Positions 1 through 34,258 of a stretch of 34,258 bases of DNA are shown here, in pieces. A program made the translations under genes and the position numbers. The stretch lies in the IMG/VR virus record IMGVR_UViG_3300020122_000232, positions 1 through 34,258 of that record; one strand, written 5' to 3'. Every line of letters starts with the position of its first letter. The stretch's first letter is position 1. Source of the stretch: a virus. Under the pieces are notes generated by a model. That model was not told the origin of the DNA and did no database searches. It saw only the letters and a list, made by a program, of their open reading frames with translations.

Positions 1-1
1 C

Positions 2-14
2 TTCACTAAGTGAA
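2..14. repeat. Dyad TTCAC-TAA-GTGAA, copy 1
   Basis: A perfect 5-bp dyad with a 3-nt spacer, directly upstream of the TTGACA element at 26-31. It is one of six perfect TTCAC-N2-3-GTGAA sites seen in the window. Its place beside a promoter fits an operator, but that function is inferred. Confidence 0.5.
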
Positions 15-25
15 CTGCCTTACAG

Positions 26-54
26 TTGACAACTATAAAGCATAGCAGAATAAT
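26..54 (+). promoter_or_regulatory. Predicted sigma70 promoter
   Basis: TTGACA at 26-31, a 17-nt spacer and AATAAT at 49-54 (five of six bases of TATAAT). It points at the gene starting at 119. A TTCAC/GTGAA dyad lies 11 nt upstream of the -35 box. Confidence 0.6.
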
Positions 55-72
55 GTCAAGTACCAAAATACA

Positions 73-94
73 CTAGTACTAGAAATAATTCTAG
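73..94. repeat. Two overlapping palindromes in the leader of the first gene
   Basis: CTAGTACTAG (73-82) is a perfect 10-bp palindrome. It overlaps a second one, CTAGAA-ATAA-TTCTAG (79-94). Both lie between the predicted promoter and the start at 119, so they could be an operator or an mRNA hairpin. The related ACTAGT/AGTACT words recur near 863-904. Confidence 0.4.
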
Positions 95-118
95 CACACA
101 ATAAGAGGTAAGAAATAC

Positions 119-517
119 ATGGCAGTAATGAAACCCGAAGAATCCCGCCCGCTCGATCCAAGTACTCCGCTAAGTGAACCAGTAGGACCGATAGTCGGAC
201 TCGAAACTAAATACCGGGTAACAACTGTCCTAGATGTGCCCGCAATCGCACCAGAATCGAATATGGGAACAGAAACCCACCAGGATAAGGAAACAGACGC
301 AGAGCCCGGAGAGACAGAACCAACAACAGATGTAGGCAGTACACGGCTATCAATAAGACTAGAGACCGCGAGACAAGCACAAAAGCTTTTGGAAGATCCG
401 ACACTGGGATTAAATGAACGTCTAAAGATCATGGCCACGATAGAGAAATTGACAGTAGGCGCAAAAGGCAGAGGTAAGGCGAAGGATAAAAGCAAGAGCG
501 GGCTATTCTCGAAGTAA
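119..517 (+). CDS. Hypothetical protein, acidic N-terminal half and lysine-rich tail
   Basis: 132 residues, not recognised. Residues 1-75 are rich in Pro, Glu, Asp and Thr and look disordered. Residues 76-112 form a probable helical segment (ETARQAQKLL...LNERLKIMATIEKL), followed by a strongly basic tail (GKAKDKSKSG). The ATG follows an AGAGGT-like SD about 9 nt upstream, and a near-consensus promoter lies at 26-54. A helical unit with a basic tail could bind nucleic acid, as small terminase subunits do, but nothing specific supports that role and the terminase large subunit is 9 kb away. The gene stands alone, followed by 470 nt without a convincing long gene. Confidence 0.7.
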   Translation: MAVMKPEESRPLDPSTPLSEPVGPIVGLETKYRVTTVLDVPAIAPESNMGTETHQDKETDAEPGETEPTTDVGSTRLSIRLETARQAQKLLEDPTLGLNERLKIMATIEKLTVGAKGRGKAKDKSKSGLFSK

Positions 518-531
518 GGGATTGGCAGGGA

Positions 532-560
532 TTGACCACGCGCGAGCGGGAGAATATGAT
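532..560 (+). promoter_or_regulatory. Predicted sigma70 promoter for a short transcript
   Basis: TTGACC (532-537), a 17-nt spacer and TATGAT (555-560); each box matches five of six consensus bases. The expected transcription start is near 567, and a strong terminator follows at 618-655. Confidence 0.5.
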
Positions 561-587
561 AAGCCTATTAGAATCAGACGGTGGAAT

Positions 588-623
588 ATGGGACTAGCGG
601 CGAATGCTATTGGAATGGGTTAA
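588..623 (+). CDS. Possible leader peptide MGLAANAIGMG
   Basis: Eleven codons from ATG at 588 to TAA at 621-623, with a GGTGG SD-like sequence just upstream. The stop codon lies in the first arm (GGTTAA, 618-623) of the terminator hairpin, the geometry expected if ribosome position affected termination. So short a frame can arise by chance and codon use cannot be judged. Confidence 0.2.
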   Translation: MGLAANAIGMG

Positions 624-655
624 AAATTCACCAAAGGTGAAAAATTAACCTTTTT
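618..655 (+). terminator. Intrinsic terminator with two-part stem
   Basis: GGTTAA (618-623) pairs with TTAACC (645-650), and TTCACC (627-632) with GGTGAA (636-641). The two helices are separated by a symmetric AAA/AAA internal loop, closed by an AAA loop and followed directly by TTTTT (651-655). Confidence 0.75.
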
Positions 656-671
656 GCCCAATTCGCGTATT

Positions 672-828
672 TTCGCATTCCCAGAACATGCCCGCAAGCT
701 ATTGAAAACAAACAATTACCAGAACGCAATGCGAACTAATGTATATTTCTTCGCATTCGGCAATGAACCAAAAACCCCAATGAGTTACCGGGTTTGACCA
801 CACGTCGCGCTATCCTGGAATTCGCATT
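672..828. repeat. Iteron-like TTCGCATT repeats in intergenic DNA
   Basis: The octamer TTCGCATT occurs directly at 672-679, 750-757 and 821-828, and inverted (AATGCGAA) at 728-735. The copies at 728 and 750 form an inverted pair with a 14-nt spacer. No credible gene occupies this stretch. Clustered octamers in AT-rich non-coding phage DNA suggest protein-binding sites, perhaps for replication or regulation. Confidence 0.45.
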
Positions 829-862
829 AGTATAACTAGCGTGTTATCAATAGCTTGCAGAT

Positions 863-948
863 AGTACTAGTAGATAGGGGACCCTATTGGGACTAGTAGT
901 ACTAGGCGGGTGGGTCCCCCCAAGTACCTTGTAGTTAAAATTGTACTT
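863..948. repeat. Nested, mutually exclusive inverted repeats
   Basis: ATAGGG-GA-CCCTAT (874-887) forms a tight hairpin. GGGGACCC (877-884) can instead pair perfectly with GGGTCCCC (912-919). ACTAGT/AGTACT words flank the hairpin (863-871, 892-903), and AAGTAC (922-927) pairs with GTACTT (943-948). The alternatives compete for the same bases, so an RNA here could switch structure. It lies upstream of the nuclease gene at 987. Confidence 0.4.
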
Positions 949-964
949 ATTGACCCGTTCCCGT

Positions 965-981
965 ACTTCACTGTGCGAAGT
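965..981 (+). repeat. 17-bp inverted repeat, left copy
   Basis: ACTTCACTGTGCGAAGT is the exact reverse complement of 1248-1264. Each copy is itself a partial dyad (ACTTC-N7-GAAGT). The pair brackets the T5orf172-like gene almost exactly. Confidence 0.6.
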
Positions 982-986
982 GGTAT

Positions 987-1283
987 TTGATCTATTTCAT
1001 TCTCGCCAAAAAAACCAATCGGTTGAAAATCGGTTACTCGAAGTCCGCTGCTGAAGTAGACCGCAGGTTCCTTTTCCTTTTGAACGAAAACGCGGACGAT
1101 CTGGAATTGCTTGGGCACATCCCAGGGGATTTTGAACATGAGCACGACTTGCATCGGGAGTTGGCCGACGAGCGGGCGCACAATGAATGGTTCGAGTACA
1201 ACGACACTGTGAAGGAAGTTGTAGCCAGAGAACGCGCGTTGGCGAGTACTTCGCACAGTGAAGTGAATCACTCCGCTGAGTGA
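987..1283 (+). CDS. GIY-YIG / T5orf172-type nuclease-like protein
   Basis: 98 residues. The pattern IYFILAKKTNRLKIGYS near the start, a central basic and acidic segment (EVDRRFLFLLNENADDLELL), then HDLHREL and NEWFEY, follows the T5orf172/MUG113 branch of the GIY-YIG superfamily, where the conserved E..LH and EWF elements lie in this order. The length suits a stand-alone domain of the family. The start is TTG at 987 with no clear SD. The gene sits between two perfect 17-bp inverted repeats, the right one overlapping its last codons. Such domains occur in phage homing nucleases and in phage proteins of unknown function. Mobility is inferred from the flanking repeats; activity is unproven. Confidence 0.65.
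   Translation: MIYFILAKKTNRLKIGYSKSAAEVDRRFLFLLNENADDLELLGHIPGDFEHEHDLHRELADERAHNEWFEYNDTVKEVVARERALASTSHSEVNHSAE
1248..1264 (-). repeat. 17-bp inverted repeat, right copy
   Basis: ACTTCGCACAGTGAAGT is the exact reverse complement of 965-981. A further dyad, TCACTC-CGCT-GAGTGA, follows at 1268-1283 across the stop codon of the nuclease-like gene. Confidence 0.6.
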
Positions 1284-1296
1284 ACAACTATAAACC

Positions 1297-1971
1297 TTGA
1301 AAATCCTAATCGCCATAACCGCCTGCCATAAGCGGGCCGACTACTGTAACTATCAGCGGGGAACTTGGGTTTCGAGATTGCCGGAGGGGACCCTACATAG
1401 GTTCTTTTTTGGACGCGGCGGGTCGCACCCCCGAGCGTTCCGGTATTCGGATGAAGTCGATCTGGCGGTTCCGGATGATTATGCCCGCTTGACCTTGAAG
1501 GTTCGGGCGATGTTTGAATGGGCGTACCGCGAGGGCTTCGATTACGTGTTTAAGTGCGACGACGACACCTACCTGTTTCCCGAGCGATTGATGAAGTCCG
1601 GGTTTCAGCGTTGGGATTACATCGGGCAGTCCAGAGTGTTGGATGGTCTCGGGCGGGGGATTTGTTCAGGCGGCTGCTACGGGTTGTCCCGGAAAGCTCT
1701 GAAGGTTTTGGTCGAGTCGCCACAGGATTGGATGTACAAACCCCGGCAGTTGAATCTGACCGGTGCGGTACTTTGGCAGGAAGACCGATGGGTGGCCGAG
1801 GTTCTGCAGCGCAGCGGAATACAGCCGCACAATGATAAACGCTTCACACAGCGGAGTAAGGACATGACCGGCGCGGAAATCGCCGTGTGGGAATACCCAG
1901 GGATCGAGATGGTCCGGAAACACCGCCGCCATTATCCGCTGGATTTGAAACTGACGTACAAAGAATTCTAA
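1297..1971 (+). CDS. GT31-like glycosyltransferase
   Basis: 224 residues. The sequence follows the order of the beta-1,3-galactosyltransferase type (GT31): an N-terminal strand and RGTWVSRLP (21-29), a DDYARLTLKV helix (60-69), YVFKCDDDTYL (83-93) with the metal-binding D-x-D at 88-90, YIGQSR, the acceptor-side SGGCYGLSRKAL (124-134), and QEDRWVAEVL (161-170), the usual EDV-like element. It probably transfers a sugar from a nucleotide-sugar donor to phage DNA, a virion protein or a host glycan; the substrate cannot be read. The start is TTG at 1297, 13 nt after the nuclease-like gene, with a poor SD. About 260 nt of non-coding DNA follow. The family call is strong and the exact acceptor unknown. 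Confidence 0.8.
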   Translation: MKILIAITACHKRADYCNYQRGTWVSRLPEGTLHRFFFGRGGSHPRAFRYSDEVDLAVPDDYARLTLKVRAMFEWAYREGFDYVFKCDDDTYLFPERLMKSGFQRWDYIGQSRVLDGLGRGICSGGCYGLSRKALKVLVESPQDWMYKPRQLNLTGAVLWQEDRWVAEVLQRSGIQPHNDKRFTQRSKDMTGAEIAVWEYPGIEMVRKHRRHYPLDLKLTYKEF

Positions 1972-2229
1972 GAGTTTGTGGCTGGGGCGCTGGACAAGCA
2001 CGACGGTATCCAGGCGGGCCACAAAAATATAACCCGAGATGCCCTCTGTTCCTTAACGGTGTGAAGACCGGGAGCATGTCTCTCTGGCGCACCTGGTAGC
2101 TGAACTTCAACTAGGCTATTGGGCGTGGCGCAAAGCCGGGATACACCCGGCAAAGTTTAAAGGAGAAATTCATTGTTAAGACTATGTAGACCGTTCATGT
2201 GAAGTTAGCGTGGATGGTCGGAGCAGACC
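1972..2229. other. Non-coding stretch with hairpins
   Basis: 258 nt without a convincing long gene. It holds a strong hairpin GCCGGG-ATACA-CCCGGC (2135-2151) without a T-run, an orphan SD (AGGAG, 2161-2165) followed by a nine-codon frame, and the hairpin over the next gene's start. I looked for a tRNA cloverleaf and saw none. Confidence 0.5.
2173..2202 (+). CDS. Possible nine-residue leader peptide
   Basis: TTG at 2173 to TGA at 2200-2202 encodes MLRLCRPFM. A good SD (AGGAG, 2161-2165) lies 7 nt upstream and serves no other start. Translation through it could affect the hairpin (2214-2231) that covers the next start codon. Very short, so speculative. Confidence 0.2.
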   Translation: MLRLCRPFM

Positions 2230-2231
2230 AT
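2214..2231 (+). promoter_or_regulatory. Start-codon hairpin with SD in the loop
   Basis: ATGGTC (2214-2219) pairs perfectly with GACCAT (2226-2231). The loop GGAGCA carries the SD of the gene at 2230, and the stem takes in the first two bases of its ATG. This could limit or gate translation. Confidence 0.4.
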
Positions 2232-2538
2232 GAAGCATCCGAAGAATCGCGCGGAGCGTCGTCACAACGGCAATACGTGGCGCGACCGGCAGCGGGAAAT
2301 TATGAAGTCTTGGTGGCGTCCCGGCGCTGAAGATTTAGAAGAGTATTGGAAAGACAACAATATGTGGAACGCTCGGAAACAGAGCGTAGCCCATGGCAAC
2401 CGTTGCGCCTACCACTTTGAGAAATACAGTTCAAAAGAAATCCGCAAACGCCGTAGAGCACTGGATGAAGAACTTGTTCTTAACATTTTAAGTTGGGAAG
2501 AAAATGAACCCCACAAACCGAACCATAACCTTCTCTGA
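2230..2538 (+). CDS. Small basic hypothetical protein
   Basis: 102 residues, rich in Arg, Lys, Trp and His and not recognised. The N-terminus (MKHPKNRAERRHNGNTWRDR) is strongly basic, with several Trp-containing segments (WWRPGAEDLEEYW) and a further basic block (KEIRKRRRAL) near 72-81. This suggests nucleic-acid contact, but no family can be named. ATG at 2230 has GGAG 6 nt upstream, inside a hairpin. The last 35 nt overlap the next gene in another frame, which suggests translational coupling. Confidence 0.7.
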   Translation: MKHPKNRAERRHNGNTWRDRQREIMKSWWRPGAEDLEEYWKDNNMWNARKQSVAHGNRCAYHFEKYSSKEIRKRRRALDEELVLNILSWEENEPHKPNHNLL

Positions 2539-2830
2539 AGGAAGCAACGGGCTCTCTACGCATACTGTTTTTCAAGATGACGACGGCGTGGATCACATTG
2601 TGACCGCTAAACGCGGGTTCGTGAAAATCACGGATGTCCAGAAACCCGTCCACGACGAAGTACAGTTTCTAAAAGACGCCCAGAACAAAACCGGCAAACG
2701 CACTCCGGAGCCAGCAATGGCCGATGCAATGGCCGCCGTGAACAAATCAGCAGATCCATCGTCCCCGGTTTACATTCTGGACGGAAACGGGCGATTGAAA
2801 AAAGTACGAGATTTACCAGGGACCCTATAA
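2504..2830 (+). CDS. Hypothetical protein
   Basis: 108 residues, not recognised. A predicted beta-rich first half (RTITFSEGSNG, HTVFQDDDGVDHIVTAKRGF) is followed by a polar helical middle and an Ala-rich stretch (PAMADAMAAV). It starts with ATG inside the end of the previous gene, behind a GGGAAGA SD-like sequence, and ends 13 nt before the most likely start of the next gene. No signal peptide or membrane segment is visible. Confidence 0.7.
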   Translation: MNPTNRTITFSEGSNGLSTHTVFQDDDGVDHIVTAKRGFVKITDVQKPVHDEVQFLKDAQNKTGKRTPEPAMADAMAAVNKSADPSSPVYILDGNGRLKKVRDLPGTL

Positions 2831-2843
2831 AGGATTGTTAGTG

Positions 2844-3389
2844 ATGGCGTGCGGAGACACCCCAATGGATGTTGAATATTTAGAAGCAGTCTTCAGAAAC
2901 GAATTTATCGACCACGCGCCTCTGTATGTGGCGTCGAAAAAAGTTCAACTCGGGTCGGAAGATTTGCGTCCTAATATTAAGTTCGTGATGTATCGCGGTA
3001 GCCTCCAAGAGTGTGGAAACATCGTTGAACTGATTTCAGATTACAAAATGATTTCAGAATCGGAAGCTGTTCTGAATAAGATGGGTTTAGACTCTCTGTT
3101 TCTGGAACACACAAAAACGCTCGCTAGAAATGCCGGAGTTTTTGTAGACGGTCTCATCCGAAAAGAAAACGCTAAAGAGCGGGACTCGACCGATCCCCGA
3201 GACACAAAAAGCACCATCGTCACGGACGTATTTCAAATGCGCGAAGGCAAGAGAAATCTGAATCTTGTCGTGGTGAATAACCCACCGGTGCAATTCGATC
3301 CCGGCAACCCCCAAACCCTCGGATGGGTCGCGTATCGTTTTTATTTTGCAAGCGCCCGCCTTCGTCAAGAATATCAAGCAACCGCATAG
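2844..3389 (+). CDS. Hypothetical protein
   Basis: 181 residues from ATG at 2844, not recognised. The frame is open from TTG 2835, but that codon touches the SD (AAAGGA, 2829-2834) and cannot be used with it. GTG 2841 and ATG 2844 are spaced 6 and 9 nt, and ATG is preferred. The protein is soluble and mixed alpha/beta. It ends with an aromatic segment (LGWVAYRFYFASARL) that resembles the C-terminal helices of some phage structural proteins. It precedes the run of small ...NPA proteins. Confidence 0.7.
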   Translation: MACGDTPMDVEYLEAVFRNEFIDHAPLYVASKKVQLGSEDLRPNIKFVMYRGSLQECGNIVELISDYKMISESEAVLNKMGLDSLFLEHTKTLARNAGVFVDGLIRKENAKERDSTDPRDTKSTIVTDVFQMREGKRNLNLVVVNNPPVQFDPGNPQTLGWVAYRFYFASARLRQEYQATA

Positions 3390-3440
3390 GCCAGCCCTGC
3401 TGCCCTCAGTAGTCCACAAAGTGAATAGCAAGCAGGAAAC

Positions 3441-3770
3441 ATGGCAACACAAGTTAAATTCACCACACCCAACGGGGACTTCGCTGTAATCGACAACGGC
3501 ACGCCGTTATCTTTTCCGACCCTGAGTGCCGGAGCCCACGTCGGATACGACACAGGGTTTGTCGGGACGCAGAGTCAAGGCACGAACCCAGTAGCCGACA
3601 CAGGAACGGTTCTGATAGACGCATCCGGCAACGACACGGTATACGCCGACCCCCAGGTCTCCACGGTTAAAGGCAATCCGGTTTCAGCAGTCGCCCCCGT
3701 GTATGCAACGGTTACGAAGGTTCTGACCAACGCACTGTCCGCAACCGTGAACTGGAAAAACCCAGCCTAA
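3441..3770 (+). CDS. Small beta-rich protein with ...NPA tail (member 1)
   Basis: 109 residues rich in Thr, Val, Gly and Asn with alternating hydrophobic residues, as in beta proteins of phage capsids. It ends in ATVNWKNPA. Two other proteins nearby end in TVRFANPA (gene at 3990) and SVVFNNPA (gene at 4283), so the tail is a shared signature. The SD is AGGAAA just upstream of the ATG. Likely a small virion or decoration protein, inferred from composition and context only. Confidence 0.65.
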   Translation: MATQVKFTTPNGDFAVIDNGTPLSFPTLSAGAHVGYDTGFVGTQSQGTNPVADTGTVLIDASGNDTVYADPQVSTVKGNPVSAVAPVYATVTKVLTNALSATVNWKNPA

Positions 3771-3778
3771 GGAATTAT

Positions 3779-3988
3779 ATGAAACTCAAAGAAACGAATT
3801 GCAGGGTTCTCGGAACCAAGCGGGAAGAAGCGGACTACATCACGACCGCGACCCCGATGCAAACGAAAAAGAAACAGATGTTGAGTGCCAAAGAAGCAGG
3901 ACTGGACGCCACTCGGGAAAAAGCAACCACTAAAGCCCGTAGGGGCGGAAACGTTCGGCCATTAGACGGCGGACGAGCAGGAGAATAA
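3779..3988 (+). CDS. Small basic hypothetical protein
   Basis: 69 residues, rich in Lys, Arg and Thr, with no recognised domain. AAGGAA serves as SD. The gene lies between two members of the ...NPA family, with 8 nt before and 1 nt after, so all are probably co-translated. Its tail (KARRGGNVRPLDGGRAGE) is basic and probably disordered. Confidence 0.6.
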   Translation: MKLKETNCRVLGTKREEADYITTATPMQTKKKQMLSAKEAGLDATREKATTKARRGGNVRPLDGGRAGE

Positions 3989-3989
3989 C

Positions 3990-4274
3990 ATGGCTATTGA
4001 TTCCGGAGCCGCTACTGGTCAGGCTCAAACAGCATTTGGTTTACCCGGAGGCCCCGTAGTTACGGGTCTCGAAATTCACGTCGGCAACCCCCCGAGTCAG
4101 CTCGTCGGAAACATCGCTACGGGCGTGAACCCACTTCCACCGGTTGATGTGCCGTATGTGGATCCCAACGTCGCCCCGACAACCATCTCCGGTGCCGCAC
4201 TGGTCACGACTAAGACCACCGTTAGTTTTAACGGCGCTCCCGGCGTCACGGTGAGATTCGCGAATCCCGCGTAA
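3990..4274 (+). CDS. Small beta-rich protein with ...NPA tail (member 2)
   Basis: 94 residues, rich in Gly, Pro, Val and Thr, ending GVTVRFANPA. The tail matches its neighbours at 3441 and 4283, while the rest of the sequence differs. The SD is GGAGAA 4 nt before the ATG. A repeated short C-terminal strand on otherwise different small proteins suggests a common docking partner, for example a capsid or tail subunit. That is inference. Confidence 0.65.
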   Translation: MAIDSGAATGQAQTAFGLPGGPVVTGLEIHVGNPPSQLVGNIATGVNPLPPVDVPYVDPNVAPTTISGAALVTTKTTVSFNGAPGVTVRFANPA

Positions 4275-4282
4275 GGTGAAAT

Positions 4283-4486
4283 ATGGCACAAGGACCTTCC
4301 ACTACTACAAACATCATCATCAATAAATCCGGCAGCCAGGTCGTGTTCACGAACCCAGCGGTCCACCCGCTCCAACCAGGGTCCGGACTAACCCCCGCCG
4401 CCGCGACTAAATCAGCCGGTCAGCCGAACGGTTCCGTCATCGGCCAGATCGCAGGCACATCCGTCGTTTTCAACAACCCCGCATAG
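4283..4486 (+). CDS. Small beta-rich protein with ...NPA tail (member 3)
   Basis: 67 residues. It carries the signature twice: QVVFTNPA at about residues 19-26 and TSVVFNNPA at the C-terminus, with a Pro/Ala/Gly linker between. It thus looks like two copies of the strand joined. AAGGTGAAAT provides the SD. It sits 8 nt after the previous family member and 7 nt before a small membrane-protein gene. Confidence 0.65.
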   Translation: MAQGPSTTTNIIINKSGSQVVFTNPAVHPLQPGSGLTPAAATKSAGQPNGSVIGQIAGTSVVFNNPA

Positions 4487-4493
4487 GAGAAAC

Positions 4494-4619
4494 ATGGCTC
4501 TATTTTTACTGAAGTACATTCCAATTCTTTTTGTCGGCGGATTTCTGACCTCGTTCGCTGAGAAGAAGTTTCAGTACAGTTTGTACGATACGATCATCGG
4601 TCTTTTCAAGAAGAAATAA
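4494..4619 (+). CDS. 41-residue single-span membrane protein
   Basis: The frame ATG 4494 to TAA 4617-4619 encodes 41 residues: a hydrophobic N-terminal span (about 3-20, LFLLKYIPILFVGGFLTS) followed by a basic tail ending FKKK. A strong SD (AGGAG) lies 5 nt upstream of the ATG. It could be a holin-like or other small membrane protein of the lysis or virion module, but one span and no lysis neighbours leave this open. Confidence 0.6.
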   Translation: MALFLLKYIPILFVGGFLTSFAEKKFQYSLYDTIIGLFKKK

Positions 4620-4633
4620 TGGACAGAAATAGA

Positions 4634-4662
4634 TTGACAATAAGATGGAGTAATGATACTCT
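4634..4662 (+). promoter_or_regulatory. Candidate extended -10 promoter
   Basis: Consensus TTGACA (4634-4639) with TACTCT 17 nt downstream (4657-4662) behind a TG extension (4654-4655). The -10 box is poor. A hairpin GAGTA-ATGA-TACTC (4648-4661) overlaps it. Confidence 0.35.
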
Positions 4663-4667
4663 GTCTT

Positions 4668-4721
4668 AGTAGCTCATTTGTAGTCACCTCCTTGGGGCCG
4701 CTTCTAACGGGGCGGCCTTTT
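4668..4721 (+). ncRNA. Candidate small RNA carrying an anti-SD sequence
   Basis: The interval lies between a candidate promoter (4634-4662) and an intrinsic terminator (4696-4721) and has no reading frame. It contains CACCTCCTT (4685-4693), identical to the conserved 3' end of 16S rRNA that binds SD sequences. It might base-pair with SD regions, or be the leader of the gene at 4736. The 9-nt match could be chance. Confidence 0.3.
4696..4721 (+). terminator. Intrinsic terminator
   Basis: GGCCGC (4696-4701) pairs with GCGGCC (4712-4717), extendable by two G-T pairs. The loop is 10 nt and TTTT follows at 4718-4721. It ends 14 nt before the next start codon, so it may act as an attenuator for that gene. 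Confidence 0.6.
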
Positions 4722-4735
4722 AAAACCGGAGAACC

Positions 4736-4939
4736 ATGGTCACTTTTTATAAAAGTCATAAAATAGAAGTGAACGCCCAACCAAACGGGCAGATTCTCTT
4801 CGACGTTTTTGACCGTCGCGGCCAAGGGCTTTTGTCGGGTCATGCTTTCTCCACGAATGAACAATTCTGGGCAGACACGATGAAGTCCCGAGTAGATCAG
4901 TTTGTGAACGAAAGGCCCGTAGATTTTAGATATTCGTAA
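4736..4939 (+). CDS. Small hypothetical protein
   Basis: 67 residues, not recognised. The first half is beta-like (TFYKSHKIEVNAQPNGQILFDVFDRRG) and the second amphipathic helical (NEQFWADTMKSRVDQFVNE). The ATG follows CCGGAGAACC, so GGAG is the SD. The gene lies directly behind an intrinsic terminator and alone between two structured non-coding intervals, so it may have its own control. Confidence 0.6.
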   Translation: MVTFYKSHKIEVNAQPNGQILFDVFDRRGQGLLSGHAFSTNEQFWADTMKSRVDQFVNERPVDFRYS

Positions 4940-4947
4940 AAGTTGCT

Positions 4948-5000
4948 ACTGGACACGATTCCAGTGTCGCCCGACTAGTACCAGCCGTTCGACGGAACGG
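4948..5000. other. Two stem-loops in a 134-nt gene-free gap
   Basis: ACTGG (4948-4952) pairs with CCAGT (4961-4965), and CCGTTC (4985-4990) with GAACGG (4995-5000) around a GACG loop. Neither has a T-run, so they are not typical terminators. They may be leader structure for the gene at 5074. Confidence 0.35.
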
Positions 5001-5073
5001 TGCCTAGCGTGCCCGAGGCGAGCAAGAAATATCGGCTTAATTTTCGACCCCGCATAGCGGCGTCAAGGAAAAC

Positions 5074-5451
5074 ATGAGCAAAGCAAAAACCCAAGAAGAG
5101 AAGATAGCGGCCCAAGTCGTAGCGGATGCGAACTCAGCGCAAGCAACTGGCGCGAGCGGTCTTTCAATGCCGAAAGAAACCGTGAACGTGACTATCGCCG
5201 CGATCCTGAATGAGAAAGCCGCAGACGGTAGCTATTACGCTTTGCCGCCTCAAGTAGTCCCTCTGGACCGCCCGAAGGGTTTGCCGCAACTCGAAGCCGA
5301 CCGGATGAGTGTCGCGCAGGCATGGACGCTAGTCGCCAATAACGGTCTGACTTTCCGGGACGAGAAAAACAAAGTTCATATTTACCCGCTCACTACGATT
5401 CATCATCTCGAAGTAGAAGTCAGTCCGATATCAGGTATTACTCTGGAATAG
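5074..5451 (+). CDS. Hypothetical protein ahead of the sugar operon
   Basis: 125 residues, not recognised. The N-terminal third is Ala/Gln-rich (EEKIAAQVVADANSAQATGA). The remainder is a mixed fold with a helix (MSVAQAWTLVANNGLTF) and a beta C-terminus (HHLEVEVSPISGITL). AAGGAAAAC before the ATG is the SD. The stop lies 1 nt before the cupin start, so it is probably part of that transcript. Confidence 0.65.
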   Translation: MSKAKTQEEKIAAQVVADANSAQATGASGLSMPKETVNVTIAAILNEKAADGSYYALPPQVVPLDRPKGLPQLEADRMSVAQAWTLVANNGLTFRDEKNKVHIYPLTTIHHLEVEVSPISGITLE

Positions 5452-5452
5452 C

Positions 5453-5857
5453 ATGAAAATCGAACTGGACTATCTCCAACCTATTCACAAAGTGAAAAAG
5501 GCGTGGGGAGAAGAATGGTGGCTCGACAACGAGGAATTCTGTACAAAGATTCTTTTCGTTACGGCGGGATTTCGTTGCTCGCTCCACTACCACCCGATTA
5601 AGCGAGAGAGTTTCCGGATTCTCAGTGGCCTAGTCACTTTGGAACAAAGAGACGTTCGCGGGATCCAGTTTGAAGAAGTTCTTTCGGTCGGGGACCGCAG
5701 GCTTATAGAGCCAAAAACCCCGCACAGATTTTCCAGCAAAGAAGGCGCAGTTATTTTGGAATCGTCAACGCACCACGACGATGCCGATGTCATCCGTATC
5801 ACAGAATCGGGGCCAATCGAATGCACCCCTTGCAAACAGAAGTCACTAAACTCTTAG
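5453..5857 (+). CDS. Cupin-fold protein of the sugar-isomerase/epimerase type
   Basis: 134 residues with a clear single cupin barrel. Motif 1 is H45-x-H47-x4-E52 followed by G59 (LHYHPIKRESFRILSG), and motif 2 places H91 in EPKTPHRF; these four are the usual metal ligands. The end (STHHDDADVIRITESG) resembles cupins acting on nucleotide sugars or phosphosugars, such as the mannose-6-phosphate isomerase-like group. It is first in a tight cluster with two methyltransferase-like proteins and a glycosyltransferase, so it probably prepares or modifies a sugar. A copy of the TTCAC-AAA-GTGAA dyad lies within its first codons (5484-5496). Confidence 0.75.
   Translation: MKIELDYLQPIHKVKKAWGEEWWLDNEEFCTKILFVTAGFRCSLHYHPIKRESFRILSGLVTLEQRDVRGIQFEEVLSVGDRRLIEPKTPHRFSSKEGAVILESSTHHDDADVIRITESGPIECTPCKQKSLNS
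5484..5496. repeat. Dyad TTCAC-AAA-GTGAA, copy 2
   Basis: Perfect dyad 31 nt inside the cupin gene, near its start codon. The same 13 bases recur at 16267-16279. Confidence 0.5.
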
Positions 5858-6288
5858 ACGGGTTTGACCAACAAAAGACTTTGCAGATTGTAGAAACTGG
5901 CGGCGCGTTCACCGAGCCTATCGCGAAGTGGATATCGAACCAACAATCCATGTCCGAGTTCATATCCGTGGATTTGGATTTTCAGAATCAACTTCTTACC
6001 CACCGCGAACTGGAAAGGGAAGGAGTGGCTAAGTTTTGCCGCTTCCTGACCCAAGACCACATCCGGTATCTGAGCACCCGAACCTGGGTCGATTGCGTGT
6101 TTCTGGACGCGCCCGACCTACAGAGCGGTCTCACGGAATTTCTAATCGCGAGTTCCACCGGCGCGAAAGTAATTGTGATGTCGGACTACCAAACTAAATC
6201 CGCACATGCCATCAAACGAGCTAAAGACCTCGGATGGAAGTACGCAGGATTTCGTTCAGATTTTAATATTCTTCGGAGACCGGAGTGA
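5821..6288 (+). CDS. Short class I methyltransferase-like protein
   Basis: 155 residues. A Rossmann-like order is visible: LQIVETGGAFT (21-31) in place of the glycine-rich motif I, an acidic strand end EFISVDLDF (47-55), and CVFLDAP (92-98) in place of motif IV. The glycine motif is weak (VETGG) and the protein is shorter than typical methyltransferases, so it may be a degenerate or non-SAM member. It overlaps the cupin gene by 37 nt in another frame and the next gene by 4 nt (GTGA), which indicates coupled translation. No strong SD is seen. Confidence 0.55.
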   Translation: MHPLQTEVTKLLDGFDQQKTLQIVETGGAFTEPIAKWISNQQSMSEFISVDLDFQNQLLTHRELEREGVAKFCRFLTQDHIRYLSTRTWVDCVFLDAPDLQSGLTEFLIASSTGAKVIVMSDYQTKSAHAIKRAKDLGWKYAGFRSDFNILRRPE

Positions 6289-6878
6289 ATTTTTACGAAG
6301 CCCTTGACCTCGCTAAATCCCGTTCAGACTGCCACCCCTATAACATAGATTATTTGATGGGGGCCGTTTCCCACGTAACGTACATCCGGGGCGACATCGT
6401 TGAAATCGGAAGTTACAAATGCGGGGCTTCGATTGCAATGGCGGCATCTGTTCTCTATCACCAGAGAACACCCGGCCCCGTCGAAAAGAAAGTCTACGCC
6501 TTTGATACGTTCGGCGGCCTTCCTTACGACGAAGCGGTCGGGTTCGAGAATTTCGCTAACACTGACTGGGAAGAAATAAAAGAAACCGTCAAGCCTTTTG
6601 AAATAGTCTTAGTTCGCGGAAAGCACGAAGACACGATTCCGACTTTCCCGCCCCGTCCGCTATCCCTGATTTTCATGGATTCGGACCATTACAGCTCTCA
6701 CAAAGTTGCGCTTACCCATTTGTGGCCGATGCTATCGCACGAAGGGATCGTAGTATTCCACGACTGGGCTTTCCCCGGAGTTCAGAAAGCTATCGCGGAA
6801 ACAATTCCTGAGTTGGACATTTTAAGAAGCGGAACTTGTGAATCGTCCCCCAATATGGGGTACATCGTAAAAGTATAA
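6285..6878 (+). CDS. TylF-like SAM-dependent methyltransferase
   Basis: 197 residues. Motif I is GDIVEIGSYKCGAS (36-49), followed by YAFDTFGGLP (71-80), LSLIFMDSDHYSS (126-138) and GIVVFHDW (154-161). This matches the macrocin O-methyltransferase (TylF) / Methyltransf_24 pattern, including the Asp and His residues used in metal-dependent sugar O-methylation. It starts with GTG overlapping the previous stop (GTGA). The next gene begins in its stop (TAATG). With the cupin and glycosyltransferase it probably methylates a sugar on the virion, the DNA or a glycan precursor; the acceptor is unknown. Confidence 0.75.
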   Translation: MNFYEALDLAKSRSDCHPYNIDYLMGAVSHVTYIRGDIVEIGSYKCGASIAMAASVLYHQRTPGPVEKKVYAFDTFGGLPYDEAVGFENFANTDWEEIKETVKPFEIVLVRGKHEDTIPTFPPRPLSLIFMDSDHYSSHKVALTHLWPMLSHEGIVVFHDWAFPGVQKAIAETIPELDILRSGTCESSPNMGYIVKV

Positions 6879-8065
6879 TGTGGACTACTGAAAACGCCGC
6901 CACCCGAGTCGCGGAACTAGAAAGCATCTTTAAAGTTCGCCCAAACTCTCTCTTATGCACTGATTTAGCTTCGTGCTATTTCACTCTAGGCGAGACTGAA
7001 AAAGCCCTGCCCTATGCTCTGAAAGCATGGGAAAAAAACAAAAACCCCGACATCGCTTGTACGCTCGGCCTACTTCTCAAAGATGTTGGCCGCCACGACG
7101 AATCCGTAAAAGTCATGGAAGAAGCGTACCACCAGAAACCCGATGATTTTTATATTCGCATGGGTTACGGCGAAGGTTTGCTGAAAGCCGGGTTGTGGAA
7201 ACAAGCGTGGCCGATTTACGACAACTCGCGGCCCACCCAACTGGGTGCAGCGTGCGAACTACGAATCCCTAACACCGTTAAGGAATGGCAAGGCCAAGAT
7301 TTGAAATCCGATGAACTTCTTCTCGTCATCAACGAGGGAGGGGCTGGTGATCGAATATCTTACGCTCGATGGTTGCCGGAACTGACCAAACGCGGCGTAA
7401 ACTGGAAGTTCTATCCCTACGGGGAAATGTTTCCTTTTTTTGAACGGTTGTTCCCGCGCGAGTGTCTGGTTGCGGACGGCGACGACATTCCCGATCCGAC
7501 TCACTGGACAACGACTTTTGCTTTGCCCGCGAAACTGAACGTCGGGCCTACCGAAATTCCTAAACCGCTGCCACTCACTCCAAGCGCCGAAGCGGTGGCT
7601 AAATATAAAATGGAGCGCCCCGACAATCTTCCACTCGTTGGAATTTGTTACGAGGCCGCCGAACAGCATCAAGGCGGAAGGCGTTTTCGCTCTCTGACCG
7701 AAGGCCAAGCCATGCGTCTGGTTTGCATGACAGGCGATAAGGTTCACTGGGTGAATTTACAGCACGGTAGAAAAATGCCCGAGCCGGTTTCCAATATTGA
7801 TTTCCATACATGGGACGACACGGCAGGTCTGATAGCGAACCTGGACGCAGTAGTGACCGTCGATACCGGCACGATGCATCTCGCGGGCGCTATGAATAAA
7901 CCCATGGCGGTTTTGCTCGCGGCCAACTCCTGCTGGAAGTTTCTTCGCACCGGCAAGAAACTAAAACTTTATCCTTCCGCAACTTTCTATCGGAACAAAG
8001 TCCGAGGGTTTGAGGAAGCAATCACCGAACTTGTTTTTGCGATTCGTAACGGAACCGCTTGGTAG
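6878..8065 (+). CDS. TPR protein with GT-B (heptosyltransferase-like) domain, copy 1
   Basis: 395 residues. Residues 1-115 contain three TPR-like helix pairs (LASCYFTLGETEKALPYALKAW and similar). The rest resembles a GT-B glycosyltransferase of the GT9/TPR-linked type: INEGGAGDRI (151-160), VGICYEA (254-260), WDDTAGLIANLDAVVTVDT (312-330) and GTMHLAGAMNKP (331-342). A paralog with the same domain order is encoded at 21471-22796. The gene starts in the previous stop (TAATG) and ends the sugar operon. It probably adds a sugar to a phage protein or DNA; the acceptor is not readable. Confidence 0.75.
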   Translation: MWTTENAATRVAELESIFKVRPNSLLCTDLASCYFTLGETEKALPYALKAWEKNKNPDIACTLGLLLKDVGRHDESVKVMEEAYHQKPDDFYIRMGYGEGLLKAGLWKQAWPIYDNSRPTQLGAACELRIPNTVKEWQGQDLKSDELLLVINEGGAGDRISYARWLPELTKRGVNWKFYPYGEMFPFFERLFPRECLVADGDDIPDPTHWTTTFALPAKLNVGPTEIPKPLPLTPSAEAVAKYKMERPDNLPLVGICYEAAEQHQGGRRFRSLTEGQAMRLVCMTGDKVHWVNLQHGRKMPEPVSNIDFHTWDDTAGLIANLDAVVTVDTGTMHLAGAMNKPMAVLLAANSCWKFLRTGKKLKLYPSATFYRNKVRGFEEAITELVFAIRNGTAW

Positions 8066-8129
8066 TACCCGCCTACACTTCGTAGCCGCAGTAACAAAAT
8101 CCAACAAATAGTAACAAAGGAAAAAACTC

Positions 8130-8720
8130 ATGTATGTGATCGCCCAAGCTCCAGCCGCTGCCCCTATCACTTTGGCCGCTGGCGCTGCTACTGCTTCTTT
8201 TAGCATCATCGCTGGCGAACCCGGCGCGGGAACTCAGGTCAACCTGAACGCCCCCGGTTCTAACCGTTTGAACGGCCAGTCCTTCCGTGTCCGCGCGTCC
8301 GGTACCATCGCTTTGGCGGCTGGTACGTATACGGCAGCGGCCACCCCGCTCCAGATTTTCATCAACGCATCGAACACCGCGTCTTTCGCAGCGGCTTCGG
8401 GCAACCAGTTGTTCAGCTCAACTTCTTTGGCCGCGTTTACGTGGACCTCGGCGGTTGCTGGCGGAATTGACTGGCAGGTTGAAGGTCTTCTGGTTGGCGA
8501 CTCTAGCGCCGGTAAGATCGGCGGTCTTGTGATCGGTACGATGACCGACCCGAACGGCGTGGCTACCGTCACGTCGAACGTGGCCAGCATCACCAGCCCG
8601 TCCAGCGTTAACTTCGCGTCGGAGCCCCCGCTGCAGTTCACGGTCGGCATCCGCACGGCGGCTGCTAACTTGCTAGCATCGCCGGTTGCGAACCTGACTT
8701 CGTTTGTTCTCGAAGCCTAA
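8130..8720 (+). CDS. Ala/Gly/Thr-rich probable virion protein
   Basis: 196 residues, very rich in Ala, Ser, Thr and Gly, with Val/Ile alternation typical of beta-rich capsid decoration or fibre proteins. Examples are ITLAAGAATASFSI, LAAGTYTAAATPLQIFI and PLQFTVGIRTAAANLL. A strong SD (AAAGGA) precedes the ATG, and two strong stem-loops follow the stop, as expected for a highly expressed gene. Low-complexity composition prevents a family call. No signal peptide is likely; the hydrophobic N-terminus is short and Ala/Pro-rich. Confidence 0.65.
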   Translation: MYVIAQAPAAAPITLAAGAATASFSIIAGEPGAGTQVNLNAPGSNRLNGQSFRVRASGTIALAAGTYTAAATPLQIFINASNTASFAAASGNQLFSSTSLAAFTWTSAVAGGIDWQVEGLLVGDSSAGKIGGLVIGTMTDPNGVATVTSNVASITSPSSVNFASEPPLQFTVGIRTAAANLLASPVANLTSFVLEA

Positions 8721-8730
8721 CCAATTAAAA

Positions 8731-8785
8731 GAGTACCGGTGTAATCCCGGTAGCGTACTCCGAAGGGGCGGCTAAACACCGCCCC
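8731..8785. other. Two stem-loops after the virion gene
   Basis: GAGTAC (8731-8736) pairs with GTACTC (8755-8760) around an inner CGG/CCG helix. GGGGCGG (8765-8771) pairs perfectly with CCGCCCC (8779-8785). No T-run follows, so these may protect the upstream mRNA 3' end or act as a leaky stop signal. Confidence 0.45.
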
Positions 8786-8807
8786 GATTCGGTCTAAAGG
8801 GGGAACC

Positions 8808-8987
8808 GTGCCACTAAGCAGAAAACAACTTCGGTGGGCGAATTCTCCATCCGGGGTTAAAGAACTCGGAAAAGAAAAAGTTAAAGAGTGGGATCAAGAA
8901 GCCAAGGGTAAAAACTTGCCAGAGAAAGCAACACCCGGTCACATACTCCGCGAAGCGGATTTTCGAGCCAAATCAAAGAAAGCTTAA
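8808..8987 (+). CDS. 59-residue basic hypothetical protein
   Basis: The frame GTG 8808 to TAA 8985-8987 encodes 59 residues, with a strong SD (AAAGGGGGA) at the right spacing. The protein is basic (MPLSRKQLRWANSP...LREADFRAKSKKA) with a helical, charged centre. The order S-R-K-Q..W.NSP..V.ELG resembles small phage proteins encoded near terminase genes, but I cannot name a family. It ends 1 nt before the next ATG, so the two are probably coupled. Confidence 0.65.
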   Translation: MPLSRKQLRWANSPSGVKELGKEKVKEWDQEAKGKNLPEKATPGHILREADFRAKSKKA

Positions 8988-8988
8988 A

Positions 8989-9390
8989 ATGGACGACAAA
9001 AATAAGAGTTTAGTAGATAAAGCAATGGGTGCAGCTAAGAGCGCACCGGCTCCCGCTAAGTCGGAAGCCAAGCCTGAAGTGAAGAAAGCCGTGATGGATA
9101 AAGGCGCGGCTGGTCTGGGCGGAAGTAAGAAATCGAAGCACGGAATTCGCTCCACCCACATCGACCACCACACGGATGGCAGCGCCACTGTGAAGCACCA
9201 GATGGCTATGCGATCCGACAAAGTTGGTATGGGCGACAACGATGACGACAGCTATGCCGTCAAGAACGTTGACGAACTGGTTTCTCGCCTGAAAGAAAAG
9301 TTGGGAGGTTCTTCCGAACCCGCCCCGGCTGCCGCTCCTCCGTCGAGCGCAGCACCAGCCCCAGCAGCCCCTGCTGTAGCAATGCCCTAA
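8989..9390 (+). CDS. Hypothetical protein with low-complexity ends
   Basis: 133 residues. A Lys/Ala/Pro-rich N-terminal third is followed by a conserved-looking core (GIRSTHIDHHTDGSATVKHQM, about 52-72), a helical segment (VDELVSRLKEKLG) and an Ala/Pro/Ser-rich tail. The core resembles short His-rich motifs seen in other phage proteins, but no function is known to me. It lies between a small basic gene and the terminase. The Ala/Pro ends are probably disordered. Confidence 0.65.
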   Translation: MDDKNKSLVDKAMGAAKSAPAPAKSEAKPEVKKAVMDKGAAGLGGSKKSKHGIRSTHIDHHTDGSATVKHQMAMRSDKVGMGDNDDDSYAVKNVDELVSRLKEKLGGSSEPAPAAAPPSSAAPAPAAPAVAMP

Positions 9391-9413
9391 TAGGGATTCT
9401 AATTTGAGGAGAC

Positions 9414-11270
9414 ATGGCGTACAACCCGTTTGATTTTGGCAAGCTCTACCAGGAAGCAAAAGGAGCTGCCGAAAAAACGGGTTCTACGGACTGGCTTACC
9501 TTCGGCTACAACGACCCGAAAGTTTGGGAAGAAGATTTCCGTAGAGGCCAGCAAGACCTTTATTGGCTGTGTACGGACCTTCTTGGACTGGCACTGGTGG
9601 ATGAAACCCACCGGCCAATCACGGATGATTTCTTCGTAAAAAAGAACCCGTACATCGAAGCGAAGAACTGGAAAGACGCGGTATCGAAGCAGAGCACATT
9701 CAAGAACCGTCTTTTGCTTTATCCGCGCGGCACATTCAAGTCCTCTATCGACATGGCGGACGCAATTCAGTGGATTATCTGTTTCCCGAACATCCGTGTT
9801 TTCTACATGACAGCGGAAGAAGGATTGGCTGCTGATTTCGTTCGGCAGACTAAATCCCACTTCCAAGTCGAAGAAGACAAACAGCTATCTCGTTTTCAAA
9901 TGCTGTACTTTGCCCACTGTGTAGCGGCAAAGAAAAAAGAGTCCGAGTTTGAATTCATGTCTCGGTCTCGTAAAGAGCAACAACCCCAGCCGACTTTGCT
10001 CGCCCTGTCGTTAGGCATGAGCACCGCAGGTAAACACGCGGACGTAGGTAAGTTCGATGATTGCGTCAGTAACACGAACTCCGGCCCTAAAGCCAACGAA
10101 GAGTCTCGCAAAAAGGTTACGGCGGAAATTAAGCTGGCTCGGCCTATCGTTGATCTTTACGGCTACCGTGATTATGTGGGTACTCCGTATGATATTTCGG
10201 ATGCATATTCGTCCCTCGAAGAAACAATCGTAGACCTCAAGGTTCTAAAAGAACCCGCGTGGATTCTGAAACCGGGATCCCGCAAAAAGACTCTGGACCA
10301 AATCACCGAAGACGATATCGAGAGTTTGCTGTTTGAAAGAGATGGCCACGGTGTCGAGCGCCTGTCTTTCAAAGCTCTAAAAACCGAACTCAACGTAGAC
10401 GCCTACATTTTCAGTTGCCAGTACCTCATCAATCCGACACTCACGAAGGTTGTGAAGTTCACGGAACAAATGATCCGTGCGGCTATCATTCCACACGAAC
10501 AGTTTCCGCAACCTGGCACTTACTTCGTCGGAATGGCGTGGGACTTCGCAAAGACGGACAACCCCGACAGCGACCGTTCAGTAGGTGGCATAGGTTTCTT
10601 CACCACGAAGGGGCCGATGGCGGGCCGTATGTACGTCGCAGATATTCGCCGTGGCCGATACAGCAAGTCCGACCTACCCCATCAGTTCGCGGGGCTCGCA
10701 GCTACATGGCGTCCGCTTGAAAAAATCGGAGTCGAGAAATCACCGGGAGCGGATTTTCTGGAGAACGACATTCTCCGGGCGCTCGCTAAAACCGGCTATC
10801 ACGACTGTCCGCCGATTGAATGGTTTCCTGTAGACAACCAGCGAGGGGCTAAAAACGCCCGCGCGGAAGGCACAGAAAACCTTTTCCTGAACCAGCAAAT
10901 CTTCTTCTCGGACAAAATCCCGAAAGAAGTTATGACTGATGTTATCCGCGAGTTCACGCAGTTCAAAGCGGGAACGAATCGCAAGGATGACTCCGTAGAC
11001 ATGATCGGCCATCTCAGCCGGTTCCTGCCAAGGGATATCGCGATTCCGCAAACGGAACAGGAAAAAATCACAGCAGCCTGGGACGTGTTGGCGCAAAAGC
11101 AAAGAACCGAGCGCCAGTTCGGACTCCGGGACAACCCGTTGAACGATAGCGGCGAGCATTGGAAAACCGATGGCTACGACCGCCCGAAAGAAATTGTAGT
11201 ACCCCCGCCCACGCACTGGGAGGGGATTCCGATAGTGAACAGTTACGAAGAAAGCATTCTTGGCGTGTAA
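9414..11270 (+). CDS. terL: Terminase large subunit
   Basis: 618 residues, the usual size of the packaging motor. The ATPase domain has an adapted Walker A in LLLYPRGTFKSS (100-111), where RGTFKS replaces the G-x-x-G-K-S form, an aromatic strand (IRVFYMTAE, 127-135), and an acidic Walker B-like segment HADVGKFDDCV (208-218). The nuclease domain follows: YFVGMAWDFAKT (370-381) with a catalytic-type Asp, GVEKSPGADFL, and a late DDSVDMIGHL. It cuts and pumps genome concatemers into proheads through the portal. The SD is GAGGAG. The Walker A is unusual but fits phage terminases of the PRGxxKS type. Confidence 0.9.
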   Translation: MAYNPFDFGKLYQEAKGAAEKTGSTDWLTFGYNDPKVWEEDFRRGQQDLYWLCTDLLGLALVDETHRPITDDFFVKKNPYIEAKNWKDAVSKQSTFKNRLLLYPRGTFKSSIDMADAIQWIICFPNIRVFYMTAEEGLAADFVRQTKSHFQVEEDKQLSRFQMLYFAHCVAAKKKESEFEFMSRSRKEQQPQPTLLALSLGMSTAGKHADVGKFDDCVSNTNSGPKANEESRKKVTAEIKLARPIVDLYGYRDYVGTPYDISDAYSSLEETIVDLKVLKEPAWILKPGSRKKTLDQITEDDIESLLFERDGHGVERLSFKALKTELNVDAYIFSCQYLINPTLTKVVKFTEQMIRAAIIPHEQFPQPGTYFVGMAWDFAKTDNPDSDRSVGGIGFFTTKGPMAGRMYVADIRRGRYSKSDLPHQFAGLAATWRPLEKIGVEKSPGADFLENDILRALAKTGYHDCPPIEWFPVDNQRGAKNARAEGTENLFLNQQIFFSDKIPKEVMTDVIREFTQFKAGTNRKDDSVDMIGHLSRFLPRDIAIPQTEQEKITAAWDVLAQKQRTERQFGLRDNPLNDSGEHWKTDGYDRPKEIVVPPPTHWEGIPIVNSYEESILGV

Positions 11271-11296
11271 AAAAGACGTTTAAAAATGGCGTGTAA
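11261..11296 (+). repeat. 10-bp direct repeat at the end of the terminase gene
   Basis: TGGCGTGTAA occurs at 11261-11270, where its last bases are the terminase stop codon, and again at 11287-11296. The second copy is non-coding and looks like a small duplication of the gene end. Confidence 0.5.
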
Positions 11297-11316
11297 TTAG
11301 CACCCCAGAGGAAAAC

Positions 11317-11679
11317 ATGGAACAGCAAGCACAACAGCAAATACCCCAGTTCACGTTGTACGGATTGATCGGATGCCCCCACTGCCAGAGCGCGGAAACA
11401 TTCTTGCGAGTCCGCAACATACCCGCGCTGCTGATAATTGCAAACGACGATCCCATCGTTCAAGCGGGAATTAAAGAGATAACCAAACAAGACCAATATC
11501 CAGTTTTGATTCACAAACCATCAAGGGAAGTTCTCGTAGGGTACAAGCCGGAAGATTATGAACGACTTGCTAAAAATTATTTTAACAGCATTAGCTCAAA
11601 CGTGGGCAGTCTATTTGGTAGTAACCAGCAGCCTGTCCCTCAAGCTCCAGTCGAAAATAAAACTCCCGCCGCTTCTTAA
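11317..11679 (+). CDS. Glutaredoxin-like thiol oxidoreductase
   Basis: 120 residues. FTLYGLIGCPHCQSAETFL (12-30) has the redox C20-P-H-C23 motif after strand 1, and QYPVLIH (60-66) has the cis-proline of the thioredoxin fold. The spacing suits a small glutaredoxin. Residues 95-120 form a Gln/Pro-rich tail absent from standard members. Phages use such proteins in ribonucleotide reduction or protein disulfide control; here it sits in the head module. Its last 122 nt overlap the next gene in another frame, exactly where the odd tail lies, so the tail may owe its composition to that overlap. Confidence 0.8.
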   Translation: MEQQAQQQIPQFTLYGLIGCPHCQSAETFLRVRNIPALLIIANDDPIVQAGIKEITKQDQYPVLIHKPSREVLVGYKPEDYERLAKNYFNSISSNVGSLFGSNQQPVPQAPVENKTPAAS

Positions 11680-11863
11680 AGAACTGTTTTCTTGTCCGGT
11701 TTGCATAGGGTTTTGGATCGCGCTCCTGATGTGTAAAGGGCGTCCGATGGACACACTTGCAGTCGGTTTTGTAGGCAGCGTTTTTTACGAACTGAAACAA
11801 AAGTTCGCACCCTGCACTCAGTGCCAGAACAAAGTCAACACATCTGAATGGAAGATAAAGTAA
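11558..11863 (+). CDS. DUF1360-like small membrane protein
   Basis: 101 residues with two likely membrane spans (about 5-25 and 62-78) and the signature FSCPVCIGFWIALL (45-58), typical of DUF1360-type proteins (C-x2-C-x-G-F-W). A second C-x2-C pair (CTQC, 86-89) near the end may bind metal or form disulfides. ATG at 11558 follows a weak GGAAG. It overlaps the glutaredoxin-like gene by 122 nt. A redox protein next to a four-Cys membrane protein suggests a functional pair. The role in phages is unknown; holin-like action is possible but unsupported. Confidence 0.7.
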   Translation: MNDLLKIILTALAQTWAVYLVVTSSLSLKLQSKIKLPPLLKELFSCPVCIGFWIALLMCKGRPMDTLAVGFVGSVFYELKQKFAPCTQCQNKVNTSEWKIK

Positions 11864-11866
11864 GCA

Positions 11867-12154
11867 ATGGCGAACAATTTTGTATCCAACCCCATCAAGA
11901 TAGATACGGTTTTTTCCACCTCCACAAACGTCAACGGTGGCCAAGAAATCGCTATAGATGAAGTTTATTGGTTCAACCCTACCAACGTCGGGGACAGTTT
12001 CAGCCTCGATTTAGGGGACGGAACCCAAGTTCTGCGAACAGGGCGCTGCGAAGTAGCTAGCCAATCCCAACTCTTTCAAGGCTATGGCCGCAGAGTGACG
12101 GCACTCCAGGTTCCGACACTGACCACCGGCGTTCTGTATATCTACTGGCACTAA
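11867..12154 (+). CDS. Small probable virion protein
   Basis: 95 residues, beta-rich, without a recognised domain. Features are DEVYWFNPTNVGDSFSLDLGDG and a short aromatic end (VLYIYWH). The spacing to both neighbours is tight (3 and 13 nt). The SD is weak. Its position ahead of the depolymerase-like gene suggests a linked role in the virion, but that is inference. Confidence 0.6.
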   Translation: MANNFVSNPIKIDTVFSTSTNVNGGQEIAIDEVYWFNPTNVGDSFSLDLGDGTQVLRTGRCEVASQSQLFQGYGRRVTALQVPTLTTGVLYIYWH

Positions 12155-12167
12155 GACAAACAGATAA

Positions 12168-13952
12168 ATGCCAACCCCGTTTAGTCAGACAATCGTTCGC
12201 GATACGTTCACCCGAGCTAACTCAGGAACTCTTGGTGCAAGTTGGACTGCGCTAAGTGATGCCACAGATACCCAGGTTCTCGGGATTACCAGTAACGCGG
12301 CTCAACCTCAAGTAACAGGCGGGCGGGCTGCATCCTTCTGGAACGCTAGCACTTTTCAAGCGAATCAATATTCCCAAGTTATTGTCAGCGGCAGTGCAAC
12401 CGGCACAAATACGCACCTCGGCGGTCCCATAGTGCGGGCATCTGCTGGCGGGAATTATTATCTGTTTACGTGGAATGAATTAAATGGTGGTTCAGACCTA
12501 CAAATAGCAAAAGTCGTCTCAGGAGTTTTTACTAGTCTCAACTTTACGTCTAACGGCCCTGCTGTATTGGGTTCGCTACTCCGCTTAGAAATAGTAGGTA
12601 CGCAGCTTAACGCCTATATTGATGGAAACTTAGTCCTTAGTGCTTCCGATTCAAGTCTGTCTTCCGGAGCCCCTGGTATTACTGGTTTCATGGCAGCGGC
12701 GTCCCCCACTTTCTTTATGACCAATTGGGAGGGGGGAAATCTTCTTTGGACCCGCCAAGGGACAGTAATCCCTATCGGAGCGAATGGGGGAACTGAAGAA
12801 CCGTCAGTTATTTATGAGTCGAACCCCAAAATCCTCTCTCCGAACGCTGACGGTAAGATTTGGAAGATGTGGTTCACGAGTGGATGGAACCCCGGCACGA
12901 TTAACATTTTCTATGCCGAATCGAACGACGGAATAACTTGGACTCAGTATAGTGGAAATCCGGTTCTCACGGACGGTGCGAACGCCCCATCTCATGGATA
13001 CGTCACGCACATTGGAAACACATACTATGCCTTTATGGGCGATGCGTTTACTTTCTCGCTTGGGTTCAGTCGATGGACTTCTTCAGACGGCCTAACGTGG
13101 GCCAAAACAAATTCTGGCGTGCTACTTCCCGGTTCAGCGGGCACTTGGGATGATATGGGTCTTTTTAATCCGGTAGTTTGGGATGCGGGCGGTGGAACAT
13201 GGAATATGCTCTACACCGGGCGAACCACAACAGGATCGCAGCTTTACGCTGTTGGGCTAGCTACGTCTACCAACCTCGGGGTGACATGGACTAAGTATGT
13301 GAGTAATCCCGTGATTCCTGCAGGTCCCGCCCCCGCGAACGGTAAGATCGTGGTGAAGAATGGCAGCCAGTACTATATGTGGGGTTTTACAGCCACCGCC
13401 TCCGCTATTCTTCCTACAGACCATGCTTTGTATACATCGCCTGACCTTCATACCTGGACGGCCTGTGCTAAAAATCCAGTCTATGAGCGGGTTTTGCTGA
13501 ACGAGGGCACTAACCTAGCTACGGGCCAAGTAGCTGATCCAGTAATGATTGAGCTAAATGGCACAACGTATCTTTTTTACGACACGATCACCACGCAAGC
13601 CGCTGGTAAAATTCACATCAACCTCGCTACCGCCCCTTTCACAATCCTACAGGTAATGGGGATGGTGCTCGGCAGCTCCATCATTGCCGGAAACGTTGGT
13701 GTAGCGGGAGTGACCGTAAGCTACTCTGGCGCAGCGTCCGGTTCGGTAACATCCGACGTTAACGGTAACTACACGATCCCGATTTTGACAAACGGTAGCT
13801 ACACCATCACACCTACACTTGGCGGATTCGCCTTTACCCCGACCAGCTCAAACCAAACTCCGAGCGGAACCGATATTACCGGCGTAAATTTTACATCATT
13901 ATCTCTGAGTAACTGGATAAGCAGATACCGGAAATTTGTGAATAAACGATAA
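12168..13952 (+). CDS. Virion-associated glycosidase/depolymerase with beta-propeller
   Basis: 594 residues in three parts. Residues 1-190 resemble a concanavalin/LamG-like jelly roll (RDTFTRANSGTLGASW..., YLFTWNELNGGSDLQIAKV). Residues 200-495 resemble a five-bladed propeller of the GH43/GH32 type, with repeated strands such as WKMWFTSGW, NIFYAESNDGITWTQY, GLFNPVVWDAGGGTWNMLY and ADPVMIELNGTTYLFYD. Residues 500-575 are an Ig-like/carboxypeptidase-regulatory fold (VGVAGVTVSYSGAASGSVTS, DVNGNYTIP). It probably binds and trims a polysaccharide on the host surface. Catalytic acids were not assigned. It lies between terminase and portal, not with the fibres. It has no SD and starts in the context GATAAATG. 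Confidence 0.7.
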   Translation: MPTPFSQTIVRDTFTRANSGTLGASWTALSDATDTQVLGITSNAAQPQVTGGRAASFWNASTFQANQYSQVIVSGSATGTNTHLGGPIVRASAGGNYYLFTWNELNGGSDLQIAKVVSGVFTSLNFTSNGPAVLGSLLRLEIVGTQLNAYIDGNLVLSASDSSLSSGAPGITGFMAAASPTFFMTNWEGGNLLWTRQGTVIPIGANGGTEEPSVIYESNPKILSPNADGKIWKMWFTSGWNPGTINIFYAESNDGITWTQYSGNPVLTDGANAPSHGYVTHIGNTYYAFMGDAFTFSLGFSRWTSSDGLTWAKTNSGVLLPGSAGTWDDMGLFNPVVWDAGGGTWNMLYTGRTTTGSQLYAVGLATSTNLGVTWTKYVSNPVIPAGPAPANGKIVVKNGSQYYMWGFTATASAILPTDHALYTSPDLHTWTACAKNPVYERVLLNEGTNLATGQVADPVMIELNGTTYLFYDTITTQAAGKIHINLATAPFTILQVMGMVLGSSIIAGNVGVAGVTVSYSGAASGSVTSDVNGNYTIPILTNGSYTITPTLGGFAFTPTSSNQTPSGTDITGVNFTSLSLSNWISRYRKFVNKR

Positions 13953-16076
13953 ATGGCCCACGTCACTCCCGATCCAGTAAATCCGAATCAAAAACCGGAT
14001 GTTAAAGAGTTTAAGAGTCCCGCTGAAGTAACGAATGCGGGCGCTCTCCAGCTCTGCGTAAACGACACACTCGCTACCGAGAGCTGGCTGCAGTCAAACT
14101 ACTGGTCGCTGCGGTGGCGTGAAGCCGACAACCTGTATCAATCCCCGCCCTCGATTACTATGTGGGAAGGGACAACTGTTCCGCGTTCTAATGTGAACCG
14201 GTTCGTAGTGGCGGAAACCGTAAACTCCATTCATCCCCAAATTATGAATGGGTTGTTTTACGAGACCCCGCCGTTTATTCTGCGGCCCCGCCCGTCCATC
14301 ACAGAAAACGTTGGCCGCGCGATTAAATCGCTCATCTCCATTGAACTGGATGAGATGGGGTTGCGTCAGGAAACCGACTGGGGACTTTTCTCCGCTCTGA
14401 ACTTCGGCACCGGAATCTGGAAATGGGGTTTTGAAAGTTTTGTCAAAAAAGAGACGAAATATGAACCGTTGGAGGCGGGGGTTAAGATTGCCCCGCTGCC
14501 CGTCCCTGGAGCCCAACCCACGGTTATCGAAACCGAAAATTCCCAAACGTACAAAAAAGTAGAAAAAGACCGTCAGGTTCATCGGCCAACGTTTGAAGCG
14601 AAAGACAACCGCTACGTACTGGTCGATCCTGGTCTGAAAGTTCCGGACATCCGGAAAGCGAAATTCGTAATTGATAAGATGTATTTGACGTACAAAGACC
14701 TTATCAAATTAAAAGATGAAGAATACGTAGACGTAGTTAATGGCAAGCAGACTTTAAAGAAACGCTACGACCTTCCAGACGAAAAAACCATTCGTTCGTG
14801 GTTTGAAAAACCGCAGGAACAAGCAACTGTCGGCGGCGCTACGGAAATGCTCGGAGCGCAGGGTACACAAGTACACCACGCTAAACCACAATTTGAAGCG
14901 TCCACCGCCGATCCCCTGGATGAACCATTAGAAGTTCTTGAACGCTGGGACAACGACAAAGTAATTACCGTTCTCCAGCGCGTCAAAGTGATCCGTAATG
15001 AGCCCAACGAATTCGGCTGCATCCCGTTCCTCAGTGTTAACTGGTGGAACATACCTAACGCTTTTTGGGGTCTGGGCCTTGGTCGTGTTATCGGGGTCGA
15101 ACAACGTGTTCAGGCGGGACTTATCAATGCCTGCCTCGACTTGGCTTCTCTTATTGTCAATCCTATGTTCGTTCGTTCTCGCGGCGCTAACGTCGCGGAA
15201 CAGCAAATCCGCCAGCGTATCGGCGGAATCATCGCGGTTGACGGTGACACCACAAAAGCCCTGACTTTGCTGCAGCAACCCAGCATTCCTGCGGAAGTCG
15301 TCCAGCAGATCGCTCTGTCTCAGTCCCGCGTGGAAATGACATCAGGCGCGAACCAGCAACTCACTATGGGCGCGTCCACTACTCGTGGCGGCGCGATGCG
15401 TACCGGCACCGGAGCAGCGGGCGTCATTCAAGCCACTATGAACCGCATCGGTGGTTTCGCGGAAGCATTCGTCCGCCAGGTTTACGAACCGCTGATTTAC
15501 ACGCTTCACAAACTGAACAAAGAGAAGATGCCTATTGCTTACATCAAGCAAATACTAGGCGAACACTTCGGTAAAGAATACGAACAGTTTGAAGCCGGGA
15601 ATTTCCTGAACTCGCCCGCCGAGTTTGAAGTATTGGCCGGGTCACATTTGGCCGCGAAGTCTCAGATGGCGCAATCGCTGTTTATGATGCTCCAGTTATT
15701 TGAGAACAAGCCTTTGATGGACCAGCTCAACAACGTGAACCACAAGAAGGTGGACATAGAGGAATTATTTCATATGGTCCACGATATTTCTGGGTGGAAA
15801 AACTACTACAGCATTATTAAGGACATGGACCCGTCCGAAATTCAAAGAATGGAACAAAACTCTCCCATGGCGCAGTTACAGGCCAAGGCTCAAATACAGT
15901 CTCAACAGGACGACAAGAAGTTCGATCAAAGTCAACAACTGGTGGACCAAGAAAATGAGGCCAGAGCCGTCAGGGACATATTCAGAGTAATCGCGGAGAA
16001 ATCCGCCGAACCCGAAGCCCTCCTTGGGGCAGCCGCTCCGTCGATGGGCCTCGGTTCCGGCCAGATGGTTGGATAA
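13953..16076 (+). CDS. Portal protein
   Basis: 707 residues, within the range of large podovirus portals. MWEGTTVPRSNVNRFVVAE leads into a segment (SIHPQIMNGLFYETPPFILRPRP) typical of portals. A wing/stem region follows with aromatic and helical parts (FLSVNWWNIPNAFWGLGLGR, RVQAGLINACLDLASL). The last 100 residues are a Gln-rich helix (QLQAKAQIQSQQDDKKFDQS), as in portal barrels. It forms the dodecameric DNA gate at one capsid vertex and docks the terminase. It begins directly after the previous stop in the context GATAAATG, without an SD. Confidence 0.8.
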   Translation: MAHVTPDPVNPNQKPDVKEFKSPAEVTNAGALQLCVNDTLATESWLQSNYWSLRWREADNLYQSPPSITMWEGTTVPRSNVNRFVVAETVNSIHPQIMNGLFYETPPFILRPRPSITENVGRAIKSLISIELDEMGLRQETDWGLFSALNFGTGIWKWGFESFVKKETKYEPLEAGVKIAPLPVPGAQPTVIETENSQTYKKVEKDRQVHRPTFEAKDNRYVLVDPGLKVPDIRKAKFVIDKMYLTYKDLIKLKDEEYVDVVNGKQTLKKRYDLPDEKTIRSWFEKPQEQATVGGATEMLGAQGTQVHHAKPQFEASTADPLDEPLEVLERWDNDKVITVLQRVKVIRNEPNEFGCIPFLSVNWWNIPNAFWGLGLGRVIGVEQRVQAGLINACLDLASLIVNPMFVRSRGANVAEQQIRQRIGGIIAVDGDTTKALTLLQQPSIPAEVVQQIALSQSRVEMTSGANQQLTMGASTTRGGAMRTGTGAAGVIQATMNRIGGFAEAFVRQVYEPLIYTLHKLNKEKMPIAYIKQILGEHFGKEYEQFEAGNFLNSPAEFEVLAGSHLAAKSQMAQSLFMMLQLFENKPLMDQLNNVNHKKVDIEELFHMVHDISGWKNYYSIIKDMDPSEIQRMEQNSPMAQLQAKAQIQSQQDDKKFDQSQQLVDQENEARAVRDIFRVIAEKSAEPEALLGAAAPSMGLGSGQMVG

Positions 16077-16259
16077 GTGAACCACCCGTGCTTCCTTCGG
16101 GACGCTTGGACTAACTGTCTGATCTACCTTTGCTCTCGTTGCGGATGTTGCTACGCCTGTGAGCACAAATCCTTCTATTCGGAAAAAGACTCCGCTTGGA
16201 AATGGCGGTGTGCAGATGGCCAAGTCCGTCCGGTGATTTTTGATTGCAGGATGAAATAA
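16077..16259 (+). CDS. Cys-rich small protein, possible zinc ribbon
   Basis: 60 residues from GTG directly after the portal stop. It contains LCSRCGCCYACEH (18-30) and two further Cys, which could bind zinc. No SD is visible, so translation would depend on coupling with the portal gene. The frame could be a chance opening, but Cys spacing and context favour a real gene. Confidence 0.45.
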   Translation: MNHPCFLRDAWTNCLIYLCSRCGCCYACEHKSFYSEKDSAWKWRCADGQVRPVIFDCRMK

Positions 16260-16266
16260 GGAGTAC

Positions 16267-16279
16267 TTCACAAAGTGAA
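16267..16279. repeat. Dyad TTCAC-AAA-GTGAA, copy 3
   Basis: Identical to 5484-5496. The GTG of the right arm is the likely start codon of the gene at 16275, so a bound protein or the RNA hairpin could affect its initiation. Confidence 0.5.
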
Positions 16280-16655
16280 CGGATCGGAAGCATTCAACCG
16301 CCCCCAACAGATCGACCCCCGCTTGATGTACGGCACCCCCGGCGAACTAAACGACGCGGAGAAGATGGACCTCATGGCGGGGGATGGAACTCCCTACGCC
16401 CGAGCGATTGACAAGTTGATGAAACTGGAAATCGTCAAAGCCCGGAACGCCGCCATGGAAAGTGACCCCGCCGACAGGAATAAACAAGCAACCCTGATGA
16501 CGGTCGCCCACGCCATGAATGCGTTCTATGAGAACATTCGCGGCCAAGTTCTTTTGGAGAAAACCAGTCATCTCGCGGACGTGAAACTCCGCGCCGCTCA
16601 AGAAGAAATGCAAGATCAACAAAAGGTCGAGGAAATCATCCTCTCCCAAAGATAA
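16275..16655 (+). CDS. Helical hypothetical protein between portal and scaffold
   Basis: 126 residues, largely predicted alpha-helical (NDAEKMDLMAG, ARAIDKLMKLEIVKARNAAM, HLADVKLRAAQEEMQDQQKVEEIIL). The start is GTG at 16275, 11 nt after AAGGAG and inside a TTCAC/GTGAA dyad. ATG at 16326 is an alternative but lacks an SD. Small helical proteins between portal and capsid genes often act in head assembly. No family can be named. Confidence 0.65.
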   Translation: MNGSEAFNRPQQIDPRLMYGTPGELNDAEKMDLMAGDGTPYARAIDKLMKLEIVKARNAAMESDPADRNKQATLMTVAHAMNAFYENIRGQVLLEKTSHLADVKLRAAQEEMQDQQKVEEIILSQR

Positions 16656-16700
16656 CGAAACAAACAGAACCCACCGCGTCATTAACGCGAAGGAGCAAGT

Positions 16701-17621
16701 ATGTCCGAAGTAGCAACAGCCCCGAAATCCAAGTATTGGAACGAAGATAAAAAGAAATTTGTAATTAGTACCCAGCTAACCGACGCCAGCGGTTTAGCTG
16801 TCGGCCCTTTGCAGCATTTTGAAGCCGACACTATCGAAGAACTCCTGGAAAAGAAAGACGCTGCCCACAGAAACGCGGCGGTGAAACTTTACGAAACCCG
16901 CCGAGCCGCAAAGCTCGGGGACATGCTGGAACCCGAACCCGAGGAAGAACCGCTCTATTCCTACGAGGAGCGCCAGCTTACCGCTGACGAACGGCTACGC
17001 ATCGACAAACTTTTGAGAGACCCAGCGACCGCCGCAGAAGGGCATCGGCTACTTCTCGAAGCCCAACTCGGAGCGCCGCTGGAAGATGTCCGCAAGAATC
17101 TTCGCGAACAGACCATCAACAAACGAGTGGACGCTATCCAGCGAGCGGTGGCTACGTTTAAGTCCACCACCCCGGAATACGTAGAGTGCGATACCAACCG
17201 TGAGGCCATCGAAAAATGGATGGAAAAGAACAAACGGCGCTGGACCGCACAAAATTTGAGATTAGCTTTTGAAGACCTGTCCGCTGACGGACTGTTAGTG
17301 GTCCAGGCTTCAAGAGCGGAAACCCCAGTATCAACGGCTACCCCCGTAGCCGCCGCACCTGCTTCGGTTCAGACGATCTCTGAACCGGTGACAACTTCGG
17401 CCCCGGCGATCCCGAGCGAGCCTACAGAAGTGCGACCCCAGCAATCGTCATCTGGATTAGGACGTGGAAGCTCCAGCGCAACACCTGGAGTCCAAGCACC
17501 TAAGACCAGTGGGATTACTATAAGAGATATCAATAAAATGAACGCGGCAGAGTACGAGAAGTTTATCCTTGATCCGGAAAATCGGAAAAAGGTGGAAGAA
17601 CTCTACGCGAAGAAAAAGTAA
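16701..17621 (+). CDS. Probable capsid scaffolding protein
   Basis: 306 residues, acidic and helical, encoded directly upstream of the major capsid gene as scaffolds usually are. A charged helical body (1-205) leads to a Pro/Ala/Thr/Ser-rich linker (206-270). The C-terminal helical end (INKMNAAEYEKFILDPENRK...) is where scaffolds bind capsid protein. A 55-residue protein encoded at 20938 shares the pattern M-x-A-x-E-Y...P-x3-KK. The SD is AAGGAG. Assignment rests on position and composition; no sequence family was recognised. Confidence 0.65.
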   Translation: MSEVATAPKSKYWNEDKKKFVISTQLTDASGLAVGPLQHFEADTIEELLEKKDAAHRNAAVKLYETRRAAKLGDMLEPEPEEEPLYSYEERQLTADERLRIDKLLRDPATAAEGHRLLLEAQLGAPLEDVRKNLREQTINKRVDAIQRAVATFKSTTPEYVECDTNREAIEKWMEKNKRRWTAQNLRLAFEDLSADGLLVVQASRAETPVSTATPVAAAPASVQTISEPVTTSAPAIPSEPTEVRPQQSSSGLGRGSSSATPGVQAPKTSGITIRDINKMNAAEYEKFILDPENRKKVEELYAKKK

Positions 17622-17665
17622 TTGACATCTCGGATCGTACAGTTTGTTTTTGAAAGTAGTAACAA

Positions 17666-18886
17666 ATGGCCGGATTTAATCCAGCATCTAACACTACTTC
17701 CAACTTGCCTCAGTCACGAGTTATTTACTACGACAAACGCTTCATTGAGAACTTGAAAGCTCAAACGCCTTTCGTGCGTTGCGCCGAACGTCGTGAATTG
17801 CCGATGAATTCCGGCAACCAGTTGGAACTTTTTATGTACAACACTTTTGGCGCGAATACCGCCCAAGTGTCTGAAGGAACGGTGCCTACGGGCATCAGCG
17901 CGTCGGTCGGAACCACGACTGCCACTATCGGGGAATATGCCGATTACGCGAACTTCAGTTCTCTTTCTCTCGCTACCGCCATCGACCCCGTGGTCGAAAA
18001 CGTCGGTCGCGAACTTTCGTATCGCCTTGGACAGTCTCTGTCCGCGATCACCCGTGCGGTTGCTGACGGCGCTTCCAGCGTTGACAGTTCCGTGTCGGTT
18101 AAGATCACCGGTGGTACCTCGTTGGCTCTCGCCAACATTCGCGCTCAGGTCCAGTCTTTGGCTGGCCGCGCAGTGCAGCCCTTCAACGAAGCGGAAGCAC
18201 TTTTTGCCGGAGTTGTACACCCGTTCGCCGTTGGCGACCTTCTGAACGATTCCAGCAACAACTCAGCAATCGACGTACTGAAGCACACCGTGCCTGGGCT
18301 CCAGCGCATGGATGATTTGGTCTCGGTTGATCTCGCGGACACGCTGGAGTTCCCGGCGTCTGGTGTCGCGTTCTTCCAGTCGAACTTGGTTACGCTGACG
18401 ACCGCGTATCAGGGTTCGGCGGCTTCGGTAGTTGCTTACCGGACCTACATTTTCGGTAAAGACGGTGTGATCGCGATTCGCCTCGGCGGACGTGGTGACA
18501 ACGCTATCGAAGATGGAAACTGGCGGAATATCGAATGTAACATCGTGCAGAACGCTCCTCTGAGCGTTGCCGATCCTTCCGGCCTCATCCCCGGTTGGAC
18601 CAGCTACCGTGTGCATTACACGGCTTCTCTGCCTCCCGATACAACGATAAACTAAACCCTGTCGTTGAAAAATTCTCTCTGATTGACTCGAAACCTGAAA
18701 CGGCAACGAGGCGCAAGCGAAAGCAGCGTGAACGACTAAGCGAGAGAACGAGCGAAAGCTTGATGCAATAGTCTGAACTCACGGGAAGAAAACCGTGAGA
18801 GGTAAGCAGAAATGACTTGCCCTAGTGAAAACTAGTAACAACCTTGGCGGTTGCGTTACATTGACGCTACGAGTGCGATCTCGTAA
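17666..18886 (+). CDS. Major capsid protein, interrupted by a group I intron
   Basis: Exons 17666-18648 and 18847-18886 join to give 340 residues. Without splicing the frame stops at 18655 after two intron-encoded residues, ending TTIN. Splicing gives PPDTT-MRLRYIDATSAIS then TAA (18884-18886). The N-terminus (YYDKRFIENLKAQTPFVRCA, GNQLELFMYN) resembles the N4 gp56 branch of HK97-fold capsid proteins. It forms the head shell. The scaffold-like gene lies 44 nt upstream. There is no clear SD before the ATG (AGTAGTAACAA), which is odd for the most abundant protein. Intron boundaries rest on P1, P10 and reading frame; exon 2 could alternatively begin at 18850. Confidence 0.85.
18649..18846 (+). 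ncRNA. Group I self-splicing intron in the capsid gene
   Basis: 198 nt with a full group I core. P1: exon CAACGAT (18642-18648) pairs with GTCGTTG (18661-18667), placing the canonical U-G pair at the 5' splice site. P3: TTCTCTC (18673-18679)/GAGAGAA (18742-18748). P4: CTCG (18687-18690)/CGAG (18707-18710), with AAA and CAA joiners around a small P5. P7: GACTA (18734-18738)/TAGTC (18769-18773). P8: CGAGC-GAAA-GCTTG (18749-18762). P9: CTCACGG (18778-18784)/CCGTGAG (18793-18799). Two further hairpins follow: GGTAAG/CTTGCC (18801-18821) and CTAGT-GAAA-ACTAG (18822-18835). The terminal G is 18846. P10 (GCGGTT with AAACCCT) has one mismatch. No endonuclease frame lies inside. The size is close to the smallest known group I introns. 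Confidence 0.9.
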
Positions 18887-18913
18887 CTGATTAACCCAGA
18901 ATTGTCTGGACAA

Positions 18914-18947
18914 CCCGTGACGGGGAGGGGTTTCTAGGACCTCTCCC
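18914..18947. terminator. Probable bidirectional stem-loop terminator
   Basis: A GC-rich stem (GGGAGGG near 18923-18930 with CCTCTCCC at 18940-18947, one bulge) and a small CCCG/CGGG helix (18914-18924). It lies between the capsid stop at 18886 and the convergent HNH gene ending at 18950. No T-run follows on the plus strand. Confidence 0.4.
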
Positions 18948-18949
18948 TA

Positions 18950-19510
18950 CTACGGCTTAAAGTAATCTACTACAGCCTTACATGCTTTAAAAAATTCTTC
19001 AGGTGACTTATCCAATTTCATTTTGTTATGCACCCCGCAGGCGGGGACGCAATTCTCTAGCGTATACCCTTTGGAGCTATCAAGGCGATCTACGCCGTTG
19101 TATTGATACGGAGTGCCGTAAGTCTTCCCACCGTTATGCTTTCTGGTCAGAGTCTGACAAGGCGGAATTCCGCAATAATAGCAATTTCCTTTTGTCAAAG
19201 TTTTAAACTGCTCCAGCGTTAAGTCAAACGGGCGTTCACCTTTCGCCATCTGTTTATAGGTATTCATCAGTTGCCGAACCGCTCCTTCTCCGGGCGCAAG
19301 TTGGCACTGTTCTTTGAGAATCCGGGCTCGATTGCACCCACAGTTAGTGGACTTGTTGCGGCGAATAAAAGACCCTTTAACCCTCTTTTCTCGTCCACAG
19401 CGCAGGCAAACACAAAACCAGTAGGCGTCCATAGACCCATTACTCGGGGCGCGACGAACTACGAACCAATCATTGTGAATTTGGTACTGCAAATTGTATT
19501 TCGGGTCCAT
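18950..19510 (-). CDS. HNH endonuclease with N-terminal zinc motif
   Basis: 186 residues. A Cys-rich N-terminal unit (C33, C35, C38, C57, C59) precedes a long helical linker. The HNH domain then runs from GNCYYCGIPPC (108-118) through NGVDRLDSSKGYTLENCV (138-155) to ACGVHNKMK (157-165), the usual phage homing type. It lies convergent to the capsid gene, 63 nt past exon 2 and outside the intron. It has its own near-consensus promoter and SD (AAGGA). It probably cleaves capsid genes lacking the intron, or another site, and so spreads itself or the intron; the target is not known. Confidence 0.85.
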   Translation of the reverse strand: MDPKYNLQYQIHNDWFVVRRAPSNGSMDAYWFCVCLRCGREKRVKGSFIRRNKSTNCGCNRARILKEQCQLAPGEGAVRQLMNTYKQMAKGERPFDLTLEQFKTLTKGNCYYCGIPPCQTLTRKHNGGKTYGTPYQYNGVDRLDSSKGYTLENCVPACGVHNKMKLDKSPEEFFKACKAVVDYFKP

Positions 19511-19535
19511 TAAATGTCCTTACTAGATACAACTA

Positions 19536-19564
19536 ATAATACCATCAAATCATTGTAGTGTCAA
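19536..19564 (-). promoter_or_regulatory. Sigma70 promoter of the first HNH gene
   Basis: On the minus strand: TTGACA (19559-19564), a 17-nt spacer and TATTAT (19536-19541). The predicted transcript starts near 19529, leaving a 19-nt leader with an SD before the ATG at 19510. Confidence 0.7.
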
Positions 19565-19584
19565 GTCCTTTTAGGAGCCTTGAA

Positions 19585-20382
19585 TTGTCAAGCCTCAAAT
19601 ACACAAATAGATGCATTTATTGCGGCACTGGAATTCCCAGTGATATCGGTCTGCGGTGCGCTAAATGCGATGCAATTCAAGTCGCTAAAAAAGGGCATCA
19701 GTACCAAGGCTCTAAGAATCGCATAGCCGACTATGACCGCGAGTTCAGTTACGACCAAGACACGATTGAACCTGAAGTAGCAAAAATAATGAATCAGGCT
19801 GAAGAAAGAAATCTCAGCCAATCCTCGCAACACGCGAAAGAAGAGTTTCTTCGCCTCTACGAACAGAACGTAGATTCCCGGAAACAGTTCCGCTGGGCGA
19901 ACCAGGAAGAGTTACAGACGAAACGTGAAGGCCGAATCCTTCACATGAACGAATTCATGCGCCTGCTTCAATTGGCGCTGCCATCCGGATCGCGAGCCTG
20001 GTACACGGATAAGGGCGGCATGGCGAACACCCTTGGTTTGTATGTGAACCACACGGGGTTTTTTCCCGCATGTACGCATGAACGCGGCACGCCACATTAC
20101 GTTGGATTTGTCCAGGTTCCTTTGATGCAGGAATTCGAGGAACTTCATTTTGACCGCTACAACGTGCCGCTCGGTTCCAAACGCCGGGGGTGGCGCACGG
20201 TTTTGCTGAAACTTATTGAGTCAGGAATTCTGACCGAAAGCGCGGCGCATTCCGCATTCGGAGCCCCTGAACCAAACGTATTTAGCAGACGTTATTACGA
20301 GTACTTGAAGTTTATAAGAACTCGACCCACTGAAGTACAACAAGTAGATACCACCCCGCAATTAACGGGAAAAGGAAAATAG
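19585..20382 (+). CDS. Zinc-ribbon hypothetical protein
   Basis: 265 residues from TTG 19585, which has AGGAG 7 nt upstream. GTG 19558 in the same frame lacks an SD and overlaps the antisense HNH promoter. The N-terminus forms a four-Cys zinc ribbon (C10-x2-C13, C25-x2-C28), then a charged helical middle (30-120) and a more conserved-looking C-terminal domain (PSGSRAWYTDKGGMANTLGL, HYVGFVQVPLMQEFEELHFD). The zinc ribbon suggests nucleic-acid or protein contact. It opens the tail-side operon with the genes at 20384 and 20938. No family was recognised. Confidence 0.7.
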   Translation: MSSLKYTNRCIYCGTGIPSDIGLRCAKCDAIQVAKKGHQYQGSKNRIADYDREFSYDQDTIEPEVAKIMNQAEERNLSQSSQHAKEEFLRLYEQNVDSRKQFRWANQEELQTKREGRILHMNEFMRLLQLALPSGSRAWYTDKGGMANTLGLYVNHTGFFPACTHERGTPHYVGFVQVPLMQEFEELHFDRYNVPLGSKRRGWRTVLLKLIESGILTESAAHSAFGAPEPNVFSRRYYEYLKFIRTRPTEVQQVDTTPQLTGKGK

Positions 20383-20383
20383 A

Positions 20384-20926
20384 ATGGCTAAAGATACACC
20401 CAAGTCCGAATTCGATAATACCGAGACACTGGATACATTTTCTAAAGGTCTCGAAACTAAAACCAACGCACAGTTGGCCGATGATTTGCTCACTCTCGAA
20501 CGTGAAGAGAAAATGCTTGATTTGGAAATCAAGCGGGAGCAGGTAGCAAGCATTAAAGCAAAGCGTTCCGCCAAGCTGGACGAGGCCCGTGCGAAGAACC
20601 TCGCGACGAGACAGTTCCTGGCACAGCGCGAAGCTATCCAGAAGAATTGCAACCACCGTAAGGGTGGGATCGGTGCGGAATCCGTGATGCGCGGACAGGG
20701 AACTGACGCTATGTACGCGGTATTCAAGCACAAGCTGCCGAATGGCCGCTACTTCGTGCTCTGCAGCCGTTGCGGGAAAGAATGGCACCCCGGATTCCCG
20801 ATGCTCGGTGAAAAAGAGACCCCCGGCTACCAGGAAGCAATCAACTTCCCTACGGACAATTCTCCGTCAGGGTCTTCGACGTTTCTGTTTGAACGCGCGG
20901 ATGCCTATACCGAACGGAGCGCCTAA
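20384..20926 (+). CDS. Coiled-coil protein with a zinc-binding C-terminal half
   Basis: 180 residues. Residues 28-86 form a long charged coiled coil. Then NCNHRKGG (88-95) and LCSRCGKEWHPG (126-137) provide Cys/His ligands (C89, H91, C127, C130) for one metal. AAGGAAAAT precedes the ATG. The gene starts 1 nt after the preceding stop, so it is co-translated with the zinc-ribbon protein. Similar coiled-coil plus C-x2-C proteins occur in phage structural operons, but the function is unknown. Confidence 0.7.
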   Translation: MAKDTPKSEFDNTETLDTFSKGLETKTNAQLADDLLTLEREEKMLDLEIKREQVASIKAKRSAKLDEARAKNLATRQFLAQREAIQKNCNHRKGGIGAESVMRGQGTDAMYAVFKHKLPNGRYFVLCSRCGKEWHPGFPMLGEKETPGYQEAINFPTDNSPSGSSTFLFERADAYTERSA

Positions 20927-20937
20927 AGGGAATCGTT

Positions 20938-21105
20938 ATGTCTAAATCCGTCAAAGAAATGACCGCTTCTGAATATAAAGAGTGGTTGTACAACAACCCC
21001 GACGAAGCTAAGAAACTAGATGAAGCCACGTCCCCGAAGGTAGCCACCCCTTCGGGACTCTGGCGAAATGGCGTGTGGGTCAACTTGGAGCCGAAACAAG
21101 AGTAG
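20938..21105 (+). CDS. 55-residue protein sharing the scaffold C-terminal motif
   Basis: The frame ATG 20938 to TAG 21103-21105 encodes 55 residues, with AAAGGGAATC as SD. Residues 8-26 (MTASEYKEWLYNNPDEAKK) match the pattern of the scaffold C-terminus (MNAAEYEKFILDPENRKK): M-x-A-x-E-Y-x5-x2-P-x3-KK. The rest is a short beta-like tail (GLWRNGVWVNLEP). It may bind the same partner as the scaffold, probably the capsid protein, but the homology is from pattern only. Confidence 0.6.
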   Translation: MSKSVKEMTASEYKEWLYNNPDEAKKLDEATSPKVATPSGLWRNGVWVNLEPKQE

Positions 21106-21117
21106 TTCACTTGTGAA
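21106..21117. repeat. Dyad TTCAC-TT-GTGAA, copy 4
   Basis: Perfect dyad between the stop of the 55-residue gene and the end of the antisense zinc-ribbon gene. On the minus strand it reads TTCACAAGTGAACTAC, identical over 16 nt to 25794-25809. Confidence 0.5.
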
Positions 21118-21120
21118 GTA

Positions 21121-21438
21121 CTATACGCCCGCTTTCTTGTGAATCCCGCGCGTATTGTGCCCAGCACCTCGGTGCCCACTATTTCCGTTCGACAGAGACG
21201 GTGATGATATCGCTTTAATTTGGGATTGGCAGGCAGGACACCGTTTGTCGCTCTCGTGCGGAAGGCGGGCGAACTCTTTTCCGCAAATGACACATTTGTA
21301 CTTTTTTAGCAGCGCATCTAACGTCTGCTGAAGTCTACTCAGTTTCTGCTCAAAGGACGCGACCCGTGCATCAAGGGCAGATACCTGAGCTGAGATTTGA
21401 TCGTTACGGACCCGTGTGCGTTTGAACCACCCAAACAT
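21121..21438 (-). CDS. Antisense coiled-coil/zinc-ribbon protein
   Basis: 105 residues on the minus strand. MFGWFKRTR is followed by a coiled coil (14-44) and a four-Cys ribbon (YKCVICGKEF near 48-57, RCPACQ near 66-71). The tail after about residue 80 is low complexity. No SD precedes its ATG and the divergent gene starts only 32 nt away. It is one of five antisense genes in this half of the window. The ribbon argues that the frame is real. Confidence 0.6.
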   Translation of the reverse strand: MFGWFKRTRVRNDQISAQVSALDARVASFEQKLSRLQQTLDALLKKYKCVICGKEFARLPHESDKRCPACQSQIKAISSPSLSNGNSGHRGAGHNTRGIHKKAGV

Positions 21439-21470
21439 AGGAAAAATAGAGTATCACAAATACGCGAAAA

Positions 21471-22796
21471 ATGCAATTAGCATACCGCATACCCCCAAAT
21501 CGTGCCCAAGCAGGGACCCGAGCCGCTAAATGGATCAATCCGGATAAGAACGAAATCCTGATACCTAATGCGGAAGCGGCCTATGCCCAAATACAGGCAC
21601 TTGAAAAAGCCCTGAAACCGGGGATTTCTAAAAATCGTCGCGCAGAGCTATTAATAGCCCGTGCAATGATTTTTGAGGCTCTTGGTACCCCCGCGATGCT
21701 AAAAGCCGCCCAGCAAGCCTGGGATTGCACTAAAACGGCAATTACAGCGCATCTGATGGCCGTTGCATACCACCACCTAGGGGACATACCCAAAGCGTGT
21801 GATTTTTACTACAAAGCGCACGCCTATCCCCATGAGGCGGGATTCAGCATCGACTTAGCCTACACCCAAGCCCTTCTTTTCGATGGCCGGTGGACCGAGG
21901 CCCATAAAGAAACCCTGAAACTCAAAAAGCGCATGGTTTACGCGGCATACCTGCCGGAATGGGACCGGAAACCGTGCAAGGAACTCTCACTCATCAGTGA
22001 GGGTGGGTACGGGGATTTGATTCATACGGGTCGCTGGATTCCCATTCTGAACCAGATGGTTGAAAAATTAACCATCTACCTGCCGCCTTACTTTTTCCAG
22101 AGCGGGTTCGTGGATATGTTCCGCCGCCAGAAATGGTGCCCGGAGATTCGTTTACTAACTGAAGTACCGCAAAAAGTTCCCGCAGTCGGATTTTTTGACC
22201 TGCCCGCCGTGTTCAACGTGCAACCGGATAACATTCCGGAACCGCTAACGTTTGAACCGGATCCCGAGCGAGTGGAGTACTTCAAAAAATACATTAATGC
22301 GCCGGAAACTCGTACCCAGCCTTATGTTGGAATTTGCTGGGGCGCTCGGGCGATGGAAACGCCGCTTGTTGCAGCCGGGATTTATCGGACTTTAACCGAA
22401 AAACAGACCGAACAAATTCTCGCATCCGGTTTTGGTACCGCGAAGTTTGTCAAACTACAAAAAGAAGGTCTGGACGAACTCCTCTTTCCCATGATTCGGC
22501 CCGTAATTTCTTCTTGGGACGACACGGCGGCCATAATTAAAAATTTGGATTTCGTGATTACAGTGGATACCGCTGTTGCCCATTTAGCCGCGTCTATGGG
22601 AAAAGAAACGTGGGTAGTCTTATCCGGGGCGCTGGACTGGAAGTTCGGACTGAGTGAGTTCACCTGTCCCTGGTACCCAACTATGCGATTGTTCAAAAAT
22701 AATGGATTCGGATTCAACCAAGCCGTGTCCAATCTTTGTTCGGCGTTGACGAAACGGGAAGGTATTAAGGTATCTTCGGGTGAAGGCACTTTGTAA
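21471..22796 (+). CDS. TPR protein with GT-B (heptosyltransferase-like) domain, copy 2
   Basis: 441 residues, paralogous to the product of 6878-8065. TPR-like helices cover about 35-150 (AHLMAVAYHHLGDIPKACDF). The GT-B part contains LISEGGYGDLIHTGRW (174-189), VGICWGARAMETP, SWDDTAAIIKNLDFVITVDT and AVAHLAASMGKE, each matching the first copy. It has no SD and starts 32 nt from a divergent gene. The 3' end lies antisense to a nuclease gene (22620-22796 overlap). It probably glycosylates a virion component; substrate unknown. Confidence 0.75.
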   Translation: MQLAYRIPPNRAQAGTRAAKWINPDKNEILIPNAEAAYAQIQALEKALKPGISKNRRAELLIARAMIFEALGTPAMLKAAQQAWDCTKTAITAHLMAVAYHHLGDIPKACDFYYKAHAYPHEAGFSIDLAYTQALLFDGRWTEAHKETLKLKKRMVYAAYLPEWDRKPCKELSLISEGGYGDLIHTGRWIPILNQMVEKLTIYLPPYFFQSGFVDMFRRQKWCPEIRLLTEVPQKVPAVGFFDLPAVFNVQPDNIPEPLTFEPDPERVEYFKKYINAPETRTQPYVGICWGARAMETPLVAAGIYRTLTEKQTEQILASGFGTAKFVKLQKEGLDELLFPMIRPVISSWDDTAAIIKNLDFVITVDTAVAHLAASMGKETWVVLSGALDWKFGLSEFTCPWYPTMRLFKNNGFGFNQAVSNLCSALTKREGIKVSSGEGTL

Positions 22797-23222
22797 ATAA
22801 GCGTGTTTTTCGATTACCGAAATCACGTTTCGATTGCAGTTATCACAAAGTAGTCCACGTACACACTCCCGGCATCCTTTGCAGTGCGCGTGGTCGTGAT
22901 CTACAGCCAAACGCTTTACCTCCCGAGGGGTGATTTTACAAACAGCGCACACTCCATTTTGGTTTGCAAGTAGACGATCATACTCCTTGAGAGTGATTCC
23001 GAATAAATAGCGCAACGCAGAATCTTTAACTTTGTCAGGGTTGTTCTTTTTCCACTGCATTCCGTTTGCATTGTGCCGGTCGGGATTGTCCTTTGCCCAC
23101 TTAGCGACACGCGATTTATGACAATCGGGGCATCGACTTGAACGGTGGCCCCGTTCTTTATAAAAAGCCATCTCTGGCAGCACCTTACCACATTTAGTAC
23201 ACGCTTTTGTCTGTTCATTCAT
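22620..23222 (-). CDS. Endonuclease VII-like HNH nuclease
   Basis: 200 residues from ATG 23222. An N-terminal four-Cys motif (C8, C11, C31, C34: ACTKCGKVL, SRCPDC) leads to the recombination endonuclease VII-type core: VCAVCKI (91-97), LAVDHDHAHCKGC (105-117) and VRGLLCDNCNR (121-131). The last 58 residues (142-200) are antisense to the glycosyltransferase gene and match no expected domain, so they may be read-through after insertion. A perfect sigma70 promoter lies at 23232-23260, and its expected start point is about 3 nt before this ATG, so the mRNA would be nearly leaderless. It cleaves DNA, probably for homing; the target is unknown. Confidence 0.8.
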   Translation of the reverse strand: MNEQTKACTKCGKVLPEMAFYKERGHRSSRCPDCHKSRVAKWAKDNPDRHNANGMQWKKNNPDKVKDSALRYLFGITLKEYDRLLANQNGVCAVCKITPREVKRLAVDHDHAHCKGCRECVRGLLCDNCNRNVISVIEKHAYLQSAFTRRYLNTFPFRQRRTKIGHGLVESESIIFEQSHSWVPGTGELTQSELPVQRPG

Positions 23223-23231
23223 AATAGACAT

Positions 23232-23260
23232 ATTATACCATATTTTCCATGGTTTGTCAA
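23232..23260 (-). promoter_or_regulatory. Consensus sigma70 promoter of the endonuclease VII-like gene
   Basis: On the minus strand TTGACA (23255-23260), a 17-nt spacer and TATAAT (23232-23237), an exact match in all 12 consensus bases. The -35 box ends 7 nt before the start codon of the plus-strand gene at 23268. Confidence 0.8.
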
Positions 23261-23267
23261 GTGATAA

Positions 23268-24362
23268 ATGCCTAATAGTTCTACCACAGTCGGCAGTATT
23301 GTTTCATATAGCAAAACCTTTCCAGACATTTCAGATGTAGTCCAGTCCACTTCTGCGGGAAATTCTTTGCAACCGGCTCTGACCATCGCTTGCGATGTGA
23401 TGACCGAAATCATCAAGCAAAATTTCAACTGGAAGTTCAACCGCATGGTTCCGGGAAACCAGTTTCCGTATTTCTATACGAACGGGTTTCAGCAGGACTA
23501 CGCGATTCCGGGATTAGTGAACCTTGGCTGGATCGAGCACGGCGAACTCGTTGATATCAACAACACGGCGATTCCCAAACCGGTGTGGCCTCTCGAAGTC
23601 GTTCGCGATCTTCCACGCACATCCACGCAATACGGGCGTCCGGGACAAGTTTGCTGGTATCCAAACGATCAGCTTTATTACGCTACATGGGGCGCGGCCA
23701 ACACAGGAAATTCGACTATCGGTCTGAACCCCGGCCCGAACATGGTCATAGGCCCGCTGCTTGGCGTATACGCTGCACCCATCAATCCTATTCTGCAGGT
23801 GCAAGACGCCTTCGGAAATCTCTGGGTTGTGACGACTTTCGGGACTACGGGTAACTCCAACCCCTTCTCTTCAAACCTGAACCCCACCTATCCCACCGCG
23901 CAGAACCCAAACCAAACCGCAACTACAGTTACAGACGGCACTGTCGTATGGACTGCGGTAAATCCCAAAGGCATGGGCATTCGCTGCTCACCTACACCCC
24001 CGCAAACCGGAATTGTGTATCAGTTTTCACTTACCGGCCAATGGCGAGCGTTTTCATTTACAGCGCAGAATGGCGCTCCGGGCGGGCCGTTCACCCAGTT
24101 CCAGCAAACCATCGAACCCATTCCCGACGATTTCGCGAAATATTTCCGCGACGGGTTTATCGCGTTAGCCTACGCCCACGCTCCGGACCCACGTAAACGC
24201 GCGAAATATCAGGATATGTACAACAACTGGATGAAATCCCTAAACGATGCCCGCCAACAAGCGGATCGCGAACGGGAAAACGCCGGGTTCTACCCGAGCA
24301 ATCCAACTCTCAGCGCAGGCGGCCTAACTTGGGTCGGTCCCGCATACCCATGGCCCAACTAA
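23268..24362 (+). CDS. Tail adaptor-like protein, copy 1, with beta insertion
   Basis: 364 residues. It is similar at both ends to the product of 26837-27772: TVGSIVSYSKTF near residue 7, FNWKFNRMVPGNQFPYFYTN near 54-73, and a C-terminal pair of helices (YFRDGFIALAYAHAP). This order fits head-tail adaptor proteins of podoviruses (T7 gp11-like). Between them, residues 175-235 form a beta module (DAFGNLWVVTTFGTTG, TDGTVVWTAVNPKG) related to modules in the 1402-residue protein. There is no SD; it starts in the context GATAAATG right behind the antisense nuclease promoter. Adaptor role inferred. Confidence 0.6.
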   Translation: MPNSSTTVGSIVSYSKTFPDISDVVQSTSAGNSLQPALTIACDVMTEIIKQNFNWKFNRMVPGNQFPYFYTNGFQQDYAIPGLVNLGWIEHGELVDINNTAIPKPVWPLEVVRDLPRTSTQYGRPGQVCWYPNDQLYYATWGAANTGNSTIGLNPGPNMVIGPLLGVYAAPINPILQVQDAFGNLWVVTTFGTTGNSNPFSSNLNPTYPTAQNPNQTATTVTDGTVVWTAVNPKGMGIRCSPTPPQTGIVYQFSLTGQWRAFSFTAQNGAPGGPFTQFQQTIEPIPDDFAKYFRDGFIALAYAHAPDPRKRAKYQDMYNNWMKSLNDARQQADRERENAGFYPSNPTLSAGGLTWVGPAYPWPN

Positions 24363-24601
24363 GCGTCCACTTCACAAGTGAACAGGTCACGTACCAACAG
24401 CCACCGCCCGCTGGTTCAGTTAGTGAAGCGATCCCGAACCAGACGTTGCAAAACGTGGTGTTTGTACTTTCTTCCGAACTGGATAATCCGGGGACGGTTC
24501 CGCCAGCAACTCCAGACAGCTTTCCCCGAGTGGCCGACGTGTATAGCGTGAATCCCAATCTTAGTCAGTTCTTTCCGATCAACGCGCCGCCAGCCCCATG
24601 A
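24350..24601 (+). CDS. Small Pro-rich hypothetical protein
   Basis: 83 residues from ATG 24350, which overlaps the end of the preceding gene by 13 nt. The frame is open further upstream, but no SD supports that. The protein is rich in Pro, Val and Ser and carries VLSSELDNPGTVPP, shared in form with ESSVLDNPGVSPVP of the gene at 24997. A TTCAC/GTGAA dyad lies inside it at 24371. Probably a small structural or fibre-associated protein. Confidence 0.55.
   Translation: MAQLSVHFTSEQVTYQQPPPAGSVSEAIPNQTLQNVVFVLSSELDNPGTVPPATPDSFPRVADVYSVNPNLSQFFPINAPPAP
24371..24382. repeat. Dyad TTCAC-AA-GTGAA, copy 5
   Basis: Perfect dyad directly after the stop of the adaptor-like gene, within the first codons of the next gene. 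Confidence 0.5.
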
Positions 24602-24771
24602 GCAAATTAAACCAGACCATCAACTCAACAGTGGCTACCGCTCCACAGAGTCCGACTCCCGGCGATTTGTATGACTGGAGTAAGTTTTATGGCGTGCCCG
24701 CACAAACCGTGCCGGTAGTTTCTTCCGTGATCGTGAATCCTAACCCAAGTCCCTATCCACCTCTTCCGTGA
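24598..24771 (+). CDS. 57-residue Pro-rich protein
   Basis: The frame ATG 24598 to TGA 24769-24771 encodes 57 residues. Its ATG overlaps the previous stop (ATGA), so it is probably coupled. Thr/Pro-rich with an aromatic centre (DLYDWSKFYGV) and a tail VSSVIVNPNPSPYPPLP, related in form to the LDNPG proteins next door. The last 32 nt lie antisense to the end of the minus-strand gene at 24740. Function unknown. Confidence 0.5.
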   Translation: MSKLNQTINSTVATAPQSPTPGDLYDWSKFYGVPAQTVPVVSSVIVNPNPSPYPPLP

Positions 24772-24985
24772 TTTTCTTTACTAAATATCCGTCACGGGGC
24801 CAATCCATTACGTACAGCATGAGAATATCTTGTTCATCGCAAAACCTTCCGACGCCCCAATGCAGCTCGCCGTGGGACGTGTAATGGTAGTTGCTGTAGT
24901 AGGCGTGATTGTAGACGGACAGTCCAATCGGCATATCGTCGGGCAAATTTTGCAGGACTTGTTTTAATTTTCCCACAGTGAACAT
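24740..24985 (-). CDS. Small antisense conserved-type protein
   Basis: 81 residues on the minus strand. MFTVGKLKQVLQNLPDDMPIG follows the pattern T-V-G-x-L-x3-L-x2-L-P-D-D-x-P found at the start of many small phage and bacterial proteins of unknown function. A beta-rich part follows (SVYNHAYYSNYHY). A proper SD (AGGAGA) lies 5 nt before its ATG. It is one of five minus-strand genes embedded in this plus-strand operon. No family name can be given. Confidence 0.65.
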   Translation of the reverse strand: MFTVGKLKQVLQNLPDDMPIGLSVYNHAYYSNYHYTSHGELHWGVGRFCDEQDILMLYVMDWPRDGYLVKKITEEVDRDLG

Positions 24986-24996
24986 AAAAGTCTCCT

Positions 24997-25386
24997 ATGA
25001 CCTTACACATAGAAATAGACGCCCAGAAACTAAACCCGCAGCCGAATCCAACCCCGGTCATTCCAGCCAACGGGGTTTCAACCGCGCCGTTTGTTGAATC
25101 CTCAGTTTTGGACAATCCGGGAGTTTCGCCTGTACCTGTTTTGGGTTCATCTGTACCCGTTCCGGGTACGCAAGACCCAGCGTTCATCATTACGACAGCG
25201 GACGCCCGAGCAACCTACCAATGGCCGGATGGGTCGTGGCGGCAATACCCCGTGAATTTACAAAGTGAAAATCTAGCTTACGGAACCGGGCCGCTTTACC
25301 AGAACGCCGGTGGATTTGGCGGACCAGTTAACAACCCCGGAACGAACCAGTCCAGCCCGTTCAATCCAGCAGTGGCGCAGCATTGA
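24997..25386 (+). CDS. Pro-rich hypothetical protein
   Basis: 129 residues. An N-terminal strand (TLHIEIDAQKL) is followed by a long Pro/Val/Gly-rich region with ESSVLDNPGVSPVPVLGSS, then a compact segment (ARATYQWPDGSWRQYPVNLQ) and a Gly/Asn/Pro tail. The SSxLDNPG motif is shared with the gene at 24350. No SD; the upstream TCTCCT is the complement of the divergent gene's SD. Probably a virion-associated protein, by context. Confidence 0.55.
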   Translation: MTLHIEIDAQKLNPQPNPTPVIPANGVSTAPFVESSVLDNPGVSPVPVLGSSVPVPGTQDPAFIITTADARATYQWPDGSWRQYPVNLQSENLAYGTGPLYQNAGGFGGPVNNPGTNQSSPFNPAVAQH

Positions 25387-25552
25387 CCGTACCGGAAGAA
25401 AGAACTTTATCCAGGGCCGCAATCGTTACGGTTCTGATTGCATCTTTATTAACCATCTCTGCTAAATAAGGACTCTCTAGCACTAATAAAGTTGTAGGAA
25501 GATTCTGAAGAAACATCATCGCATCCGTTTTCCGTTCAAAAACCGGTTCCAT
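25361..25552 (-). CDS. Small antisense helical protein
   Basis: 63 residues on the minus strand, helical (TDAMMFLQNLPTTLLVLESPYL, IRTVTIAALDKVL), not recognised. It has a strong SD (AGGAG) and its own promoter (25584-25612), which make it one of the best supported small genes. It converges with the gene at 24997 and overlaps its last 26 nt. Confidence 0.65.
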   Translation of the reverse strand: MEPVFERKTDAMMFLQNLPTTLLVLESPYLAEMVNKDAIRTVTIAALDKVLSSGTVNAAPLLD

Positions 25553-25583
25553 TTTATCTCCTTAGCATTTTAGCCATCAAACA

Positions 25584-25612
25584 AGTATACCTAATAAATG
25601 AACAAATGTCAA
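25584..25612 (-). promoter_or_regulatory. Sigma70 promoter of the antisense 63-residue gene
   Basis: On the minus strand TTGACA (25607-25612), a 17-nt spacer and TATACT (25584-25589). The -35 box overlaps the ATG of the plus-strand gene at 25606. Confidence 0.7.
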
Positions 25613-25974
25613 CTACTTTAACTGGAACTCAAAAGACCCTGCAAAGCGCCGAGAATTTAATCCCGCTTCCGGTAACTGGCCCCACCGCTCAGATTTTTTC
25701 CGAGGGCGATTCCGTAACCCAACTCCAGACCGTAGTTACATCCCTGATTTACCAAAGCAATTCCGTGAGCGTGACGGACGGAACGACCGCCGATTCACAA
25801 GTGAACTACGTAGGAAGCAATGGCGGCACACCAATGTTCGCAATCAAAAACCCCAATGGCGCAACACCGCCGAATTTAAATAGCCAGTTAGAAGCACCCG
25901 CAATTCCAGCAACCACAAACGAAGGTTTCAATACGAACGGAACAATCCGTCAAGGACTTATCGGCGCACTATGA
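25606..25974 (+). CDS. Hypothetical probable tail-region protein
   Basis: 122 residues, rich in Thr, Ser, Asn and Gly, beta-like, not recognised. Segments: GTQKTLQSAENLIPLPVTG, SLIYQSNSVSVTDG and MFAIKNPNGATPPNL. There is no SD, and its start codon overlaps the -35 box of the divergent gene. It ends in ATGA with the phosphatase gene, so the two are coupled. A TTCAC/GTGAA dyad lies inside at 25794. Confidence 0.6.
   Translation: MSTTLTGTQKTLQSAENLIPLPVTGPTAQIFSEGDSVTQLQTVVTSLIYQSNSVSVTDGTTADSQVNYVGSNGGTPMFAIKNPNGATPPNLNSQLEAPAIPATTNEGFNTNGTIRQGLIGAL
25794..25805. repeat. Dyad TTCAC-AA-GTGAA, copy 6
   Basis: Perfect dyad inside a coding region. With the following ACTAC it matches the minus strand at 21102-21117 over 16 nt. 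Confidence 0.5.
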
Positions 25975-26837
25975 GCAACGTCATTTTCCACTTGGTTCGG
26001 CACGGCAGAACCGCAGGCAACGAAAAAAACACCTATCGTGGCTGGTCGAATGAAGATTTCGCTCAACTTGACGAGAACGGAAAACAGGACGCTAAAGACG
26101 CTGGAATCTACCTTAAAGGGTTGGGTGTAGAAGCACCCGTCATCATCGCAGATGACCTTTCCCGAATCCAAGAAACCGCCAAGATTATCGCGGACATTTT
26201 AGGCACGAAAGAAATCATCACCGACAAACGGCTCCGGCCCGTAGACGTGGGCGATTACACCGGTAAGAGCAAAACCGCTTATCCGCTGGATGATTTTATG
26301 GACCACCCCGAGAAGAAGATTCCGGGCGGCGAATCCCTGAACACATTCAACAAACGCCAAGCCAAGGTTTTCGCGGACATCACAGAAGCCATCCCCACGG
26401 TTCGGAAACAACTCGGCAAACCCGTCGCGTTCGTAGTGATTGGCCACGGTTCCAACACTTCGTTTCTGTATCACTATGTGAACAAAGGCGGAAAAGAGGT
26501 CGGCTACGAGGGCATGACTGAACCCGGTGGAATTATGACTTTCACGAAGTCCGGGATCGAGCCGATTTTTAAAAAGCGCGACAAAGAAAAAAAGAAAGTC
26601 GCGTTGTATCCCGCCGATCACATAGCCGCCATGCCTGTTCCAAAAGGCGGTTCAAGTTGCTCGAAATGCGAATATCTCGGCAAAGATAAAAAAACCTGCA
26701 CCCAGAAAGATTTCATCGCCTGGGAAGGACCTAACAAACCTGCTGGGTCTGACGTAATTCCCGAGCCGATAGACGAATTCTGCTCAGATTGGTTCGACTG
26801 GGACGGAAGAAAAGAAGAATCCAAGAAGGATAACTAG
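25971..26837 (+). CDS. Histidine phosphatase fused to a four-Cys domain
   Basis: 288 residues. Residues 1-200 are a histidine phosphatase (phosphoglycerate mutase-like) domain: LVRHGRTAGN (8-17) with the catalytic H11, SRIQETAKII (64-73) and VVIGHGSN (155-162) with H159. After a basic linker (203-212), residues 222-275 hold four Cys (C230, C233, C243, C271) in GGSSCSKCEYLG, KTCTQ and DEFCSDWFDWDG. Such Cys/Trp tails occur in phage structural proteins and may bind metal. It dephosphorylates an unknown substrate. ATGA and TAGTG overlaps with its neighbours place it firmly in the tail operon. Confidence 0.8.
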   Translation: MSNVIFHLVRHGRTAGNEKNTYRGWSNEDFAQLDENGKQDAKDAGIYLKGLGVEAPVIIADDLSRIQETAKIIADILGTKEIITDKRLRPVDVGDYTGKSKTAYPLDDFMDHPEKKIPGGESLNTFNKRQAKVFADITEAIPTVRKQLGKPVAFVVIGHGSNTSFLYHYVNKGGKEVGYEGMTEPGGIMTFTKSGIEPIFKKRDKEKKKVALYPADHIAAMPVPKGGSSCSKCEYLGKDKKTCTQKDFIAWEGPNKPAGSDVIPEPIDEFCSDWFDWDGRKEESKKDN

Positions 26838-27772
26838 TGGCTACCACCATCACGGTAGGGCAAACCGTCTCCTACGCACAAACGTATACCGGATATCGCG
26901 CCCTGACAGTAGGTACAAACTCCGACCCCGCCGTTTCCGCTGCGAATATCATCCTTCAAACCATCATCGGCCCGCCCTTTATTTTCAACTGGAATCGTAG
27001 TTCCATCCCCCTTACAACTGCGGCAGGAACTCAAGATTACGCTACCGCCGTTGCATCGTTCGGATATATCGAAAAAGCCAGCTATAAAATTCCTTCAGCC
27101 ACGATTACCAACACAGTAGCCGCAAACGGAGTCGCGACCTACACAGCAACCAACACTTTTCGTCAAGGCGACCTAGTAACCGTAACCGGTACAACCAATG
27201 GCGGCGGGGTGTTCAACATTTCAAACCTCACGGTCAATTCCGCGACCAGTTCCCAGTTCACGGTGGTTTTGAACCAAACAGTGGGCAGCGCGGGAGACAC
27301 CGGCACTGCGGTAGTTGGCACCACGACAGAAATTTCGGAAGTTCTGAGCGTCATCGGCACCGGCAGCGAACTAGGATCGCCCGCTAAAATTTCAGCCCAG
27401 ATAGACGACAACGCGGGAAACATTACCTTCCGGTTGCTGCCGATTCCGGATCGCGTTTACACCGTCGAAGTGATTTTCCAAAAACGCCCACCCGCCCTAA
27501 TCACCGCGACCTCTAACACATGGGCACCCATCCCCGACCACTATTCCTACATTTACCAGTGGGGATTCCTCGCTCTGATGATGGCCTATAACAACGATGG
27601 CCGCTGGCTCGCTGCGAGTCAGAAATTCGTGTCAAGTCTTCTAGGCGTAGCGGAAGGTCTCACGGATTCTCAGAAAAACATTTTCCAGACGGCATGGCTG
27701 AACACCATGACTGAGCAGCAAACCGTCAACCTGAAGTCCTCGCAGGGTGTGCAGGAGAGACAAGCACTGTAA
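26837..27772 (+). CDS. Tail adaptor-like protein, copy 2, with beta insertion
   Basis: 311 residues, paralogous to the product of 23268-24362: TVGQTVSYAQTY (6-17), FIFNWNRSSIPLTTAAGTQDYA near 53-74, SFGYIEKASYK, and C-terminal helices (YIYQWGFLALMMAYNNDGRW). Residues 90-162 are an inserted beta module (GVATYTATNTFRQGDLVTV, FNISNLTVNSATSSQFTVVL) related to modules in the next gene's product. GTG start overlaps the previous stop (TAGTG) and the next gene starts in its stop (TAATG). Probable head-tail adaptor of a short tail; inferred. Confidence 0.6.
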   Translation: MATTITVGQTVSYAQTYTGYRALTVGTNSDPAVSAANIILQTIIGPPFIFNWNRSSIPLTTAAGTQDYATAVASFGYIEKASYKIPSATITNTVAANGVATYTATNTFRQGDLVTVTGTTNGGGVFNISNLTVNSATSSQFTVVLNQTVGSAGDTGTAVVGTTTEISEVLSVIGTGSELGSPAKISAQIDDNAGNITFRLLPIPDRVYTVEVIFQKRPPALITATSNTWAPIPDHYSYIYQWGFLALMMAYNNDGRWLAASQKFVSSLLGVAEGLTDSQKNIFQTAWLNTMTEQQTVNLKSSQGVQERQAL

Positions 27773-30700
27773 TGACTACCGCTCTCCAGTCCGCAGGCGC
27801 GACCGACGAGAAACAATCAAAATGGGCTCCGATTTTTACGAACCGGTTTTGGCTGGGTCTGGTCACGAACAGAAATCCGCTGCGGTCGCCTACCGGAATC
27901 ATTTACGAGCGGTATTACCAGCTCGGCGCAACGGATGCGATCTTGGCTGGCCAGAACGTCGAGATATCCGCGCGTCTGACTTTATGCCGCCGCCCCGGAA
28001 ACACAGCCGGTTTGTCGCCTTATATCTCATCTTCAAACATTCCCGATGTACCGGATGCGTTCTATTCCTTCCATGAAATCGGCGGAACAATTCGGGTTTT
28101 TGTCGATACCCCGACAGCCCCGTATCTGATTGGTGGGTACGCCAGCGGCGTAGGAACTTCTTCGCAGGGCGTGATTCCGATCTTCACCAAGGTCGGCGCG
28201 GTGACGCAGACCTTCTTTCAGGGAGTCGGCCAATCGCTTTATTTCAGCGATACCGTGGAGCAACAGAAGTGGTTGGACTTTGGTTCGGGAAATCCCGGCA
28301 ACAGTTTTTCCACCATCACAGGCACCGCCCTCACTGGCAACGTAGTTACGATCACCGCCGTAAACAATCTCGCTGTCGGCCAAACTGTGGTGATTTCCCA
28401 AACCACGAATGGTAGCGGAGTCCTGAACGGCACCTACGTAATCACTCAGGCGAACACGTCGCAATTTCAGTACAACCTGACGCACGGCAACGTCGCATTC
28501 GCATCCGACACCGGTTTTGCAAACGCCACATGGGAGTGGCAGATAGCCGCCCCGACATTCGCCCCGACGTTGAATATCGTGGCGTCGGGCGCTGCGGCTG
28601 TGGTGTGGCAGGCCAACACCGTGTATTCCACGATGGGTCTGATTCACGACAGCGTGACCGGAACCGCGCAACAGCTTATCTCTGTAAATGCTCTGGGCGG
28701 GAACACAACCCAGTATGGCACCAGCGGAAACGGCGAACCCCCGTGGAACCAAACTCCGGGCGGCACGACTGCCGACAATACAGGCGGCGGCACCATCACC
28801 TGGACGAACTGGGGACCAGTCGCAAGCTGGGGTGCGGGAAAAACTTTCAATAACAACGCGATTGGCGGCACGCTGGTCAACCCTGCCGTAATTTTTGACC
28901 CGACCACCGGGCACCTCCAAGGTAACGGAGCACCCGGTAACGCGCAGGGTACGACCACCGGCACGTATCCCCACTTCACAGGCGTCATCGGCAGCAATGT
29001 CTGGGACGGAACGGTGAAATGGTACGACCTTGGACCTCCGGGAAGATGGCAGCCAAGTCATAGCTATCCGGCGTATCTGAACAACAACCCGACGCTGGCA
29101 TCGCACGCCATCGTTGAACCGATTCTGCCCTCCAACGGAAACACGCAAACAGTTTTCCTGCAAATCTCTGGCGGCGGAACTTCGGGTGCTGGTTATGCTC
29201 CGGCTTTCCAAACCACTGCGGGATCCCAAGTTTCAGACAACCAGCTCATCTGGATTTCTCAGGGTTCGGATACTTGGGCTGCGCTGCAAAATTACACCGC
29301 GTGGTCAGGTACGCAAGCCGTTTTTGGAGTGGTGAAAGACCCGAACGGCAACATGCAGGTTTGCACCACGACCGGAACTACGGGAACCACGCAACCGGTT
29401 GCTCAGTGGATTGCAGGCCATGTCTACGCGCTGAACGCAACCATCGGAGACACCAACGGGTACGTTCAAAAAGTCACGACCGGTGGAACTTCAGGTAACA
29501 CAAAAACTCTGACGAATAGCGTGCTGGCTGCGGGTGTCGCGACTTACACCACATCAGGCGCTCATGGCTACACAACCGGGCAGCAAGTCACTATCACCGG
29601 CAGCACGCACAACGCCGCGTTCAACATCGTAAACGGAATCATCACCAGCACACCGCTCGGAACCACATTCACGGTCAATATTTCGCACGACGACATCGGC
29701 GCAGCGGCAGATGCGGGAACCGCCAAAGCTGGCCCGACATGGAATAACATCGTTGGCGGAACCACAACGGATGGAACCGTTACCTGGACTAACCAAGGGT
29801 TAGAAAATTCAGGTGGCCGCCCAACAGCGTGGGGCTTCCAATACGGAGACCACACAGCGGACGGATCCGTGGTATGGACCTGCGTCGGCCCGCCAGTAAC
29901 CTGGGCCGTTTCGACTATCTGGCATCTTCCAAGCGCGGGATTCATTCCGCCGTCTGCGACATCGCCTTATGGCGGTTCGCAAGTAATCGGCAGCGGCTTC
30001 GTACAAGCTGCGATCACATCCGGCAAGTCCGGAGTCGTCCAGCCAACTTGGTCAATAATTTCACAAAATTTTGTTTTAGACCCGGTTACGTCCAACACCC
30101 AAATCACTTGGCGGAACGTAGCGGCGCAGGCAGCTAACTCGATTTCTTGGACGAAGGGGTACGGGTACGTATTCGCGTTCAAGGCTCGGGCTGCCGTGGA
30201 CGTGTACTCTCCGCAATCTATCGGTGGCGGGGGCGTGCTTCTCGGAAGTTCGGCATCCACATCAACCCCTGCGGTAGACCAAGGTACCTTCCCGACCGGC
30301 AGCGCCGATGGCAGCGTGTCCACAGCGTCTCCCTCGGTTCAGATGGCTTCGGGCGCAAACGCAGGCTCCGTGGTTTATGTCTCCGGTTTGGGCAGCATTG
30401 ACCCCCAAGTAGACACGATTTCAATTTTCAGAACTTTCGATGGCGGCGCGACCTTCTTCTGGCTGACGGATATCAAAAATCCGTCGCCGGTGAACGGTGT
30501 CGCGCAACCGTGGCAGTTTCAGGACTTCCTGCCCGACGTTTCCAACAATTTATTCGCGGGTTTGAACACGCTCGTCGTCGCTCCAATTAATCACTCGAAC
30601 GACCAACCGCTCGCGGGCGCGATCAACATGACGCAGTATTTCGGCAGAATTTTCTACAGCGTCGGTTCAACCGTTTATTGCTCGCAAGGCCCGAACGTTG

Positions 30701-31980
30701 GAGGAGCAAATCAGCCGCCAGGAAATGGCTACACTGCGTTCAACCCCGGTCAATTTTTCACCTTCCCGTCCACTGTGACGAGACTGGTCCCGACCGCGCT
30801 CGGGTTGATTGTTTTCACCACGTCCGATGTTGGAATTATCTCAGGCGGCCCGCTTATTAGTTCGATGTACCCGAACATTTACGTTCCGGGGCTAGGGCTG
30901 ACCTCCTACAACGCGCTGTCCACACGAGGCGGGTTGATTGACCTGTTCACTGCGGATAGCCAGGTCGTAACTTTTGACCCGAACCAAGGGATCTCAAAAA
31001 CCGGTCATTCGATTGGCGACCAGCTCGTAGTTTACAACAACCGCAGCACAACTTATTCACCTTCAAACGCCTACGTCGCATTCCACACACAAGGTTTGCT
31101 GGACGAAGCTTTGTACGTTGCGGACGGGTCCACTGGGTGGTTCCGGTGCGTAACCAACCCTTCGCCTGACTCGGCTATCTCCGGCCCGCTATGGAGTCCG
31201 AAAGCAAACATAGTCGGCGGAATCAAAGCTATTGGTTCGGTGGAAGTCGCTCCGGGGCAACATGCGCTGTTGATGGGTTCCACGTCCGCCAACAGACCGA
31301 TTCTGGTGCGCGATTCATCGTATTCGATGTTCAGCGACAACGGATCGGCGTATCCTGCGAACTTTATTTTCGGTTCTATGGTGCTGGCGAACCCCGGTCA
31401 ATTGGCCGAAGTCGGATTCATAACCTGCGAATTCTTGAAAACCGGCACGTCTCCGAAACTCGCGGTTTTGATGGACGAAATCGCGGATTCGGTTCTGACA
31501 ATCACCGCCGCTTCACAAAGTGGATCGACCACTACTTTCACCTACACTCTGGTCTCAGGCTACCCGCCTGTAATCGGCCAAGGCGTGACGATCACGGGAA
31601 TGGCGAACTCCGGAAACAACGGCACGTTCATCGTGAACGCGACCAACGGTTCGAGCACGATTACGGTGAACAACGCCAGCGGAGTAAACGCCGCTGCTCA
31701 GACGGGTTCAAGTACCAGTTTTGAGGACATCTCGCAATACGTACTGGCGGCCACTAGTTTGCCACCGCAAGACTCTCCGTGGCGTTATGGTGCGACTCAG
31801 CAAGCCGCGTCTCTTTACACCAACCGCTACTATCTCGCACAAACCATCGGCACAATCGTCCCTCCACAGGGAACGTGGTGCCGCCACATGCAAGTGCGTG
31901 TTGATTTCGGAAGTACAGATACGGTTCAAAACGAACTCGTCTCGCAAACGGTGTATGGATCTCACTGGAATGAGAAGTAA
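27772..31980 (+). CDS. Large nozzle-like tail protein with repeated beta modules
   Basis: 1402 residues. The N-terminus (FTNRFWLGLVTNRNPLRSP, near 22-40) and NVEISARLTLCRRPG (62-76) resemble tail nozzle proteins (T7 gp12-like). Inserted modules of two kinds follow. Kind A (about 277-349, 425-499, 544-678, 708-783) has Trp-start and DGTVTWTN-type ends. Kind B (about 190-248, 583-653, 1240-1313) has GQTVVISQTTNG-type strands; one B lies inside an A. Residues 790-1230 look like a propeller (FRTFDGGATFFWLTDIKN, YFGRIFYSVGSTVYCSQG, FTTSDVGIISGG). It likely closes the tail and may contact the host surface. Nozzle call by position and N-terminus; twice the T7 length. Confidence 0.65.
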   Translation: MTTALQSAGATDEKQSKWAPIFTNRFWLGLVTNRNPLRSPTGIIYERYYQLGATDAILAGQNVEISARLTLCRRPGNTAGLSPYISSSNIPDVPDAFYSFHEIGGTIRVFVDTPTAPYLIGGYASGVGTSSQGVIPIFTKVGAVTQTFFQGVGQSLYFSDTVEQQKWLDFGSGNPGNSFSTITGTALTGNVVTITAVNNLAVGQTVVISQTTNGSGVLNGTYVITQANTSQFQYNLTHGNVAFASDTGFANATWEWQIAAPTFAPTLNIVASGAAAVVWQANTVYSTMGLIHDSVTGTAQQLISVNALGGNTTQYGTSGNGEPPWNQTPGGTTADNTGGGTITWTNWGPVASWGAGKTFNNNAIGGTLVNPAVIFDPTTGHLQGNGAPGNAQGTTTGTYPHFTGVIGSNVWDGTVKWYDLGPPGRWQPSHSYPAYLNNNPTLASHAIVEPILPSNGNTQTVFLQISGGGTSGAGYAPAFQTTAGSQVSDNQLIWISQGSDTWAALQNYTAWSGTQAVFGVVKDPNGNMQVCTTTGTTGTTQPVAQWIAGHVYALNATIGDTNGYVQKVTTGGTSGNTKTLTNSVLAAGVATYTTSGAHGYTTGQQVTITGSTHNAAFNIVNGIITSTPLGTTFTVNISHDDIGAAADAGTAKAGPTWNNIVGGTTTDGTVTWTNQGLENSGGRPTAWGFQYGDHTADGSVVWTCVGPPVTWAVSTIWHLPSAGFIPPSATSPYGGSQVIGSGFVQAAITSGKSGVVQPTWSIISQNFVLDPVTSNTQITWRNVAAQAANSISWTKGYGYVFAFKARAAVDVYSPQSIGGGGVLLGSSASTSTPAVDQGTFPTGSADGSVSTASPSVQMASGANAGSVVYVSGLGSIDPQVDTISIFRTFDGGATFFWLTDIKNPSPVNGVAQPWQFQDFLPDVSNNLFAGLNTLVVAPINHSNDQPLAGAINMTQYFGRIFYSVGSTVYCSQGPNVGGANQPPGNGYTAFNPGQFFTFPSTVTRLVPTALGLIVFTTSDVGIISGGPLISSMYPNIYVPGLGLTSYNALSTRGGLIDLFTADSQVVTFDPNQGISKTGHSIGDQLVVYNNRSTTYSPSNAYVAFHTQGLLDEALYVADGSTGWFRCVTNPSPDSAISGPLWSPKANIVGGIKAIGSVEVAPGQHALLMGSTSANRPILVRDSSYSMFSDNGSAYPANFIFGSMVLANPGQLAEVGFITCEFLKTGTSPKLAVLMDEIADSVLTITAASQSGSTTTFTYTLVSGYPPVIGQGVTITGMANSGNNGTFIVNATNGSSTITVNNASGVNAAAQTGSSTSFEDISQYVLAATSLPPQDSPWRYGATQQAASLYTNRYYLAQTIGTIVPPQGTWCRHMQVRVDFGSTDTVQNELVSQTVYGSHWNEK

Positions 31981-31994
31981 AAATAACAATACCT

Positions 31995-33107
31995 ATGCCG
32001 CGTATCGAACAGAATCGAAAGTCCGGACAAGAGATGGTGAACTCAGGCGAACTTACGCCTGCGTCATCTAACCCCACCAGTCTGCCCCCGATCCCTGTAA
32101 CGGTTACGACATATCCAGCCGCTCCGAACCCGAATCTTCGCGGGCCGTTGCCAGCCAGCTACGTCCAGCAACCTGACATGCAGCGGCAGTGGCAGAATGC
32201 TGCCGTTCCGCAAACGCGCGTTCCGCCGAGTCCTTCCACATCAAACCCCGTGGTCGGTGCTCAGGCGGTTTCGCAAACCATCACCGTCATCCAACAGGGC
32301 GGTGGGGGTGGCGGAACCGTACTGCAGACTAACGGCGTCAACAACACTGTTCAGAGTAGGCTGAATCAGATTGGTGAAGGCGGGGTCAACATAGCCTCCG
32401 ATTCACAAGGTGGGGTAACTTTCAGCGTGAGCGGGTTCGTGTCATTGAACCCCACGAATCCGCAAACTATCTCAGGCGCACCACTAATTCTGGCGTCCAC
32501 TACGCCCTTGGAATTTCAAGGCGCGACCAGCGGGGCAACCACGGTACAAGCTGCCGCCGTTGCTTCCGGCACTTTAACTTTGCCCGCAGCTACGGACACA
32601 CTCGTCGGCAAAAACACCACCGACACTCTGACCAACAAAACGCTGACTAGCCCGGTTTTGAATGGCACCCCTACAGGAACTGCGCTCCAAGGCACGGACA
32701 CCAAACTACTGACATCAGGAACGGTCTCCGGTGTTGGGGCGACTCTTTGTACGGACGCCAACGGCGGGGCGACAACGACAGGGTGTTCAGGAACTTCGAC
32801 TCAAATTCAGTTTATGACGTATTGCCCTGCGGGTTGCGATGTAACGGGAACACCCTGCACGACTACCAACAGTTCTTATGACCAGTGCTCCAACACAATC
32901 TCGTGGCCCTCATCTTTCGCAAGCGCCAGTTACACCGTGACTTGCAGTGGAGTAGGTCCCAGCGACCCAGGCAACGCCCCGAACAATGGCCGCGCATATT
33001 TACAAGTCAATTCCAAAGCGGCGGGCAGTGTCACGGTTATCACCGTAACAACCGGAGCCAGCGCGATTCACTGGTCCGAAATAGATTGCATCGGAATGCA
33101 CGTATAA
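31995..33107 (+). CDS. Tail fibre-like protein with Cys-rich end
   Basis: 370 residues. The Pro/Asn/Gln-rich N-terminal 90 residues lead to a Gly run (QQGGGGGGT) and to beta repeats such as LTLPAATDTLVGKNTTDTLT and NKTLTSPVLNGTPTG, a pattern common in phage fibres. The C-terminal 120 residues hold nine Cys (including LCTDANGG, GCSG, TYCPAGCDV, TPCTTT, YDQCSN) and a final beta fold (GRAYLQVNSKAAGSVTVIT), probably disulfide-bonded outside the cell. No SD. Host-contact role inferred from composition. Confidence 0.65.
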   Translation: MPRIEQNRKSGQEMVNSGELTPASSNPTSLPPIPVTVTTYPAAPNPNLRGPLPASYVQQPDMQRQWQNAAVPQTRVPPSPSTSNPVVGAQAVSQTITVIQQGGGGGGTVLQTNGVNNTVQSRLNQIGEGGVNIASDSQGGVTFSVSGFVSLNPTNPQTISGAPLILASTTPLEFQGATSGATTVQAAAVASGTLTLPAATDTLVGKNTTDTLTNKTLTSPVLNGTPTGTALQGTDTKLLTSGTVSGVGATLCTDANGGATTTGCSGTSTQIQFMTYCPAGCDVTGTPCTTTNSSYDQCSNTISWPSSFASASYTVTCSGVGPSDPGNAPNNGRAYLQVNSKAAGSVTVITVTTGASAIHWSEIDCIGMHV

Positions 33108-33132
33108 CCAAGAAATTAGCAAAGGCAGATAA

Positions 33133-34258
33133 ATGGAAATCCCTTTTCAGAGCATAATCGTCCCCGACGCTTTCGTTGGGCCTCGACTACAAGCTGCGAT
33201 TGACAAGGCTGCGAATCTTCCCAGCCTCGGGCAGCCCCGCGCCTGCGTCTGGATTCCATCTACTTACGCGGGCGACGATACCTACACGAATCCGAACAAT
33301 GTCCCTGTTTTTGACATGCGCGGCTCCGGAAGCATTTCGTTTGCGAACGGGGCGATTCTTCCGAACACCGCTCTGCCATTTTCTGCGACACCGGTTTTCA
33401 ACGTAGCTCACAGCATTTCGTATTCCATGACGTTGACCGGAAACGTCACAAGTTCGTCCACGACGGGTACTCCACAAAACGGAAACCTGTTAAGCCTGAC
33501 TCTGCTCGAAGATGGCACGGGCGGCTGGACTTTCGCATTCCCTGCGAATTTTATTCTGCCGACCGGGTTCTCTTTCATCACGGCTGCGAATAACACCAAC
33601 GCTCTGACTTTCAAATTCGACGGTACGAACTGGAATTTGATTTCCAATTCCGGTAGCGGTGGTGGATCGCCCGCAGCCCCGGTCAACAGCCTGCAGAAGA
33701 ACCAAGGCGGCGTGCTCGGAGCGAGCAATGTTTCCGACACCGGGTCGCTGGTAACAGTTGCGAGTCCACTGAACGTCACAGGTGATGCCCACTTTAAAGG
33801 GCCGAACCCGTATATTGACGTGACGCAGTACGGTGTGCGGGGCGGGTTCTCAGCGACTACAACTGGCAGCATCAATTCGAGTTCACCAACGCTCACCATT
33901 GCTGCACAAAGCGGCTTCATCAACGGAGACGGAATCGTGGTCCGGGGCGCGGGTGCCACGAACACCATGAGCACTCCGAGTGCTCCGACCGTGACCGCAT
34001 CGAATGCGTCTTCGGAAGTCGGAACTGCACTGACCGTCGCGAACTCCACCGGAGCAACTACGTATCAGTATCAAATCGTTGCCCGAAACGTTGGCGGCGG
34101 GTACACCGTAGCCAGCGCAGCGACATCTATCGCCAACGGCCCTGCCACGCTAGGCTTTAACAGCGTTGCTGCGGCCTCTTGGACACGCACAAACCGCACT
34201 ACTACTGTCACCACGAGCACCCCACACAATCTGGCTGTTGGGTCTTTCGTACAGATTA
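33133..34258 (+). CDS. Tailspike-like protein, cut by the window end
   Basis: 375 residues visible, with no stop before the edge. ATG 33133 is in the context GATAAATG. Residues 1-80 include an alpha/beta start (FQSIIVPDAFVGPRLQAAI). Residues 80-180 form a beta domain ending FKFDGTNWNLISNSGSGGG. Then YIDVTQYGVRGG (about 228-239) is the typical start of pectate-lyase-like right-handed beta-helix tailspikes. Near the edge a kind-B module begins (TPHNLAVGSFVQI), as in the 1402-residue protein. Probably binds or degrades host polysaccharide; the catalytic part lies beyond the window. Confidence 0.65.
   Translation, partial: MEIPFQSIIVPDAFVGPRLQAAIDKAANLPSLGQPRACVWIPSTYAGDDTYTNPNNVPVFDMRGSGSISFANGAILPNTALPFSATPVFNVAHSISYSMTLTGNVTSSSTTGTPQNGNLLSLTLLEDGTGGWTFAFPANFILPTGFSFITAANNTNALTFKFDGTNWNLISNSGSGGGSPAAPVNSLQKNQGGVLGASNVSDTGSLVTVASPLNVTGDAHFKGPNPYIDVTQYGVRGGFSATTTGSINSSSPTLTIAAQSGFINGDGIVVRGAGATNTMSTPSAPTVTASNASSEVGTALTVANSTGATTYQYQIVARNVGGGYTVASAATSIANGPATLGFNSVAAASWTRTNRTTTVTTSTPHNLAVGSFVQI

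What the first reader, a model, noticed from the sequence alone, without database searches (positions are those of the whole stretch)
18649..18846. Compact group I intron splits the major capsid gene near its end
P1 with a U-G pair at the splice site, P3, P4, P5, P7, P8 with a GAAA loop, P9 and two further hairpins can all be read in 198 nt. Splicing removes the apparent stop at 18653-18655 and adds MRLRYIDATSAIS. An annotator reading only long frames would give the most important virion protein the wrong end. Introns this small are rare and few are described in capsid genes.
Basis: partly seen in the sequence, partly recalled or inferred. Interest (0 to 1): 0.88.

Follow-up and report, generated by a model that had tools for sequence, protein, structure and literature searches.

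The report
Group I intron in phage capsid gene
The phage's main shell-protein gene is interrupted near its end by a small self-splicing RNA (a group I intron); that is a new case of a known thing, but the same gene in its relatives also carries dozens of 33-98-letter "mini-introns" that keep only the splice-guiding sequence and have no catalytic part, which, if they are really cut out by another intron's catalytic core, would be a new kind of splicing.

Summary
Window 18649-18846 (198 nt) is a group I intron. P1 carries U.G at the 5' splice site. P3-P9.2, a canonical bulged P7 and a terminal G are all present. Across 17 homologous introns, 28 of 41 pairs change on both sides. A model built only from relatives finds it at 162.8 bits (E 1.7e-32) and also hits mycobacteriophage LittleE's experimentally spliced capsid intron (3.8e-9). 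Rfam RF00028 does not reach it. Uninterrupted alleles read straight through to the predicted end, ...RLRYIDATSAIS, so the 340-aa spliced protein is right. It is a new member of a known kind.

The surprise lies in the relatives. Of 123 distinct capsid genes, 54 carry inserts at about 30 sites. Besides full introns there are 28 distinct inserts of 33-98 nt, too short for a catalytic core. All hold an in-frame stop. All have P1 with U.G, P10 of at least 4 bp, and a final G (random segments pair this well in 12 of 4999). Exon and guide co-vary, and downstream exons are under purifying selection. Every mini-bearing gene also holds a full intron, except one gene truncated at residue 48. They look like coreless introns excised by a resident group I core. 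No RNA evidence exists yet.

The parts
17666..18648 (+). Major capsid protein (MCP) gene, exon 1
   Evidence: phrog_1357 major head protein E 2.5e-18; homologs 97-55% identical
18642..18648 (+). P1, 5' exon strand CAACGAU ending in the splice-site U
   Evidence: sequence; pairs with 18661-18667, U18648.G18661
18649..18846 (+). Group I intron, 198 nt, no ORF; last base G
18653..18655 (+). In-frame stop just inside the intron (false end of the unspliced ORF)
18655..18660 (+). P10 strand; pairs with exon 2 start GCGGUU (5 of 6 pairs, one C.C mismatch)
   Evidence: read from sequence
18661..18667 (+). Internal guide sequence GUCGUUG (P1 3' strand)
   Evidence: sequence; the same-site intron in L022 has a different P1 sequence that also pairs
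18673..18679 (+). P3 5' strand UUCUCUC (pairs 18742-18748 GAGAGAA); 6 of 7 pairs co-vary
18687..18717 (+). P4 (18687-18690/18707-18710), P5 (18694-18695/18702-18703) and the 5' strand of P6
18732..18738 (+). P7 5' strand A[C bulge]GACUA, G-binding site; A-U/G-C covariation at its first pair
   Evidence: pairs 18769-18774
18750..18761 (+). P8 GAGC-GAAA-GCUU
18778..18799 (+). P9 CUCACGG/CCGUGAG
18801..18821 (+). P9.1 GGUAAG/CUUGCC
18822..18835 (+). P9.2 CUAGU-GAAA-ACUAG
   Evidence: sequence, fold
18846..18846 (+). Terminal G, 3' splice site
18847..18886 (+). MCP exon 2: last 13 codons (codon 328 split 2+1) and the true stop 18884-18886
   Evidence: matches intronless homologs
18950..19510 (-). 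Free-standing HNH / EndoVII-like endonuclease, antisense, 64 nt after the MCP stop; homologs 33-40% identical lie inside intron inserts of the MCP gene in L149, L152, L162, L170, L174 and L222, and antisense downstream of the MCP in L007

Best explanation
18649-18846 is a compact, ORF-less group I intron in the late capsid gene of a phage related to Tunturiibacter (Acidobacteriota) phage Tunturi_3. After transcription the exon end CAACGAU pairs with the intron's guide GUCGUUG (P1). Guanosine bound in P7 attacks after U18648. The freed exon then attacks after G18846, joining 18648 to 18847 and restoring the 340-aa capsid protein. Translation of unspliced RNA would stop at 18653-18655. The intron belongs to a family that has spread to several positions of this same gene in relatives, and the antisense HNH gene just downstream belongs to a family found inside introns of this gene, so it is the likely homing partner. 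Shown here: anatomy, covariation, homology to a verified intron, intronless alleles. Inferred: the splicing chemistry and the homing role.
For: Spliced product equals the intronless homologs. Covariation: 28/41 pairs with two-sided change, 0/500 shuffles. Held-out model: 162.8 bits, E 1.7e-32, the only hit in the window. The same model hits LittleE's RT-PCR-verified capsid intron at E 3.8e-9 and, weakly, the T4 nrdD intron (0.028) (PMC3706429). L022 carries an intron at the same site with a different P1 that also pairs. Sister introns 70-80% identical sit at several other sites of the same gene. Close relatives L044 and L076 lack an intron at this site and lack this HNH gene's sequence, and HNH homologs lie inside introns in six relatives.
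Against: No RNA or protein data. RF00028 gives no hit. P10 has one mismatch. The HNH lies outside the intron and its target is unknown.
Confidence: 0.95

Rival explanations
1. For the mini-inserts (33-98 nt) in relatives: they are introns reduced to guide sequence plus terminal G, excised by the catalytic core of a full-length group I intron resident in the same transcript or cell (a natural counterpart of the engineered 'spliceozyme').
For: 28 distinct minis; all with exon-final U opposite G (28/28 when A or G were both allowed; control 52%), P1 of at least 5 bp and P10 of at least 4 bp in 27/28 against 10/4999 pseudo-introns; P1+P10 sum 358 against null 151, sd 8; exon-guide covariation at site 314, P1 0/20000, P10 0.0006; all contain in-frame stops and occur in all three codon phases; downstream exons pN/pS 0.05-0.08 in clean pairs; co-occurrence with a full intron 28 against 1, versus 25 against 69 without minis, Fisher 5e-12, the exception being a contig cut at residue 48; 6 of 11 mini sites are also full-intron sites. 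Trans-excision of 64- and 100-nt introns by an engineered group I ribozyme has been shown (PMC4094466; the 64-nt one in E. coli).
Against: No RNA evidence. Minis are not in this window. No docking element or partner core identified. Co-occurrence is partly phylogenetic (17 of 63 sequence clusters hold minis). One mini (L160) has only 3 bp of P1. Terminal U and G were used to choose among tied boundaries at most sites, but boundaries are unique at site 314.
Confidence: 0.6
2. The mini-inserts are skipped by ribosomes (T4 gene 60-like translational bypassing), not spliced.
For: Length range and in-frame stops resemble the gene 60 gap (own knowledge).
Against: Take-off and landing codons are identical in 0 of 28. 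At site 314 bypass would drop an invariant Trp. All three codon phases occur. It predicts neither the U.G/P10/terminal-G signature nor the co-occurrence with full introns.
Confidence: 0.08
3. 18649-18846 is an insertion or decayed element and the true capsid protein ends at PPDTTIN.
For: RF00028 negative.
Against: The C-terminal residues removed are highly conserved in homologs (R329, R331, I333, D334, S337, A338, S340 invariant). Core covariation and intact P1/P7.
Confidence: 0.02
4. The free-standing HNH gene drives homing of the ORF-less intron into intronless capsid alleles (collaborative homing).
For: Adjacent (64 nt after the MCP stop), its stretch is missing from close relatives without an intron at this site; homologs inside MCP introns in L149, L152, L162, L170, L174 and L222; same antisense arrangement beside the MCP in L007.
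Against: Homologs also sit downstream of intronless capsid genes (L069, L080, L089, L106). No cleavage data.
Confidence: 0.5

Closest known systems
Capsid-gene intron of mycobacteriophage LittleE (gene 13, 819 nt; PMC3706429)
   Same: Group I type, interrupts a major capsid gene, exon-final U and intron-final G; detected by the model built here
   Different: LittleE's is larger and encodes an antisense endonuclease inside; the window's is 198 nt, with an antisense HNH outside the gene
Compact group I introns of Jug phages (about 206 nt average, 18.5 per genome; PMC12363816)
   Same: Small, many per lineage, mostly stand-alone endonuclease genes; splicing supported by RNA reads for 37 of 76
   Different: Different phage clade and host; main genes named are terL, nrdD and DNA polymerase
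T4 nrdD (sunY) intron
   Same: Same class; weak hit of the same model (E 0.028)
   Different: Contains the I-TevII ORF; non-structural gene
Tunturiibacter phage Tunturi_3 (PP885686; PMC11924767)
   Same: Cultured relative, MCP 65% identical
   Different: MCP uninterrupted; no hit of the intron model in its 97.6-kb genome
Engineered group I spliceozyme (PMC4094466)
   Same: Removes an intron without its own core, using a group I core in trans
   Different: Guide helices are on the ribozyme; in the mini-introns the guide is inside the intron
T4 gene 60 bypass
   Same: Roughly 50-nt coding gap with a stop
   Different: No matching take-off and landing codons; splice-type signature instead

Membership tests
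Group I intron (window 18649-18846) | P1 with U.G at the 5' splice site | tested here: met
Group I intron (window 18649-18846) | Intron ends in G | tested here: met
   boundary fixed by intronless alleles
Group I intron (window 18649-18846) | P3-P8 core with bulged P7 in the canonical order, supported by covariation | tested here: met
   28 pairs with two-sided change; P7 first pair A-U/G-C
Group I intron (window 18649-18846) | Match to the curated model Rfam RF00028 (a recognition aid, not a defining feature) | tested here: not met
   RF00028 finds the other intron type of relatives, e.g. L155 at 58 bits, but not this subtype; treated as a limit of the model
Group I intron (window 18649-18846) | Homology to an experimentally proven intron of the class | tested here: met
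   LittleE E 3.8e-9; the authors call it most likely group I and show splicing (PMC3706429)
Group I intron (window 18649-18846) | P10 with the 3' exon | tested here: inconclusive
   5 of 6 pairs including one G.U, one mismatch
Group I intron (window 18649-18846) | Guanosine-dependent self-splicing | not testable with these tools
   needs RNA
Group I intron (mini-inserts of relatives) | Own catalytic core P3-P8 | tested here: not met
   33-98 nt, too short; so not filed as group I introns
Group I splice-site signature (mini-inserts of relatives) | U.G in P1, P10, terminal G | tested here: met
T4 gene 60 translational bypass (mini-inserts) | Matching take-off and landing codons | tested here: not met
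   0 of 28

The most novel reading that the evidence does not exclude
In this phage clade, 33-98-nt capsid-gene inserts are genuine introns that have lost their ribozyme core and kept only the guide sequence (P1 + P10) and the terminal G; they are spliced by the core of another group I intron in the same transcript or cell. This would be a natural group I trans-splicing system in which many minimal introns share one catalyst, as spliceosomal introns do.
Probability: 0.6. Interest if true: 0.95.

Novelty: new member of a known kind. Interest (0 to 1): 0.75.

Why it matters
The window's intron changes the annotated end of a major virion protein and escapes Rfam, so similar introns are probably missed widely. 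The wider result is the larger one. One capsid gene family holds full group I introns and coreless minimal introns at about 30 sites, with intronless alleles for comparison. If the minis are excised by a resident core, group I introns have made the same step that is proposed for group II introns on the way to the spliceosome (introns degenerate, catalysis supplied in trans), and it can be studied with simple constructs in a laboratory strain.

Tried and rejected
RF00028 at gathering and permissive thresholds: no hit on the window's intron. A possible second intron in the window at 25387-25617, suggested by a 226-nt insert relative to G001, was rejected: no model or Rfam hit and no group I features seen. 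Search for mini-inserts outside the MCP in four mini-bearing records: I saw no convincing one; the short insert lengths outside the MCP were multiples of three at low identity, that is, ordinary protein indels. Common sequence motif downstream of the guide in minis: the best 5-mer is not beyond shuffles. L181's 45-nt mini was first thought to be at the window's site; it is about 4 codons upstream. Some pN/pS values (L028, L155/L180, L022 downstream) are spoiled by mis-joined exons and were not used. RNA proof from closely similar intron-bearing and intronless contigs: the best mini/intronless pair is only 97% identical, and the RNA or DNA origin of contigs cannot be told. Relatives in bacterial genomes: one intronless copy.

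Full report
What is in the window. The capsid gene opens at 17666 and its long frame closes at 18655; it matches the major head protein family phrog_1357. Joining 18648 to 18847 replaces the end ...LPPDTTIN* with ...LPPDTTMRLRYIDATSAIS*.

Is it a group I intron? P1 (CAACGAU/GUCGUUG with U.G at the splice site), P3, P4, P5, P6, P7 with a single bulged base, P8 with a GAAA loop, P9, P9.1, P9.2 and a terminal G all fit. I aligned the window's core with 16 homologous inserts from other capsid genes. For the structure read from the window, 95.2% of cells pair, 28 of 41 pairs have two-sided changes, and no shuffle of 500 reaches this; sliding the partners by 1-3 columns drops pairing to 34-46%. The first P7 pair alternates between A-U and G-C. 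A covariance model built without the window finds the window's intron as its only hit there, 162.8 bits, E 1.7e-32. Rfam's RF00028 does not see it, although it does see some of the other intron type in relatives. Independent calibration: the same model, run on three phage stretches with known introns, has as its best hit the capsid-gene intron of mycobacteriophage LittleE (E 3.8e-9), whose splicing was shown by RT-PCR and protein sequencing (PMC3706429), and its next hit is the T4 nrdD intron (0.028). I regard the group I assignment as settled at sequence level; splicing itself is inferred.

Where it comes from. The closest cultured relative is Tunturiibacter phage Tunturi_3 (97.6 kb, acidobacterial host; PMC11924767), whose capsid gene is uninterrupted; the intron model finds nothing in its genome. 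Close homologs of the window's intron (70-80% identical) sit at the same site in L028 and at several other positions of the same gene in other phages, so this intron family moves between sites. The antisense HNH gene at 18950-19510 has homologs inside MCP introns of six relatives (L149, L152, L162, L170, L174, L222), antisense downstream of the MCP in L007, and downstream of some intronless capsid genes; its nucleotide stretch is missing from the close relatives L044 and L076. It is a plausible homing partner; this is inference.

The same gene in relatives. Four viral-contig scans gave 123 distinct capsid genes, 69 uninterrupted and 54 with inserts. Insert lengths fall into three groups: 33-98 nt, 180-236 nt, and 567 nt upward, many of these with endonuclease genes. 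The second and third groups are group I introns where checked. The first group is the surprise: 28 distinct sequences at 11 sites, 6 of them also used by full introns.

What the mini-inserts share. Boundaries come from alignment with intact homologs; at site 314 they are unique, elsewhere a few placements tie and one was chosen by terminal U and G. Every mini has an exon-final U facing a G inside the insert (28/28, when A and G were equally allowed; random coding segments 52%), a P1 helix (at least 5 bp in 27 of 28), a P10 helix of 4-8 bp joining exon 2 to the bases next to P1, and a final G. P1 of at least 5 with P10 of at least 4 occurs in 10 of 4999 matched pseudo-introns; summed pairing is 358 against 151, sd 8, in shuffles. 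P10 is 3 bp or less in about half of the full introns but never in the minis, as expected if the 3' splice site must be placed without P9. At site 314, ten distinct minis keep pairing although exon third positions vary (GGA/GGT/GGC T opposite G-U/G-A/G-G); permuting guides among genes destroys it (P1 0/20000, P10 0.0006). L297, read only after the signature had been defined, shows the L031-type mini with guide and P10 strand unchanged and the rest altered.

They are in functional genes. All 28 hold an in-frame stop and 17 also shift the frame, yet the exons after them are under strong purifying selection (pN/pS 0.05-0.08 in clean comparisons), and the same mini recurs in independent samples (L021-L027). 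The gene must therefore be read across them. Ribosome bypass is a poor fit: no matching take-off and landing codons, all three phases, loss of an invariant Trp at site 314. Every mini-bearing gene also has a full group I intron, except one contig that ends at residue 48; 69 genes have neither (Fisher 5e-12, not corrected for relatedness; 17 of 63 clusters hold minis). In one 83-kb record (L225) the mini's company in the MCP is a single LAGLIDADG-type intron. The simplest reading is that a resident core excises the minis. An engineered group I ribozyme does this with introns of 64 and 100 nt (PMC4094466). My literature searches found no natural case, but only open-access papers were searched.

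Verdict. The finding given to me is right and is a new member of a known kind. The interest score reflects mainly the coreless mini-introns to which it led, which are not in this window and for which no RNA evidence exists.

Noticed in passing
L021/L022, L029-L031, L134, L144, L180: mini at MCP residue 314: Read unspliced, these minis add a similar in-frame tail (e.g. ...SGKAMAAVAGR*, ...SSKSMAAVAGR*, ...VMSAAAGR*) with many synonymous changes; introns near residue 188 in L036, L166, L179, L218, L222 add similar Ala-rich tails (e.g. KAMAAAA*, KAFAAAA*). Possibly a degradation tag on unspliced capsid fragments.
   Followed up: no
L019, L032, L127, L135, L137, L172, L186, L241 (introns at residues 185-213), L021-L027 (residue 53), L113 and L149 (residue 30): By alignment with intact genes these introns appear to end in A instead of the usual G (e.g. 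...AACAATAATA|CCTTTTGC).
   Followed up: no
L002 5251-5334; L022 6161-6262: A second, diverged copy of the C-terminal part of the capsid protein (about residues 288-325) lies 1-2.5 kb downstream of the MCP, in another gene.
   Followed up: no
window 24997-25386 and 25606-25974: Two ORFs that correspond to one continuous gene in the L007 phage (G001 23740-24261) are separated by about 226 nt without intron features.
   Followed up: partly
window 6878-8065 and 21471-22796: Two proteins with a short glycosyltransferase family 9 match (the first also with TPR repeats); they may be paralogs.
   Followed up: no
Viral contigs MCP set: Rfam RF00028 misses a compact phage group I subtype (about 190-236 nt) that a small custom model finds at E below 1e-26 in many contigs.
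   Followed up: yes
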